Shown: one piece after another, positions 1-64,000 of the stretch
Position numbering within the stretch: the first letter of the stretch is position 1
Layout: each line of letters starts with the position of its first letter
NCBI RefSeq assembly: GCF_010729485.1
Contig: NZ_AP022609.1
Span: forward strand, 3,906,001 to 3,970,000
Length of the DNA stretch: 64,000 nucleotides
DNA from: Mycolicibacter hiberniae
GTDB taxonomy: Bacteria > Actinomycetota > Actinomycetes > Mycobacteriales > Mycobacteriaceae
Direction: 5' to 3'
Notes under the pieces: generated by a model
What the model was told of the DNA's origin: nothing
Seen by the model: the letters and a program-made list of their open reading frames with translations, nothing else
Databases searched by the model: none
Made by a program: the position numbers and the translations under genes

Positions 1-2869
1 ACGGGAACGCCAGGCCCACCGCCCAGTCCAGCAGCACCGGCTTGTCGGAGCCGATGTACTCCTGAATGGTCTCCACCTCGGGCAGTCGCGGTGGGGTGAA
101 GGCGATCCAATCGCGCGGATTCAGCGACTTGTCCACGGCCACAATGCGTACCGCGGTGGCGTCCGCCGGGATCTGCGAGCGCGGGAAACGCAGGTTGCGC
201 CACATCCGGGGCCACTCCCCGAACAGGTCGTAGGGCACCAGCCGGCCGGCCGCCACCGGCGTGCCGTCGGGGCCGGGAACCCCGTACTCCAGCTGCACGT
301 CCTGGCCGGTGGTGTAGCCCTTCAGCACGCTGTTGCCGGCGATGGTGCCCGCGGCGGTCACCGCCACCAGGGGATGCGCGTCGTCGGCCGCGGGCAGCAC
401 GTACCAGGCCGATGTCAGCGTGGACACCTGCTGCGCGTCGGTGCTGTAACTGCCGGCCAGCGGAACCCGTGCCGGGTCCAGGCCGTAGGGCAGCGGCACC
501 GTCGAGCCGTTGACGCCGGGCTTCTTCAGCTTCTTGGGGGCATCCCAGTCGTAGTCGGTGCCGGGCTGGGGGATCGGCATCCGCAGCGCCTCGGCCACCA
601 CCTTCTCCGGCACCCCGCTGGCGGTGAAACCGACCGGGTCCACGCCGCCCAACGGTCCCAGCTCGCCGTACTGCCCCGGCAGCGGTGTGAGCGCGCCGTC
701 GTTGGGGTCCGGCTCGACCAGCACGTTGTCGGCCAGCCCGCAGCCGCCCACGAACGCACGCACGTTGGCCAGGCCGTTGGAGTAGGTCGGGTATTCGCGG
801 ATGATTCCGGCCACCATCGAGGCGATGAAGACGCACACCATGAAACCGGCTGCCACCGGCACGGGGGCGGCGGTCAGCGCCCGGGCCAGTCGGCCCTCGC
901 CGCGATCACGCGGAGCGAAGTGCAGCCAGGCCGCCCATCCGGCGACCACCGCAAACATCGCGAAAAGAATTGTGCTGATGGTGATGCCGCCGATCCGCGG
1001 CATGTCGGCGTTGAACGGGACGCCGTAGCTGGAGACATACCACCAGCCGTTGGTGGTGGCGAAACACAACGCCATGATGAAAAGCACTGCCGCGGCGAAG
1101 GCCATGCGGTTGCGCGACCAGCGCACCACTTGTCGGGAGACCAGCACGGTGGTCAGCGCCGCCATCGCCCCGGCCACCGCGGCGAACAGCCCGAAGTGGT
1201 GCACCCATTTGGTGGGGGCGAACATCAGCGAGAACATGGTCGCCAGGATCACGCCCATCAACCGCCACACCGGGCCGCTGGCCACCCCGGCGATCCGCTT
1301 GCGCCGCAACATGATGAACATGGCGGTGAACAGGCAGAGCACACAGATCAAGAACCCGAACCGCCGCGACAGCGAGCCGTCGACGGTCGGCAGAATCAGG
1401 TAGTAGTAGCGCAGGTTCTCGGTGTACCAGGCCTGGCTGGGACCGATGGCGGTGCGCACGCGGGTGGCCTCCAAGACCGCCCGCACCGTCTGGTCGGCGA
1501 AAACCACGGTCAAGATCACCGCACCGGCGGCCAACAGCGGCGCCACCAGCGGCCAGGTGCCCACCAGACGGTGCCGGCGCACCAGGATCCGCAGCAGCGG
1601 CCGGCCGCCGGCCAGCAGCGCGGCCACCGCGATCAAACCGGTGGGCTGAATCCCCAGGGTGAATGCCGCGCAGATGATCGCCAGCGCCGCCGGTGTCAGC
1701 CGGCTGGAGATGATCGCCCGCTCCACCAGCACGTAGGTGATCAGCGAGCCGACGGCGATGATCCCCTCGGGGCGCAGACCGTTGTTGAACGGCATCCACG
1801 CCGCCAGCAGCACCATGCCGGCGGCCCACAGTGCGGGCTTGCTGGCCGCCACCGCCGGACCGAACCGGGGCAGCACCTCGCGGCTGAGCAGCAGCCAGCA
1901 CACCAGCCCGGCGACCAGGTCCGGCAGCCGGATCCAGATGCTGGCGTCGGACACGTGCGTCATCAGCGCCAGCAGGTTGTAGTACCAGCCGAACGGGTCT
2001 TCGGGGCTGCCGAACCAGCGGAAGTAGTTGCTCATGTAGCCGGCGTGATCGGCTACCCGGGCCATCCCCAGGATGTAGCCGTCGTCGGAGGAGTTCGCGC
2101 CGATCACGTACCACAGCAGGAACCCGAACACGACCGCCACATCGGCCAGGGAGAAGAACCGCCACCGACTCGGGATCAGCCGGTGCATCCGGTGCCCGTC
2201 GAGCCGGTCCAGTCGCCACAGCGCCAGCACGGCGATGACCGTGGCGAGGATCGCCGCGAAGATCGCTATTCGCTTGAGTGCCGTGGGCTTGGTGGAGAAC
2301 CGGGTGTCGATGTCGGCGGTCAGCGACAGCCCGTCCGGCGCCGGGCCGGTCAAGTCGGTGAACACCCCGACGATCTGCGGGCGCAGGTTCGGATCCGACC
2401 AGCCGTACCGCTGGGTGATGCCCCCGATGGTGGCGAACGTCCCGTCGTGCGACGAGGTGACCTCGATATCGGTGCAGTCGGGGCCCTCCACCTTGGCGCG
2501 GGGCGCGCTCGCCAGCACCACGTTGCGGTCGGTGACGTCCACCCGCTTCTCGGTGACGGTGATGAACAGCCCGTTGAGCGCGGCGTCCTTGCCCTTGGCC
2601 GGCGCGGTCGACACCAGCGTGCCGCCCTCGGCGGGCAACTGGCGCACCAGCGCACACGGCGCCTTCACCGTCAGCGACAGCGGCGTCTGGGAGATCAGCG
2701 GTGCGGTGACACTGCTCAGCTCGCCGTGCTGCGGCCAGTTCAGGGTCGCGGTGGTCTGCACCACCGGCAGCAGCGGCGTGGCCACCGACAGCAGGAAGCC
2801 CACGAGGCCGGCGACGACGGCCACCCAGCGGGTCAGTGTGAGGTCACGGTCGGTCACGGGCGCGGTCAT
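1..2869 (-). CDS. embB: Arabinosyltransferase EmbB (C-terminus outside window)
   Basis: Membrane GT-C arabinofuranosyltransferase that uses decaprenyl-phosphoryl-arabinose to build the arabinan of arabinogalactan; a target of ethambutol. About 956 codons are visible against roughly 1,098 in M. tuberculosis EmbB, so only the C-terminal part is missing. The start ATG (2867-2869) overlaps the embA stop in an ATGA, which indicates translational coupling. The N-terminus has the hydrophobic segment and [17 protein letters not shown] signature of Emb proteins. SDDGY near residues 261-265 is the conserved acidic GT-C motif. [11 protein letters not shown] near 300-310 holds Met303 (codon 1961-1963), which matches M306 of M. 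tuberculosis EmbB, so the main ethambutol position is wild type; NNGLRPEGI follows. The order embC-embA-embB and the MTHVSD motif separate it from EmbA and EmbC. Last gene of the arabinan operon in view. Confidence 0.96.
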
Positions 2870-5800
2870 GGCAGTGCTCGAATCGGTCCGGGCCGGCTCC
2901 AGCCGGTAACGGTGACGGTGCCCTGGTCGATGACGGCGTCGGGCGCGGCTTTGGCGGAGATCAGGCGGTGGTAGGCCTCCACCGCACCCCAGTCCCGATA
3001 CCAGTCATTGCGCAGGTAGGTCGGGACGGTGGTGGTCCACAGCATGGCCTGGGTGATCAGGAACGGTCCGCCGTCCTCGGCCGACTGCCACAGATTGGAC
3101 GACGCCGCGGTCTGCTTGTGATCCGGCATGATCCGGTACTCCGGCAGCTCGGCGATGCCCAGATGTTCGGTGAACGGCTGCTGGCACGGGAAGTTCGCCG
3201 CGACCGCGATGTCCATCAGCACCGGGGTCTGCGAGCCCATCAACTCGGTGATGGTCTGCACCACCGGCACCCGCGGGGGAGTGAAGGCGATCCACTGCTC
3301 GGTGGACAAGTTGGGGTCGTTGGCCACGATGCGCACCACATCGGTGCCCGGCGGCGCCCAGGCCAGCGGGAAACGCAGGTTGCGCCAGGAGTTCTGCGGC
3401 CCGATGTCGATGGGCTCCACCTGCCCCAGCGCCCGGAAGGTGCCGTCGGGCGCACTGGCGCCCCACTCCAGCTTCAGCGGCTGACCGTAGTCGAGCTTGC
3501 CGTCCTCGCCGTGCGACCAGATGGCGCCGGCGGCGGTGACGACGACGATGGGAGCCCGGGCGGTTGCCGGGTCGGGCTCGGGCAGGCGGTACCAGACCGA
3601 GGTGGCGTGCGCGGCGACCTGCTCGCCGTAGGAGCCCAGCACCGGCGTCACCGCCGGGTCCAGGCCGAACGGCAGCGCCACCCGGGACCCGTTCACCCCG
3701 TCCGGGGCGTCGTCGGGGATCTTGCCGCCGGCGGTGCCGGCCGCATCGCTCTGGTTGGCGCTGGGCTTGTTGGGCGAGGCGTCGGCGTTGGGCACGCCGG
3801 GCTTGGCGATCACGGCCAGGGAGGTGAGGTCCTCATCGACGGCGTTGGGATCGAATCCGTAGGGGTCGGTGCCGCCGAGCGGGCCGAGCTCGCCGTAGGT
3901 CTGGCCACTGACGGGTTGCAGCAGTCCGGCGTTGGTGTCCGGTTCGGCCAGCACGTCGTCGGCCATGCCGCAGCTGGTCTGGCCGCGGAGACCGGCCAGC
4001 ACGGCCTCGGCGTTGGCCTTGGCGGTGGTGTAGGCCGGGTAGCGCCCGGCGGCGGCCTTGGCCATCGAGCCGACCATCAGCAGCACCATCAGGCTGGCGA
4101 CCACCAGCAGCGGGGTGGAGGCCAGAATCCGGTTGCGCCGGTTGGCGGTGACCTCGGTGTGGCCGGTGTAGTCCAACCGGAAGTGCTGCCAGCCGGCCAG
4201 CAGACCGGTGGCGATCGATGCCGCCAGGAACATCGAGGTGACCGGGCGGCTGGCGATCACCGGCGGGATGTCGAACCACGGCACGCCGTAGCCGCCCACG
4301 TAGAACCAGCCGTTGACCCCCGATGTCGCGATGGCCACCAGGAACAGCAGCGCCGTCACGTACAGGGTCATGTTGCGTCGGCTGTGCAGGCCGACCCGGG
4401 CGTAGGTGAAGGCGGTCAAGGCCGCCAGGGCCCCCGCCAGCCCGGCGAACGCGCCGAACTGCACCGCCCACTTGGTCGGGGTGAAGGTCAGCAGCAGCAG
4501 GCCCACCGCGGTCGAGCCGATCAGCCGCCAGGCCGGACCGCTGGCGACGCCGCTGATACGCCCGCGGCGCAGCAGGATCACCAGCATGGCGAGCATGCAG
4601 AACAGCAGCACCAGCACGGCGAACCGGCGCGTCATCGAGGCGTCGACGTTCTCCTCGACGGTCAGGAAGTAGTAGCGCAGGAACTCCTGGTACCAGGCGA
4701 TGGTCGGCCCGACGACGTATTTGATCCGGGCCGACTCCGCGACGGCGGCCAGGGTCTGCGAGCGGCAGACCACCACGGCGATCACCGAAGCCGCCGCGGC
4801 CAGTACCGCCAGTGGCGCGGCCAGGCCGTCGTCGGCGCGGCGCCGGCGGATCACTGATTCGACCGCGCGGGAACCGGTCAGCAGCGGGGCCAGGGCAATC
4901 AAGCCGTGCGGGGCCAGCGTCACGGTGAAGACCGCCACCACGGTGGCCCAGGCCGCGGGAACCAGCCGGCGGGTGGCGATGGTGCGCTCCACCAGAACCC
5001 AGACCACCAAGGTGCCCAGGGCGATCAGCGGCTCCGGGCGCAGGCCATTGTTGAACGGCATCCAGGCCGCCAGGAACATCATCGCGGCGGTGAGCACCGC
5101 CACCCGGTTACCCGACAGGCGGCCCAGCCGGGGCAGGATCAGCCGGCTGATGATCAGCCAGCAGGCCATCGCAGCGGCGGTGGCGGGCAGGCGCATCCAC
5201 ACCCCGGCGGTGCTCACCGTGCTCAGCTGTCCCAGCAGCGCCGGATACCAGTCGAACGGGGCCTCGCTGGCGCCGAAGAAACGGTAGTAGTTGGCGACGT
5301 ATCCGGCATGCGCGACGTTGCGCGCCATCGTCAGGTTGTAGCCGTCGTCGCTGGAGATGGCACCGATGACGTGCCAGAGGGCCAATGCCGCCAGCACCCC
5401 CACATCGGCCAGCCAGGTGATGGGACTGGCCTTGAACCAGCGTCGCCAGCTGCGTGGCGTGCGATGCCCCACGCGGCGGTCAAGCACACTCAGCGCGATG
5501 ATCGACGCCAGCACCGCCAGCAGTCCCAGCGTCATCACGCCGGCTTTCAGAAGGGTGGGCGAGGTGATGAAGCGGGTGTCGATGTCGATGCGCGCGCTTA
5601 AGCCGGGCTGCGGGCCCACCTCCAGCTCGGTGAAGATGCCGCCGATCTGCGGCTTGTTCTCGCCGGGCAGCTGTCCTGAGGCGCCGGGGATTCCGACGAA
5701 GTCCGCGCCCACCCCGCCGGCGTCGGCCCACAGGTGCAGTTCGCTGCAGTCGCCGAGCTTGTCCCGGGCGGCGGCCGCAGCCACATGGTCGCGGTAGGCC

Positions 5801-6153
5801 GCGGTCACGGTCGTCTTGTTGGCCCGCACGAACAGGCCGTGGGCGGTGGCGTCCACCCCGCCGGCCGGCACCGTGGACAGCACCAGGCCGCCGTTGGCGC
5901 CCAGGGTGGCGATCGCCGAGCACGGGATGGTGATGTCCAGGCTGCGGGGCGCGCCGGAGACCAGGGGAGCGGTGACGTCGGAGACGTAGCCGTCGGCGTC
6001 GACGCCCTGCGGCCAGGCGATCGTTGCGGTGGTCTGCTTGACCGGGAGCAGCGGTGTGATGCCGCACAGCAGCACGCCGCTGACGCCGGCGAGCACTGCG
6101 ATCAGCCGTGCGATCCGATAGCGCCGCTGGGGCTGATCGTGGGTGGAGGACAC
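2866..6153 (-). CDS. embA: Arabinosyltransferase EmbA
   Basis: GT-C arabinosyltransferase that partners EmbB in making the terminal branched arabinan of arabinogalactan. A GTG start at 6151-6153 ([16 protein letters not shown]) gives 1,095 residues, against 1,094 in M. tuberculosis as I recall; the frame is open further upstream, but that extension is Arg-rich and unlike the family. Visible landmarks are an N-terminal membrane segment ending [19 protein letters not shown], then [12 protein letters not shown], the long multi-membrane core, and a C-terminal carbohydrate-binding-like half. The stop overlaps the embB ATG by 4 nt. There is no clear Shine-Dalgarno before the GTG. Upstream, instead of a short embC-embA spacer, lie about 700 bp with a small ORF. 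A minus-strand TATATC at 6258-6253 could serve a separate embA promoter, but no convincing -35 box accompanies it. Confidence 0.96.
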
Positions 6154-6363
6154 GAGGCCTGATGCTATGCGACGTCGTCCGCCATGCGGGGCACCCCGTC
6201 CCGCCCGGCTGGTGGGGAATCCGGGCCGTCCGGCGGTCTCGCGCGCGGCCCGGATATATGTGATTGTTGCCCGCCTCTGCGCGACAACCCACGCTATGTC
6301 GGGCTGCGGAGGAGGTCCGCGGCGCCGGAGCTGCACCATCACCGGCCGGCTGGGTCGGCGGCG

Positions 6364-6458
6364 CGTCACCGGCTGCCTTGGTCCGCCGCGCCGTCACCGG
6401 TTGCCGCGCCTGCAGCGCCGTCACCGGTTGCCTGCGCCCGCAGCGCCATCACCCGTCG
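6364..6458. repeat. Imperfect 27-28 bp minisatellite, about 3.5 copies
   Basis: The core cgtcaccggytgc recurs at about 6364, 6392 and 6419, with a diverged fourth copy near 6447, spaced 27-28 bp. Read on the minus strand it encodes the repeated tail ATGDGAA of the small ORF and includes its stop codon. A MIRU-like variable repeat is possible; copy number could differ between strains. Confidence 0.6.
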
Positions 6459-6713
6459 GTGAATGCGGTATTCGGTGCTGCGCGGAACCCGCGCGGGCCC
6501 GTAGCGGCCCCGGCCCCGCCGAAACACCCGGCCGTGCTCGCGTTCCCACCGCAGGGCGTCCGAGATCGCTTTGGACGGCCGCCCCTGGACACAGAAGCCT
6601 CGCGAGTCCAGCTCCGCGGCCAGTTCGGCGATGCTGCACGTCCCGTGGTGCAGCAGATGGTGCGTCAGTACGTAGCGCAGCTCGATGCCGCGCAAGGACC
6701 TCAAGTTCGTCAT
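6366..6713 (-). CDS. Small basic protein, winged-helix-like, between embC and embA
   Basis: A 115-residue protein when started at the ATG 6711-6713 ([12 protein letters not shown]); an in-frame TTG at 6771-6773 would add 20 residues. The body contains [40 protein letters not shown] and RRGRGRYGP, a pattern I associate with a widespread family of short mycobacterial proteins of unknown function. The SIAELAAEL...[14 protein letters not shown] stretch looks like a winged helix-turn-helix followed by a basic wing, so DNA binding is plausible but not shown. The C-terminal 25 residues come from a tandem repeat (ATGDGAA copies) and look like a later extension. It lies co-oriented between embC and embA, where M. 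tuberculosis has only a short spacer. Confidence 0.6.
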
Positions 6714-6849
6714 GTGCCGCACCCTGACACCGTGGTCCGACACGACGGGCGTCAGTCGCTGAGAGGTGGGCAACCCTCACACCCACCGAGTCCGGTGACG
6801 GATGCGGCCACTGGGACACCCGACAGTCGAGTGAAAGGTGTGACGGAGC

Positions 6850-9800
6850 TCAGTGCCGCAGCGGCGCCGGGCTCCACAGCCCGGAGCGCACCGCGGTTCC
6901 CAGTTCCAGTTGCGCCGGCGTGGCCGCGGGATAGTACGGCGTCAACTGCTGCAGAGCGCCCCAGTCGCGGAACCAGTCGTGGTTCAAATAACTGGGCACC
7001 GTGGTGGCGCGCACCAGCAGCTCGGTGATGCCCAGTGGGCCGCCGCCGTTGTTGTCCATCACCGGCGAGTTCGCCTCGGCGCCGAACCGGTCCGGCAGGA
7101 TCCGCCACTTGGGCACCTCGGTCACCCCGTTCTGGTGACCGAACGGGCGCTGGCAGGGGAACGCCAGGCCGACCAGCCAGTCCAGCAGCACCGGGTCCTC
7201 CGAGCCCACCACTTCCTGCAGGGTGCTCAGCTGCGGGACACGCGGCGGCGTCACCGCGATCCAGTGCTGCGGAGCCAAGTCGTCGTCGCGGACCACCAGC
7301 CGGATACGGGTGGCCTCGGCGGGGATCGACGACATGGGCGCACGCAGGTTGCGCCACGCCGGGACCGCACCGATGTCCCCGAACTGCACGGTGCCGCCCG
7401 GCTTGTCGTTGGCGGCGCCGGCCTCGGTGGCCCACTGCGCGGTGACCTCGCCGCGGTCGAAGCGGCCCGCCGCCGCCACCACCAGCAGCGGTCCCGCGTT
7501 GGCCCGGTCGGCGGGCAGCCGGTACCAGGCCGACCGCAGCAACGCGGGCACCTGAAGGCCGGGCCGCCAGCTGCCGAGCACCGGCACCCGGGCGGGGTCG
7601 AGCTTGTAGGGCAGCCGGGCCCGGGAACCGTTGACGCCCTCGGCCGCGGTGGTGCCGCCCTCGGTACCGGCCTCCCCGCCGGCGGCCTGCGCGTCGTCGT
7701 CGTCGGCCAGCCGGCCCAGCCCGGGCGGGCCGATCACCTGGTCGGCCGAGACGTCGTCGGGGATCCCGTTGGGCATGAACCCGGCTGCGTACCCGGCGCT
7801 CAACGCGTCGGCCACCGGGCTGTCGATCGGGGTGAGCATGCCGGCGGTGGGGTCCTGCTCCACCAGCACGTCGTCGGCCAGCCCGCAGGTCCGGCCGGAT
7901 CCCAGGACCGGGATGGCGGACAGATTGGAGCGGCCCACGGTCCAGGCGGGGTACTGCCCGATCATCGCGGCGGTCAGCGAGACCACCTCGAACACGATCA
8001 GCAACCAGGAGGCGATGGCCAGCGGATAGCCGGACAGCGCCGTCCAGCGCGGCGTGCGCTCGGCGCCGTTGCGGAAGTGGAACCACGCGGCCACCAGTGC
8101 GGCGGCCACCGTCAGCGCCACCCCAATGGTGGCGAAGGCCAGATGCCACTTGGGGAAGGCGTTGGACCACGGCACGCCGAAGTTGGAGACGTACCACCAG
8201 CCGTTGACGCTGGCGAACGACAGCGCGGTGATGAACAGCACCACCGCGGTGAACAGCGTCCGGTTGCGCCGGGAGCGCATCGCCGCGGCGCTCACCGCGA
8301 CGGCGGCCAGCGCGCCCAGGGACCCGGCGAGGCCGGCGAACACGCCGAAGTGGTGCGTCCACTTGGTGGGGGTGAACATCATCGCGATGAACGAGATGAT
8401 GGTGATCCCGATGATGCGCCGGCTCGGGCCGGCCGCGGTACCGGGAATCCGGCCCTTGCGCAGCGCCACGGCCACCGACACCGCCAACGCGAGCGCCAGG
8501 GCCAGCACCGGGAAGCGGCGCGCCACCGAACCGTCGGGGGTGGCCAGGAAGAGCCGCTCGTAGCGGACGTGCTCCTCGAACCAGGCCAGGCTCGGGCCTA
8601 CCGCAGACTTGAGTGTGCTGGCCTCGATCTCCCCGGCCAGGGTCTGGTCGCGGAAGATCACGATCGCGGTGATGCTGACCGCCGCGGCGATCGGCGCCAG
8701 CAGCGGCGCCAGCCCGAACTGCTTGGAGCGGCGGTGCAAGATCGTGCGCAGCGGCCCGATCGCCACCAGCAGCGCGCCGATCGACGCGATCCCGGTGGGA
8801 CCGGAGAACAGCGTCATCGCGCCGATGATGCAGGCGATCGCCAGCGGCAGCAGCCGGCTGGTGGCCACCGCGCGCTCCACCGAGCACCAGGTCGCCAGGA
8901 TGCCCAGCGCGATGATCGGTTCGGGGCGCAGGCCGTTGTTCAGCGGCAGCCAGAACGCCAGGAACATGCCGGCCGCGGTCCAGGCCGCAGCCTGACTGTG
9001 CTTGACGGCGTGGCCCAGCCGGGGGAGGACTTCGCGGCTGATCAGCCACCAACAGGCCAGCGCCATGATCAGGGTGGGCAGCCGCATCCAGATGCTGCTG
9101 GTCGAGACGTGTGCCCACAGCGCCAGCAGGTCGTAGTACCAGCCGAACGGCGCTTCGGGGGTGCCGAACCAGCGATAGAAGTTGGCCATGTAGCCGGCGT
9201 TCTCCGACACCCGCGCCATGGTCAGGATGTAGCCGTCGTCGCTGGTATTGGCGCCGACGAAGTGCCACCACACCAGCACCGCCGTGACCAGCACATCCAG
9301 CGGCGAGGCTGACCACCAGCGGGCCGGCAGGAATCGCCGGTGCCGCATTCCGTCGGCGGTGTCGAGCACATGCAGGGCGATCAGGGCGGCGATGGTCAGC
9401 GCCACGCCCAGGATCATCGCGGCCAGCTTGAGGGCGGTCGGTGCACTCGAGTAGCGGGTGTCGACGGTGGCGGAGAACTCCAGCCCGGCCGGCGCCGGCC
9501 CGCTCAGATCGGTGTAGACACCGACGATCTGCGGCCGGAAGTCATAGCCGCTGCGGGTCCCGGTCAGCGGTGAGCCGGGGTGCTCGGCGTTGGGGCCGTA
9601 CTTGAGGCCGACGAACTCGGCGGTGACCCGGTCGGCGTGCGCGGTGAAGGTGAGCTTCTGGCAGTCCGGGCCGAGCACCGCCGAAAGCGGCGCCACCACC
9701 ACCGGCACGTTGCGCACCACCAGAACCAGGTCGTCGTTGACGCGCTGGATCAGCAGGCCGCGGTCGACAGCCTTGGGCGCCTGCTTGGGCACCGTGGACA

Positions 9801-10050
9801 GCAGCACCGACTTGCTCGGGGTGAGGCCGGCCGCCGCCTGACACGGCACGCTGATGTCCAGGTCGGTCGCCACGTAGCTGATCAGCGGAGCCTGCACGCT
9901 GCTCAGCACGCCGTTCTGCGGCCAATTGAGTTCTGCGGTGGTCTGTTTGACCGGTAACAACGGGGTCAGGATTGCCAGAAGGCTGCCCAGCACGCCGGCG
10001 ACGACGGCGACGGCCCGAGCGATCCGGTAGTCGGCGCACGTTTCGGTCAC
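6850..10050 (-). CDS. embC: Arabinosyltransferase EmbC
   Basis: GT-C arabinosyltransferase that polymerises the arabinan of lipoarabinomannan in the plasma membrane, using decaprenyl-phosphoryl-arabinose. 1,066 residues from a GTG start at 10048-10050 (VTETCADYRIARAV). Landmarks are an N-terminal membrane segment, [37 protein letters not shown], the FGWYYDLLALWAHVSTSS loop, many membrane helices, and a C-terminal half with DDVLVEQD and GVNGSRARLPY motifs shared with EmbA and EmbB. It is slightly shorter than the 1,094-residue M. tuberculosis protein. It starts 35 nt after the aftA stop and is the first Emb gene in the operon, as expected. There is no strong Shine-Dalgarno before the GTG. Confidence 0.95.
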   Translation of the reverse strand: MTETCADYRIARAVAVVAGVLGSLLAILTPLLPVKQTTAELNWPQNGVLSSVQAPLISYVATDLDISVPCQAAAGLTPSKSVLLSTVPKQAPKAVDRGLLIQRVNDDLVLVVRNVPVVVAPLSAVLGPDCQKLTFTAHADRVTAEFVGLKYGPNAEHPGSPLTGTRSGYDFRPQIVGVYTDLSGPAPAGLEFSATVDTRYSSAPTALKLAAMILGVALTIAALIALHVLDTADGMRHRRFLPARWWSASPLDVLVTAVLVWWHFVGANTSDDGYILTMARVSENAGYMANFYRWFGTPEAPFGWYYDLLALWAHVSTSSIWMRLPTLIMALACWWLISREVLPRLGHAVKHSQAAAWTAAGMFLAFWLPLNNGLRPEPIIALGILATWCSVERAVATSRLLPLAIACIIGAMTLFSGPTGIASIGALLVAIGPLRTILHRRSKQFGLAPLLAPIAAAVSITAIVIFRDQTLAGEIEASTLKSAVGPSLAWFEEHVRYERLFLATPDGSVARRFPVLALALALAVSVAVALRKGRIPGTAAGPSRRIIGITIISFIAMMFTPTKWTHHFGVFAGLAGSLGALAAVAVSAAAMRSRRNRTLFTAVVLFITALSFASVNGWWYVSNFGVPWSNAFPKWHLAFATIGVALTVAAALVAAWFHFRNGAERTPRWTALSGYPLAIASWLLIVFEVVSLTAAMIGQYPAWTVGRSNLSAIPVLGSGRTCGLADDVLVEQDPTAGMLTPIDSPVADALSAGYAAGFMPNGIPDDVSADQVIGPPGLGRLADDDDAQAAGGEAGTEGGTTAAEGVNGSRARLPYKLDPARVPVLGSWRPGLQVPALLRSAWYRLPADRANAGPLLVVAAAGRFDRGEVTAQWATEAGAANDKPGGTVQFGDIGAVPAWRNLRAPMSSIPAEATRIRLVVRDDDLAPQHWIAVTPPRVPQLSTLQEVVGSEDPVLLDWLVGLAFPCQRPFGHQNGVTEVPKWRILPDRFGAEANSPVMDNNGGGPLGITELLVRATTVPSYLNHDWFRDWGALQQLTPYYPAATPAQLELGTAVRSGLWSPAPLRH

Positions 10051-10085
10051 GGAGCAGATGCTATCGGGGCGTTCGGCGGCGTCTG

Positions 10086-11951
10086 TCAGGTGCGGATGGC
10101 AAGCACGAACGGACCGATCTCCTGGACGCGGAACTGCGGGCCGGCGAACAGCGCCGCGTCGAGTTCCACGGTGTAGCGCCGCACGTTGGGATGGTTGGGG
10201 TAGACGTCCTTGGCCAGCCGCAGCGTGTAGGTGTCACCGGCACCGGGCCGCATCAGGAACACCGTGGGCGCCGGCCACGGCAAGTCGTCGAGCGCGCGGG
10301 TGAACTCCTCGGCCGTCTCCAGCTTGGACCAGGCCTCGATGGCGGCGGCGCGCGCGGCGAACTGGGCCAGCGGGTTGGCGTAGTGCGGGGTGAGGCCCTG
10401 GAACCCCCAATAGGGGTAGTAGGACAAAAAGCTGTAGTCGGCGGTGAGCACCACCGTCTGGTCCCGCGGCTTACCGGTGGCCGCGGTGATGGCGGCGTCG
10501 ACGGCCTCGTAGTACTTCGCCGCGCCCGGCGGTCTGCGGTCGCCGCGCTCGCCGTGCCCGTCGGTGTCGGTGTAGGCGACGGTGATGTCGGGCCGCAGCA
10601 CCTCGGGGATGTCCTGGCTGAAGGCGATCGCCCCGGCCACGCCCACCGCTGTCGCTGCCGGGTAGACGATGCGGTGCCAGCCGCGGGCGGCCCCGCCGAG
10701 CGCGCGGGCGCCCTCGATGAAGCCGAAGACCCCGGCGGTTGCCAGCAGCACCGTCAGCGCCGGCTGCAGCCGGAAGCTCAGCAGCGTGGTGCGCGCCAGG
10801 GTGGACAGCATCGACAACAAGGACCACAGGTAGACGCCGATGACGCCGATCGCCAGCGCACCGGCCCGGGTCGACTCAGTGGCGCGGACCACCAGCCACA
10901 GGGTGCCCAGCAGGCACAGCGCTCCTAACAGGGTGAACTGCAGCATCGGGAAGCTCAGCTCGGCGCCGTCGCGCGGCAGGTAGTGCAGGGCGCCGCGGGT
11001 CTCGCCGATCGGATGGTGCAGCGCCGTCAGCAGGTAGGGCGTCCAGGTGATCGAGGCGATGGCCGCGGCGATCACACCGATCACCGCCAGCCGCGCCAGC
11101 GGTTCCAGCGTGGCCCGAAGACCGGCACGCCGGACCGCGCGCGAGGCCGCCACCAGCACAGCCATCAACGTCACCGTGAAGGCGCTGTAGGCCACCAGCA
11201 GGGTGTAGAAGGTGGCGGCGAAACCCAGGAAGACACCGGTACCGGCGAGCGCCGCCCAGCCCCGGCCGGCTGCGCGCAGCCCGGACCAGGCCAGGATCAG
11301 CACCGGAGGCGCCAGCAGGGTGATCATGGCCGCGTAGGGCTCCGGGGAGCTGTAGGCCAGTGTCACCGCGGTTCCGGCGATGGTGACCAGCAGCGCGTAC
11401 TCGAAGCGGACCATCTTGTTCCACAGCACCATCGCCACGGCGGCGGCGATCGCTATCGAGGTGATCGCCCACGGCTTGTACATCTCCCAAGCCGGCGTGC
11501 CGGTGAAGGCCGCGGCGCGTCCGCCGAGCCAGAACCAGCCCGGCGGGTAATAGGGCGGCAGCCCCAGATAGGTCATGTCGTGCAGTCGCGGGCTGTTGGC
11601 CAGCCGGGTCAGGTATTCGGTGCGGAACTGCTGGTCCACCGAGATCCCGAACAGGTAGAGCTTGGTGGCGCCCAGCGGCATCGCCAGGGTGACCACCGAG
11701 AACGCCGAGACGAAGACCACCGCGGCGAGCCGGGCCAACGCCTGACGGCCACGCCGCCACAACCACGCCGCCCCGGCCAGCCCGGCCAGGCAGCCGACCT
11801 GCCCCACCGTGGTCAGGGCGTGCAGTTGGTTCGACGACGGGTACGCCGGCCACTGCACCCGCGCGATCGCCGTCAGCGCGACCACCGCGACGACGACGGC
11901 CACCGCGGCGGCCAGCATCATCTGACCGACGGTGGTCAGCGCGGTGCGCAT
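10086..11951 (-). CDS. aftA: Galactan 5-O-arabinofuranosyltransferase AftA
   Basis: Membrane GT-C enzyme that attaches the first arabinofuranose residues to the galactan chain, priming the Emb enzymes. 621 residues against about 643 in M. tuberculosis. The N-terminal half is a run of hydrophobic helices; the periplasmic loop [18 protein letters not shown] is a family landmark. The C-terminal soluble part has the segment [23 protein letters not shown]. The ATG (11949-11951) overlaps the dprE2 stop by one base (TGATG), so the two are translationally coupled. The order dprE1-dprE2-aftA-embC matches M. tuberculosis Rv3790-Rv3793. Confidence 0.95.
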
Positions 11952-12715
11952 CAGATGGGCAGCCGGCGGAAGATCGCCCGCGGAACGTGCCGCAGCACCA
12001 TCATGACGTAGCGGAACGCCCCTGGCGCCCAGACGATTTCCTTACCCTTGGCCGCCGCGGTCACCGCCAGTTCGGCGACGTCTTCTTTGTCGACGGTCAG
12101 CGGGGCTTCCTTGACGTGCGCGGAGAACCGGGTGCGCACCTGCCCGGGCCGGATCACCAGCACCCGCACCCCGTCCTCGCGAAGCGCCTCGCCCAGGCCC
12201 AGGTAGAAACCGTCCAGGCCGGCTTTGGTGGACCCGTAGACGAAGTTGGTCCGGCGGACCCGCTCGCCGGCCACCGAGCTCATCGCGATGATCTGCCCGA
12301 AGCCCTGGGCGCTCATCTTGCCCGCGAGCAGCACCCCCACCGAAACCGCTGCGGTGTAGTTGATCTCGGCGACCTGCACGGCCTTGGCCTGGTTGTGCCA
12401 CAGCTCCTCGGCGTCGGCGTCCATGCCGAAGGCAACCACCGCCACGTCGATGTCGCCGTCGCTGAAGGCGGCGTCGATCATCGCCGGATGGCTCGCGGTG
12501 TCCAGCGCGTCGAAGTCGACGATCCGCACCGACTTCGCGCCGGCGGCCTCCATCTGTGCCTTCGCCCCGTCCCGGCCGGGGTCGCCGGGCAGGCAGGCCA
12601 GCACCACGCTCGCCGAGGCGTTGCGCAGGTAGCGCGCACAGATCGCCAGGCCGATCTCGGAGGTGCCGCCCAGCAGCAGAATCGACTGGGGATTACCGGT
12701 CGCGTCGAACACCAT
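11951..12715 (-). CDS. dprE2: Decaprenylphosphoryl-2-keto-ribose reductase DprE2
   Basis: Short-chain dehydrogenase that reduces decaprenylphosphoryl-2-keto-ribose to decaprenylphosphoryl-arabinose, the only arabinose donor for the cell wall. 254 residues, the same length as M. tuberculosis DprE2. The NAD(P)-binding motif GGTSEIG is at residues 16-22, the catalytic Ser is in IAMSSVAG (about 146-147), and the YxxxK pair is Tyr160 and Lys164 in FVYGSTKAG. The start ATG follows the dprE1 stop directly (TAG then ATG, no spacer), and its own stop overlaps the aftA start. Coupling of DprE1 and DprE2 fits their work as one two-step epimerase. Confidence 0.97.
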
Positions 12716-14107
12716 CTACACAAGCTCCAAACGTCGGGCCATATCGGAGGCGAAGACCCCGTCGGGATCCACCTTGCGGCGCACCGCGATCCACTCGTCG
12801 ATGCGCGGGTACATGGCGTGGAAGTTCTCCGCGGTGGTGCGGGAGTCCTTGGCGGTGTAGAGCCGCCCGCCGAATTCCAGCACCCGCTGGTCGAGCTCGT
12901 TGAGCAGCTCGTTGAGGCCGGGTTTCATGGGGAAGTCCAGGCACACGTTCCAGCCGGGCATCGGGAAGCTCAGCGGAGCTGCGTTGGCCGGCCCGAACAG
13001 CTTGAACACGTTCAGGGCCGAGTAGTGCCCGCTGGCCTGGATATCGACGATGATGCTCTTGAACTCCTCGACGGCCTCGGTGGGCACCAGGAACTGGTAC
13101 TGCGCGAAGCCGGCCGAACCGTAGCCGCGGTTCCACTCACCCAGCAGGTCCAGCGGGTGATAGAACTGCGTCAGGTTCTGCACCTTGCCGCGATAGTGGC
13201 CGCCGCGGCGGTAGTACAGCTCGCCGATGGTGCTCAGGCTCAACTTGTTCATCAGCCCGTTGGGGAAGATGTCGGGCACCGTCATCAACTGCGGAGCGTC
13301 GAACTTCAGCGGGTTGCGCGCCAGCTTCTTGGGCAGTTCGTCGCGCAGGGCCAGGCGCCCGCGGGTGATGGTGGCGCGACCCAGCTTCGGCGGCGGGCTG
13401 ATCGCGTCGAACCAGGCACTGGAATAGGTGTAGTTGGCTTCGCTGCCGTCGCTGTGGAACGCGATGGTCTCGTCCAGCGTGCTGGTGTTGTCGCCGTCGT
13501 TGATGAAGTACGCCGTCTCGGTGGGCGTCATGGCGATGGTGGCGCGCAGAATGATGCCGGTGAGGCCGTTGCCGCCGACCGTGGCCCAAAACAGCGCGGC
13601 TGTCTCTTTGTCGGGGCTGTCCGGTTCGAGGTGGCGCACCGAACCGTCGGCGGTCAGCAGCTCGATAGACCGCACATGGTTGCCGAAGCTGCCTTCGCTG
13701 TGGTGGTTCTTGCCGTGGATGTCGCAGGCGATCGCCCCGCCGATGGTGACCTGCCGGGTTCCCGGCAGCACCGGAACCCACAACCCGAAGGGCAGGGCGG
13801 CCTTCATCAACTGGTCCAGGCTCACGCCGCCGTCGACGTCGACGATGCCGCGATCCGCCGAGATCGAGTGGATCCGGTTGACCGCGGTCATGTCGATCAC
13901 CAGGCCGCCGCCGTTTTGGGCGTTGTCACCGTAGGAGCGGCCGAGGCCGCGGGCGATCACGCCACGGCCCGTCTGCTCGGCCGTGCGGGCCACGGCGCTC
14001 GCGATGAGCTCGACATCCGGGGTCGACAAGACCTGCGCCACGCTCGGCGCGGTGCGGCCCCAACCGGTGAGGCGGCGCGGTGTGGTCTGCAGCTCGGTGC
14101 TCAACAT
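12716..14107 (-). CDS. dprE1: Decaprenylphosphoryl-beta-D-ribose oxidase DprE1
   Basis: FAD-dependent oxidase that converts decaprenylphosphoryl-ribose to the 2-keto intermediate; target of benzothiazinones. The ATG at 14105-14107 (MLSTELQTT) gives 463 residues, against 461 in M. tuberculosis; the frame is open upstream, but the extra 26 residues do not look like the family. FAD-binding motifs are [17 protein letters not shown] (about 52-68) and [23 protein letters not shown] (about 114-136), with the flavin-linked His131. Cys389 in [13 protein letters not shown] corresponds to Cys387, the residue trapped by benzothiazinones, so the drug site is intact. AKDSRTTAE near the end carries the conserved active-site Lys. 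First gene of the minus-strand arabinan operon; in M. tuberculosis the next gene upstream is Rv3789, here replaced by about 25 kb of PGRS genes. Confidence 0.97.
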
Positions 14108-14149
14108 CGCACATGAGGGTACCGGCAACGCGCCGGATCCCCATTCGGC

Positions 14150-14178
14150 GTGACTAAACGGACCTGTCCCGTTACGAT
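14150..14178 (+). promoter_or_regulatory. Likely leaderless promoter of the 14185 gene
   Basis: GTGACT (14150-14155), a 17-bp spacer and TACGAT (14173-14178) lie so that transcription would begin at or next to the ATG at 14185. No Shine-Dalgarno is present. This fits the leaderless mRNAs common in mycobacteria. Inferred from sequence alone. Confidence 0.5.
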
Positions 14179-14184
14179 CGCGCA

Positions 14185-14733
14185 ATGCCTGAGACCTCTC
14201 CTAGCGAAACGTCCTCCGCCAAGCCCAAGAGCGCGGGTTTTCCGCAATCTTCCACTTCCGCCTCGGCGCTGTCGGTGCCCACGATCGCCGCGCTCGCGCT
14301 GGCTGTGATCGGCATTGTTCTGGCCATCCTCGGGTGGTTCCACCCGTCGACGGGCCAGAAGTTCTCCGACGACCAGCGTGCCGAAGCCAAGGGCAACATC
14401 TGCAACGCGCAGGCAGTTGTGCGGCAGGGCACTCAGTTCAACACCAACCTGCAGAACCCGGTGCCGGGCGACCTGGCCGGTGACCTGGCGGTGGGCACCA
14501 ACGCGCGGCTCTCGCTGTTCGCCGGCGGCGCCTACCTGCACCAGAGCCTCAACGCCAACCCCGGAACCCCGGCTGACATCGCGAAGGCCGTCGGCGACAT
14601 GGCCGACACCCTCGAGGCGCTGAGCATCAACTACCTGGCCGGGCACGCCCCCGACGACGAGGTGCAGCAGCCGCTGCGCGACCAGCTGCGTGGCCAGATC
14701 GACGTCCTGGACGACCTCTGCCAGGAGCAGTAG
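14185..14733 (+). CDS. Small membrane-anchored protein of unknown function
   Basis: 182 residues. A Ser/Thr/Pro-rich N-terminal tail (1-27) precedes one membrane helix (about 28-50, [20 protein letters not shown]), then a soluble domain with two Cys (in NICNAQ and DDLCQEQ) that would lie outside the membrane and could form a disulphide. The domain contains [23 protein letters not shown] and [18 protein letters not shown] recall similar uncharacterised proteins in other mycobacteria but know no function. It is transcribed away from dprE1, with 77 bp between the two starts, and is followed by a strong hairpin, so it is probably a single-gene unit. Confidence 0.85.
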
Positions 14734-14755
14734 TAATCCGTTAGTACATCCAGTT

Positions 14756-14799
14756 CAGCACCGGCTGCGCCATTGGCGCAGCCGGTGCTGCTTTGTTTT
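14756..14799 (+). terminator. Intrinsic terminator, 16-bp perfect stem
   Basis: The arms 14756-14771 and 14775-14790 are perfectly complementary around a 3-nt loop, followed by ctttgtttt. It begins 22 bp after the stop of the small membrane protein gene. Confidence 0.9.
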
Positions 14800-15208
14800 A
14801 CGGGCCTTCCCGAAACGAGCCGGCCAACCGGCTCTTCCCTAGCGGCCGCTGCCCCGCCCACGCGCCCACGACAAAAGCCCGACGAGGTCTCGGGCCGCCG
14901 TCGCCGCGGCCTCGGGGAGCCGCCGGCATCGCGCCGTTCCCACGCCAGGCATGGCCGTGCGCTCGTTCCACTCGCCGCGATCGGTGCTATTCCCGCGGAG
15001 TGCGCCGCGCTGTTGCGGCGGTAGCCAGCAAACTCCGCTAGCTCTTGCAAGCGTTTGCTGAGATTTTCTGACGGTGCCGGTGCGTGCGAAAAAGTGTGAC
15101 AAACCCCGTTGCCACTCCAGCCGTAAGTGCACTTACACAGATTTGCAAGCCGGAAAACAGGCTCACTAGACGCGGTAGGGGCTGCCAGTCTGCGGAGATG
15201 GACTCCGG
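14800..15208. other. Intergenic region with no supported gene
   Basis: About 400 bp upstream of the first giant PGRS gene. The short ORFs here lack coding character and a start context. The last 100 bp become less GC-rich. I see no repeat or RNA structure beyond the flanking terminator and promoter. Confidence 0.5.
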
Positions 15209-15236
15209 TTGACCGAACGTGAATATGTGTTAACGT
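15209..15236 (+). promoter_or_regulatory. Candidate promoter of giant PGRS gene 1
   Basis: TTGACC (15209-15214), a 16-bp spacer and TAACGT (15231-15236) form a SigA-like promoter about 50 bp before the ATG. The leader carries the Shine-Dalgarno AAGGGG, about 10 nt before ATG 15285. Confidence 0.5.
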
Positions 15237-15284
15237 CCACTCCGTCTGTGCCGTAGTTGTGCGTCAGTTAAGGGGATAAGCCAT

Positions 15285-18200
15285 ATGGCTCGCCATCGTC
15301 AGGGTCGTTCTCAGGGTCGTCGCAGCCGCATGTTCGGCGCGGGGAGCGCGATAAGTGCGTTCCTGGCGTTCGGATTCGGGCCCTGGACGCCGGCCCCGAC
15401 GGCACACGCCGACATCGAGGACGTCTGGATCGACCTGCTCGGGGAGGAACTGGCGACCGCGGTTGCGGATCTGGGCGCCAACTGGGTGGACCCGGACGCC
15501 TGGACGGTGGTTTTCGACCCCGCCAGCTGGTCACCGTTCTTCGACAGCCTCGGCGACCAGGCCGTGTGGGACACGATCTTGGCGGATCTGACCGTGGCCG
15601 GTATCGGGGCGGACTCGCTCGACGTGCCGGGATCCGCGGGCGCCACCTTCAACTGGGGTGACATCGACTGGCTGCGGCCGTTCGGTGACGGTGCCGACGG
15701 CACGGCCCTCAACCCCAACGGTGCGGCCGGCGGCTGGATCTGGGGTTCCGGCGGGGACGGCTGGGACGCCGACGGCCTGGAAGGCCTGATCGACGGTGGT
15801 GCCGGTGGTCAGGGCGGCCTGTTCGGTGGTGATGGCGGTGCCGGTGGTGACGGCATCTTCGGTGGCGTCGGGGGCGATGGTGGGGCTGCCGGCTGGTTTG
15901 CGGCGTTCAGCCAGGCCGGCGCCGGTGGTGCCGGCGGTGGCGATGGTGGCTTCGGCGGCGCTGGTGGCGACGGCGCACTCCTCGCATGGTTCAGCGACGC
16001 CGGTGACGGCGGTCTCGGCGGTGTCAGCGGGGTCAGCGGCAACGGCGGCAACGGAGGTAAGGGCGGCAACGTCGGCTGGTTCTCCCTGTTCAGCGACGCC
16101 GGCGACGGTGGGGACGGATTCACCGGCGGCAATGGCGGCACCGGCAGCCTCTTCGGCTGGTGGAGCAACGGTGGTGACGGCGGCGACGGCCTCAACGGCG
16201 GCAACGGCGGCGATGGCGGAAACGCGGGCCTGTACTCCTGGTTCAGCAGTGGTGGCAACGGTGGTGACGGCGGTACGGCGACCACGCTGGGCACTCCCGG
16301 CGGCAATGGCGGCGCCGGCGGCGACGCCTCCCTGTGGGGCCTGTTCAGCACTGCCGGTGCCGGCGGTGGCGGTGGCGATGGTTTCACCGGCATCGCGGGC
16401 CTGGCCGGCAGCTTCGCCAACGGGGGCGACGGCAACGGCGGCAACGGCGGCAATGGCGGCAATGGCGGCAACGGCGGCGACGGCGGCAAGGGCGCCTACC
16501 TGTTCGGCTCCGGCGGTCGCGGCGGCGCAGCCGGCGACGGCGGCAACGGCGGTTCCGGTGGCCACGGCGCCGACGGCGTCGACGGTGCTGCCGCGGGTGC
16601 CGACGGGGACGGTGGCGGCAACGGCGGTGCCGGCGGCAACGGAGGTTCTTCCGGAACGGCCGGCAACGGCGGCGCCGGTGGTTGGTTCATGGGCAGCGGC
16701 GCTGCGGGAGCGGTCGGCACGCAAGGCGCCGGCGGCATCGGCGGCAACGGTGGCGACGGAGGCGTCGGCGTCGACGGTGCCGACGGTGCCGCGGGGACCG
16801 CGGCGAACCCGGATGGTTTGGCCGGGCAGGCCGGTGGTGCCGGGGGCAATGCCGGTCTGGCCGGTGCCGGCGGCGTGGGCGCCGGCGGTCAGGTGGCTGC
16901 CGGCGGCACGGCGGGAAGTGCCGGCAAGGGCGGCAGCGGTGGCGCCGGTGGCGCCGGGTATGACGCGGCGTCCGACGGTACGGCCACGGCCGGTACGGCT
17001 GGCGGCAACGGTGGTGCCGGCGGTGATGCCGGCCGCGGCGGCCTGGAGGCAGACGGCACACGCGCGGTTTCGGGCGCGGCCGGTGCCGGTGGTGACGGCG
17101 GTGACGGCAAGGACGGAGCTGCCGGTGCGGCGGGCACCGCACTGAACCCGGACGGCAAGGCCGGTGGCGATGGTGGGGCCGGCGGTAATGGCGGTCAAGG
17201 CGGACTCGAGGCCGACGGCGTTGCCCGTGCTGCGCAGGGTCTTGGTGGTGACGGCGGTGCCGGCGGTAAGGGCGGCGCCGGCTACAACGCGGTGGCCGCC
17301 GGTGCGCCAGCCGGCACGTCGGGTGGCAATGGTGGCGCGGGTGGTGACGGTGGTGTCGGCGGGACCGGCTCCATCGCGGGCGTGCACGGCACGGGCGGTG
17401 TCGGCGGCGCGGGCGGTAGCGGCACCGATGGCGCGCACGGCGGCGTCGGCGCGGCCGGCACCGCTGCCGACCCCGACGGCGGTTCCGGTGGCAACGGGGG
17501 CAACGGTGGCAACGCGGGAGCGGGCGGCGCCGGCGGTGCCTCCGGCAACGGCAACTATGCCGCCAGTGGCGTCAACGGCGTCGCGGGTAAGGGCGGCAAT
17601 GGTGGCGCCGGCGGCGCCGGGTACGACGCCGGCTCGGACAACGGTGCGCCTTCGGGCACCGCGGGCGGCGACGGCGGCACCGGCGGCAACGCCGGCGTGG
17701 GCGGTTTGCAGGCCAACGGTTCCCGGGCGGCTTCGGGAACGGCCGGCGTCGGCGGCAACGGCGGCAGCGGCTCCGACGGGCAAGACGGAACCGCCGGCAC
17801 GCAGGCCACCCTGCATGGCGGGACGGGCCAGGCCGGTGGGGCCGGCGGTAAGGGCGGTCTCGGTGGTCTGAACACCGACAACTCCCGCGCGGCCTCCGGC
17901 AACGGCGGTGACGGCGGTGCCGGCGGTAAGGGCGGGGCCGGCTACGAGGGCTTGAACGGGACTGCCCCGGGGGCGGCCGGCGAGCACGGCGGCAATGGTG
18001 GCGCCGGCGGCGCCGGTGGCGTTGGCGGCGCCGGAACGATCGCCGGCCAACACGGCGTGGGCGGCGTCGGTGGCAACGGCGGGTCCGGTGGTGACGGGGC
18101 GCAGGGCGCCGACGGCGCCGCGGGTACCGCCAGCCATGTCGACGGCACGGCAGGCCAGGCCGGCGGCGCCGGCGGCAACGCCGGCAAGGGCGGCGCCGGT

Positions 18201-21200
18201 GGTGACAGCGGCAACGGAACCAGCGCCGCGAGCGGCTCCGATGGCTCCGCCGGAATCGGCGCCAAGGGCGGCGCCGGCGGCAAGGGCTTCGACGGCGTCA
18301 ACGGAACGACCGGGCGCATCGACGGCACCAACGGCGGCGCCGGTGGAGCCGGTGGGAACGGCGGCCTGGGCGGTTTGGAGACCGACGGCAGTCGGGCCAC
18401 CCAGGGTGACGGCGGTGCGGGTGGTGCCGGCGGTAAGGGCGGCAACGGTCTTGCCGGCGTAGCCGGAGCGACACCGGGGGCCAGCGGCACCAACGGCGGT
18501 GCGGGCGGCAACGGTGGCGTCGGCGGTGTCGGTGGGCAGGGCACCAACAACGGTGCCGCCGGCGCCGGCGGAGTCGGCGGCAACGGGGGTAACGGTGGTG
18601 CCGGCGCGGCGGGCGCGACCGGTATCGATGGCACCGCCAGCCATGTGGATGGCACCGCGGGCGGTAACGGCGGTGCGGGCGGCGACGCGGGCAAGGCCGG
18701 TGTCGGCGGCCTCAGCGGCGCCGGCGTCCAGGCGGCTAACGGGGTGAACGGCACCGCCGGTGTGGGTGGTGCCGGCGGTAAGGGCGGCGCGGGCTTCGCG
18801 GGTGCCAACTCCAGCGGTGCGGGTGTCTCCGGTGGCAATGGTGGTGCTGGTGGCGCCGGCGGTAACGGTGGTCAGGGTGGTCTGAACGTTGGTGGCGTGC
18901 GGGCTACCGACGGTGTTGGTGGTGCTGGTGGTGACGGCGGCAAGGGTGGTGTCGGCTACACCGGTAAGACCGGTGCGGATGCGGTGCTGGCCGGTGGCGA
19001 CGGTGGTGCGGGTGAGTCGGGCACCAATGGTGGTGCCGGTGGTGCTGGTGGTGCCGGGGGCACGGGTTCGTCGGCGGGCCTGCAGGGTCTTGGTGGTGCC
19101 GGGGGTGCCGGCGGTTCCGGTGGTGCTGGTGGCAAGGGTGCCGCGGGTGCGGCCGGTGACGCCGGGCATGTCGATGGCCGTGACGGTGGCGTCGGTGGTG
19201 CCGGCGGTAACGCCGGTGCCGGTGGTGCCGGTGGCGTGGGCCGGACCGGCGCGGCGGCCAATGGCACCAACGGTGTGGCCGGTGTCGGTGGCGGTGGTGG
19301 CGCCGGCGGTGCGGGCTTCGCCGGTGCTGACTCGACCGGTGCGGGTGTCTCTGGTGGCAATGGTGGTGCCGGTGGTGCCGGTGGTGCCGGTGGTAACGGT
19401 GGCCAGGGTGGTCTGAACGTTGGTGGCGTGCGGGCTACCGACGGTGTTGGTGGTGCTGGTGGTGACGGCGGCAAGGGTGGTGTCGGCTACACCGGTAAGA
19501 CCGGTGCGGATGCGGTGCTGGCCGGTGGCGACGGTGGTGCGGGTGAGTCGGGCACCAATGGTGGTGCCGGTGGTGCTGGTGGTGCCGGGGGCACGGGTTC
19601 GACGGCGGGCCTGCAGGGTCTTGGTGGTGCCGGTGGTGCCGGCGGCTCCGGTGGTGCCGGGGGCAAGGGTGCTGCGGGTGCGGCCGGTGACGCCGGGCAT
19701 GTCGATGGTCGTGACGGTGGCGTCGGTGGTGCCGGCGGTAACGCCGGTGCCGGTGGTGCCGGGGGCGTGGGCCGCACCGGCGCGGCGGCCAATGGCACCA
19801 ACGGTGCGGCGGGTGTCGGTGGCGGTGGTGGCGCCGGCGGTGCGGGCTTCGCCGGTGCTGACTCCTCCAGCGCCGGTGTCTCTGGTGGCAATGGTGGTGC
19901 CGGTGGTGCCGGTGGTAACGGTGGCCAGGGCGGTCTGAACGTTGGTGGCGTGCGGGCTACCGACGGTGTTGGTGGTGCTGGTGGTGACGGCGGCAAGGGT
20001 GGTGTCGGCTACACCGGTAAGACCGGTGCGGATGCGGTGCTGGCCGGTGGCGACGGTGGTGCGGGTGAGTCGGGCACCAATGGTGGTGCCGGTGGTGCTG
20101 GTGGTGCCGGGGGCACGGGTTCGTCGGCGGGCCTGCAGGGTCTTGGTGGTGCCGGTGGTGCCGGCGGTTCCGGTGGTGCTGGTGGCAAGGGCGCCGGGGG
20201 TGCGGCCGGTGACGCCGGGCATGTCGATGGTCGTGACGGTGGCGTCGGTGGTGCGGGCGGTAACGCCGGTGCCGGTGGTGCCGGTGGCGTGGGCCGCACC
20301 GGCGGGGCGGCCAATGGCACCAACGGTGCGGCGGGTGTCGGTGGCGGTGGTGGCGCCGGCGGTGCGGGCTTCGCCGGTGCTGACTCCTCCAGCGCCGGTG
20401 TCTCTGGTGGCAATGGTGGTGCCGGTGGTGCCGGTGGTAACGGTGGCCAGGGCGGTCTGAACGTTGGTGGCGTGCGGGCTACCGACGGTGTTGGTGGTGC
20501 TGGTGGTGACGGCGGCAAGGGTGGTGTCGGCTACACCGGTAAGACCGGTGCGGATGCGGTGCTGGCCGGTGGCGACGGTGGTGGAGTCGGGCACCAATGG
20601 TGGTGCCGGTGGTGCTGGTGGTGCCGGGGCACGGGTTCGTCGGCGGGCCTGCAGGGTCTTGGTGGTGCCGGTGGTGCCGGCGGTTCCGGTGGTGCTGGTG
20701 GCAAGGGCGCCGGGGGTGCGGCCGGTGACGCCGGGCATGTCGATGGTCGTGACGGTGGCGTCGGTGGTGCGGGCGGTAACGCCGGTGCCGGTGGTGCCGG
20801 TGGCGTGGGCCGCACCGGCGGGGCGGCCAATGGCACCAACGGTGCGGCGGGTGTCGGTGGCGGTGGTGGCGCCGGCGGTGCGGGCTTCGCCGGTGCTGAC
20901 TCCTCCAGCGCCGGTGTCTCTGGTGGCAATGGTGGTGCCGGTGGTGCCGGTGGTAACGGTGGCCAGGGCGGCTTAGAAGCCGACGGTGTCACCCATGCTG
21001 CGCAGGGTGATGGCGGCAATGGTGGTGCCGGCGGCGCCGGCGGTGCCGGGTATGAGGGTCAAAACGGTGTCAACGCCGGCGACAACGGCGAAAGCGGAAG
21101 CAATGGCGGCGCGGGTGGCGACGGCGGTGCGGGCGGCACCGGTCACGTCGGCGGCGTCGGCGGCAACGGCGGAAATGCCGGCAGCGGCGGACACGGTGGC

Positions 21201-21836
21201 GACGGCGTCACCGGTGCTGAGGGTTCGTTCGCCAATGGTGGTAGTGGCACCGGGCAGGCCGGTGGATCCGGCGGCAGCGGTGGCAACGGTGGCACGGGCG
21301 GCACGGGCGGAACCGGCGGCACCTCCACCGGTGGCGGTGCGGACGGCGCCACGGGTGTCGGCGGCGACGCCGGCAACGGCGGCAACGCCGGCACGGCCGG
21401 AGACGGCGGTCGGGGTGCGGACGGCACCGCTGACCATGTCGACGGCGGCGATGGCGGCCAGGGTGGTGAGGTCGGTCAGGCGGGCCAGGCCGGTACGGCG
21501 GGCACGGGTTCGACGAACGGCAACGCCGGTACCGACGGCACCGAGATCACCGGGATAGCCGGTAGCGGCGGTGCCGGTGGCGACGGCCATAACGGTGTCA
21601 ACGCCGGGGATCGCGGCGGTAACGGCGGGCCGGTGGTGCCGGCGGCAGCAGGGGTAACGGTGGTGCCGGCGGTGACGGTGGTGATGGTGTCGCCGGTGCT
21701 GCCGGGGAGAGCATCGGCAATGTCAACGACCCGGCGCAGGGTCTGCCGGCCAGCGACGCCGGGCGTGCCGGCGGTGCCGGGCAGGCCGGCGGTGCCGGTG
21801 GTAACGGTGGTGCCGGTGGCGCCAGCGGCGCGGTAG
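15285..21836 (+). CDS. Giant PGRS-repeat protein 1, N-terminal part (frameshifted)
   Basis: Residues 1-40 are a basic start ([15 protein letters not shown]), a hydrophobic stretch ([17 protein letters not shown]) and an APTAHA cleavage site: a Sec-type signal peptide, not a PE domain. Residues 41-160 form an acidic, Trp-rich domain ([29 protein letters not shown]) shared with the protein starting at 31271. The rest is Gly-Ala-Asn PGRS repeats of the GGAGGxGG type, including four near-identical 174-residue blocks. The last 70 or so residues (after about 21629) become Val/Pro/Arg-rich: the PGRS frame continues in another frame after a GGG that should be GGGG. With this and two similar G losses at 22056-22058 and 22104-22106 repaired, the reading frame joins the ORF ending at 30545. 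Likely cell-surface or secreted; function unknown. Confidence 0.85.
18883..20973 (+). repeat. Four tandem ~522-531 bp repeats in PGRS gene 1
   Basis: The same sequence, beginning with the codons for [16 protein letters not shown], restarts at about 18883, 19414, 19936 and 20458 (periods 531, 522, 522; the last block is 516). The copies are nearly identical at DNA level, which means recent amplification or gene conversion. Copy 4 has two compensating deletions (5 bp near 20584 and 1 G near 20625-20629). Confidence 0.9.
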
Positions 21837-22106
21837 CCGGCAATGCCGGCAGCGGCGGTAACGGTGGTGCGGGCGCCGATGGTGGTGACGGCGGCAACGG
21901 CGGCCAAGGTGCGGACCACGCGGTGGGGGCCAAGTACCCGACCGCGAACATCAACGGCGGTGCCGGTGGCATCGGCGGTGACGGTGGTGCCGGTGGCAAC
22001 GGTGGTGCAGCGGGTGCATTGAACAACGGCACCGGTAACGGACAGGGTGACGGGTGGGCGGACGGTCGGTGGTCGGTGGCGACGGGTGGTACGGTGGGGC
22101 GGCGGG
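21627..22106 (+). other. Out-of-frame PGRS bridge between the two ORFs of giant gene 1
   Basis: After 21629 the PGRS-type reading ([19 protein letters not shown]...) continues one frame away from the upstream ORF up to about 22055, then in the remaining frame (GGDGWYGGAAG) to about 22106, then back in the original frame ([12 protein letters not shown]) to 30545. Each change fits loss of one G from a G run (21627-21629, 22056-22058, 22104-22106). The three losses sum to one codon. Confidence 0.8.
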
Positions 22107-25100
22107 ATCGCCACCGACGGTGGTGACGCCGGCAACGGCGGCACCGGTGGCCACGGTGGGCGAGGTGGTTCGGGCAACTACACCGGCGGCCTTGACGGTT
22201 TGGCTGCCGGCGCGGCCGGCCTCGGCGGCAACGGTGGGACCGGTGGGGATGCCGGGATCGGCACCAACGCCACCAATGGTGGTGCCGGTGGCAACGGTGG
22301 TACCGGCGGTGAGGGCGGTACCGGCGGGGTCGGCAAGTGGGGTTACGGCGGCAACGGTGGTGCGGCTACCGATGGCGGCAACGGCGGTAATGCCGGTGCC
22401 GGTGGTGCGGGGAACAACGGTGGCATCGACGGTGTGAACGGCACCGGTGGTGACGGTGGCCAGGGCGGCCGGGGCGGCCAGGGCGCGGCCAACAGCCAAG
22501 TCGATGTCGACGGCAACGGCGGTGCGGGCGGCGCGGGCGGCACCGGCGGAACGGGCGGTGCCGGCGGTGCCGGCATCAACGGTGTCGGTGGCGGCAACGG
22601 CGGACGTGGCGGCCAGGGCGGTCAGGGCGGCAGCGGTGCCAGTGGTAAGAGCGCCGCGGCGGGCAGTGGCCTCGACGGTGGTAACGGCGGCGCCGGCGGC
22701 AACGGTGGTGACGCCGGCTTGGGCGGTGCCGGCACTGATGGCGGCAGCAACGGCGGTCAGGGCCCCGGCGGCTGGGGTGGCAGCGGCGGGGCTGGCGGCA
22801 ACGGCGGCACGGTCGCCGCGGGCAGCGGCAAGGCCGGCGGTAGCGGCGGTGCCGGCGGTGCCGGCGGGAACGCCGGTGCGGGCACCAATGAGCACGCCAC
22901 GATCGACGACTACAACCCGGGTAAGGCCGGAAACGGCGGCGCGGGTGGTAACGGTGCTGCCGGTGGTTCGGGTAAGGCCGGGGTCAACCCCGGAGACAAT
23001 GGCACGTCCGGGGGTGCCGGTGGTAACGCCGGCGCCGGCGGCAGGGGCGGTGACGGTGTCATCGCCGGAAACGGCGGTAACGCCGGTACCGCTGGGGCCG
23101 GCGGCAACGGTGGTGCCGGTGCCAGTGCCACAGCCGGCAGCGGTGGCGACGGTGGCAACGGTGGTAACGCCGGCGCTGGTGGTGCCGGCGGCAACGGTGG
23201 TGACGGTGGTAGTGGCAGCGCCGTCAACGGCAACGGAGGCAACGGCAGCAGCGGTGGCAACGCCGGCACGGCCGGACAGGGTGGGGACGGCGCCGGCGGC
23301 GGCGGCGGCGACATCGCCGGGTCCGGTGGTCGAGGCGGCAACGGCGCCGACGGCGGGGTCGTCGGTGCTGGCGGTAAGGCCGGTGCAGGCAGCGGCAGCG
23401 CTGGGACCAACGGTCTGGACGGCGCCTCGGCGGGAACCTCCAGCAGCGGCGCGGCAGGCGGCAACGGTGGTCACGGACAGGGTTACGCCAGCGACGGCGT
23501 GACCGGCCAAGCCGGTGGCGCCGGCGGCGACGGCGGCAACGCCGGTAAAGGCGGCGTCGCAGGACAGTTGGTGGACGGCGGTGCCGGCGGTAAGGGCGGC
23601 AACGGTGGCGCCGGCTTCGACGCCACAGGTCCGAGCGTCAGCGGCGGCAATGGCGGCGCAGGCGGTAACGGCGGTGCCGGCGGGACCGCAGGGGACGGCG
23701 GTGGCAACACCGGCGGGAACGGTGGCGCAGGTGGCGACGCGGGCAATGGCGGCCATGGCGGCAGCGCCGGCCCCGATGGTGGTGCCAGCGGATCCGGCGG
23801 GGCTGGTGGCCGCGGTGGCGCCGGCGGCGACGTCTTCAGTGGCGGCATCGGTGTCGGCGGTAAGGGCGGTAACGGTGGCATCGGCGGTGATGGCGGTGAC
23901 GGCGGGAGCGCGGCCCAGGCCGGAGCCGGCGGTGCAGGCGGTGACGGTGGCGTCGGTGGCACAAACATCAACCCCGCGGCCAGCGGTAACTACGGCGGGG
24001 CCGGCGGCGCCGGCGGTGACGGCGGTGCCGGCGGTGCCGGACAGGGCATTGTCGCCGGCTCGTACGCCGGCGCCCAAGCCGGCGGGGACGGTGGCAACGG
24101 TGGGACCGGCGGACTCGGTAACAGCGGCGGCGCCCACGGCGGCGGCGGCAACGGTGGATCCGGTGGTGCCGGTGCCAGTGTCCTGCAGGGTGCGGGCGTG
24201 GGCAGTTCCGCGATGGCAGGCACGGGCGGTGCCGGTGGTGCCGGCGCCGCGGGCGGCATAGCCGGACCGGGTCACGGCGGCGGCGGTGGTGGCGGTGGCG
24301 GCGGCGCGGCCGTCTTGGCCACCAACGGGGGTACCGCGAGCGGTACGGCGACCGGGGCCGACGGTGGTGCCGGTGGAGGCGGGTCGGCCACCGCCACCGG
24401 CGGAACCGGCGGCGTGGGCGGTCAGGGACTGATCTCGGCCGACGGCGCTGGCAGCTCCGCCAGCGGAGCCGCCACCGGCGGCAAGGGTGGGGCTGCGGCC
24501 GGCACCGGCACCGGCGGCAATGGTGGCGGCGGCAGGGTCGCGGCGACGGCCGCCGGTGCTTCAGCCAGCGGAACGGCCACCGGTGGTGCCGGCGGTGCCG
24601 GTAGCACCGGGGGCACTGGTGGTGCCGGCGGGAATGGCGACGTTGTCGCCTCGGCGGCCGGTGCCATTGCCAACGGCATCGGTACCGGTGGCGCCGGGGG
24701 GGCGGGCGCCGACGGCGGCGTCGGTGGTGCCGGCGCTCAGGGCGGAGTGTTCGCCCAGCGGGTCGACAGCACCGCGGACGGCACCGCGATAGGTGGTGCC
24801 GGCGGCAGCGCCGACGGCGCGGGCAGCGTCGGCGGCGCCGGTGGCGGCGGCTGGATCCAGACCGGCTACTCGCCCCAGCCGCTACTCGGCGAAGGAAGCA
24901 GCGCCACCGGGTCGGCCTTCGGTGGCGTCGGCGGTGCGGCGACCGGCGGCGGTGCGGGAGGCGTCGGCGGCCAGTCCACCGTGCTGGCCTTCGGGACCGA
25001 ATCCGAGGCTTCGGGTATCACCTACGGTGGCGCCGGAGGTGCGGGCATCGACGGCGGTCAGGGCGGCGCCGGGGCGCTCGGTCAGGTGGTCGCCCAGGGC

Positions 25101-28100
25101 AACTACACCGACGCCAGCGGCGCCGCCAACGGCGGTGCCGGCGGTACCGGCACCGGTGCGGGCAACACCGGTGGTGCCGGCGGCCGCGGCATCGTCAGCG
25201 TGGGGACTTCGACCGGCGGAGGCATCAACAGCTCCGTCGAGGGCACCGGCATCGGCGGCAACGGCGGCAACGGTGCGGGCGGTGTGAACGGCGGCGCCGG
25301 CGGGCAGGGCATCGTCGCGGCCAACGGCCTCGATAACACCATCAAAGACAGCATCGCTGTCGGCGGCAACGGTGCCACCGGTGCCGACGGCGGCTTGGGC
25401 GAGGTCAGAGGCAACGGCACCGGAAGCAGTGTCGACGGGTCCAGCGCCACCGGCGGTGACGGCGGAGCCGGCGGTGCCGGAAGCAAGGCCTCGATCACCG
25501 CCTCCAGCGGGGGGACCATCGTCGACAGCACCGCGGTTGCCGGGGAGGGTTCGGACACCGGAGTCGGCGGTGCGGCCACGATCACCGCGTCCGGCGCCAA
25601 CAGCAAAGTCTTTGAATCGTCGGTGACCGGCGGTGACGCCGGGGCTGGCGACAGCAACGGCGGCGTCGGGGGTAGCGGTGGCACGGCCAGTATCGAGTCG
25701 AGTGGCGGCGCGACAGTCAGCGAGGCCACAGTCATCGGTGGTGACGGTGGCGCCGGCAATGTCGGCGGTACTGGCGGCGCCGGAGGCACCGCGAGCGTGA
25801 CGGCCTTGACCGGCGCTAACGTGCACGACGCCACCGCCCAGGGCGGTGCCGGCGGCACCGGCAGTGATGGCGGCCAGGGCGGCACCGGCGGCTGGGGCCG
25901 GGTCCACGGCAGCGGATCGACGGCCGAGGTCAGCGGCACAGCCACCGGCGGTGACGGCGGCGACGGATCCGATGGTGGCCAGGGCGGCAACGGTGCCACC
26001 GGCTACGTCGGGGCCACCACTTCCGGCGGTATCGGAGCCAGTGCTCACGGAGTCGGCACCGGAGGCAACGGCGGTGACGCCACCGGCACCGCAAGCAAGG
26101 GCGGCAACGGTGCGGGCGGCAGCGTGCAATCCGGGTACGACGGCACCGGAGGCCACGCCTCGGGTGCGGCGACCGGCGGTAACGGTGGCAACGCCAGCAC
26201 CGGAGGTACCGGCGGCAGTGGTGGTCAAGCGGTCGTGATGACCGGCGGGCTGGCCGGCGTCAGCGCCGGTGCACCGCTGGCCGAAGCTAATGGCACCGCC
26301 GTCGGCGGTGATGGCGGCAACGCGAGTAACGGCGGCCAGGGCGGCGCCGGCTACACCGGCCAGGTCGCAGCCCTCAACGCGGGCGCCAAGGCCAGCGGCC
26401 ACGGGCAGGGTGGCGACGGCGGCGCCGGAGACGGCGGCAAGGGCGGCATGGGTGGCCAGGGCTTCATCCAGGCCCTCGGAGTGAACAGCACTGCTGATGG
26501 CACCGCCCTTGGTGGTCGGGCCGGCGACGGCCTCAACGGCGTCAACGGTGCTAACGGTCAAGAAGCCAACATCAGGGCTCGCGAGGAAAACAGCAGCGTT
26601 ACGGGCAGCACCGCGACGGCCGGTGACAGTGTGTTGAACCGAACCGGCGGTACCGCACAGATCGAGGCCCGAAATGGCGCCACCATTACCGGCAGTGACG
26701 CAACCGGCGGCAATGCCAGCGCTGCCGCCACTGGCGGCGGAGCGCAGGTCCAGGCGAACGGTGTGAACAGCACCGTCGAAGCGAGTTCGGCCACGGGCGG
26801 TAACGCTGGTGGCGCCGCGGGTGCAAGCGCCAACCTGAATGCCACCACCGGAGGCCAGATCATCGACGGCCATGCGCTCGGTGGTAACGGCGGCAACAAC
26901 GGCGACAGCAGTGACGGCATCGGCGGAAACGCCGGCGCCGGTGCCGCCGCCACAATCTCGGCGAGCAACGGTGGCACCGCTGGAGGATCGGCGGAGGGCG
27001 GCAACGGCGGCGACGGCGGTGCCGGTAACAACGGCTTGGCCGGCGGCAGTGGCGGTGCCGGTGGAACGGCCACCATCACGGCCAACGGAGGTACGGCCGG
27101 TGGCGCAGCCGTCGGCGGTCGCGGCGGCGACGGAGGCGAGGGCGGCACCGACAGGGCCGGCGGGACCGGCGGTAAGGGCGGTGCTGCGACAGTCACGGCA
27201 TCGGACACCAGCAGCGCCACCGGCACTGCCATCGGTGGTGCCGGCGCGACGGGCGCCTTGCTGGGGACCACAGCCGGAACTGGCGGCGCCGCGACGATTT
27301 CTGCCGATGGTGCGAGCATCGTTCAGGGCGGCACCGCGACCGGTGGAGCCGGCGGTGTCGGCGGCACTGCCAGTACGGGTGCGAACGGCGGTGCCGGCGC
27401 CGCCGGTGGTGCCGCGTCCATTGAGGCGCACAACGGCGGCACCGTGACCAACACCATTGACGGCGATGGTCACGACACCACTTCTGCTACCGGCGGCCAG
27501 GGCGGCGCGGGCGGTGACGGCTTCACAACCAGAGTGGGTGGGGCTGGAGGCCTCGGTGGCAACGCCACCGTCGTCGCCAACGGCGGCACGGCCGGTGGTG
27601 CGGCTACCGGTGGCGCTGGCGGTGCAGGAAGTGACGCCACCGCGTCCGTGGCCGGTAAGGCTGGAGGTGCGGGCGGTTCGGCAACGGTCAGCGGTACCAA
27701 CGGCGGATCGGCGCACGGAACCGGGGCGGGCGCAGTCGGCGGCGACGGCGGCAACGCCGGCGTGGGCACCGGTGGCGCCGGCGGTAAGGGATCGGTGTCG
27801 GCCGACGGGGTTGGCAGCGCGGCCAGTGGTGCCGCGTCTGGTGGCGACGGCGGCAGCGGTGCACTGGGTAACGGCGCTGCCGGACAGGACGGCAGCCTCA
27901 CTGCCACCAACGGTGGCGTGGTCACCAACAGCACCGCCACCGCGGGTGACTCCAACGGCGCCGTCGCTGGTGGCACGGCTTCGATCACGGCTTCGGGTGC
28001 GAACAGCAGCGTGACCAACAGTGATGCCACTGGTGGGAACGCCGGCAGTGGCAGCAACGCCGGTACCGGTGGCAGCGGCACGATAGCGGCCACCAACGGC

Positions 28101-30545
28101 GGTGCCGTGACCGACGCATCTGCTGGCGGTGGCCAAGGCGGCAACAGCCTCAACGGCGGTCAGGGCGGCAAAGCGGGCAACGGCCTCGTGACGGCCGACG
28201 GTGCTGGCAGTACGGCCAGCGGTCCGGCTACCGGTGGTAACGGCGGTGCTGGCGACGGTGTCGGCAGCAAGGGTGGCGCAGGGGGCCTAGGAGCGGTCCA
28301 GGCCCTCGGCGGCGGCAACGCCAAGGGGCTCGGCGCTGGTGGTGCCGGCGGCATCGCCACCGGCGCCGGGACCGGTGGTGCCGGCGCCGAAGGTTCGGTG
28401 ACGGCCTACGGCACCGGAGCCGCCGGCAGTGCCACCGCGGAAGGCAGTGGCACCGGCGGTAAAGGCGGCGACGGCCTCGACGGCGGCATGGGAGGAGCGG
28501 GAGCCGCCGGCTACATCCTGGGCGGCTACGGCAACGAATACGGTGACACGACGGGCAGCTCGGCCACGGGCACAGCCATAGGCGGCGCCGGGGGCACGGC
28601 AACCGGGGCGGGCAGTACCGGCGGCGATGGCGACGTTGCCTACGTTGAGGCAGCCGGCCCCAACAGCACGGCGACTGGCACTGCTATCGGCGGCGCCGGC
28701 GGTGCCGCCTTCGATGGCGGCACGGGCGGCAAGGGCGGCAACGCCTCAGTCGACGGTGGCTTCGGCAACCTCGGGGCCACGACCGGCCACGCTTCGGGAT
28801 CGGCGACCGCCGGCGCCGGCGGCATCGGCCGCGACGGGCACACCGGCGGCGACGGCGGAAACGCGGCCATCATCGGCCAGAACCCGACGAATCCCGGTGA
28901 CAACCCCACGGCCAGCGGTACGGCCGTCGGCGGTAAGGGCGGTGACAGTGGCACCGGAGTGGCCGGCGGCGACGGCGGCAAGGGCGGCAGGGCTTGGGTC
29001 CAGGCCATCGGAACCGCCAATGTGTCCGGCACCTCCACCGGCGGTGACGGCGGTGCCGGCGGCCACAGCGACTTTGTCGGCAAAGCCGGTGGTGTGGGTG
29101 GCGCCGGTGGCAACGCCACCATCACCGCCAACAGCGGCGGGGTCATCACCTCCACCTCCGACACCGATGGCAGCACCGCTACCGGCGGTGACGGTGGACG
29201 TGGCGGCGACGGTTCAGCGACCGGTGCCGGCGGCAGTGGCGGCAGCGGCGGTACGGCGACCATGACGGCAACCAACAACGGCGCCATCACCGATGGCCAG
29301 GTTGTCGGCGGCGACGGCTTGGCTGGCGGGCTCAATGGCGTTAACGGTGCCAATGGTGCCAACAACTCGCTGACCGTCAGTGGCGCCGGCAGCAGCCTGA
29401 CCAACACCACCATCACCAGCGGGCAGAACAGTGCCAACTTCGCCGGCGGCGCGGCGACGGCAACCGTCAGCGACGGGGGCGTGATCACCAACAGCACGGT
29501 CACCGGCGGCGACGCCAGTAACACCGCGGCCGGCGGTGCGGCGAGCCTGATCGCGACCGGGACAGGCAGCAAGATCACCAACAGTTCCGCGATCGGTGGC
29601 CACGCCGGTGAGGGCACCGACGGCGGTGCGGGCGGTGGTGGCGGCGCGGCCACCATTGCCGCCGCGAGCGGCGGCACCATCACTGGGGCGGTAGCCACCG
29701 GCGGCAACGGCGGTGCCGGTGACGGCAGCGGTAGTACCGGCGGGTTGGGGGGCAATGCCCTGGTCACTGCATTCAGCGGTGGCAAGGTGACCGCTGACGG
29801 TGGTGTGGATAGTTCGGCGACCGGTGGTGCTGGTGGTGACGCCGTAAACGGCGGTACCGGTGGTAAAGGCGGCGCCACGTTTATCGAGGCGCAGCGTGAC
29901 GGCACTGCCTACGGCAACACGACCGGTGGAACCGGAGGATCAGCCGACGGGATCGGTGCCGTGGGTGGTAACGCCGGTGGCGCGAACATCTGGGCCGGGC
30001 GTAACTACGTGGCGGCCGATGGCGGCCTGGCTCATGGCACCGTGATCGGTGGCGACGGCGGCTCCGCGAAAGGCCTCAACTCGGTCGGCGGGAACGGAAC
30101 CAGCGGCAGCATCGGGGCCACCGGTGCCGGTGCCGAGGCCAGTGGGTCTGCCACCGGTGGTACCGGCGGCAACGGCGTCGACGGCGGCAAGGGCGGCGGC
30201 ATCAGCTACAACGGGATCTCGCAGATCACCGCGTTGGGCACCAACGCCAAGGCCACCAATGTCGAGGTTGTCGGCGGTACCGGCGGGGACGGGATAGGAG
30301 TCGGCGGGGTCGGCGGCGACGGTGGATACGTCCACATCACCGCGAACAATGCGGCCGGCGACCCCGGTGGCAGCTCGTGGACCAACGGCAGCGTGACGGC
30401 AGGTAGCGGCGGCACCGGTACCGGTGCCGACAACAGTGGGCCCGAGTCGCCCGGCGCTGGGGGATCCGCTGATTTCATCAACGGTGCCAACCAGCACACC
30501 GACGGGCAGATCATCAACCTTCCCACCGGCAGCAACAAGCCGTAG
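22047..30545 (+). CDS. Giant PGRS-repeat protein 1, C-terminal part with adhesin-like repeats
   Basis: 2,832-residue open frame with no signal peptide, promoter or Shine-Dalgarno of its own; it is best read as the continuation of the gene that starts at 15285. To about 24300 it is ordinary PGRS (GGAGGNGG). After that it changes to repeats rich in Thr, Ser, Val and Ala: units such as [27 protein letters not shown] and GSSASGAATGGKGG, alternating short strand-like segments with Gly turns. This looks like a parallel beta-helix or adhesin stalk rather than a polyglycine coil; that is inference. The C-terminus (GSVTAGSGGTGTGADNSG ... NLPTGSNKP) is related to the end of the protein at 31271-39673, so it is a natural terminus. 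Confidence 0.8.
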   Translation: MTGGRTVGGRWRRVVRWGGGIATDGGDAGNGGTGGHGGRGGSGNYTGGLDGLAAGAAGLGGNGGTGGDAGIGTNATNGGAGGNGGTGGEGGTGGVGKWGYGGNGGAATDGGNGGNAGAGGAGNNGGIDGVNGTGGDGGQGGRGGQGAANSQVDVDGNGGAGGAGGTGGTGGAGGAGINGVGGGNGGRGGQGGQGGSGASGKSAAAGSGLDGGNGGAGGNGGDAGLGGAGTDGGSNGGQGPGGWGGSGGAGGNGGTVAAGSGKAGGSGGAGGAGGNAGAGTNEHATIDDYNPGKAGNGGAGGNGAAGGSGKAGVNPGDNGTSGGAGGNAGAGGRGGDGVIAGNGGNAGTAGAGGNGGAGASATAGSGGDGGNGGNAGAGGAGGNGGDGGSGSAVNGNGGNGSSGGNAGTAGQGGDGAGGGGGDIAGSGGRGGNGADGGVVGAGGKAGAGSGSAGTNGLDGASAGTSSSGAAGGNGGHGQGYASDGVTGQAGGAGGDGGNAGKGGVAGQLVDGGAGGKGGNGGAGFDATGPSVSGGNGGAGGNGGAGGTAGDGGGNTGGNGGAGGDAGNGGHGGSAGPDGGASGSGGAGGRGGAGGDVFSGGIGVGGKGGNGGIGGDGGDGGSAAQAGAGGAGGDGGVGGTNINPAASGNYGGAGGAGGDGGAGGAGQGIVAGSYAGAQAGGDGGNGGTGGLGNSGGAHGGGGNGGSGGAGASVLQGAGVGSSAMAGTGGAGGAGAAGGIAGPGHGGGGGGGGGGAAVLATNGGTASGTATGADGGAGGGGSATATGGTGGVGGQGLISADGAGSSASGAATGGKGGAAAGTGTGGNGGGGRVAATAAGASASGTATGGAGGAGSTGGTGGAGGNGDVVASAAGAIANGIGTGGAGGAGADGGVGGAGAQGGVFAQRVDSTADGTAIGGAGGSADGAGSVGGAGGGGWIQTGYSPQPLLGEGSSATGSAFGGVGGAATGGGAGGVGGQSTVLAFGTESEASGITYGGAGGAGIDGGQGGAGALGQVVAQGNYTDASGAANGGAGGTGTGAGNTGGAGGRGIVSVGTSTGGGINSSVEGTGIGGNGGNGAGGVNGGAGGQGIVAANGLDNTIKDSIAVGGNGATGADGGLGEVRGNGTGSSVDGSSATGGDGGAGGAGSKASITASSGGTIVDSTAVAGEGSDTGVGGAATITASGANSKVFESSVTGGDAGAGDSNGGVGGSGGTASIESSGGATVSEATVIGGDGGAGNVGGTGGAGGTASVTALTGANVHDATAQGGAGGTGSDGGQGGTGGWGRVHGSGSTAEVSGTATGGDGGDGSDGGQGGNGATGYVGATTSGGIGASAHGVGTGGNGGDATGTASKGGNGAGGSVQSGYDGTGGHASGAATGGNGGNASTGGTGGSGGQAVVMTGGLAGVSAGAPLAEANGTAVGGDGGNASNGGQGGAGYTGQVAALNAGAKASGHGQGGDGGAGDGGKGGMGGQGFIQALGVNSTADGTALGGRAGDGLNGVNGANGQEANIRAREENSSVTGSTATAGDSVLNRTGGTAQIEARNGATITGSDATGGNASAAATGGGAQVQANGVNSTVEASSATGGNAGGAAGASANLNATTGGQIIDGHALGGNGGNNGDSSDGIGGNAGAGAAATISASNGGTAGGSAEGGNGGDGGAGNNGLAGGSGGAGGTATITANGGTAGGAAVGGRGGDGGEGGTDRAGGTGGKGGAATVTASDTSSATGTAIGGAGATGALLGTTAGTGGAATISADGASIVQGGTATGGAGGVGGTASTGANGGAGAAGGAASIEAHNGGTVTNTIDGDGHDTTSATGGQGGAGGDGFTTRVGGAGGLGGNATVVANGGTAGGAATGGAGGAGSDATASVAGKAGGAGGSATVSGTNGGSAHGTGAGAVGGDGGNAGVGTGGAGGKGSVSADGVGSAASGAASGGDGGSGALGNGAAGQDGSLTATNGGVVTNSTATAGDSNGAVAGGTASITASGANSSVTNSDATGGNAGSGSNAGTGGSGTIAATNGGAVTDASAGGGQGGNSLNGGQGGKAGNGLVTADGAGSTASGPATGGNGGAGDGVGSKGGAGGLGAVQALGGGNAKGLGAGGAGGIATGAGTGGAGAEGSVTAYGTGAAGSATAEGSGTGGKGGDGLDGGMGGAGAAGYILGGYGNEYGDTTGSSATGTAIGGAGGTATGAGSTGGDGDVAYVEAAGPNSTATGTAIGGAGGAAFDGGTGGKGGNASVDGGFGNLGATTGHASGSATAGAGGIGRDGHTGGDGGNAAIIGQNPTNPGDNPTASGTAVGGKGGDSGTGVAGGDGGKGGRAWVQAIGTANVSGTSTGGDGGAGGHSDFVGKAGGVGGAGGNATITANSGGVITSTSDTDGSTATGGDGGRGGDGSATGAGGSGGSGGTATMTATNNGAITDGQVVGGDGLAGGLNGVNGANGANNSLTVSGAGSSLTNTTITSGQNSANFAGGAATATVSDGGVITNSTVTGGDASNTAAGGAASLIATGTGSKITNSSAIGGHAGEGTDGGAGGGGGAATIAAASGGTITGAVATGGNGGAGDGSGSTGGLGGNALVTAFSGGKVTADGGVDSSATGGAGGDAVNGGTGGKGGATFIEAQRDGTAYGNTTGGTGGSADGIGAVGGNAGGANIWAGRNYVAADGGLAHGTVIGGDGGSAKGLNSVGGNGTSGSIGATGAGAEASGSATGGTGGNGVDGGKGGGISYNGISQITALGTNAKATNVEVVGGTGGDGIGVGGVGGDGGYVHITANNAAGDPGGSSWTNGSVTAGSGGTGTGADNSGPESPGAGGSADFINGANQHTDGQIINLPTGSNKP

Positions 30546-30571
30546 CCGCAGGCAACGCTTCGCCTCCGAAA

Positions 30572-30611
30572 CCGGCCGCCGCGACCAGTTGACGCTGGTT
30601 GCGGCGGCCGG
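30572..30611 (+). terminator. Hairpin terminator after giant PGRS gene 1
   Basis: A 17-bp stem with one G-U pair (arms 30572-30588 and 30595-30611, 6-nt loop) begins 26 bp after the stop codon. No T-run follows, which is usual for mycobacterial terminators. Confidence 0.65.
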
Positions 30612-31189
30612 GTTCACCGCGCCGGCGTCTAGACGGCTTAGGGGCTGCCTGGGCGGCCCTGGTCAAGCCCAACGGCAACAAACGGTGCAGGTCGCGCCGA
30701 CGACGTCCACGGCGCCCACGGCAACTTTGTAAAGCTGCTTGACAGCACTTGGACAGCCACCGAACAGCTATCGGCCAGCAACGCCGTCGCCACCGGCGGC
30801 GGGCGTCGCTCGAGCCGCCCATGCCGGCCGCAAGGTTCCACGGGTGGATGGCTGCCCCGTCAATAGCCAAAAGCCGGAAGAATGGCCGGCGCACCAGTAA
30901 TAACGGTGGGAACTGCCATTAACTGATGCCCGCGAAAGGTCTCGGGGCCCCAGCGCCCGGCGGGGTCCGGATTCGCGGGCGCCGGAACGTTCCGGAATTC
31001 GCGAGTCGGCGAACTCAGGAATGGCGCCGCTGCGTCGTCCGGCGTGGTGAATCCAGCAAACTCGCCATTCCTGCTGAGATCCATTGATGATCTATTAATA
31101 AACTCCTGATCGCCACGCATGGCTGAACCGCGACAGACGCGCGGAATCGTCCACTTTGGCGGAACAATTAGGCATCTCGACCAAAAAGG
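30612..31189. other. Intergenic region with no supported gene
   Basis: About 580 bp between the two giant PGRS genes, less GC-rich than its flanks, especially 31060-31270. The ORFs on either strand lack a start context and coding character. Short palindromes (near 30970-31010) are visible, but I see no clear RNA or mobile element. Confidence 0.5.
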
Positions 31190-31217
31190 TTGACTGCTAG
31201 CTGAGTGTCGTTACCCT
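31190..31217 (+). promoter_or_regulatory. Candidate promoter of giant PGRS gene 2
   Basis: TTGACT (31190-31195), a 16-bp spacer and TACCCT (31212-31217). The leader contains AAGGGG (31257-31262), 8 nt before the GTG start at 31271, an arrangement like that of giant gene 1. Confidence 0.5.
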
Positions 31218-31270
31218 CCTAGTCAAAGAAGTCCATGCCAATGCTTATGGAAATTTAAGGGGTTCGTCTC

Positions 31271-34200
31271 GTGGTTGGTGTCCGTGGTCGTGGTCGTGGT
31301 CGTGGTCGTGGTAGCCGGGTGCTGGGTGCGGGTTCGGCGGTGGGGGCGTTTTTGGCGTTTGGGGTGGCGCCGGTGACCGTGGCGCCGCCGGCGGGGGCGG
31401 ATTTTGAGGATGTGTTGGTGGAGTTGCTCGGTGAGCAGCTTGGTGCGGCGGTTGCGGATTTGGGGGCTAATTGGGGGGATCAGGTTGCGTGGGGGGTGGT
31501 GTTTGATTCGGCCAGTTGGGATGGGGTTTTTGAGGCGTGGGGGGATGCGGGGACCTGGGATGGGGTCTGGGATGTGGTGCTGGCTGATCTGAGCCTGGCT
31601 GGTGTGGGGGCGGATGCGTTGGATCTGCCGGGTTCGGCGGCGGCGTCGTTCAGTTGGGGTGCGGTCAATTGGTGGATGCCGTTTGGTGATGGTGCTGATG
31701 GCACGGCGGCCAACCCCGATGGTGGTGCTGGGGGTTGGATCTTCGGTAGTGGTGGTGCGGGTTGGGATGCTGATGGCTTGGGTGCCAGTGATGATGGTGG
31801 CGCTGGTGGTCAGGGTGGTTTGTTCGGCGGTAATGGTGGTGCCGGCGGTGACGGTTGGGGTGAGGGCGATGGTGGCGATGGTGGTGCCGCCGGCCTGTTT
31901 GCGTGGTTCAGTCGCGGTGGCGATGGTGGTGATGGCGGGGATGCGGTAACTGCTGGTGGCGGTGGTGGTGCTGGCGGTGTCGGTGGTGATGCGGCGTTGT
32001 GGGGGTTGTTCAGCACGGCTGGTGCCGGCGGTAATGGTGGTGATGGGGTAGCCGGTGCCGCCGGTGTGGCGGCGGCGTTGGCGGGTGCGGATGGTGGTGC
32101 TGGCCAAAATGGTGGTGCCGGCGGCAATGGTGGTGCCGGTGGTCGGGGGTCGTTGCTGTTCGGCTCGGGTGGCCGGGGTGGTTCCGGTGGGTCGGGTGCT
32201 GCCGGTGGCGCTGGTGGTGATGGCGCTGATGGTGCTGATGGCACGGCGGAGCTGGTGGATGCGATCAGCGGTGGCAATGGTGGTGCGGGCGGCAATGGTG
32301 GTGCTGCGGGTGCTGCGGGTGCCGGCGGTGCGGGTGGCTGGTTCGCCGGGGCGGGGGCTGCGGGTGCGGTCGGTGAGCAGGGTGACGGCGCTGCGGGTGG
32401 CAATGGCGGTTCGGGTGGCGATGGTGCGGATGGCGCCGACGGGGCCGATGGGGATGCCTCGCATGTGGATGGGTTCGCCGGTCAGGCCGGTGGTGCGGGG
32501 GGTAACGCGGGTCTAGGTGGTGTGGGTGGTTCGGGCTCTTCGGGTCAGGCTGCCAGTGGTGTGGGTGGTGTGGCCGGTAGTGGTGGCCGTGGTGGCGATG
32601 GTGGTGCGGGTTTCGCGGGGGCCGATGGCACTGCGGCCTCGCTTGATGGTGGTCGTGGTGGCAATGGTGGTGCCGGCGGTGCGGGTGGTCTGGGTGGCCT
32701 GCAGGCCGATGGCGTCACTCGTGCGGTGACCGGTGATGGTGGTGATGGTGGTGACGGCGCTCGGGGTGGCGCTGGTTTTGATTCGTTGGGGCAGGGCGCG
32801 GCGGCGGGCACCTCGGGCGGTAATGGTGGTGCCGGCGGCCATGGTGGTGTGGGTGGTTCCGGTGCCACGGCGGGCGCTCATGGTGTGGGTGGTGTCGGCG
32901 GTAACGGTGGTTCGGGTGCCCACGGCGCTGCCGGGGCGGTCGGGGTGGCGGGTACGGCCTCGACGATGCATGGTGGTGCCGGCGGTAACGGTGGCACCGG
33001 TGGTAATGCGGGTATTGGTGGTGTGGGTGGTAGTTCCGGTGGTGGGAACTTTGCGGCCTCGGGTGTGTCGGGGTGGGCCGGTAAGGGCGGCGATGGTGGT
33101 GTCGGTGGTCATGGTTATGACGCGGCGGCAGATCCGGGTGCGTTGTCGGGTACGGCCGGCGGCAATGGTGGTGTCGGGGGTAATGCCGGTCTGGGTGGTG
33201 TGCAGGCCGATGGGTCGCGGGCGGCTGCGGGCAACGCGGGTGTCGGTGGTGATGGTGGGGACGGCAAGGACGGTGCTGCCGGGGTCGATGGCGATGAGAA
33301 CAATGTCGACGGCACGGCCGGTCAGGCCGGTGGCCGCGGCGGTAACGGCGGCGCCGGTGGTGTGCAGGCCGATGGTGTCACCCAGGCTGCGGCGGGCCGG
33401 GGCGGTGATGGTGGTGCCGGCGGCAAGGGTGGTGCCGGGTATGACGCGGTAGCTGCGGGTGCGGCGGCGGGCACCCATGGTGGTGCCGGTGGTGTCGGTG
33501 GCAATGGTGGGGTGGCCGGGACCGGTTCGATCGCCGGTGTGCACGGTGCTGGTGGTGTCGGCGGTAAGGGCGGCTCGGGTACGGCCGGTGCGGTCGGTGT
33601 GGCCGGCACGGCGGGCACGGCCGGCAACCCTGATGGTGGTGCCGGTGGTCATGGTGGCAATGGTGGTAACGCCGGCGCCGGGGGCGCGGGTGGTTTCTCC
33701 GGTGGTGGGGTGCAGGCCGCTGGTGGTGCCAACGGTGTGGCCGGTGTCGGTGGCAATGGTGGTGTCGGTGGTGCCGGTTATGACGCGGCCGCTGATGGCG
33801 GGGCGGCGGCCGGGACTTCTGGTGGTAACGGTGGCACCGGGGGTAACGCGGGTCTGGGTGGTCTGCTGGCCGGTGGTGGTGGCCGGGCCACCGATGGCAC
33901 GGCCGGGGTCGGTGGTGCCGGTGGTTCGGGTAAGGCCGGCACCGCCGGTGCGGCCGGTGATGCGGTCAACATCAACGGTGGTAACGGCACCAATGGTGGT
34001 AACGGCGGTAACGGCGGCGCCGGTGGTGTGCAGGCCGACGGTGTCACCCAGGCTGCGGCGGGCAAGGGCGGCAACGGTGGTGCCGGTGGTGCCGGTGGCG
34101 CCGGGTATGACGCGGTGGCTGCCGGTGCGGCGGCCGGCACCCATGGTGGTGCCGGTGGTGTCGGTGGCAATGGTGGTGTGGCCGGGACCGGTTCGACCGC

Positions 34201-37200
34201 GGGCACGCACGGTGCTGGAGGTGTCGGCGGCAAGGGCGGCTCGGGTACTGCCGGGGCTACGGGTGTGGCCGGCACGGCCGGTACGGCCAGCAACCCTGAT
34301 GGTGGCGCCGGTGGCAACGGTGGCAATGGTGGTAACGCCGGTGCCGGTGGTGCCGGTGGCCTCTCCGGTGGCGGGGTGCAGGCCGCTGGTGGTGCCAACG
34401 GCACCGCGGGTAAGGGCGGCAACGGTGGTGTCGGTGGCGCCGGCTACGACGCGGCTTCGGATGCCGGTGCGGCGGCCGGAACCTCCGGCGGTAACGGTGG
34501 TGTCGGCGGTAATGCGGGTCTGGGTGGCCAGCTCGTCGGCGGTGGCCGGACCACCGATGGCACGGCCGGGGTCGGTGGCGCCGGTGGGTCGGGTAAGGCC
34601 GGCACGGCGGGTGCGGCGGGCACCGCGGGGGCGATCAACGGTGGTGCCGGCACCAATGGTGGTAACGGCGGTAACGGCGGCCAGGGTGGTTTGCAGGCCG
34701 ACGGTGTCACCCGGGCTGCGGCGGGTAAGGGCGGCAACGGTGGTGCCGGTGGTGCCGGTGGTGCCGGGTATGACGCGGTAGCTGCGGGTGCGGTGGCCGG
34801 CACTCATGGTGGTGCTGGTGGTGTCGGTGGCAATGGTGGTGTGGCCGGGACCGGTTCGACCGCGGGCACCCACGGTGCCGGTGGTGTCGGCGGTAAGGGC
34901 GGCTCGGGTACTGCCGGGGCTACGGGTGTGGCCGGCACGGCCGGTACGGCCGGCAACCCTGATGGTGGCGCCGGTGGCGCCGGTGGCAATGGTGGTAACG
35001 CCGGTGCCGGTGGTGCTGGTGGCCTCTCCGGTGGCGGGGTGCAGGCCGCTGGTGGGGCCAACGGCACCGCGGGTGCCGGCGGCAACGGTGGTGTCGGTGG
35101 CGCCGGGTATGACGCGGCTTCGGATGCTGGGGCGGCGGCCGGAACCGCGGGCGGCAATGGTGGTGCCGGTGGTGACGCGGGTCTGGGTGGTCTGCTGGTC
35201 GGTGGTGGCCGGGCTGCCGGCGGTGCGGCCGGGGTCGGTGGTAACGGCGGCGACGGTAAGGACGGGGTTGCGGGCACTGCCGGTGACGCGATCAACGTCA
35301 ACGGCACCGCCGGCACCGCTGGGGGTAACGGCGGTAACGGTGGCCTCGGTGGTCTGTGGTGGCGATGGCCCGGCTATGACGCGGTGGCTGCGGGTGCGGC
35401 GGCGGGCACGTCCGGTGGTGCCGGTGGCGTCGGTGGCAAGGGTGGTGTGGCCGGGACCGGTTCGGTCGCCGGCGTGCACGGTGCTGGTGGGGTCGGCGGC
35501 GCCGGCGGCTCGGGTACCGATGGTGCGCACGGCGCGGTCGGCACCGCGGGCACGGCAGTCAACCCCGAGGGCGGTAACGGTGGCGACGGCGGCGATGGTG
35601 GTAACGCCGGGGCCGGTGGCGCCGGTGGCCTCTCCGGTGGTGGCGTACAGGCCGCCAACGGCACCAACGGCACCGCCGGTAAGGGCGGCAACGGTGGCGC
35701 CGGCGGCGCCGGTTATGACGCCGCCTCTGATGCCGGGGCGGCGGCCGGAACTGCTGGTGGCGATGGCGGCAATGGTGGCAACGCCGGCCAGGGTGGCCTG
35801 CTTGTCGGCGGTGGCCGGGCTGCCGACGGCACAGCCGGCATCGGTGGCAACGGCGGCGACGGCAAGGACGGCGCGGCCAGCACCACGGCCGGCGTGGCCG
35901 GTGGTGCCGGTGGTCGGGGTGGCAACGGCGGCCAGGGTGGCTTCGACACCAGTGGCGGATTCGGTAACAACGGCGGCAACGGCGGTCAGGGCGGCAACGG
36001 TGGCGCGGGCTTCGACGGCGCGGCCGGTGTGGATGGCAGCGCCGACGGCGGTCACGGCAGCGCCGGTGGTGTCGGCGGTGACGGCGGCCACGGCGGGGCC
36101 GGCGCATTCGGTGGCGTCGGCGGCGCCGGTGGTGACGGTGGCGTCGGCGGCAACGGTGGTGAGGGCTTCGACGCCATCACCGCCGACACGGACGGCGGCA
36201 ACGGCGGCAACGCCGGGGCCGGTGGTGCCGGTGGCACTGGTGGCTGGGGTGGGCCGCACGCCGTCGGCAACCCCGACGCCGTGGCCGGCAACGGCGGCAA
36301 CGGCGGAGCAGCCGGAACCGCCGGTAACGGTGGCGACGGCCTCGGCGGCGGCGCCAACGCAGTAGCCGGTCGCGGCGGCGACGGCGGCAATGGCGCCGAC
36401 GGCGGCGCCGGCGGCACCGCCGGCGTGGGTGCCGGCGCCAGCAACGGCACCGCGGGCACCGCGAGCAACGGCGGTAACGGCGGTGACGGCGGTAACGGCG
36501 ACGGACTGAGCGGGTTGATTCCGCAATCCGGCGGTACCGGCGGCAACGGCGGCAACGGCGGAAGCGGTGCAGCCGGCGGTAAGGGCGGCACCGGGGGAAC
36601 CGGTGCAGCGGTCGGCCTCGGCGCGGTCGGCGGTGGTGGCGGCGACGGCGGCGCGGGCTACCTCGGTGCCGGCATCGGCTACGGCGGTGGCGGCGGCGGC
36701 GGCGGTGGCGGCGCCTATGTCGGCGGCAGTGGCTCCATCGACGGTTCGACGATCACCGGCGGCAAGGGCGGCGACGGCGGTCCCGGCACCGCCAGCGGAC
36801 CCGGGGCTGCAGGCCTGACCGGCGGTGTCGTCAGCGTCATCATCGATGGAACTCTGACCGATGTGCAGATCACCGGTGGAAACGCCACGGCGGACTTCGC
36901 CGGCGGCGCCGCGATCGTCACCGTGGACGCAGGCAGCAGCATTGAAGACAGCGCCATCACCGGCGGCAACGCCGGCGCCGGGGGCGCAGGTGGCGATGCC
37001 ATCCTTTCTGCGACCAACGGAGCCGCGGTCACCGGAAGCACGGCCACCGGCGGCGACGGCAGCGACACCGCAGAAGGCGGTGCGGCCGCCATCGTCGCTG
37101 ACGGGAGCGGCGCCACCGTCACCAACGTGACAGTCGCGGGCGGCAACGCCGGTAGCGGCGGCGACGGTGGCAGTGCCACCGTGACGGTCACGACGGGAAG

Positions 37201-39673
37201 CTCCGTCACCGACACCGAGGCCACGGGCGGCGACGGCGGTGCGGGCGGCGCCGGTGGGGCGGCTGCAGTGTCCGCCAGCGACGGCAGCACGATTGAATCG
37301 AGTTCGGCGACCGGCGGCAACGCTTCGGCCAGCGCCGCCGGCGGCGACGCATCGATCACCGCCGACGATGGCAGCCACATCACCGACAGCCACGTCACGG
37401 GTGGCGACGGTGGCGGCGGTGGCGAGGAGTTTGCGCGCGGCGGCTTCGGTATCTTCTCCGTCGGCGGCACCGATGGCGTCGGCGGCGCGGCCAGCATCAC
37501 CGCCCTGAACGGCGGTGTGGTGAACGAGGCGTACGCATACGGCGGCAAGGGCGGCATCGGCACCAACGGCGGCACCGGCGGTGCCGGTGGGGTCGGTGAA
37601 GTTGTGGCCGATGGTGCGGGCAGCACCGCAACCGGTGAGGCTTACGGCGGCAGCGGCGGTGACGGTGACGGTGGTATCGGTGGCGTCGGCGGACGCGGCG
37701 CTGTCGAAGCACTTGGCGAGCAAAGCTCTGCCAGTGGTACCGGCACCGGCGGTAACGGTGGTGCCGGCATCGACGGCGGCAAGGGTGGTGCCGGTGCCGA
37801 GGGTTCCACCAATGCCACGACGAATGGCACCGCGAGCGGCGACAGCTACGGCGGCAACGGCGGGACGGCCACCGGTGACAACAGTGTCGGCGGTAACGGC
37901 AGTGGCGGCTGGGTTCAGGCCGGTTATGGCTCACCGTATGGCGGCAAGGCGACCGGAGAGGCCTATGGCGGTGACGGTGGCGCGGCCACCGGTGGCGGCA
38001 AAGGCGGCACCGGCGGCCAGGCCGTCATCCTGAGCAACGGCAACGGTTCGCAAGCTTCCGGCAGTGCGTATGGCGGCAACGGTGGCCGCGGTCTGGACGG
38101 CGGTACCGGCGGCAACGCCAGTGGCGCCACCGGCCAGGTGGGCGCGCTCTCCGACGGGGCCCATGCCGACGGTGTTGGCAAGGGCGGTAACGGCGGCGAC
38201 GGTATCGGCCTCGGTAACACCGGCGGTAGCGGCAGGCTTGGTTGGATCGTGGCCCAGGGTGTGAACAGCACAGTCACCGGAAGCGGCACGGGCGGTAACG
38301 GCGGCGACGGGCACGACGGCATCAACGGTGCTGACGGAGGCTGGGGTTGGCTGCGGGTAACCGGTGAGGGCGGACAGATCCTCGACACCCATGTCGTCGG
38401 TGGTAACGGCGGGCCGGGCGCTACCGGTGGTTTTGTCACGGTGGAAGTGACTGGCGACGGCAGCATCGCGGGAAGCAGTTTCACCGGTGGTGACGCGGGG
38501 GCGGGCAGCGCCCATGTTGGCGCGGGCGGTGCTGTCAACGTGACCGTGACCGGTGGCGGCAGCGTCACCGACGTGCACCTCCTCGGTGGTGACGGCGGGG
38601 CCGGTGGCGCTGGTGGTGCGGCCTCGTTGACCGCGACCGACGGTGGCACCATCTCCGGCAGTCAGGCGATCGGTGGTAAGGGCAGTGACAGTGCTGCCGG
38701 TGGGGCGGCGCGCATCACCGCGACCGGTGTGGACAGCAGTGTCACTGGCTCCACTGCCACTGGTGGCAATGCCGGTATCGGGACCGCCGGTGGTGTCGGC
38801 GGTGCTGGTGGGGTGGCCGCGATCGTCGCTGAAAGCGGCGGCAAAGTGATCGGCACTGAGGCGACTGCTGGGGCTGGAGGTAGCGGCACCAATGGCACCG
38901 GAGGTAGGGGCGGCAACGCTGATGTCGAAGCCACCGATGGCGGCACCGTGCAGAACGGGGTCAGTGTCGGCGGTGTCGGCGGTAACGGTGCGGACGGTGG
39001 CACGGGCGGCAACGCCGGCCGGGGTTACCTGTGGTCGGTGAACAACGGCACCGTGGAAGGTGATGCCACCGGTGGCGACGGCGGTAACGCCAGCGGCGCG
39101 GGCAGCGTCGGTGGAAACGGGACGGTCGGCTACATCGCCGCGGGCCGCAACTTCGGGACGTCCACCGCAGATGGCGGTGGGCACGCGTCGGGGTCGGTGC
39201 AGGCGGGCAGCGGTGGTGACGCCATCGGTGCGGGCTCGCGCGGCGGCGACGGGAACCGGGCGGCCATCCAGGCCAGTGGTACCGGTGCGGTAGCCAGCGG
39301 CACGGTCACCGGTGGCAACGGTGGTGACGGTCAGGATGGTGGAAAGGGCGGCAACGGCAGCACCTTGGTCACCCAGATCACCGCATTGGGCAACGGTGCC
39401 GTTGCGACCGGCACCGTCGTTGTCGGCGGCACGGGTGGGCTGGGCATCAACCCGGGAGGAGTTGGTGGAACCGGCGGGTACGCCAATGTCGGGTCTTCCA
39501 CCGGTGGGACCTACACCAACGGCGATATCACTGCGGGTAGCGGCGGGACCGGTACCGGCGTCGATAACAGCTCCGGGACGGGTGCGGGCCGTTCCTACGA
39601 GAAGTTCGCGGGCTCAGGCCAGACCATCGACGGTGAGGCGTGGACCGGTCCCAACGGGTCGGACAAACCCTAG
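31271..39673 (+). CDS. Giant PGRS-repeat protein 2 with adhesin-like C-terminal half
   Basis: 2,800 residues from a GTG start with a good Shine-Dalgarno. Residues 1-45 are a signal peptide ([19 protein letters not shown], cleavage near PPAGA). Residues 46-165 match the N-terminal domain of giant protein 1 ([48 protein letters not shown]). Next come PGRS repeats with blocks of about 221 residues, then from about residue 1,810 a Thr/Ser/Val-rich region of strand-Gly repeats (STITGGKGGDGG, DVQITGGNAT, SITADDGSHITDSHVTGG), and a C-terminus ending GPNGSDKP like that of protein 1. No PE domain. The frame is intact except for one odd stretch (GLWWRWPGYDAV, about 35350-35375), where part of a repeat is deleted and the frame is restored. 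Probably exported and surface-exposed; function unknown. Confidence 0.9.
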   Translation: MVGVRGRGRGRGRGSRVLGAGSAVGAFLAFGVAPVTVAPPAGADFEDVLVELLGEQLGAAVADLGANWGDQVAWGVVFDSASWDGVFEAWGDAGTWDGVWDVVLADLSLAGVGADALDLPGSAAASFSWGAVNWWMPFGDGADGTAANPDGGAGGWIFGSGGAGWDADGLGASDDGGAGGQGGLFGGNGGAGGDGWGEGDGGDGGAAGLFAWFSRGGDGGDGGDAVTAGGGGGAGGVGGDAALWGLFSTAGAGGNGGDGVAGAAGVAAALAGADGGAGQNGGAGGNGGAGGRGSLLFGSGGRGGSGGSGAAGGAGGDGADGADGTAELVDAISGGNGGAGGNGGAAGAAGAGGAGGWFAGAGAAGAVGEQGDGAAGGNGGSGGDGADGADGADGDASHVDGFAGQAGGAGGNAGLGGVGGSGSSGQAASGVGGVAGSGGRGGDGGAGFAGADGTAASLDGGRGGNGGAGGAGGLGGLQADGVTRAVTGDGGDGGDGARGGAGFDSLGQGAAAGTSGGNGGAGGHGGVGGSGATAGAHGVGGVGGNGGSGAHGAAGAVGVAGTASTMHGGAGGNGGTGGNAGIGGVGGSSGGGNFAASGVSGWAGKGGDGGVGGHGYDAAADPGALSGTAGGNGGVGGNAGLGGVQADGSRAAAGNAGVGGDGGDGKDGAAGVDGDENNVDGTAGQAGGRGGNGGAGGVQADGVTQAAAGRGGDGGAGGKGGAGYDAVAAGAAAGTHGGAGGVGGNGGVAGTGSIAGVHGAGGVGGKGGSGTAGAVGVAGTAGTAGNPDGGAGGHGGNGGNAGAGGAGGFSGGGVQAAGGANGVAGVGGNGGVGGAGYDAAADGGAAAGTSGGNGGTGGNAGLGGLLAGGGGRATDGTAGVGGAGGSGKAGTAGAAGDAVNINGGNGTNGGNGGNGGAGGVQADGVTQAAAGKGGNGGAGGAGGAGYDAVAAGAAAGTHGGAGGVGGNGGVAGTGSTAGTHGAGGVGGKGGSGTAGATGVAGTAGTASNPDGGAGGNGGNGGNAGAGGAGGLSGGGVQAAGGANGTAGKGGNGGVGGAGYDAASDAGAAAGTSGGNGGVGGNAGLGGQLVGGGRTTDGTAGVGGAGGSGKAGTAGAAGTAGAINGGAGTNGGNGGNGGQGGLQADGVTRAAAGKGGNGGAGGAGGAGYDAVAAGAVAGTHGGAGGVGGNGGVAGTGSTAGTHGAGGVGGKGGSGTAGATGVAGTAGTAGNPDGGAGGAGGNGGNAGAGGAGGLSGGGVQAAGGANGTAGAGGNGGVGGAGYDAASDAGAAAGTAGGNGGAGGDAGLGGLLVGGGRAAGGAAGVGGNGGDGKDGVAGTAGDAINVNGTAGTAGGNGGNGGLGGLWWRWPGYDAVAAGAAAGTSGGAGGVGGKGGVAGTGSVAGVHGAGGVGGAGGSGTDGAHGAVGTAGTAVNPEGGNGGDGGDGGNAGAGGAGGLSGGGVQAANGTNGTAGKGGNGGAGGAGYDAASDAGAAAGTAGGDGGNGGNAGQGGLLVGGGRAADGTAGIGGNGGDGKDGAASTTAGVAGGAGGRGGNGGQGGFDTSGGFGNNGGNGGQGGNGGAGFDGAAGVDGSADGGHGSAGGVGGDGGHGGAGAFGGVGGAGGDGGVGGNGGEGFDAITADTDGGNGGNAGAGGAGGTGGWGGPHAVGNPDAVAGNGGNGGAAGTAGNGGDGLGGGANAVAGRGGDGGNGADGGAGGTAGVGAGASNGTAGTASNGGNGGDGGNGDGLSGLIPQSGGTGGNGGNGGSGAAGGKGGTGGTGAAVGLGAVGGGGGDGGAGYLGAGIGYGGGGGGGGGGAYVGGSGSIDGSTITGGKGGDGGPGTASGPGAAGLTGGVVSVIIDGTLTDVQITGGNATADFAGGAAIVTVDAGSSIEDSAITGGNAGAGGAGGDAILSATNGAAVTGSTATGGDGSDTAEGGAAAIVADGSGATVTNVTVAGGNAGSGGDGGSATVTVTTGSSVTDTEATGGDGGAGGAGGAAAVSASDGSTIESSSATGGNASASAAGGDASITADDGSHITDSHVTGGDGGGGGEEFARGGFGIFSVGGTDGVGGAASITALNGGVVNEAYAYGGKGGIGTNGGTGGAGGVGEVVADGAGSTATGEAYGGSGGDGDGGIGGVGGRGAVEALGEQSSASGTGTGGNGGAGIDGGKGGAGAEGSTNATTNGTASGDSYGGNGGTATGDNSVGGNGSGGWVQAGYGSPYGGKATGEAYGGDGGAATGGGKGGTGGQAVILSNGNGSQASGSAYGGNGGRGLDGGTGGNASGATGQVGALSDGAHADGVGKGGNGGDGIGLGNTGGSGRLGWIVAQGVNSTVTGSGTGGNGGDGHDGINGADGGWGWLRVTGEGGQILDTHVVGGNGGPGATGGFVTVEVTGDGSIAGSSFTGGDAGAGSAHVGAGGAVNVTVTGGGSVTDVHLLGGDGGAGGAGGAASLTATDGGTISGSQAIGGKGSDSAAGGAARITATGVDSSVTGSTATGGNAGIGTAGGVGGAGGVAAIVAESGGKVIGTEATAGAGGSGTNGTGGRGGNADVEATDGGTVQNGVSVGGVGGNGADGGTGGNAGRGYLWSVNNGTVEGDATGGDGGNASGAGSVGGNGTVGYIAAGRNFGTSTADGGGHASGSVQAGSGGDAIGAGSRGGDGNRAAIQASGTGAVASGTVTGGNGGDGQDGGKGGNGSTLVTQITALGNGAVATGTVVVGGTGGLGINPGGVGGTGGYANVGSSTGGTYTNGDITAGSGGTGTGVDNSSGTGAGRSYEKFAGSGQTIDGEAWTGPNGSDKP
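33358..35376 (+). repeat. Tandem ~663-666 bp repeats in PGRS gene 2
   Basis: Blocks beginning with codons for GGVQADGVTQAAAG recur at about 33358, 34024 and 34687 (periods 666 and 663). A fourth block starts near 35345 with its first part deleted, then continues as [22 protein letters not shown]. The copies are very similar at DNA level. Confidence 0.8.
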
Positions 39674-39693
39674 TCCCCACCTGTGAGAACGCC

Positions 39694-39728
39694 ACCGCGG
39701 GACCGGTCTATCAGACCGGTCCCGCGGT
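39694..39728. terminator. Bidirectional terminator between PGRS gene 2 and the GtrA gene
   Basis: A perfect 16-bp stem (39694-39709 with 39713-39728, 3-nt loop) lies in the 62-bp space between two convergent genes. A pyrimidine-rich tail follows on the plus strand. Confidence 0.85.
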
Positions 39729-39735
39729 TGTCTTC

Positions 39736-40146
39736 TCAGCGCGTTTGGAAGATCAGGGTTCGCTGCACCACGAAATTGATGACGGTCGCGGTCCCCTGCG
39801 CGGCCACGAAAGCCACCGGCAGCGCCCACCGCTGATAGTCCAGCAGGTGCAGACACAGGTGATTGATCCCCACCTGCACGCCGAACGTCAGTGCGTAGAG
39901 CGCCATCACCGCGATGAAGCGGCCGGCATGGGCGGCGGACTGGAACGTCCAGCGCCGGTTGATCAGATACGCCGTTGTGGTGCCGGCGACGAAACTGAGC
40001 GCCTTGGCCAGGTCGACCGGAGCCCCTGCCCCCAGGTAGAGCAGCAGGTACAACCCGAAGTCCACCACCGCCGACAGTGCCCCGGTGATGAGAAACCGCC
40101 AGACCTGGGTCGACAGTTGCAGGGAGCGGGGCGTCGTCTCGGTCAC
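39736..40146 (-). CDS. GtrA-family membrane protein (Rv3789 type)
   Basis: 136 residues with four hydrophobic helices (about 15-38, 42-62, 76-98 and 108-130) and family motifs: [36 protein letters not shown] and the closing [10 protein letters not shown]. GtrA proteins are small polyprenyl-phosphate-sugar membrane proteins. M. tuberculosis Rv3789 lies beside dprE1 and has been linked to arabinogalactan synthesis, either as a decaprenyl-phosphoryl-arabinose translocase or as an anchor for AftA. Here the start is a GTG (40144-40146). The gene is on the same strand as dprE1 but about 25.6 kb upstream of it, separated by the PGRS genes. Confidence 0.9.
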
Positions 40147-40183
40147 CCGGGAAGCTTAAACAGCGGACCGAGTGCCCGCCGTC

Positions 40184-40189
40184 GTTATA
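40184..40189 (-). promoter_or_regulatory. Candidate -10 box for the GtrA gene
   Basis: Minus-strand TATAAC lies about 38 nt before the GTG start. A matching -35 box is not clear, so the call rests on position and the -10 match. Confidence 0.35.
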
Positions 40190-40545
40190 CCTGGCTACTG
40201 AGCGGCGCGAGTGGGGGTACGCGCCGACCACTGCCCATCTGCGGTGGTCAGGCGCGGCTGTGAATCGTCCGAAGCGTCCCCGAGAGATACCCCAGCAACC
40301 TAGGCGGACTCACAGTATTCCGCGCATTGCGAGCGAAAATCCGCCGCAGCATATCTTTGTGAATATGTGGACAATCTTCCACGGACCAGGCAGATGCTGC
40401 CAAGCAGTAGCAGGTAGTTCGGCCTGTTGAGTGCCACGGGGCGTCGTTGTCACGATGTGGTTGCCCCAATATTGTCGCCCGTGATAGCTTAACGCAAGCT
40501 AAGTAATTGACCGCTCCGTAAGCCGCCACCAGCTAACCGCACATC
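40190..40545. other. Intergenic region with no supported gene
   Basis: Divergent spacer between the GtrA gene and PGRS gene 3. A 93-residue minus-strand ORF has no start context or recognisable family and was not accepted. A weak TTGCCC / TAGCTT pair (40461-40490) could serve the PGRS gene. Confidence 0.45.
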
Positions 40546-40557
40546 CGAAGGGGAACC

Positions 40558-42930
40558 ATGTCGCATCGATCTGCTGCTAAGGCAAAGTCTGCCGCTAAGG
40601 CCAAGACCAGTCGACTCAGCCGTGCTGTAGGTGCTACCAGTGCTGCGGGTGCGTTCCTGGCTTTTGGTCTGACGCCCATCACGGCGGCGCCGGCCAGCGC
40701 CGACCTCGAGGACTTCGACTTCAGCGACCTGTTCAGCTGGATTGTGCCATCGTCGGCGGACTCGCCGTCGTTTGACTGGAGCAGCTTCGACTCGCTGTTT
40801 GACGCCGGTCTGCCGGGCTCGGCTGCCGTCAGCCCGATCGACAGCCTCAACGAGTTGGTGGCCAACACCCTCAACACAGTCATCTACCAGCCGATTTACG
40901 GCATCGGCCAGTTCCTGATCAGCGGCCTCGGCCTGCAGATCGACGGGGTCTTCGGCAACGGCGACGATGCCTTCGTCAGCATCGCCGGCAACGGCGACCT
41001 GGTCTACAACGCCGCCTCTGCCGGTGGCTTCCTGTTCGGTGACGGCGGTGACGGTGTATTCCTCAACGCCGACGGTGAGGTGCTTGGCGCGGATGGCGTG
41101 GTGCTGGTCGACGCCAGCGACAACGTGGTGACCCTGGCCGGAATCGAGGACGGCACGTATTCCTTCGGCAGCGCGGCCTTCAACCTCAATGGTGGCGACG
41201 CCGGCCTGATCGGCAACGGCGGCGACGGCGGCAGCTTCTTCGGTCTCGGTGGTGATGGTGGCGCCGGTGGCTACTTGATGGGCAACGGTGGCGCCGGTGG
41301 TCAGGGCGGCATCGGTGACATCGGCCTGATCGGTTTCGCTGGTGGCACCGGTGGTGACGGTGGCTTCCTGATCGGCAACGGCGGAGTCGGCGGTACCGGT
41401 GGTACCGGTGGCACGGGTGCCGCCGGTGGTATCGGTCAGGCCGGTGGCGCCGCCGGTAACGGTGGTGCGGGCGGCAACGGTGGGGTGGCCGGACTGTTCG
41501 GTAACTCCGGCGCTGGTGGCACCGGTGGTGTCGGGGGTGCCGGTGGCGCTGGTGGTGCTGGTGCTGCCGGTGACGAGAACGAGCCCGACGGCGGCGACGC
41601 CGGCGTCGGTGGCGCGGCCGGTAACGGTGGTGTCGGCGGTAACGGCGGCGCGGGTGGCTTCTTCGGTGTTCACACCGTGGGTGCCGCGGGCAACGGCGGT
41701 GCGGGCGGCGTCGGTGGCGCCGGCGGCAACGGTGGCGCCGGTCTGGCCGGTGCGGCGGGCACCTTCGCCGACGAGGGCGACGGTAACGGCGGTGCCGGTG
41801 GTGCCGGCGGCAACGGCGCACTCGGCGGTGCGGGCGGCGTCGGTGGTGCTGCCGGTGTCGGCTCTGTTGACGGTGTCGCGGGTGTCGACGGCAACGGCGG
41901 CGTCGGTGGTGCCGGCGGCGATGGTGGAGCTGGCGGCAATGGGGCTGTCGGGTTGGTCGATGCAGTCGGCGGTAACGGCGGCGCGGGCGGTAACGGTGGT
42001 GCTGCTGCAGCCGGTGGTGCGGCTGGTGGTGCAACCGGTAACGCCGGTGCGGCGGGCGTCGACGGCAATGGTGGCGACGGCGGCGCCGGTGGAAACGGCT
42101 TTACCGGCACAGCTGGCCTCGGCGGTCTGATCGAAAGCGGCGATGGTAGCGATGGTGTTGCCGGTGGCGACGCGGGTAACGGTGGCGCCGGTGGTCAGGG
42201 CGGCGGTGAGGCCGGCAACGGCGGCAACGGCGGCGCCGGTGGCGTCGGTGGCGCTGGTGGTGCTGGCGGCGCTGGCGCGACGGGTATTAACGACCCCGGC
42301 GGCAACGGTGGCAACGGTGCGGCCGGTGGCCAGGGCGGTGTCGGCGGTGCGGCCGGTGCCGGCGCCGTTGACGGTAACGACGGCAACGTCGGTGCTGACG
42401 GCAACGGCGGCGTTGGCGGTGCCGGTGGCGCTGGCGGCGCCGGGACGAACGGCAACGACGGTGCGGAAGACGGTGCCGCAGGTGGGACTGGCGTTGCCGG
42501 TGGCAACGGTGGCAACGGTGGAGCCGGTGGCGAGAGCGGCGGTGCGACCGGTCTCGGTGGCGACGGTGGTGCCGGCGGTCTCGGCGGCAACGGCGGCAAC
42601 GGCGGCAACGGCGCGGCCGGAGCGCTGGCGGACGAAGGCGAGCCCGGTGGAGACGGCGGCAACGGCGGTAACGGTGCCGGAGGTGGCGCCGGTGGTGCCG
42701 GCGGCACTGCCGGTACCGGCGGAACTGACGGTGTCGACGGCAACGGCGGCAACGGCGGCAACGGCGGCAACGGCGGCAACGGAGCTGACGCCGTTGGAGC
42801 GCCGGGCGGTGTCGGAGGCACTGGCGGCACTGGTGCTGGCGGCGGCGCCGCTGGTGGCGGAACTGGTACGCCGGGTGCGAACGGTGTCAACGGCCAGAAC
42901 GGCGCCAACGGTCAGGGCGCTCAGCCGTAG
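40558..42930 (+). CDS. PGRS-repeat protein 3 with signal peptide
   Basis: 790 residues. The ATG follows GAAGGGGAACC, a strong Shine-Dalgarno. Residues 1-48 are Lys/Arg-rich and then hydrophobic ([26 protein letters not shown]), a signal peptide. Residues 49-215 form a non-repetitive domain ([31 protein letters not shown]), whose YQPxYxxGQ segment recurs in the PGRS protein starting at 57509. From about 216 on it is PGRS repeat ([20 protein letters not shown]), with short inserts [14 protein letters not shown] and DEGDGNGG, ending [10 protein letters not shown]. There is no PE domain and no adhesin-like half. A perfect terminator follows, so it is a single-gene unit. Confidence 0.9.
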
Positions 42931-42943
42931 TAGTTCGCACAAT

Positions 42944-42987
42944 GTAAAAGAAACACCCCGCACATTTGTGCGGGGTGTTTCTTTTAC
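42944..42987. terminator. Terminator with a 20-bp perfect inverted repeat
   Basis: The arms 42944-42963 and 42968-42987 are fully complementary with a 4-nt loop; the outer arm ends are A- and T-rich, so the structure works in either direction. It begins 13 bp after the stop of PGRS gene 3. Confidence 0.92.
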
Positions 42988-43173
42988 GATGGAGTCACTG
43001 CGCGGGCGGGTCGTGGCCTTGCAGTGCGAAATCTCCAGGCGCGAAAAGAATCTCGACACCGCAATACCCAGGTGATCGTTTGAACTGAAACGCTCCGTGC
43101 AGGGTCTCACTTGCCGCCGCAACAAATTCGCATCAGGTCGGCTTCCGCGCTCGAATATCAGCTTGCACTGCAA

Positions 43174-43179
43174 TACAAT
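43174..43179 (+). promoter_or_regulatory. -10 box of a likely leaderless promoter
   Basis: TACAAT ends 8 nt before the ATG at 43188, with no Shine-Dalgarno between them, so transcription would begin at or beside the start codon. The -35 region is weak. Confidence 0.45.
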
Positions 43180-43187
43180 TTGTCGCT

Positions 43188-43850
43188 ATGTGGACAGTGT
43201 CGAGCGGACATCCCCGCGTCTTTCTCAGTGTTGCGACGGCAGGCATGGTCGCGCTGGCGGCCAGCGGCGTCGCGGCCATGCCCGACACGATTCCTGCAGT
43301 TCCTGCCCCGCCCGCGACGGTCTTCGCCCCGGTCGACCTCACGGCGTTGTCCGCCGATTCCAGCTTGATGGACATAATCGGTTCCCTGACCGGGTTGAAT
43401 TTCATCATCCCGTTTCTGAACAGTCCCGATACTCCGCTGTTCCCGTTCGTCACCGCGTTCGAGACCCTGGGCCAGGCTTTCTTCGTCATTCCCGTGACCG
43501 TGGCAATCGGCGCCCCGCTACTGCTGCTCACCGAAGGATTCGAGGGCGTCCAGGACCTGTTCGTCGAGTTGGGCGCAATATTCGGGGTGGTGCAGGAAGC
43601 CTTCGACAACATCATGGACTGGTATGCGACGCGTAACTGGTTCACCGGCGAATTGCTCGACCCCGGTTCCAGTGCAGCGCTCGACCTGGCGGGCTGGGCC
43701 GATGTGTTCCTCGGCGCCGATGCGCAGGACCTCGTCCCGCCGACGGATCTCGACGCGGTGTTGCCCGCCGACGGTGTCGATTCCGGGGCCGTCCTGGACG
43801 GCTTCGAGGCCGTACTGGCCGACTTCGGTCTCGCCGACCTGATCGGCTGA
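43188..43850 (+). CDS. Small secreted protein of unknown function
   Basis: 220 residues. Residues 1-30 are a signal peptide (HPRVFLSVATAGMVALAASGVAA). The mature part begins MPDTIPAVPAPP, then has hydrophobic, Phe/Leu-rich segments (FIIPFLNSPDTPLFPFVTAF, FFVIPVTVAIGAPLLLL) and an acidic C-terminus ending LADFGLADLIG. No known domain is recognised. The composition and spacing of the middle part recall the N-terminal domains of the two repeat proteins at 52669-57421, a loose resemblance only. It converges on wzm with 73 bp between the stops. A leaderless start is likely. Confidence 0.75.
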   Translation: MWTVSSGHPRVFLSVATAGMVALAASGVAAMPDTIPAVPAPPATVFAPVDLTALSADSSLMDIIGSLTGLNFIIPFLNSPDTPLFPFVTAFETLGQAFFVIPVTVAIGAPLLLLTEGFEGVQDLFVELGAIFGVVQEAFDNIMDWYATRNWFTGELLDPGSSAALDLAGWADVFLGADAQDLVPPTDLDAVLPADGVDSGAVLDGFEAVLADFGLADLIG

Positions 43851-43923
43851 GGTCCCGCCCGGGCCGACCCATCACGAAAGAGCCATGCGCGTTCTCGGGC
43901 GTGGTCCTGCAGAACGGCGCCGG

Positions 43924-44754
43924 CTACACCCAGTAGGCGACTCGCGAGCGGTACTTACGCAGCACCAGGGCCGCCACCGCCCAGCCGAGGACGGTCAGTG
44001 CCACCACCACCGCCCAGTGCCGCAGCGGCTGGTGGGCCCCGAGCAGCGGCAACCGCACCAGGTCCAGGTAGTGCATCAGCGGATTGAACTCCACCACCGC
44101 TGTCCAGCGTGAGGCGCCCTGCGCCCGCAGGGTGTCGTAGTTCCAGATGATCGGGGTCATCAAGAACAGCAACTGCACCACTGAGAACAGCAGGGGAGCG
44201 ATGTCGCGGTAGCGGGTGGCCAGAATCCCGAAGCACAGCGATACCCACACACAGTTCAAGGCGATCAGGAGCAGGGCGGGAATCACCGAAAGATCAGCCC
44301 ACGACCAGGGTTTCGGGAAGATCAGCGCAATCGGCAGGTAGATGACGATGTTGTGCGCGAAGAGGATCATCTGGCGCCACACCAGCCGGTAGACGTGCAC
44401 GCTCAACGGCGTGGGGAGTTGCTTGATCAGGCCTTCGTTGGCCACGAACACGTCGGCGCCTTCCAAGATGGCGGCGTTGAGCAGGTTCCACACGATCAGG
44501 CCCAGCGTCACATACGGCAGGTGCACCGCCAGGTCCAGGTGGAACAGCTTGGAGTACAGTCCGCCCATCGCCACCGCGGTGGTGGCGGTGCCGATGGTGA
44601 TCCAGAACGGGCCGAGCACGCTGCGGCGGTAACGCTGCTTGATGTCCTGCCAGCCCAGGTGCAGCCACAGCTCGTGACGGCGGAACCCGTCCACCAGATC
44701 AGCCCGCGCCCGTGCGAAGGTGTTGGACTGCGCGGCAATGTCGTCGAAGCTCAT
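43924..44754 (-). CDS. wzm: Galactan ABC exporter, permease subunit Wzm (Rv3783 type)
   Basis: 276-residue ABC-2 type permease with an N-terminal cytoplasmic helix (RARADLVDGFRRHELWLHLGWQDIKQRYRRS) and six hydrophobic helices. LGPFWITIGTATTAVAMGGLYS and LLFLMTPIIWNYDTLR are typical of O-antigen/galactan exporters. With Wzt it moves lipid-linked galactan across the plasma membrane before arabinan is added. The ATG (44752-44754) overlaps the glfT1 stop in an ATGA. It is the last gene of the operon and ends at a TAG facing the convergent secreted-protein gene. Confidence 0.94.
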   Translation of the reverse strand: MSFDDIAAQSNTFARARADLVDGFRRHELWLHLGWQDIKQRYRRSVLGPFWITIGTATTAVAMGGLYSKLFHLDLAVHLPYVTLGLIVWNLLNAAILEGADVFVANEGLIKQLPTPLSVHVYRLVWRQMILFAHNIVIYLPIALIFPKPWSWADLSVIPALLLIALNCVWVSLCFGILATRYRDIAPLLFSVVQLLFLMTPIIWNYDTLRAQGASRWTAVVEFNPLMHYLDLVRLPLLGAHQPLRHWAVVVALTVLGWAVAALVLRKYRSRVAYWV

Positions 44755-45671
44755 TGCTGCCCTTCTGGTTTGGTGAACTTTTCCCGTCGTCCCTGTCGGC
44801 GCAGCCGGGCCCACTCGAACAGGCCGGCCGGGTCGCGGCGCGTCACCAGGAAGTACCAGCCGAACCGCAGCCACTCCTGGATCAGCAACCGGCGCATCCC
44901 GGGCTGCGCCATCAGGTAGCCGCGGTTGCGGTAGGTGTAGAACCGCTTGGCGGCGCTGTCGGGATACTGGGCGTGCATGCGGCCGGCCAGAATCGGCTTG
45001 AACTCCTCGGAGCCGCACGGATGCAGGTATGCCGCGGACAGGCACGTCCCGAACGCCAGTCCGGACCGCGCCAGCCGGCGGTGCATCTCCACCTCGTCGC
45101 CGCGCATGAACAGTCGCAGGTCCGGTACGCCGATCACGTCCAGCGCGTCGGCGCGAAACAGTGCCCCGTTGAACAGCGAGGCGATCCCGGCAAGCACGTC
45201 CTGATCTGGTGCACCACTGCGCAATTCCTCCACTTTGCGTCGCCACACCAGCCCGCGTCGCAGCGGGAACGCCAACCGGGACGGGTCCTCGATGTTGCAC
45301 ACCATCGGTGATACCTCCGCCAGCTGATGCCGAGTCGCGCAGTTCAGCAGCGCCGCCAGCACCCCGGCATCCGCCGGGCGCCCGTCGTCGTCGGCCAGCC
45401 ACAGCCAGTCCGCGCCCGCCGCCAGGGCGTGCAGCATGCCGAGGGCAAAGCCGCCCGCGCCTCCGAGATTTCGGCGCGACCCGAGGTAGGTGCAGGGCAC
45501 CGGTTGCGCGGCCACCAGATCGGCCACCGCGGTGTCACCGGAGGAGAAGTCGTTGTCGACGACGATCACGTGGTCGGGCGCCCGGCTCTGGGTCGCCAGC
45601 GCCTTGAGGGACTCGGCCAGCTGCAGGGGCCGCCGATGGGTGACGACGACGGCATAGACGGTCTGGGTCAC
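44751..45671 (-). CDS. glfT1: Galactofuranosyltransferase GlfT1 (Rv3782 type)
   Basis: 306-residue GT-A fold (GT2) enzyme that adds the first galactofuranose units to decaprenyl-PP-GlcNAc-Rha, starting the galactan. The N-terminal strand VYAVVVTHRRPLQL and IVVDND bind the nucleotide. The metal-binding motif is DDDGRP (Asp94-Asp96), and FMRGDEVEMHRR near residue 190 holds the catalytic acidic pair. Length agrees with the M. tuberculosis enzyme (304). It has a GTG start (45669-45671) overlapping the wzt stop and a stop overlapping the wzm start, so the three genes are coupled. Confidence 0.95.
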   Translation of the reverse strand: MTQTVYAVVVTHRRPLQLAESLKALATQSRAPDHVIVVDNDFSSGDTAVADLVAAQPVPCTYLGSRRNLGGAGGFALGMLHALAAGADWLWLADDDGRPADAGVLAALLNCATRHQLAEVSPMVCNIEDPSRLAFPLRRGLVWRRKVEELRSGAPDQDVLAGIASLFNGALFRADALDVIGVPDLRLFMRGDEVEMHRRLARSGLAFGTCLSAAYLHPCGSEEFKPILAGRMHAQYPDSAAKRFYTYRNRGYLMAQPGMRRLLIQEWLRFGWYFLVTRRDPAGLFEWARLRRQGRREKFTKPEGQQ

Positions 45672-46477
45672 GCCTGGTCACCGGCCCGCGTCTCGGCAAG
45701 CACCTCGCGTACGTGCCGGGCCGCGTCGGGGCCTTCGTAGGCGCCGACCACTTCCTCGATCCCGCCGGTCATCCGCACGGTGCCGTGGTCGATCCACATC
45801 GCGGTCTTGCACAACCGGGCCAGGAACTCGTTGGAGTGACTGGCGAACACCAGGATTCCGGACCGTTCGACCAGTTTCTGCAGCCGGGTCTGGGCCTTTT
45901 TCAGAAACTCCGCGTCCACCGCGCCGATACCCTCGTCGAGCAGCAGGATCTCCGGGTCGATGCTGGTGACCACGCCCATGGCCAAACGCACCCGCATGCC
46001 GGTGGAGTAGGTGCGCAGCGGCATCGCCAGATAGTCGCCCAGCTCGGTGAACTCGGCGATCTCATCGACCTTGGCCGCCATCTGCTTTCGGGTTTGGCCG
46101 AGGAACAGCCCGCGGATGATGATGTTCTCGTAGCCGGAGATCTCCGGGTCCATCCCGACGCCCAGGTCGAACACCGGTGCCACCCGGCCCACCACCTTTG
46201 CGGACCCGCGAGTGGGCTCATAGATTCCCGAAAGCAGGCGCAGCAGTGTCGATTTGCCGGCGCCGTTGTGGCCCACCAGACCCACCCGGTCGCCCAGCGA
46301 CAGTGACATGGTGATCTCGCGCAGCGCCTCCACCACCACCACGTTGGAGCTGTTGCGTCCGATCGCGCCGCCGGCCTTGCCGAGGAACGCCTTCTTCAGC
46401 GATCGCGACTTGGCGTCGAAGATCGGAAACTCCACCCAGGCGTCGCGGGTTTCGATACGGGGATCGTTGGCAGACAA
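45668..46477 (-). CDS. wzt: Galactan ABC exporter, ATPase subunit Wzt (Rv3781 type)
   Basis: ABC ATPase that powers Wzm. From a TTG start at 46475-46477 (SANDPRIETRDAWVEFPIFDAKS) it has 269 residues, close to the 273 recalled for Rv3781; the frame is open further upstream, but that would run through bpa without a usable start. Walker A GHNGAGKST is at residues 69-77, the signature STGMR at 158-162, Walker B LLLDE at 178-182 and the switch His at 214 (FASHS). It lacks the C-terminal sugar-binding domain found in some O-antigen Wzt proteins. It starts 14 nt after the bpa stop. Confidence 0.94.
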   Translation of the reverse strand: MSANDPRIETRDAWVEFPIFDAKSRSLKKAFLGKAGGAIGRNSSNVVVVEALREITMSLSLGDRVGLVGHNGAGKSTLLRLLSGIYEPTRGSAKVVGRVAPVFDLGVGMDPEISGYENIIIRGLFLGQTRKQMAAKVDEIAEFTELGDYLAMPLRTYSTGMRVRLAMGVVTSIDPEILLLDEGIGAVDAEFLKKAQTRLQKLVERSGILVFASHSNEFLARLCKTAMWIDHGTVRMTGGIEEVVGAYEGPDAARHVREVLAETRAGDQA

Positions 46478-46491
46478 GGTGATACCGAGGC

Positions 46492-47040
46492 TTACAGGTA
46501 CTGGCCGGAGCCGGTGTGACCCGGGGTGTGCCCCCCGCCGGTGCCACCGGGCGGCAGTGCGCCGTGACGCATCTGCTCCAGCTGCGCCCGGGCAGCCATC
46601 TGCTGAGCGAACAACGCGGTCTGGATCCCGTGGAACAGACCCTCCAGCCAACCGACCAGCTGGGCCTGGGCGATGCGCAGCTCGGCGTCTGAGGGGGTGG
46701 AGTCCTCGCGCAGTTGCAGCGTCAGCCGATCCAGTTCCTCGCGCAGCTCCGGGGCCAGGCCGTCCTCGAGTTCGCGGATGCTCGCCGAATGAATCTCGCG
46801 CAGCCGGGCACGGCTGGCATCGTCGAGCGGTGCGGCCCGCACCTCTTCGAGCAGCTGCTTGATCATGGTGCCGATCCGCATCACCTTGGCGGGCTGTTCG
46901 ATCAGATCGGTCAGCGGCGCCTCGTCGTCGGCGGCGGCGGCGGCGGCGCCGGCGGCGCCGGCGGCCAGCAGCCGCGGGTCGGCGCCGCTGATGATCTCGA
47001 CGCCGTCTGAGTCGTCCGCGTCATTCCTGCCGGTGCTCAC
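46492..47040 (-). CDS. bpa: Bacterial proteasome activator Bpa (Rv3780 type)
   Basis: Ring-forming, ATP-independent activator of the 20S proteasome (also called PafE). The GTG at 47038-47040 (VSTGRNDADDSD) is chosen because GGGAGG lies 8-9 nt before it; it gives 182 residues against 174 in M. tuberculosis. The conserved helical core includes LTDLIEQPAKVMRIGTMIKQ, IRELEDGLAPELREELDRL and QLVGWLEGLFHGIQTALFAQ. The C-terminus ends GQYL, the motif that docks into the proteasome and opens its gate. An Ala-rich insertion (about 28-38) follows PRLLAAG. The start lies 20 nt inside the 3' end of the Rv3779-type gene. The frame could begin upstream at 47082, but that lacks the Shine-Dalgarno. Confidence 0.95.
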   Translation of the reverse strand: MSTGRNDADDSDGVEIISGADPRLLAAGAAGAAAAAADDEAPLTDLIEQPAKVMRIGTMIKQLLEEVRAAPLDDASRARLREIHSASIRELEDGLAPELREELDRLTLQLREDSTPSDAELRIAQAQLVGWLEGLFHGIQTALFAQQMAARAQLEQMRHGALPPGGTGGGHTPGHTGSGQYL

Positions 47041-48967
47041 CGCGCCCGCCTCCCTGCCATTGATAGATGCTGGCCTCGCCATTGTCGTAGATCTTGGCCC
47101 ACGACCGTGATTTCCCCAGTGACACTAGTCCGTCGGGCAGGGAGAACCCGCGCACCGTGGGGCTGCTGATCAGCACGTAGCGGATATTGAGGTCCGCCAC
47201 CGCGGCCGCCACCCGGGGATCGTTGTCGGCGTCGTCGGCGTAGGCCCAGAAGATGTAGCGCTGCGGGCCGGGGCCCTGCTGCTGCGGAAAGTCGTAGTGC
47301 GTCCACAGCGGGTGCAGGCCCGCGACCGCATACATCCAGGCGCTGCCGTCGACGTTGGCGTTGCCGATCACCGTCTCGCGGGCTCCGGGCAACGTGGCCA
47401 GGTATGCGTATGCCTGCAGGTCGCAGGTGTCGACCATCACCGAGTCGTACTTGTCGCCGAATAAGAACGCGTGCCGGGGCAGGTAATGCCAGGCCAGCCC
47501 TACCGCGGCGGTGAGGACCAGCAGCCCGGTCACCGCAGGCCGCAGCCGCGCTCCCAGCGGCTTGCCCACCAGATCGGCCAGCGCCGCCAGACCGATCCCG
47601 GCCATCGGCACCAACAGCAGCGTCATCGCCGCCATGATCCGGCGCGGATCGTTGTAGAACAGGCCGGTGAAGGGGCCCAACAACGAACCGATGGGCCCAC
47701 CGAGCGGAGCCGAAGACTGCACCACCGCCACCACCAGCACCGCCCACAGCCCCAATGGCCACCACACCCGGCGGGCGAGCAGCAGTACCGCTCCGGTCGC
47801 GGCCAGGGCCACCAGCGCGTACTGGATCGGGAAGTCATTGAGGTGGCGGGTGTGCATCAGCAGCGCGTCCCGCAGACCCGCCTTACGGCCCTCATGGGTC
47901 ACGAAGGCGTGGCCGGCGATGATCTCAGCCTGCTTGCGTACGCTCAGCAGCTGCGGCACCAGCAGCAGGCCGGCCGGGATCAGCGCACCGGCCAGCGCGA
48001 GGGTGTCTCGCCGTTTCCCGCGCAGCGGATTCCACAGCGCCCCGTCCCGGGGGCTCAGCCACCAGGCCGCCAGCAGCAGGCCCGTCACCACCGCCCCGGT
48101 CGGGTGCACCGAGAACACCCCCACCAGCGCCAGTGCCGCCGCCGAGATGCGGTCGCGCAGGGTGCGCACCGAGGTGATCAGAGCGAAGGCCGGGGCCACC
48201 AGCCCGTAGGCCACCAGGTTGGGCATCGCCGCGGTGCCGAACTCCACGTAGGGCAGGGCGGTGAACGACGCCGACAGCGCGGCGGCGGCTGCTGACACGG
48301 CGGTCGCCGCGGTGCTCGCCGCCCGCTGCAGCAAGTTCCAGGTGAGCAGTGCGGCGCTCACCGGGAACAGCCATACCGAGGCGGCCAGGCCGGCCAGGGT
48401 GTAGCCGGCGGTGGGTGCGGCGCCGGTCAGCTGGCACAGCACCGCGGTCAGCGCGTGAAACGCCGACGGATAGTACAGCGCGGCGTGTGTTTCGACGTTG
48501 CGCAGCTCGCCCATGTGGGTCGGCGAGGCCTGGCCGGTGTCGAGAATGAAGCGAACGGTGTTGGCGTGCCACACCGCGTCCCAGGTGCTGGGAATGCTTT
48601 GCCAGTCGGGTAATCCCCGCACCGCGGCCCAGCCGATCAGCAATGCCCCCAGCAGCGTCCCGGCGGCCACCGTCAGGACCGGCCACCCGGCGGTCGAAGG
48701 CGCCGCCACATGAATGCCGGGGCGGCGTTGGAGCAAAGTTCGTGTGGCCTTGGCCAGGGCGCCGGTCAGGGCGCAGGTCGCCACCAGTGCAATCGCTGCT
48801 GTGCTTGCGTTCCAAGGGATTCCGAGCGCCCCGAAAGGGACGATGGCCAGGCCCACCGCGCCGTAGGTCAGTGCCGGTCCGACGGCGATGGCTAGCGGCC
48901 AGGCGAGCCGTGCGCTGATCGCCACTAGGGCGCCGGGCAGCACCAGCAGCAAAAGCGCTGCGACCAT
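47021..48967 (-). CDS. Polytopic GT-C-like membrane protein (Rv3779 type)
   Basis: About 648 residues from ATG 48965-48967 (MVAALLLLVLPGALVA); a GTG six codons upstream (48983-48985) is an alternative. M. tuberculosis Rv3779 is about 666 residues. Roughly a dozen hydrophobic helices are followed by a periplasmic C-terminal domain with DTCDLQAYAYLATLPG and NVDGSAWMYAVAGLHPLW. The loop after helix 3 (PDWQSIPSTWDAVWHANTVRFI) is the usual site of the GT-C acidic motif. In M. tuberculosis Rv3779 has been implicated in adding the galactosamine substituent of arabinogalactan from a polyprenyl-phosphate donor; I rely on memory for that. First gene of the minus-strand galactan operon and divergent from the 49094 gene. 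Confidence 0.92.
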   Translation of the reverse strand: MVAALLLLVLPGALVAISARLAWPLAIAVGPALTYGAVGLAIVPFGALGIPWNASTAAIALVATCALTGALAKATRTLLQRRPGIHVAAPSTAGWPVLTVAAGTLLGALLIGWAAVRGLPDWQSIPSTWDAVWHANTVRFILDTGQASPTHMGELRNVETHAALYYPSAFHALTAVLCQLTGAAPTAGYTLAGLAASVWLFPVSAALLTWNLLQRAASTAATAVSAAAAALSASFTALPYVEFGTAAMPNLVAYGLVAPAFALITSVRTLRDRISAAALALVGVFSVHPTGAVVTGLLLAAWWLSPRDGALWNPLRGKRRDTLALAGALIPAGLLLVPQLLSVRKQAEIIAGHAFVTHEGRKAGLRDALLMHTRHLNDFPIQYALVALAATGAVLLLARRVWWPLGLWAVLVVAVVQSSAPLGGPIGSLLGPFTGLFYNDPRRIMAAMTLLLVPMAGIGLAALADLVGKPLGARLRPAVTGLLVLTAAVGLAWHYLPRHAFLFGDKYDSVMVDTCDLQAYAYLATLPGARETVIGNANVDGSAWMYAVAGLHPLWTHYDFPQQQGPGPQRYIFWAYADDADNDPRVAAAVADLNIRYVLISSPTVRGFSLPDGLVSLGKSRSWAKIYDNGEASIYQWQGGGRGEHRQE

Positions 48968-49093
48968 TCCGCACCCCAGAACCACTGCACTAGTATGTCT
49001 GCCAAGGTGGCGTAGCTGCGCAATGCGGGCGAGCTATCTCGTTTTGCGAGAGTTCACCGATCGCCGATCGCGAGAAGTTTGAGGGTGGCTGAT

Positions 49094-50290
49094 ATGGCCT
49101 ATGACGTCGCTCGAGTGCGTGGACTGCACCCGACGCTCGGTGACGGATGGGTCCATTTCGATTCGCCCGCGGGCATGCTGATTCCCGACTCGGTGGCGAC
49201 CACGGTGTCGACGGCGTTCCGCGGGTCGCTGGCGAAGGCCGCGGGTCCGCACCCGGCGGCGCGCCGCAGCGCCGCGGTGCTGGTCGCGGCGCGCCAGGCG
49301 GTGGCCGATCTGGTGGGCGCCGATCCTTCCGCGGTGGTGCTCGGTCCGGACCGCGCGGTGCTGTTGAGCGCACTGGCCGACGCCTCGTCATCGCGCGTGA
49401 GCCTGGGCTACGAGACCGTGGTCACCCGCCTCGACGACGAGGCCAACATCGCCCCGTGGACGCGGGCGGCCAACCGCTACGGCGCCAAGCTCAAGTGGGC
49501 CGAGGTGGACATCGAGACCGGGGAGCTGCCCAGTTGGCAGTGGGAGAACCTGATCACCCCGGCAACCCGCCTGGTGGCCCTCACCTCGGCGTCGGGTGTG
49601 CTGGGCACCGTGACCGATCTGCGGCCGGTCACCAAGTTGATCCACGACGTCGGCGGAGTGGCCGTCGTCGACCACTCGGCCGCCGCCCCGTACCAACTGT
49701 TGGACATCAAGGACGTCGAAGCAGACGTGGTGGCGCTCAACGCGGCGTCGTGGGGCGGGCCGCCGGTGGGCGCCCTGGTCTTCCGCGACCCCGCGCTGAT
49801 CGACACCTTCAGCTCGGTGTCGCTGAACCCGCACGCGGTGGGCCCGGCCCGGCTGGAGGTGGGACTGCACCAGTTCGGCCTGCTGGCCGGGCTGGTCGCC
49901 AGCGTGGAGTACCTGGCGTCGCTGGATGAGTCGGCCCGGGGGAGCCGGCCCGAGCGGCTGGCGGTCTCGATGCGCTCGGCCGGGCAGTACCTGAACCGGT
50001 TGTTCGACTATCTGCTGAGCTCCCTGCGGTCGCTGCCGCTGGTGATGCTGATCGGCGAGCCGGAGGCGCGCATCCCGGTGGTCAGCTTCGCCGTGCAGAA
50101 GGTGCCGGCCGAACGCGTGGTGCAGCGCCTGGCAGACAACGGCGTACTGGCCATCGCCAACGCCGGGTCCCGGGTGCTCGATGCGATCGGCGTCAACGAC
50201 ATCGGCGGTGCGGTCACCATCGGGCTGAGCCCGTATTCGACGACAGCCGAGGTGGACCAGCTGGTCCGGGCGCTGGCGTCGCTGGGCTAG
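49094..50290 (+). CDS. Class-V aminotransferase-fold protein without the PLP lysine (Rv3778c type)
   Basis: 398 residues, the same length as recalled for Rv3778c. The ATG at 49094 follows GAGGGTGG with a 5-nt spacer. The fold is of the cysteine desulfurase / class-V aminotransferase type: [11 protein letters not shown] (112-122), [14 protein letters not shown] (165-178), [10 protein letters not shown] (191-200) with Asp193 that would contact the PLP pyridine, and [10 protein letters not shown]. The Schiff-base lysine expected in an S-x-H-K-x-x-G-P context is absent; Ser219 in NAASWGGPP occupies that place. I recall the same region in M. tuberculosis as NAHAWGGPP, so the loss is a family feature and the protein may not be a normal PLP enzyme. 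It is divergent from the galactan operon with about 125 bp between starts. Confidence 0.88.
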
Positions 50291-50398
50291 GTCGGGGCCG
50301 CCAACTCGGTTTATCGCCGGATGCGCTTCTGCCGGCTCCGCCGCGCAGGCGATCCGGCTACGCTGTGGGCCGTTACCCCAGCACTTTCGAAGGCAGAC

Positions 50399-52261
50399 GT
50401 GACGATGGCAGAACCGACGAGTTCCCTGGCTCCCTTGGCCCTGGACACCCTCATTGACTTGCTGCAGCAGCAGGCTGCGCGTTTTGGGGACACTCCCGCG
50501 TTCATCTTCTGCCCCGAAGGCGATGCCGAAGAGAACCGGATCACCTACCGCGAACTGGACAGTCGCGCGCGTTCGATCGCCACAACTTTGCAGCGCCAAG
50601 GCGCCGCCGGTGAGCGTGTGCTGGTGCTGTGTCGCCCAGGTGTGGACAGTATCGTCGGGTTGTTCGGCTGTTTTTACGCCGGCGCCGTCGCCATTCCGGT
50701 CGACGAGCATTGGCCGATCCGGCGGATCGAGACCGTCGTCCCCGAAGCGGATGCCCGATTCGCGCTGGCGACGGCCAAGACCCAGGACAAGATGAAGTCG
50801 GCCGTGGATGGTCTCAGTGCCGGCCCGAAACTGACCTGGCTGGCCATGGATGAGGTCTCCGACGACGGCTCGGCCTGGGAACGGCAGAACGTCGCTGCGG
50901 ACAGCCTGGCCATGATCCAGTACACGTCGGGGTCGACCGGGGTGCCGAAGGGTTGCGTGCTGACCCACCGGAACTATCTGAGCAACCTCGAGATCATGCG
51001 CTGGGCCCTCAATCCTGCCGACGACGCACCAGTGATGAACAGCCCGATCAGCGGGGTGTCTTGGCTGCCGCAGTACCACGACATGGGCTTCGTCGGGGGC
51101 ATCCTCGGTACCATCTACGGCGGCCGCACCACGGTGCTGATGGCGCCGAGCGCCTTCTTGATGCGCCCGATCCGCTGGATGCAGGCCATATCGCGCTACC
51201 AGGCAACGATCACCGCCGGACCCAACTTCGCCTACGAGGCCTGCGTCAAACGCAGCACCCCACAGCAGCGCGCCGAACTCGACCTGTCGAGCCTGTCGAT
51301 CGCCGTGCTCGGCGCCGGGCCCATCAGCGCTGAGACGCTGCGGTCCTTCACCGAGGCGTTCGCTCCCGCAGGATTCCGGCCCGAGGCATTCCTTCCCGCC
51401 TACGGGCTGGCCGAGGCCACCCTGGGCGTGACGGGAATGTCGGAGTCGCCGCTGCCGGTGGTGCGGCACTTCGACCGGAGCGCGCTCGGTGAGGAACGGG
51501 TCGTCGAGGTGAACATCGACGCAGCCGGGGCGCTACCGCTGGTGGGCTGTGGCGTCAAGCCGGAGACGCTGGAAATCCTGATCGTCGATCCCGAGACGCG
51601 GCTGGACCGCGGCCCGGAGGAGGTCGGCGAGATCTGGGTGTCCGGGCCGAGCGTCGGCGTGGGCTACTGGAACCGTCCCGAAGAGACGGAGCACGCCTTC
51701 GACGCACACTTGGCCGACACCGGCCAAGGCCCCTACCTGCGCAGTGGCGACCTGGGCTTCTTCCGTGACGGCGAACTGTTCGTCACGGGCCGGTGCAAAG
51801 ACCTGATGACGATCGGCGGCTACAGCCATTACCCGAACGACATCGAATTGACCGTGCAGGACTGCCATCCGGCGCTGCTGCCCAGCCGTGGCGCGGTGTT
51901 CCAGTTGGAGACCGAGCGCTACGCCCCGGAGTACATGGTGGTGGTCCAGGAGATACAGCACCACCACGCCGAAGGGGTCGACCTCCCCGAACTGGTCGAA
52001 AAGATCCGCGCGGCGATCCGAACCCACCACGGGATCGAGGCGAAGGCGGTCATGTTGCTCAAGCCGATGCGGATACCGACTACCACCAGCGGCAAGATTC
52101 AGCGCAGCGCATGTCGCGACCAGTACCTCGCAGGTGAGCTGGTCGCGATGGCCCATTGGTCGGAGCCGCTGCCCAAGAGCGAGACCTCGATCGTCCAGAA
52201 GACCCTGCTCGCCGGCCTGGGCCGGTTGGTCGCGAACAACCTGGGGTTGAGCCGGGACTGA
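50399..52261 (+). CDS. Fatty-acyl-AMP ligase (FAAL/FadD type)
   Basis: 620 residues from a GTG at 50399 (GAAGG lies 5 nt before it); the ATG two codons later (50405) is an alternative. ANL-superfamily enzyme that activates fatty acids as acyl-adenylates. Motifs: YTSGSTGVPKG (175-185) binds ATP, SWLPQYHDMGF is the FAAL/ACS loop, YGLAEAT (335-341) is the adenine motif, and TGRCKDLMTIGGYSHYPNDIE is the hinge. PNFAYEACVKRSTPQQRAELDLSS is typical of FAALs that hand the acyl group to a polyketide synthase or carrier protein rather than to CoA. No carrier protein or PKS lies in the window, so its partner is elsewhere. The lysine of the C-terminal domain is present in TTTSGKIQRS. Confidence 0.93.
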   Translation: MTMAEPTSSLAPLALDTLIDLLQQQAARFGDTPAFIFCPEGDAEENRITYRELDSRARSIATTLQRQGAAGERVLVLCRPGVDSIVGLFGCFYAGAVAIPVDEHWPIRRIETVVPEADARFALATAKTQDKMKSAVDGLSAGPKLTWLAMDEVSDDGSAWERQNVAADSLAMIQYTSGSTGVPKGCVLTHRNYLSNLEIMRWALNPADDAPVMNSPISGVSWLPQYHDMGFVGGILGTIYGGRTTVLMAPSAFLMRPIRWMQAISRYQATITAGPNFAYEACVKRSTPQQRAELDLSSLSIAVLGAGPISAETLRSFTEAFAPAGFRPEAFLPAYGLAEATLGVTGMSESPLPVVRHFDRSALGEERVVEVNIDAAGALPLVGCGVKPETLEILIVDPETRLDRGPEEVGEIWVSGPSVGVGYWNRPEETEHAFDAHLADTGQGPYLRSGDLGFFRDGELFVTGRCKDLMTIGGYSHYPNDIELTVQDCHPALLPSRGAVFQLETERYAPEYMVVVQEIQHHHAEGVDLPELVEKIRAAIRTHHGIEAKAVMLLKPMRIPTTTSGKIQRSACRDQYLAGELVAMAHWSEPLPKSETSIVQKTLLAGLGRLVANNLGLSRD

Positions 52262-52605
52262 TCGGGCCGGGGAACCCGCCGCGCTCTATAAGGCGGTTCG
52301 GCCACCCGCGCTCGCTGTCCGGCCGCGCCGAGCGCTTCGACGGCCCTCGGAGCGGCGGCTAAAGGCCGACTTCTCGCCCCCGCCCGCTCCTAAGCAGCGT
52401 CATCAGGATAATTTGGGCCCGGCGCTGCCCTACCTTAGCGATCAGCCAGACCGATTACAGGGTGTTAAGTAAGCGCGCGGCACAGCGCCTTGCCCCGGCT
52501 GAAGTTCCGCCACCTGGCCTTATAGGCCCCCAGACCCCTTGGTATCTATCGCCACACGTGGGATCTGGCAGTTTCCATGAAGTTTTTCCTTACTAAAATT
52601 CCCGT
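52262..52605. other. Intergenic region with no supported gene
   Basis: About 340 bp after the FAAL gene. A weak imperfect hairpin (about 52271-52299) may terminate it. The second half is the most AT-rich stretch of the window and leads into a promoter. No RNA gene was recognised. Confidence 0.5.
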
Positions 52606-52633
52606 TCGACAAAACGGAAAACTCATGTAAGTT
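52606..52633 (+). promoter_or_regulatory. Candidate promoter of the GLGDxT repeat-protein pair
   Basis: TCGACA (52606-52611), a 16-bp spacer and TAAGTT (52628-52633) in AT-rich sequence give a leader of about 30 nt that ends in the Shine-Dalgarno AGGAGA (52661-52666). Confidence 0.45.
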
Positions 52634-52668
52634 TAAGCAACGTCCGTAGTCAGTGTCCGTAGGAGAGC

Positions 52669-54975
52669 ATGATGCAGCTGGCGCTTCGCCCGTACGTCAC
52701 CCCCGGTGTCGCCATCGCGGGTGCCGCGTTGATCGCGGTAAACGGGGCCGTTCCCGCGGCGGTGCTGCGGCCCCAAGCTGAGCCACGCCAGGCTCTTCAA
52801 GTGGTGGAACACCTCCCCGTGAAACTCACGGCGGACTTCTTCGGCCCGTGGGCCGATCTGTTCACCAACACCGCCACCAACTTGGTGGCGATGGGCTCGG
52901 ACAACGGCTGGGGCAACCTCGTCGAGCAGATCTTCACCGACCCCAGCTCGCTGACGCGGTTGCCGGAGGTCTTCGAGTTCCTGACCTCGATCATGCCCTC
53001 GATCAGCGGCTCCGACCCGCTGGAGGTCCTGCTCTCGCCGTTCCTGACGATCGGCATGGGCATGATCGGCCCGCTGGTCACGGTCAACGACGCGCTGCAG
53101 GACATCCTCAACCAGATCTTCAACCCCAATGACTTCCTGGACCCGTTCGCGGCCATCTTCACCGCCGTGCCGCGCCTGGTCGACGCCTGGCTGAACGGCA
53201 CCAGCACCATCGACGTGGCCGGCATCAGCATTCCGGCGTTCAACGGCCTGCTGGTCCCCGGTCAGAACCTGATCATCGACCTGACCGGCAGCGAGCTGGC
53301 CGACAACCTCGGCATCGGCGACCAGACCATCGCCAGCCTGCTCGACCAGACCGGAATCGGCACGCTGGTGGTGTCGAACATGCTGACCGGGCTGCTCGAC
53401 AGCGTCGGACTGGGTGACCAGACCCCCGTCGACGTGATCGACGCACTCGGTCTCGGCGACCTCCAGGTCGCCAACGTGCTCAGCACCGTCTTCGACGCGG
53501 TGGGAATCGGCAACCCCACCATCGCCGACATCATGGACCAGATCGGCATCGGCGACGTGCAGCTCGCCGACATCGCAATCGACTTCACCAACGCACTGGG
53601 CTTTGACAACCCGACCATCGTCGACCTCGCCGGTGACATCGGTCTGGCCGACCTCAAGCTGGCCGACCTCGGCCTGGATGTCCTCGAGGCGCTGGGCATC
53701 GGGGACCCGACCGTCAACGAGCTGCTCGGCACGCTTGGCGCCGACGATCTGACGCTCAACGGCCTGCTGCAGACCGCCCTCGAGGCGCTGGGTCTTTCCG
53801 GCTCGACCCCGGCCACCATGCTCGACGCGATGGGCATGGGTGACACCACCACCCACGAGTTCGTCAACAACCTGCTCGGCGGACTTGGTCTGGGCAACCA
53901 GACGATGATGGACCTGCTCGGTCAGGCCGGACTCGCCGACGCCGACATGTCGCAGCTGATCATCAGCATCCTCGGCTCATCGGGCGACGCCACGGTGGCC
54001 GACCTCATGGGCTACGCCGGGTTCGGCGCGGTCACGGTCAAGGACGTCACCGACCTGTTGGGCATCACCAACCTGTCGGTGGGCACGATCATGGGCAACC
54101 TGTCCTACATCACCGGCAACCTCACGATCAACGACATGCTCATCGCCACCGGCATGACCCCGCTGGACAAGGGTGGTGACGACCTGCTGTCCAACGCTCT
54201 GCAGGGCACCACCATCGCCAGCGTCCTGGGTGACCAGCTGAACGACCCGCTGATCTCGATGCTGGGCGCCACCGGCGAGATGACGATCGCCGACATGATC
54301 CAGACGAACTTCTCGATGACGCTGGGCCAGATGCTCGTCGACTCGGGCATGGCCGACCTGACCCTGGCGGACCTGGTGCTGGGCGGTTTGCCCGACGAGC
54401 CGCTGGCGAACCTGCTGGGGCCGCTGGGCACCACCACCTTCGCGGAGCTGGTCAACCAGATGGTGCCCGCCGACCAGACCATCGCCGACATGCTGAGCGA
54501 AGCCGGTATCGGTGACCAGACCCTGAGCCAGCTGCTCGACCAGACCTTCGGCGACCAGACCGTGGCCAACGCGCTCGACGACGCCGGCCTGGGCAGCATG
54601 CAGCTCGACGACATCATCCGGCAGGCGCTGGGCCCGCAGACCGTCAACGAGATGCTCAACGAGTTCGGTATCGGCGGGCAGTCGCTCAGCGATCTGTTCG
54701 ACCAGTTCTTCGGCACCTCGACGATCAGCGACTGGATGATCGACCTGGGCCTGGGCGACCAGACTCTCAACGAGCTGATCGACTCGCTGTTCGGCCCGGC
54801 CACCGTGAGCGCGCTGCTCGGCGACTTCGGGCTTCAGACCGTCGACGAACTCTTGGCGTCGCTGGGCCTCGGCGACATCACCGTCATCAACGCACAGATC
54901 GGCGAATTCTTCGGTTCGATCTCCTACTGGCTCGACGGGCTGGGCGACCAGATCACGGCGGTGCTCGGTGGTTAA
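52669..54975 (+). CDS. Secreted repeat protein A with 14/18- and 27-residue GLGDxT repeats
   Basis: 768 residues. Two ATGs are tandem (52669, 52672); the second is better spaced from AGGAGA. The start MQLALRPYVTPGVAIAGAALIAV is a signal-peptide-like segment that I associate with NTM proteins annotated as GjpA-like porins. Residues 35-200 form a non-repetitive domain (FFGPWADLFTNTATNL, TSIMPSISGSDPLEVL, IPAFNGLLVPGQ). From about 205 the chain is tandem repeats that alternate 14 residues (GLGDQTPVDVIDAL) and 18 residues (GLGDLQVANVLSTVFDAV), later becoming 27-residue units (GIGDQTLSQLLDQTF plus GDQTVANALDDA). It closes with IGEFFGSISYWLDGLGDQI, shared with the next gene. Probably exported; function unknown. 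The downstream paralogue begins 40 bp after the stop, so the two form an operon. Confidence 0.88.
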   Translation: MMQLALRPYVTPGVAIAGAALIAVNGAVPAAVLRPQAEPRQALQVVEHLPVKLTADFFGPWADLFTNTATNLVAMGSDNGWGNLVEQIFTDPSSLTRLPEVFEFLTSIMPSISGSDPLEVLLSPFLTIGMGMIGPLVTVNDALQDILNQIFNPNDFLDPFAAIFTAVPRLVDAWLNGTSTIDVAGISIPAFNGLLVPGQNLIIDLTGSELADNLGIGDQTIASLLDQTGIGTLVVSNMLTGLLDSVGLGDQTPVDVIDALGLGDLQVANVLSTVFDAVGIGNPTIADIMDQIGIGDVQLADIAIDFTNALGFDNPTIVDLAGDIGLADLKLADLGLDVLEALGIGDPTVNELLGTLGADDLTLNGLLQTALEALGLSGSTPATMLDAMGMGDTTTHEFVNNLLGGLGLGNQTMMDLLGQAGLADADMSQLIISILGSSGDATVADLMGYAGFGAVTVKDVTDLLGITNLSVGTIMGNLSYITGNLTINDMLIATGMTPLDKGGDDLLSNALQGTTIASVLGDQLNDPLISMLGATGEMTIADMIQTNFSMTLGQMLVDSGMADLTLADLVLGGLPDEPLANLLGPLGTTTFAELVNQMVPADQTIADMLSEAGIGDQTLSQLLDQTFGDQTVANALDDAGLGSMQLDDIIRQALGPQTVNEMLNEFGIGGQSLSDLFDQFFGTSTISDWMIDLGLGDQTLNELIDSLFGPATVSALLGDFGLQTVDELLASLGLGDITVINAQIGEFFGSISYWLDGLGDQITAVLGG

Positions 54976-55015
54976 TCGACAGGGAAGCTTCGGAACTTCA
55001 GTCCGGGAGGGCGTC

Positions 55016-57421
55016 ATGCAGCAAACACTTCGTCCGTACGTCACCAGCGGCATGGCCGTTGCCGGGGTGGGCCTGGTCGCGGTGCCTTCGGTGGCCGCGA
55101 CCCTGCCTCAGCTGCAGCACCAGATCGCGATCGCCCAGCAGCAGAGCGTCGCGCTGACGTCGGGCTTCTTCTCGCCCTACACCGACCTGTTCGAGAACAC
55201 CATCGCCAACCTGCAGGCGTTGAACCAGAACTCCGTCGACATGTGGGGTCTGCTGCAGCACATCTTCACCCACCCCGACCAGGCGATCTCCGGCATCCCC
55301 GATGTCATCAACATCTTCACCAACTCGATGCCGTCCATCAACGTGCAGGCGCTGCCCTTCCCCGTCGGTGTCGACATCGAGCTCCCGCTGTGGATGAACT
55401 CGCTGCTGGCGGGCGTCGGTCCGTGGGTCACACTTTTCGAAGCCATGGGCGACGTGCTCCGCCAGGTCTTCGACTGGAGCGACCCGATGGCTGCGCTGTC
55501 CGCGCTGATCGGTGCGCCGGCGACCCTGCTGGACGCCTTCCTCAACGGCAGCAGCGGTCTGACCTTCGGCGACGCCAGCGTCCCGCTGTTCAACGGCGTC
55601 CTGACTCCGGGACAGCCGATCGACGCCAATTTCACCATCGGCAGTGTGGTGGAAGCCTCTGGCTTCGGCGACCTGACCATCACCCAGATGCTCTCCGACG
55701 CCGGAATCGGCGATGTTCCGCTGGAGACCCTGATCATCGATCTGCTGGACCAGGCTGGCTTCGGCCACATGACGCCGGTGGATGTGCTCAACGAGTTCGG
55801 GATCGGCACGCAGACGCTGTCCGAACTGCTGATCGGCGTGTTCAACGAGGCCGGCATCGGTAACCCGACGATCGCTCAGCTGCTCGAAGACCTCGGTGGC
55901 TTCACCGCGGACGACTCGGTCGCGAGCCTGCTGATCGCCCTGCTGAACTCCCCGGAAGTCGGGATCGGCAACCCCACCCTGTCCGAGATGATCCTGGACT
56001 TGGTGGGCGGTGACAACCAGACCGTGGGCGGGCTCATCAAGGATCTGCTCGGCGCTCAGGGCAACGAGTCGCTGGCCAGCCTGGTCGACCCGAGCTGGAC
56101 TGTCGGCGGACTGATCAAGGACTCGATGCCCGATGTCCCGCTGACTGACTTTTTCGAGCAGATGGGCCTCGGCAACATCACCATCGGCGCGCTCCCCGCA
56201 ATGTTGGGCGAGTACGGCGACCAGACACTGGTCGACCTGATCAACAGCGGATTCCTCGGGCCGGACATCACCGGCTCCACCCCGCTGATGGAACTGATGG
56301 CCGGCATGATGCCGCCCGGCTCCACCTTGGACAGCCTGCTGGGTGAGTTCGGCGACCAGACTCTCGGTGAGTTGATGGAGGGGATGCCGATCGGTGAGAA
56401 CACCATCGGGTACGACCCTGACACCCCGATCACCGACGTGATCCTCGGGGACTTGCTGAAGACCCTGCCGGGCCAGGGCGGGGCGGCGACTTTGTTCGAC
56501 ACGCCGCTGGGTGTGCTCGCCCCCGACATGGCATCGCTGCTTGAGAAGGCCGGCAACCCGACTCTGGGCGCGGTGTTGGGTCCCAACACCGTCGGCGAGA
56601 CCGTGCAGAACATGAACATGTACGACGTCACCGTTGTCCAGATGATGAACGCGATGGGCATCGGCAACTTCTCGGTCGAGTACCTGTTCGAGCAGCTCGG
56701 CGACATGACCGGCAACGTCACCCTCGAGCAGTTCTTCGACGCGTGGGGCTTCGACCCGACGCTCACCGCCCTCATGGAGAACGCGATCGCCGGCCTGGGG
56801 CTGACCGACACCACGCTGCTGCAGCTGTTCGAGGACTGGGGCATGGGCAGCCTCGGCCTCTACAACCTGATCGACAGCCTCGGCTTGGACAACATCTTCC
56901 TCCAGGAGACGCTGAACAACCTGGGCCTGAACAACATCAGCATCGACATGTTCATCGACCGCTTCGGGTTGAGCAGCATCTCGATCGCCGGGCTGCTCGC
57001 CGACCTCGGGTTCGACGTCCGGACTCTCGACGAGGTCATCGAGAGTCTGCTGGGTGGAGTGTCGATCGGCAGCATCCTGGGTGGACTGGGTCTCGACGAG
57101 GTCTACCTCGACACCTTCATCACCGACCTGATGACCAGCGTGCTCGGCGACCCGACCCTGGGCACGTTGCTCGGCTGGCTGGGCCTGGACACCTACGACC
57201 TGGACACCATCGTCGCCAACCTTGGCCTCGGCGGCGTGACGATCAACTCGCTGCTCACCGATCTCGGCCTCGGCAGCCTCGACATCAACGGTTTGGTCGA
57301 GGGCTTGGGCTTGGCGGACATCGGCCTGCTCAGCATCAACGGCGACTTCTTCGGAGTGGCCGCCGAATGGCTCAACGACATCCCGCAACAGATCGCCGCG
57401 GCGTTGGGCTACACAGGCTGA
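55016..57421 (+). CDS. Secreted repeat protein B, paralogue of protein A
   Basis: 801 residues from the ATG at 55016, which has GGGAGG five bases upstream; the frame is open further upstream into the preceding stop. The signal segment MQQTLRPYVTSGMAVAGVGLVAV and N-terminal domain (GFFSPYTDLFENTIANL, SMPSINVQALPFPVG, VPLFNGVLTPGQ) match protein A closely. The repeat region starts near residue 200 with alternating 14/18-residue units (GFGHMTPVDVLNEF, GIGTQTLSELLIGVFNEA), has a degenerate middle, and near the end has clean 14-residue units (GLDNIFLQETLNNL, GLNNISIDMFIDRF, GLGGVTINSLLTDL). The C-terminus INGDFFGVAAEWLNDIPQQI mirrors protein A. A small 6-bp hairpin follows the stop. Likely exported partner of protein A. 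Confidence 0.88.
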   Translation: MQQTLRPYVTSGMAVAGVGLVAVPSVAATLPQLQHQIAIAQQQSVALTSGFFSPYTDLFENTIANLQALNQNSVDMWGLLQHIFTHPDQAISGIPDVINIFTNSMPSINVQALPFPVGVDIELPLWMNSLLAGVGPWVTLFEAMGDVLRQVFDWSDPMAALSALIGAPATLLDAFLNGSSGLTFGDASVPLFNGVLTPGQPIDANFTIGSVVEASGFGDLTITQMLSDAGIGDVPLETLIIDLLDQAGFGHMTPVDVLNEFGIGTQTLSELLIGVFNEAGIGNPTIAQLLEDLGGFTADDSVASLLIALLNSPEVGIGNPTLSEMILDLVGGDNQTVGGLIKDLLGAQGNESLASLVDPSWTVGGLIKDSMPDVPLTDFFEQMGLGNITIGALPAMLGEYGDQTLVDLINSGFLGPDITGSTPLMELMAGMMPPGSTLDSLLGEFGDQTLGELMEGMPIGENTIGYDPDTPITDVILGDLLKTLPGQGGAATLFDTPLGVLAPDMASLLEKAGNPTLGAVLGPNTVGETVQNMNMYDVTVVQMMNAMGIGNFSVEYLFEQLGDMTGNVTLEQFFDAWGFDPTLTALMENAIAGLGLTDTTLLQLFEDWGMGSLGLYNLIDSLGLDNIFLQETLNNLGLNNISIDMFIDRFGLSSISIAGLLADLGFDVRTLDEVIESLLGGVSIGSILGGLGLDEVYLDTFITDLMTSVLGDPTLGTLLGWLGLDTYDLDTIVANLGLGGVTINSLLTDLGLGSLDINGLVEGLGLADIGLLSINGDFFGVAAEWLNDIPQQIAAALGYTG

Positions 57422-57508
57422 GCCTGCTGACGCAGGCAAGGCGCCGTACCAGACCAAATGACAGACAGAGCTAGCACAACTGTGGGCCACACAGATAGGA
57501 AATCCCAA

Positions 57509-58165
57509 ATGGCAGTAGGGCGTAACACTTCGGGTCTCGGTCGGCAGAGTCGGCGCAGCCGACGACTGTTGGGTGCCGGTAGTGCGGTTGGGGCGTTTTT
57601 GACGTTTGGGATGGCGCCGTTGTCTGCGGCGCCTGCGGCGCATGCTGATGAGTTTGATTGGGTTGTGGACCTGCTGGGTGATGACCTGGCGGGTGCGTTC
57701 GCGGATCTGAGTCAGGCGTCGTCGTGGGAGACGTTGTTTGACGCGGGTTCGTGGGAGCCGTTGCTGTCGAACGTGGGGTTGTCGTTTGATGCGTCGGTGG
57801 CGGACCTGCCGGGTGGGGCGGCTGCGGATGACTGGTTCGGTTCGCTGTTCTACCAGCCGTTGTATGAGCTGGGGCAGGCTTGGATTCTGAGCCCGATCGG
57901 TGAGCAGGTCAATTCGTTTATCAACCTGTTCGGTTTCGGTCAGATGCTGATCGGTAACGGTGAAGACGGTATCGACGGTGGCACGTTGGCTGAGGCTGCT
58001 GGTGGTACCGGTGGTCTGTGGTTCGGTGATGGTGGTGCTGCGGGTACGTCGCTTGACGGTATCGGTGGTGTCGGTGGTTCGGCGGCATGTTCGGTAATGG
58101 TGGCGTCGGTGGTGACGGTTTTGACGGCGGCGATGGTGGTGCTGGTGGTGCCGGCGGTTGGTTGA
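57509..58165 (+). CDS. PGRS-repeat protein 4, N-terminal fragment (frameshifted)
   Basis: The ATG at 57509 ([19 protein letters not shown]) has AGGA 8 nt upstream; an earlier in-frame ATG at 57458 is less likely. Signal peptide with [21 protein letters not shown] and cleavage near AAHA, then [21 protein letters not shown], related to the giant PGRS N-domains, and [18 protein letters not shown], related to PGRS protein 3. PGRS repeats begin about residue 165 but are lost after [10 protein letters not shown] at 58081-58082 appears to have lost one G, and the PGRS reading moves to the ORF at 58087. The closing [19 protein letters not shown] is therefore an artefact of the wrong frame. Confidence 0.8.
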
Positions 58166-61100
58166 TGGGCATCGGTGGTGATGGTGGTGCTGGTGGCGCT
58201 GGCATTGCTGGTGGTGATGGTGGCCTCGGTGGCGCCGGTGGTGCGGGTATCGGTCTGTTCTACGGCGTTGGTGGTAACGGTGGTCTCGGTGGCGACGGCG
58301 CGTTGGGTGCGGCCGGTGTGGCTGGTTTGGCCGGGCTGGACGGGTTGGCCGGTGACAACGGTGGTGCCGGCGGTGCTGGTGGTGCCGGTGGTCGGGGTTC
58401 GTGGCTGATCGGTTCCGGTGGTAAGGGCGGCGCCGGTGGTGCCGGTGGCGCCGGTGGTGCCGGCGGCAATGGTGGTGCCGGTATCGACGGTGTGCTGGCC
58501 GGTGAAGACGGTGGCGACGCCGGTGACGGTGGCAACGGCGGTAATGGTGGTGCCGCGGGTGCTGCCGGTGCTGGTGGTGTCGGCGGTTGGATCGGTTCCA
58601 ACGGTCTGGCCGGTGCGGTGGGTATCGGCGGTAATGGTGGCGCTGCCGGTATTGGTGGTAACGGTGGTGCGGGTGCTGACGGTGACGCGTCGAATCTTGA
58701 TGGTGGTGCCGGTGGTCGTGGTGGCGACGCCGGTGTAGCCGGTAACGCGGGCGGCGCTGGTGGTGTCGCGGGTGCGGCGGCGACCTCCGGTGGTAACGGT
58801 GGCCGCGGTGGCGATGCTGCCGATGCGTTGGTGGCCGGTGGCAATGGTGGTGTGGGTGGTCGCGGTGGTGACGCGGGCAACCTGGGCGATGGTGGCGCCG
58901 GCGGTAATGGTGGCGCGGGTGCGGTCGGTGTCGCGGGCGCGACGGTCGGTGCCGATGGCACCGATGGCCTGGCCGGTGGTAACGGTGGCGCTGGTGGTGC
59001 CGGTGGTGCGGCCGGTTCGCTGGCCGGTAACGGTGGCGCTGGTGGTGTCGGTGGTGCCGGCGCCGCGGGTGGTGCCGGTGGTGCGGCGGCTGATGGGGAC
59101 GCGGGTCTTAACGCGGTGGCCGGTAGCGGTGCTGACGGTGGTAACGGTGGCGATGCGACCGGTACCGCGGGCAACGGTGGCGCCGGTGGTGTTGGTGGTG
59201 ACGGTGGCGCTGGTGGTGCGTCGGCGAAGGGTCTGGCCGGTGTGCACGGTGCCGGTGGTGTCGGTGGCGACGGTGGCGCCGGTGGCGCGGCCGGTAACGG
59301 TGGCACCGGTGGTGCTGGTGCCGGCGGTGGACTTTCCGCGGTGGCCGGTGCCGGTGGTAAGGGCGGTAACTCCAGCTCGGCGGCCGGTGCCGGTGGCGTC
59401 GGTGGTGCGGGTGGCTCCAGTGGCGGGTTGTTGGCGGCCTCGGGTGCTGACGGTGGCGAGGGTGCGGCCGGTAACGGTGGCGACGGTGGTGTCGGTGGCG
59501 CGGGCCAGGTCCTCGGTGATGGCACCGTCCAGGCCGGTGGTGCCGGTGGTGCCGGTGGCGACGCCGCCGACCACGGCAACGGCGGTAACGGTGGAGCCGG
59601 CGGCCAGGGCGCAACCGGTGTCGACGGCGAGACCGACCTCAGCGGCAACGGGACAGCTGGTGGCACCGGTGGCGTCGGCGGCAACGGTGGCACCGGCGGC
59701 GCGGGCGGTGCCCTCTCCGGTGTCGGTGGTACCGGTGGCGCTGGCGGCGTAGGCGGTACGGGCGGTAACGGCGGTACGGCAGCGGATGCGACGGTCGCAG
59801 GCGGAACCGGTGGTACCGGTGGTGACGCCGGCGCCGGTGGCCTCGGTGGTGACGGTGGCGCCGGTGGCGTCAGCAACACCGGTGGTGACGGTGGTGCCGG
59901 TGGCGCCGCGGGCAATGGTGGCGCGGCCGGCCAGGCCGCGGCTGGCGGTAAGGGCCTGGGCGGCGGCGGCCTCGACGCCGCCGGAGCGGGCGGCGCGGGC
60001 GGTAACGGCGGCGTCGGTGGCGCGGCCGGTACGGCCGGTCTGGGAACCGACGGCGGTGCGGACGGCAGTGCGGGCAGCGTCGGTGCCGGGAGTGCCGGTG
60101 GCGTCGGTGGTGCTGGTGGCGACGGTGTCGGTCTGGGCAGCGACGGCGTGACCGGCCAGGCCGGTGGCGCGGGTGGCGCTGGTGGTGACGCGGCGATTGA
60201 CGGCAACGGTGGCGCCGGTGGTGCCGGCGGCCGTGGTGCGGACGGAACGGACGGAATCACCGACCTCTCCGGTAACGGCATCGCCGGCGGCAACGCCGGT
60301 GCCGGTGGTAAGGGCGGCGTCGGCGGTGCGGGCGGCAGCAACTCCGGTGACGGTGGCGCCGGTGGTGTCGGCGGTGCGGGCGGCATCGGCGGTAACGGTG
60401 GTGCGGCAGCTGACGCGACGGTCGCCGGTGCTGACGGCGGCAACGGCGGCGACGCCGGCTTCGGTGGCGCCGGTGGCGCGGGTGGCGCGGGCGGTACCGC
60501 GACGAACGGCACTGGCGGTGTAGGCGGCGACGGCGGCAACGGTGGTGCGGCCGGTCTGGCGGCTGCCGGAGGTACGGGCCTCGGCGGCAACGACCAGGAC
60601 GCGGCCGGCAACGGCGGTAGCGGCGGAAACGGCGCCGACGGTGGCGCGGGCGGTAAGGCAGGCGCCGGTGGTGTCGGCGTTGACGGTGGCGCGGCCGGTG
60701 TCGCGGGCCTGGCAGGACTCAGCAGCGACGGGGCCAACGGTGGCGCCGGTGGCGCCGGTGTCGGTCTGGCCAGCGATGGTGCGACAGGCCAGGCCGGTGG
60801 TGCAGGTGGTGCCGGTGGAAACGCGGCAAGCATCGGCAACGGTGGCGACGGCGGTTTCGGTGGCATCGGTGCGACCGTGGCCGGCCTGACCGACATCAGC
60901 GGCAACGGGACCGCCGGCTTCCTCGGCGGCACGGGCGGCGCCGGTGGTACCGGCGGTGCCGGTGGATCGACCGCCGGTAACGGTGGTGCCGGCGGACACG
61001 GTGGCGCCGGCGGCAACGGTGGTGCCGGTGGCGCCGGAGCAGACGCGACGGTCGCCGACACCGCGGGCGGTCACGGCGGTGGCGGCGGTAGCGGCCAGCG

Positions 61101-61194
61101 GCCAGCAATGGCGTCGGCGGCGGTGCGCCGGTGCGGTGACGCGGCGGTGGGCGGGGCGGCGGCGCCGGTGGTGTCGGTGGTGGCGGCGGCTTGA
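58087..61194 (+). CDS. PGRS-repeat protein 4, middle part
   Basis: 1,035-residue frame of PGRS repeats ([21 protein letters not shown]...) with no signal peptide or ribosome-binding site, so it continues the gene that starts at 57509. Repeats include longer units around [23 protein letters not shown] and [14 protein letters not shown], repeated about every 220 residues. The frame degenerates after [10 protein letters not shown] (about 61090) into Ala/Arg/Val-rich sequence and stops at 61194, while PGRS coding resumes in another frame by 61140-61170. Confidence 0.8.
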
Positions 61195-64000
61195 CCGGCA
61201 ACGGTGGTGCCGGTGGTGCTGGTGGCGCCGGTGCGACGGTCAATGGAATTACGGCGGGCGACGGCAACGGCACCGACGGTGCCGACGGTGGTCTCGGTGG
61301 CCAGGGTGGCGCCGGTGGCGTCGGCGGGTCGCTCTCCGGCAACGGTGGCGCCGGCGGTAACGGCGGCGCGGCCGGCCACGGCGGTAACGGCGGTAACGGA
61401 GCGGACGGAACAGCGGGTGTTGACGCCGCTGCCGGCAGTGGCGGCGACGGTACCGACGGTGGCGACGCCGGAAACGGCGGAATCGGCGGTAACGGCGGAA
61501 TCGGCGGTAACGGCGGCGCCGGCGGTGCTGCCGCCAACGGCGCGGCAGGAGCCGAGGGCCTCGGTGGGGCCGGTGGCAACGCGGGCGACGCGGGTAACGC
61601 CGGTAACGGTGGTGCCGGTGGTGCCGGTGCCGGCGGCGGGGTCGGCCTCAAGGCCGGCAACGGTGGCGACGGCGGCCAGGGCGGTGTCCGCGGGGTCGCG
61701 GGTGGCCACGCCGGAGTCGGCGGCTGGAACTCCAGCGGGACCGACCAGGCTGCCGGCGGTGCCGCGGGCGCCCTGGCGACCGGCGGTAACGGTGGTGCCG
61801 GTGGTGCCGGCGGTATCGGTCTGGTCCACGCGGACAGCACTCCGCAGGCCGGTGGCGACGGCGGTAACGGTGGCGCGGCCGGTCCGGTCGGCCTCGGTGG
61901 CGCGGGTGGTAACGGTGGTACCGGTTCGACCGGCACGGCCGGAACCGACGGCACCGTGGACGGCTTGGGCAACGGCGGAGACGGTACCCACGGCAGTGTC
62001 GGTGGTCTCGGCGGCAACGGTGGCAACGGTGGTGCCGGCGGCACCATCTCCGGCGACGCGGGCAACGGTGGCGCCGGTGGCGCCGGCGGTGCTGGTGGAC
62101 GCGGTGGTTACGGCGCCGACGGCGCGAATGCCGCTGCGGTGGCGTTCGGCAGCGGGCTCGACGGCGGCAACGGTGGCCACGGCGGCAGCGGTGGCATCGG
62201 TGGACTCGGTGGCAACGGTGGCAACGGCGGCCAGGGTGGTCTCGCCACCCTCGGCGCTGACGGCCTGGTCGGTGCCGGCGGTGTCGGCGGCCAGGGTGGT
62301 GCCGCGGGTAACGCCGGCAACGGCGGTATCGGTGCCAACGGTGCCGGTGGCGGCCTGAACGCGATCGCGGGCAAGGGTGGTAACGGCGGCGACGGCGGCG
62401 ACCGCGGCCAGTTCGGCTTCGGTGGTGTGGGCGGCTTGAGCGGCGCCGGCCAGCAGGCCGGCAACGGCGGCAACGGCGGCATCGGTTCGGGCGGCAACGG
62501 CGGGGCCGCTGGTCGCGGCGGCAACGGCGCGGTCCTGCCCAGTGGCAACCCGCAGGCCGGCGGTGCCGGCGGCGCGGGCGGTAACGCCGGAACCATCGGC
62601 AACGGTGGCGCAGGTGGCGCCGGTGGCTCGGGCAGCATCGGCGGCAACGGCGCGAACGGCAATGCGCTCGGCGTGATCCACGGTGCGAACGGTCAGTCCG
62701 GTGGGGACGCCGGTGCCGGTGGTGCCGGTGGTGCCGGTGGCTCGATCTCGGGTAACGGCGGTGCGGGCGGTGGCGCCGGCGTGGCGGGCACCGGAGGCAA
62801 CGGTGGTAACGGCGCGCTCGGCAAGGCCGGTCTCGACGCCCCGGCAGGCAGCGGCGGTGTCGGCAGCAACGGCGGCAACGGTGGCAACGGCGGCAACGGT
62901 GGCCACGGTGGTGCCGGCGGTAACGGTGGTGTCGGCGGTGCCGCCACCAACGGTGTGGCCGGCGCCAACGGCCTGGGCTCGGTGGGCGGCAGCGGCGGTA
63001 ACGCCGGCACGGGTGCCGACGGTGGCCGCGGTGGTCACGGTGCCGGTGGTGGCGTGAACCCGATCGCCGGCACCGGTGGTAACGGCGGTAGCGGCGGCGA
63101 CATCGGCGCGGCCGGCATCGGAGGCACGGGCGGCTTCAACGGTGACGGCACCCAGCGTGCCGACGGCGCGGACGGCGCGGCCGCTGCTCATGGCGGCAAC
63201 GGTGGGGCCGGCGGCAACGGCGGTAACGGGGCGCTCGGCTCCGGCCAGGCCGGCGGCAAGGCCGGCCACGGTGGCGCCGGCGGCAACGTCGGTAACGGTG
63301 GCGCGGGCGGTAACGGTGGTAACGGCGCGGACGGCTCGGCCGGAGTCACCGGCGGCGACGGCAACGGCACCAACGGTGGTTCGGGCGCTGCGGCAGGTAT
63401 TGGCGGTAACGGTGGCGCCGGCGGTTCCCTCGCCGGTGACGGCGGTGCGGGCGGTAGCGGTGGCCGCGGCGGTAACGGCGGCAACGGCGGTAACGGTGCT
63501 GCCGGCGTCAGCGGCAGTAATGGCGGCCACGGCGGTAACGGCGGCCACTCGTCCGACGGCGCGGCCGGCGGTCTGGGCGGCAACGCCGTGGCGGGCAACG
63601 CGGGTGTCGGCGGTAACGGCGGCGCGGCCGGTAACGCCGGCAACGGTGGCGCTGGTGGTGTCGGCGGTGGCGGCGGCAACAACGCCGTGGCCGGCAACGG
63701 CGGCAACGGTGGCGTGGGTGGCAACCGGCTCGGTATCGCCGGCACCGGCGGTGCCGGTGGCTTCGGCCAAGGCGGTCAGGCGGACGCCGGCGCCAACGGC
63801 GCTGCGGGCAGTGGCGGCGACGGCGGCGCCGGTGGAAACGGTGGCGCCGGTCAGGTCTTGGCCGACCGGTCGTCGCAGGCAGGCGGTAACGGTGGCATCG
63901 GTGGTGCCGCGGGCATCATCGGCAACGGTGGCGCCGGCGGTAACGGTGGCGCCGGTGCGACCGGTGCCACGGGCCTCGTCGACCTCAACGGCAACGGCAC
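61140..64000 (+). CDS. PGRS-repeat protein 4, C-terminal part (runs off the window)
   Basis: An open PGRS frame ([31 protein letters not shown]...) from just after an in-frame stop at 61137-61139 to the right edge, about 953 codons. It carries the same repeat style as the upstream part ([38 protein letters not shown]). It has no start of its own. With the shifts at 58081 and about 61095-61140 corrected, the whole gene would exceed 2,160 residues. The true C-terminus lies outside the window. Confidence 0.75.

What the first reader, a model, noticed from the sequence alone, without database searches (positions are those of the whole stretch)
52669..57421. A pair of secreted proteins built from 14/18- and 27-residue GLGDxT repeats
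Protein A alternates 14-residue (GLGDQTPVDVIDAL) and 18-residue (GLGDLQVANVLSTVFDAV) units in a 32-residue pair, then turns to 27-residue units near its end. Protein B has the 14/18 pairs early and pure 14-residue units late. The pattern G-(L/I/F)-x-x-x-(T/S)-(L/I/V)-x-x-(L/M)-(L/I/F) looks like a leucine-rich solenoid that I cannot assign to a known family. The two share an N-terminal domain and a C-terminal FFGxxxxWL segment and form an operon. This is my best candidate for an undescribed system.
Basis: partly seen in the sequence, partly recalled or inferred. Interest (0 to 1): 0.8.

Follow-up and report, generated by a model that had tools for sequence, protein, structure and literature searches.

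The report
Paired solenoid partners of PGRS proteins
Two neighbouring genes in a non-tuberculous mycobacterium encode long repeat-built, probably exported proteins that kept together in the relatives examined, next to a glycine-rich surface-type protein and a fatty-acid-activating enzyme, and that may form a cell-envelope complex for which I found no description.

Summary
A (52669-54975, 768 aa) and B (really 55016-57421, 801 aa) are conserved genes of Mycolicibacter (M. terrae complex). A has 14/18 (32-residue) then 27-residue periods; B has weak 32- and clear 14-residue periods. They share an N-domain and a C-terminal cap. The repeat has no accepted match in Pfam, NCBIfam or PDB. AlphaFold gives, at moderate local and low global confidence, a solenoid of very short strand-plus-helix coils.

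The pairing is real: the same 18 of 396 genus genomes carry full-length A and B, directly adjacent in 17. Diverged copies at other loci keep the order A-like then B-like, and one protein is an A-B fusion.

High-scoring GjpA genes are followed by a signal-peptide PGRS gene in 16 of 18 tested cases, as B is here; one fatty-acyl-AMP ligase subfamily sits near GjpA-type genes in 10 of 15 cases. I read A and B as an obligate pair of envelope proteins, an elaborated form of a GjpA-PGRS module, probably anchoring or assembling the PGRS partner (confidence about 0.4). Export, location and partner contact are inferred. New variant, not a new kind.

The parts
49079..50290 (+). cysteine desulfurase-like protein (TIGR01976), fixed left neighbour of the cassette
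   Evidence: NCBIfam TIGR01976 455 bits over cut-off 352; present at 90-98% identity in 14 of 17 distinct cassette-1 loci, the sequence ending close upstream of FAAL or A in the other 3
50321..52261 (+). fatty-acyl-AMP ligase (FAAL) of a distinct subfamily
   Evidence: NCBIfam FAAL models match strongly (fatty acyl-AMP ligase PRK12476 E 3e-127) but below their cut-offs; PDB FAALs FadD32, FadD23, FadD28; subfamily members at 48-86% identity, other FAALs at most 40%; same strand upstream of A in 16 of 17 distinct cassette-1 loci
52669..54975 (+). protein A, 768 aa (767 from the second ATG at 52672): signal-like N-terminus, GjpA-type N-domain, 14/18 then 27-residue solenoid, C-cap
52669..53283 (+). 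A: LRPYVT N-terminus plus GjpA-type N-domain (about residues 1-205)
   Evidence: hhalign 99.3%, E 2.4e-20, 208 columns against GjpA-family alignment A4
53284..54873 (+). A: solenoid, 39 predicted helices of four or more residues (about residues 206-735)
   Evidence: AlphaFold model, local pLDDT 59-79 in this part, pTM 0.26
55016..57421 (+). protein B, 801 aa from the corrected start (ORF opens at 54968): same architecture as A, weak 32-residue pairs early, 14-residue units late
57458..58165 (+). start of the signal-peptide PGRS gene that follows B; here its reading frame breaks compared with L066, and glycine-rich sequence goes on in another frame (ORF from 58087)
   Evidence: the signal peptide is judged by eye

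Best explanation
A and B are an obligate pair of exported cell-envelope proteins of the mycobacterial GjpA superfamily. Each is built from a short hydrophobic LRPYVT export segment, a GjpA-type N-domain and a long solenoid of about 39 very short strand-plus-helix coils closed by a C-terminal cap. I think the two solenoids lie together as one complex, held at the mycomembrane by their N-domains, and that this complex anchors or assembles the signal-peptide PGRS protein encoded directly downstream; the neighbouring FAAL supplies an activated fatty acid for the same envelope site. Shown: the repeats, homology of the N-domain, invariant pairing and order in what was examined, a natural fusion, linkage to PGRS and FAAL genes, purifying selection. 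Inferred: export, location, heterodimer, contact with PGRS, role of FAAL, and the course of the solenoid.
For: Pair: the same 18 of 396 genomes have full-length A and full-length B; in 17 the two matches lie 44-71 nt apart on one strand; the 18th (G580) has the order A-B twice near its contig ends, one of the two genes frame-broken in each copy. A and B clades of 16 rows each have support 100/99. At two other kinds of place the first gene is A-like and the second B-like by profile score: cassette 2 (L075 452 vs 326 and 341 vs 249; L076 435 vs 301 and 354 vs 253) and cassette 3 (L077 425 vs 286 and 483 vs 355); P0032 is an A-B fusion (378 vs 300; 387 vs 274). Lengths are nearly fixed: A 766-773 in 16 loci and 766-774 in 27 database proteins, B 793-802 in 16. 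dN/dS 0.16 for both against L066. N-domain: hhalign 99.3% and 99.4% with GjpA-family proteins. PGRS: a signal-peptide PGRS start follows B in 15 of 17 distinct cassette-1 loci and in 3 of 3 distinct cassette-2 loci, and follows 16 of 18 GjpA genes of at least 340 bits, 136-280 nt between the profile matches. FAAL: 10 of 15 subfamily FAALs against 2 of 52 other FAALs lie within 2.5 kb of a GjpA-type gene. No cysteine and pI 4.1 in 32 of 32 orthologues, which fits export but does not show it.
Against: No experiment places A or B anywhere, and no signal-peptide predictor was run. A and B fall far below the curated GjpA cut-off (B 26.8 of 100 bits; A of this genome not listed at E 0.01). The name 'outer membrane porin' points to Gordonia, yet the model hit only the own genus in 200 genomes of the order (11 of 200 at E 1e-10), so the function in the name may not carry over. 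Only 1 of 21 weaker GjpA members had a PGRS start behind it in my partial list, and no random-gene control was run. FAAL linkage is partly block duplication in related genomes: without the A/B cassettes it is 5 of 10 against 2 of 52. The models have pTM 0.25-0.26. Single relatives with the same repeat and without FAAL or PGRS beside them exist. The PGRS gene next door is frame-broken in this very genome.
Confidence: 0.42

Rival explanations
1. A and B are surface adhesins or ligand-binding rods that work as a pair but have no functional tie to the PGRS protein; the PGRS genes are merely expanded in the same region.
For: Long acidic repeat rods are a common design of surface binders (general knowledge); the genomes have many PGRS-type N-termini (20 matches in G000, 57 in G285) and the window itself is full of PGRS sequence, so neighbours can be PGRS by crowding; the PGRS gene here is frame-broken.
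Against: The PGRS gene follows directly on the same strand at cassette 1, at cassette 2 and behind high-scoring GjpA genes at several separate places, while only 1 of 21 weaker GjpA genes has one in the list used. Length hardly varies among orthologues, unlike many adhesins.
Confidence: 0.25
2. The pair handles lipid: a solenoid with a greasy groove that carries or stores the product of the FAAL on its way to the outer envelope.
For: FAAL subfamily near GjpA-type genes in 10 of 15 cases against 2 of 52 for other FAALs; cassette 1 lies among genes that look like the arabinogalactan region (by eye), and a wax ester/triacylglycerol synthase gene lies about 3.4 kb from cassette 3 (L077).
Against: No lipid-carrier domain was listed; FAAL and A can stand on opposite strands or be split by another gene (L067, L072, L073, L077); half of the cases are the A/B cassettes of related genomes.
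Confidence: 0.15
3. A and B form a hydrophilic channel of the mycomembrane, as the name of the GjpA family says.
For: Profile homology of the N-domain with NF033942 proteins.
Against: Curated cut-off not met; the added 530-residue solenoid is not a porin feature; the family name is the only functional evidence and the family was not found outside the genus here.
Confidence: 0.1
4. The repeats are tandem helix-turn-helix units that bind nucleic acid.
For: Pfam HTH-type models hit some of the 51 members of A1: HTH_AraC in 8 (best E 4.7e-7), Xre_MbcA_ParS_C in 5 (8.3e-5), TetR_N in 1 (1.2e-5).
Against: In A the hit is 17.1 bits against a cut-off of 26.6; the hits name different HTH families in different members, as expected from a helix-turn-helix-like repeat; pI 4.1 and an export-like N-terminus.
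Confidence: 0.03

Closest known systems
NCBIfam NF033942, 'outer membrane porin GjpA'
   Same: Homologous N-domain over about 210 columns including the RPY start, a GP segment, the LNG segment and the GLL-PG segment; 16 of 18 high-scoring members too are followed by a signal-peptide PGRS start.
   Different: A and B score far below the family cut-off, align only to the first two thirds of the family alignment and carry a solenoid and a cap instead of its end; they come as a pair.
PE proteins carrying a GjpA-type domain (L105, L106)
   Same: The same domain core, weakly (55% probability, E 1.2e-4, 68 columns).
   Different: There it stands behind a PE domain (recognised by eye and from memory), here behind an LRPYVT segment.
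PE_PGRS proteins
   Same: The partner gene has a glycine-rich PGRS-type region and a LIGNG linker (likeness to PE_PGRS recalled).
   Different: The partner has a signal-peptide-like start in place of PE; A and B themselves have neither PE nor PGRS.
Other repeat proteins of the same superfamily (1590-aa paralogue in G000, M. shimoidei L078, P0080, P0081, P0085, P0089, P0103)
   Same: RPY start, N-domain, repeated G-L-G-D-type helices, and an F-G-x...P-x-Q-I...L-type cap.
   Different: Single genes where the surroundings were seen; no FAAL or PGRS match at E 1e-12 in the four such loci searched (L093, L094, L097, L098).

Membership tests
NF033942 GjpA | curated score of 100 bits | tested here: not met
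   B 26.8 bits over positions 2-60; A of this genome not listed at E 0.01, A of G314 19.9 and of G285 17.6 bits
NF033942 GjpA | homologous domain at profile level | tested here: met
   hhalign 99.3% E 2.4e-20 and 99.4% E 5e-21 against six family members
NF033942 GjpA | channel formation in the outer membrane | not testable with these tools
   needs bilayer measurements
PE / PPE proteins | N-terminal PE or PPE domain (Pfam) | tested here: not met
   no PE or PPE family among the Pfam matches of A and B or of the 51 members of A1
Leucine-rich repeat proteins | match to an LRR family in Pfam | tested here: not met
   none listed at E up to 10, filters on, or in 51 members at 0.01
Leucine-rich repeat proteins | LRR horseshoe fold | tested here: inconclusive
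   strand-plus-helix coils in the model, no LRR structure among the rows listed, low global confidence
Helix-turn-helix DNA-binding proteins | match above the Pfam cut-off | tested here: inconclusive
   A 17.1 against 26.6 bits, not met; some other members hit at E down to 4.7e-7, their scores against the cut-off not shown
FAAL (for the neighbour gene) | similarity to solved FAALs | tested here: met
   FadD32 (E 8e-89), FadD23 (6e-86), FadD28 (6e-64); no cut-off of an NCBIfam FAAL model reached

The most novel reading that the evidence does not exclude
A and B, and GjpA-type proteins in general, are the trans-acting envelope partners of PGRS proteins that have no PE domain: a PE-independent, Sec- or Tat-exported route by which mycobacteria put PGRS sails on their surface, in which the A/B double solenoid is a dedicated two-subunit assembly platform with a fold not yet solved, and a dedicated FAAL lipidates or supplies lipid to the complex. 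PE proteins with a GjpA-type domain would be the cis version of the same arrangement.
Probability: 0.15. Interest if true: 0.85.

Novelty: new variant of a known kind. Interest (0 to 1): 0.55.

Why it matters
How PGRS proteins without a clear PE domain reach and hold to the mycobacterial surface is open: a 2025 review (PMC11939664; section 2.2 read, passages) notes PGRS proteins in M. smegmatis and related species whose N-termini need confirmation and whose location is disputable. The gene linkage found here (GjpA-type gene, then signal-peptide PGRS gene, often with a particular FAAL nearby) names testable partners, and the A/B pair offers a repeat without a solved relative in the searches I ran.

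Tried and rejected

The deep branching of A-like and B-like genes in the N-domain tree was unresolved (42/69 at the fork), so the A-like/B-like order outside cassette 1 rests on profile scores. M. shimoidei L078 scores nearer to B (290 vs 224) but joins A in the tree (89/85, long branches flagged): unresolved. The DNA pattern was about as frequent as its control and was dropped.

Paper searches, listings only: Mycolicibacter with PGRS, M. terrae complex / repeat / FAAL, 'LRPYVT' (0 papers), GjpA or Gordonia jacobaea, Gordonia jacobaea / channel-forming / porin, GjpA with Mycobacterium (5 papers, off topic), PGRS domain / signal peptide / lacking the PE domain. None of the listings pointed to this system. 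Of PMC4559739 I read passages: a pore-forming protein of G. jacobaea is mentioned, not named. That the system is undescribed means only that, in an open-access library.

Rows left out. I entered 34 PGRS places (four of them two rows merged) out of those listed, whose listing was itself cut; chosen because they lie near GjpA-type genes or rank high. Unlisted ones could only raise the hits, in both score classes. The GjpA genes there are those in genomes also searched for PGRS; one of at least 340 bits in G099 was left out because G099 was not searched, and one search scored at most 10 candidates per genome. GjpA places plus four A-type genes, fragments of one gene mostly merged and a few neighbouring fragments omitted; FAALs are all 11 rows (E 1e-30) and all 56 (E 1e-60); 10 of 54 rows were dropped as short or duplicate; my start motif missed A in L072 and B in L069, both present, and cut the start of one L077 gene.

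Full report
Where it is. The window is G000:C1:3906001-3970000 of a one-contig 4.40-Mb genome. The named relatives with the closest genes are Mycolicibacter, nearest M. engbaekii with 95% for both proteins. To the left lie genes that look like the arabinogalactan cluster (emb, aftA, dprE and galactofuranosyl-transferase types, recognised by eye; recalled names, not searched), broken up by long PGRS sequence.

Observation. The repeats are real and far above shuffles in A; in B the late 14-residue units are clear and the early 32-residue pairs weak. The start of B should be 55016. A and B have no cysteine and pI 4.1 in the 32 orthologues checked. Substitution patterns show selection on the protein: dN/dS 0.16 for A and for B against L066, and 0.27-0.40 against three more distant species.

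Architecture. The AlphaFold models (A: pLDDT 64.7, pTM 0.26; B: 62.0, 0.25) agree with each other: a low-confidence export-like start, a helical N-domain with a beta hairpin, then coils of a bridge residue plus a helix of typically 7 (14-residue unit) or 11 residues (18-residue unit), 39 helices of four or more residues in each protein, and a C-terminal strand and helix. In A the 7/11 alternation runs regularly from residue 221 to 405; the middle of both proteins is less regular. Local confidence in the coils is about 53-84, global confidence low, so the path of the rod is not known. No structure in PDB or, for A, BFVD matched at E 0.001.

Pairing. With profile A1 174 of 396 genus genomes have some match at E 1e-8, mostly to the N-terminus alone, and 18 have full-length A. 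With profile A2 20 of 396 match at E 1e-60 and the same 18 have full-length B. Each search scored only two candidates per genome, so further copies may be missed. The A and B matches are 44-71 nt apart in 17 of 18. G580 carries the A-B order twice near its contig ends, one gene of each copy frame-broken, perhaps an assembly overlap. Cassette 2 was read in three distinct loci (L024, L075, L076), and B-like matches of its kind occur in five genomes; cassette 3 is in L077. In L075, L076 and L077 the first gene is A-like and the second B-like by profile score. P0032, 1287 aa, holds both halves in the same order in one protein. So the two genes have duplicated as a unit and kept their order. Single genes with the same repeat also exist, so pairing marks the A/B type, not the whole superfamily.

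N-domain. One metagenomic relative gave a sub-threshold hit to NCBIfam NF033942, 'outer membrane porin GjpA'. That model gives 11 matches in this genome, B among them with 26.8 bits and the 1590-aa paralogue with 70.5. Profile-profile comparison of A1 and A2 with six GjpA-family proteins gives 99.3% and 99.4% over about 210 columns, the whole N-domain. 21 of the 51 rows of A1 are B-like or other relatives and most of them are also in A2, so the two comparisons are not independent. In the order the model matched 11 of 200 genomes at E 1e-10, all of the own genus; 14 control genomes gave none. The name should therefore not be trusted as function.

Neighbours. In 17 distinct cassette-1 loci FAAL lies upstream on the same strand in 16 and the PGRS start downstream in 15; the misses lie at contig ends. 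In 3 of 3 distinct cassette-2 loci both are present, at 54-55% and 42-49% identity. In L077 the FAAL is on the other strand and the gene after B begins like the PGRS gene (seen by eye). In L067, L072 and L073 a second, inverted FAAL lies between FAAL and A, so A-B-PGRS is the tighter unit. Of the GjpA genes with at least 340 bits, 16 of 18 are followed by a signal-peptide PGRS start, of weaker ones 1 of 21 (partial list, no random-gene control). FAALs split into a subfamily (578 bits or more to ours) and the rest (348 or less); 10 of 15 subfamily members and 2 of 52 others lie within 2.5 kb of a GjpA-type gene in nine genomes (Fisher p 7e-7; without the A/B cassettes 5 of 10, p 7e-4; the genomes are related, so these p values are too small).

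Reading. The simplest account is a recurrent envelope module made of a GjpA-type protein and a signal-peptide PGRS protein, often with a particular FAAL nearby, of which A/B is an elaborated two-subunit form. That A and B anchor or assemble the PGRS protein is my inference from gene order. Against it stands the frame break of the PGRS gene in this genome relative to L066, which may be an assembly fault in a GC-rich repeat or a real loss. The signal-peptide nature of the PGRS start and the export of A and B are judged by eye.

Score. The N-terminal quarter of each protein, though, belongs to a superfamily with a named family in it. Hence 'new variant of a known kind', interest 0.55.

Noticed in passing
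57458-61194: The PGRS gene after B changes frame compared with L066; the glycine-rich part continues in another frame. Copies open over the same part exist in relatives (L060, L066).
   Followed up: partly
L093 (about G000:C1:2571300-2575920, minus strand): A single 1590-aa paralogue in the same genome with a very long, regular run of 13/14-residue GLGDxTL units, GjpA-type start and cap.
   Followed up: partly
L105, L106, L118: PE-like N-terminus followed by a GjpA-type domain; the L106 gene lies 0.9 kb from the FAAL-like part of a gene of about 3000 aa.
   Followed up: partly
L115, L116: Tandem GjpA-PGRS gene pairs; in L115 three GjpA-type and two PGRS genes alternate on one strand, with a FAAL next door.
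   Followed up: partly
G000, G285, G314, G246, G157, G187: PGRS genes with the same signal-peptide-like N-terminus are abundant in these genomes (20, 57, 43, 42, 28 and 31 matches) and nearly absent from four other species searched (0, 0, 1, 0).
   Followed up: no
52600-52620: AT-rich stretch with a small inverted repeat (CCGTT...AACGG) upstream of A, perhaps an operator or promoter element.
   Followed up: no
L095, L096 (G580): Two copies of the cassette near the two ends of a one-contig genome, each with a broken gene; may be an unresolved circular overlap.
   Followed up: partly
NCBIfam NF033942: A family named after a Gordonia porin was found only in the own genus among 200 genomes of the order; the name may be misplaced.
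   Followed up: partly
14185-38000: In the window the place where relatives carry cassette 2 (by the gene at 14185) has long PGRS stretches and one PGRS-type start (15336), but no FAAL', A' or B' match.
   Followed up: partly
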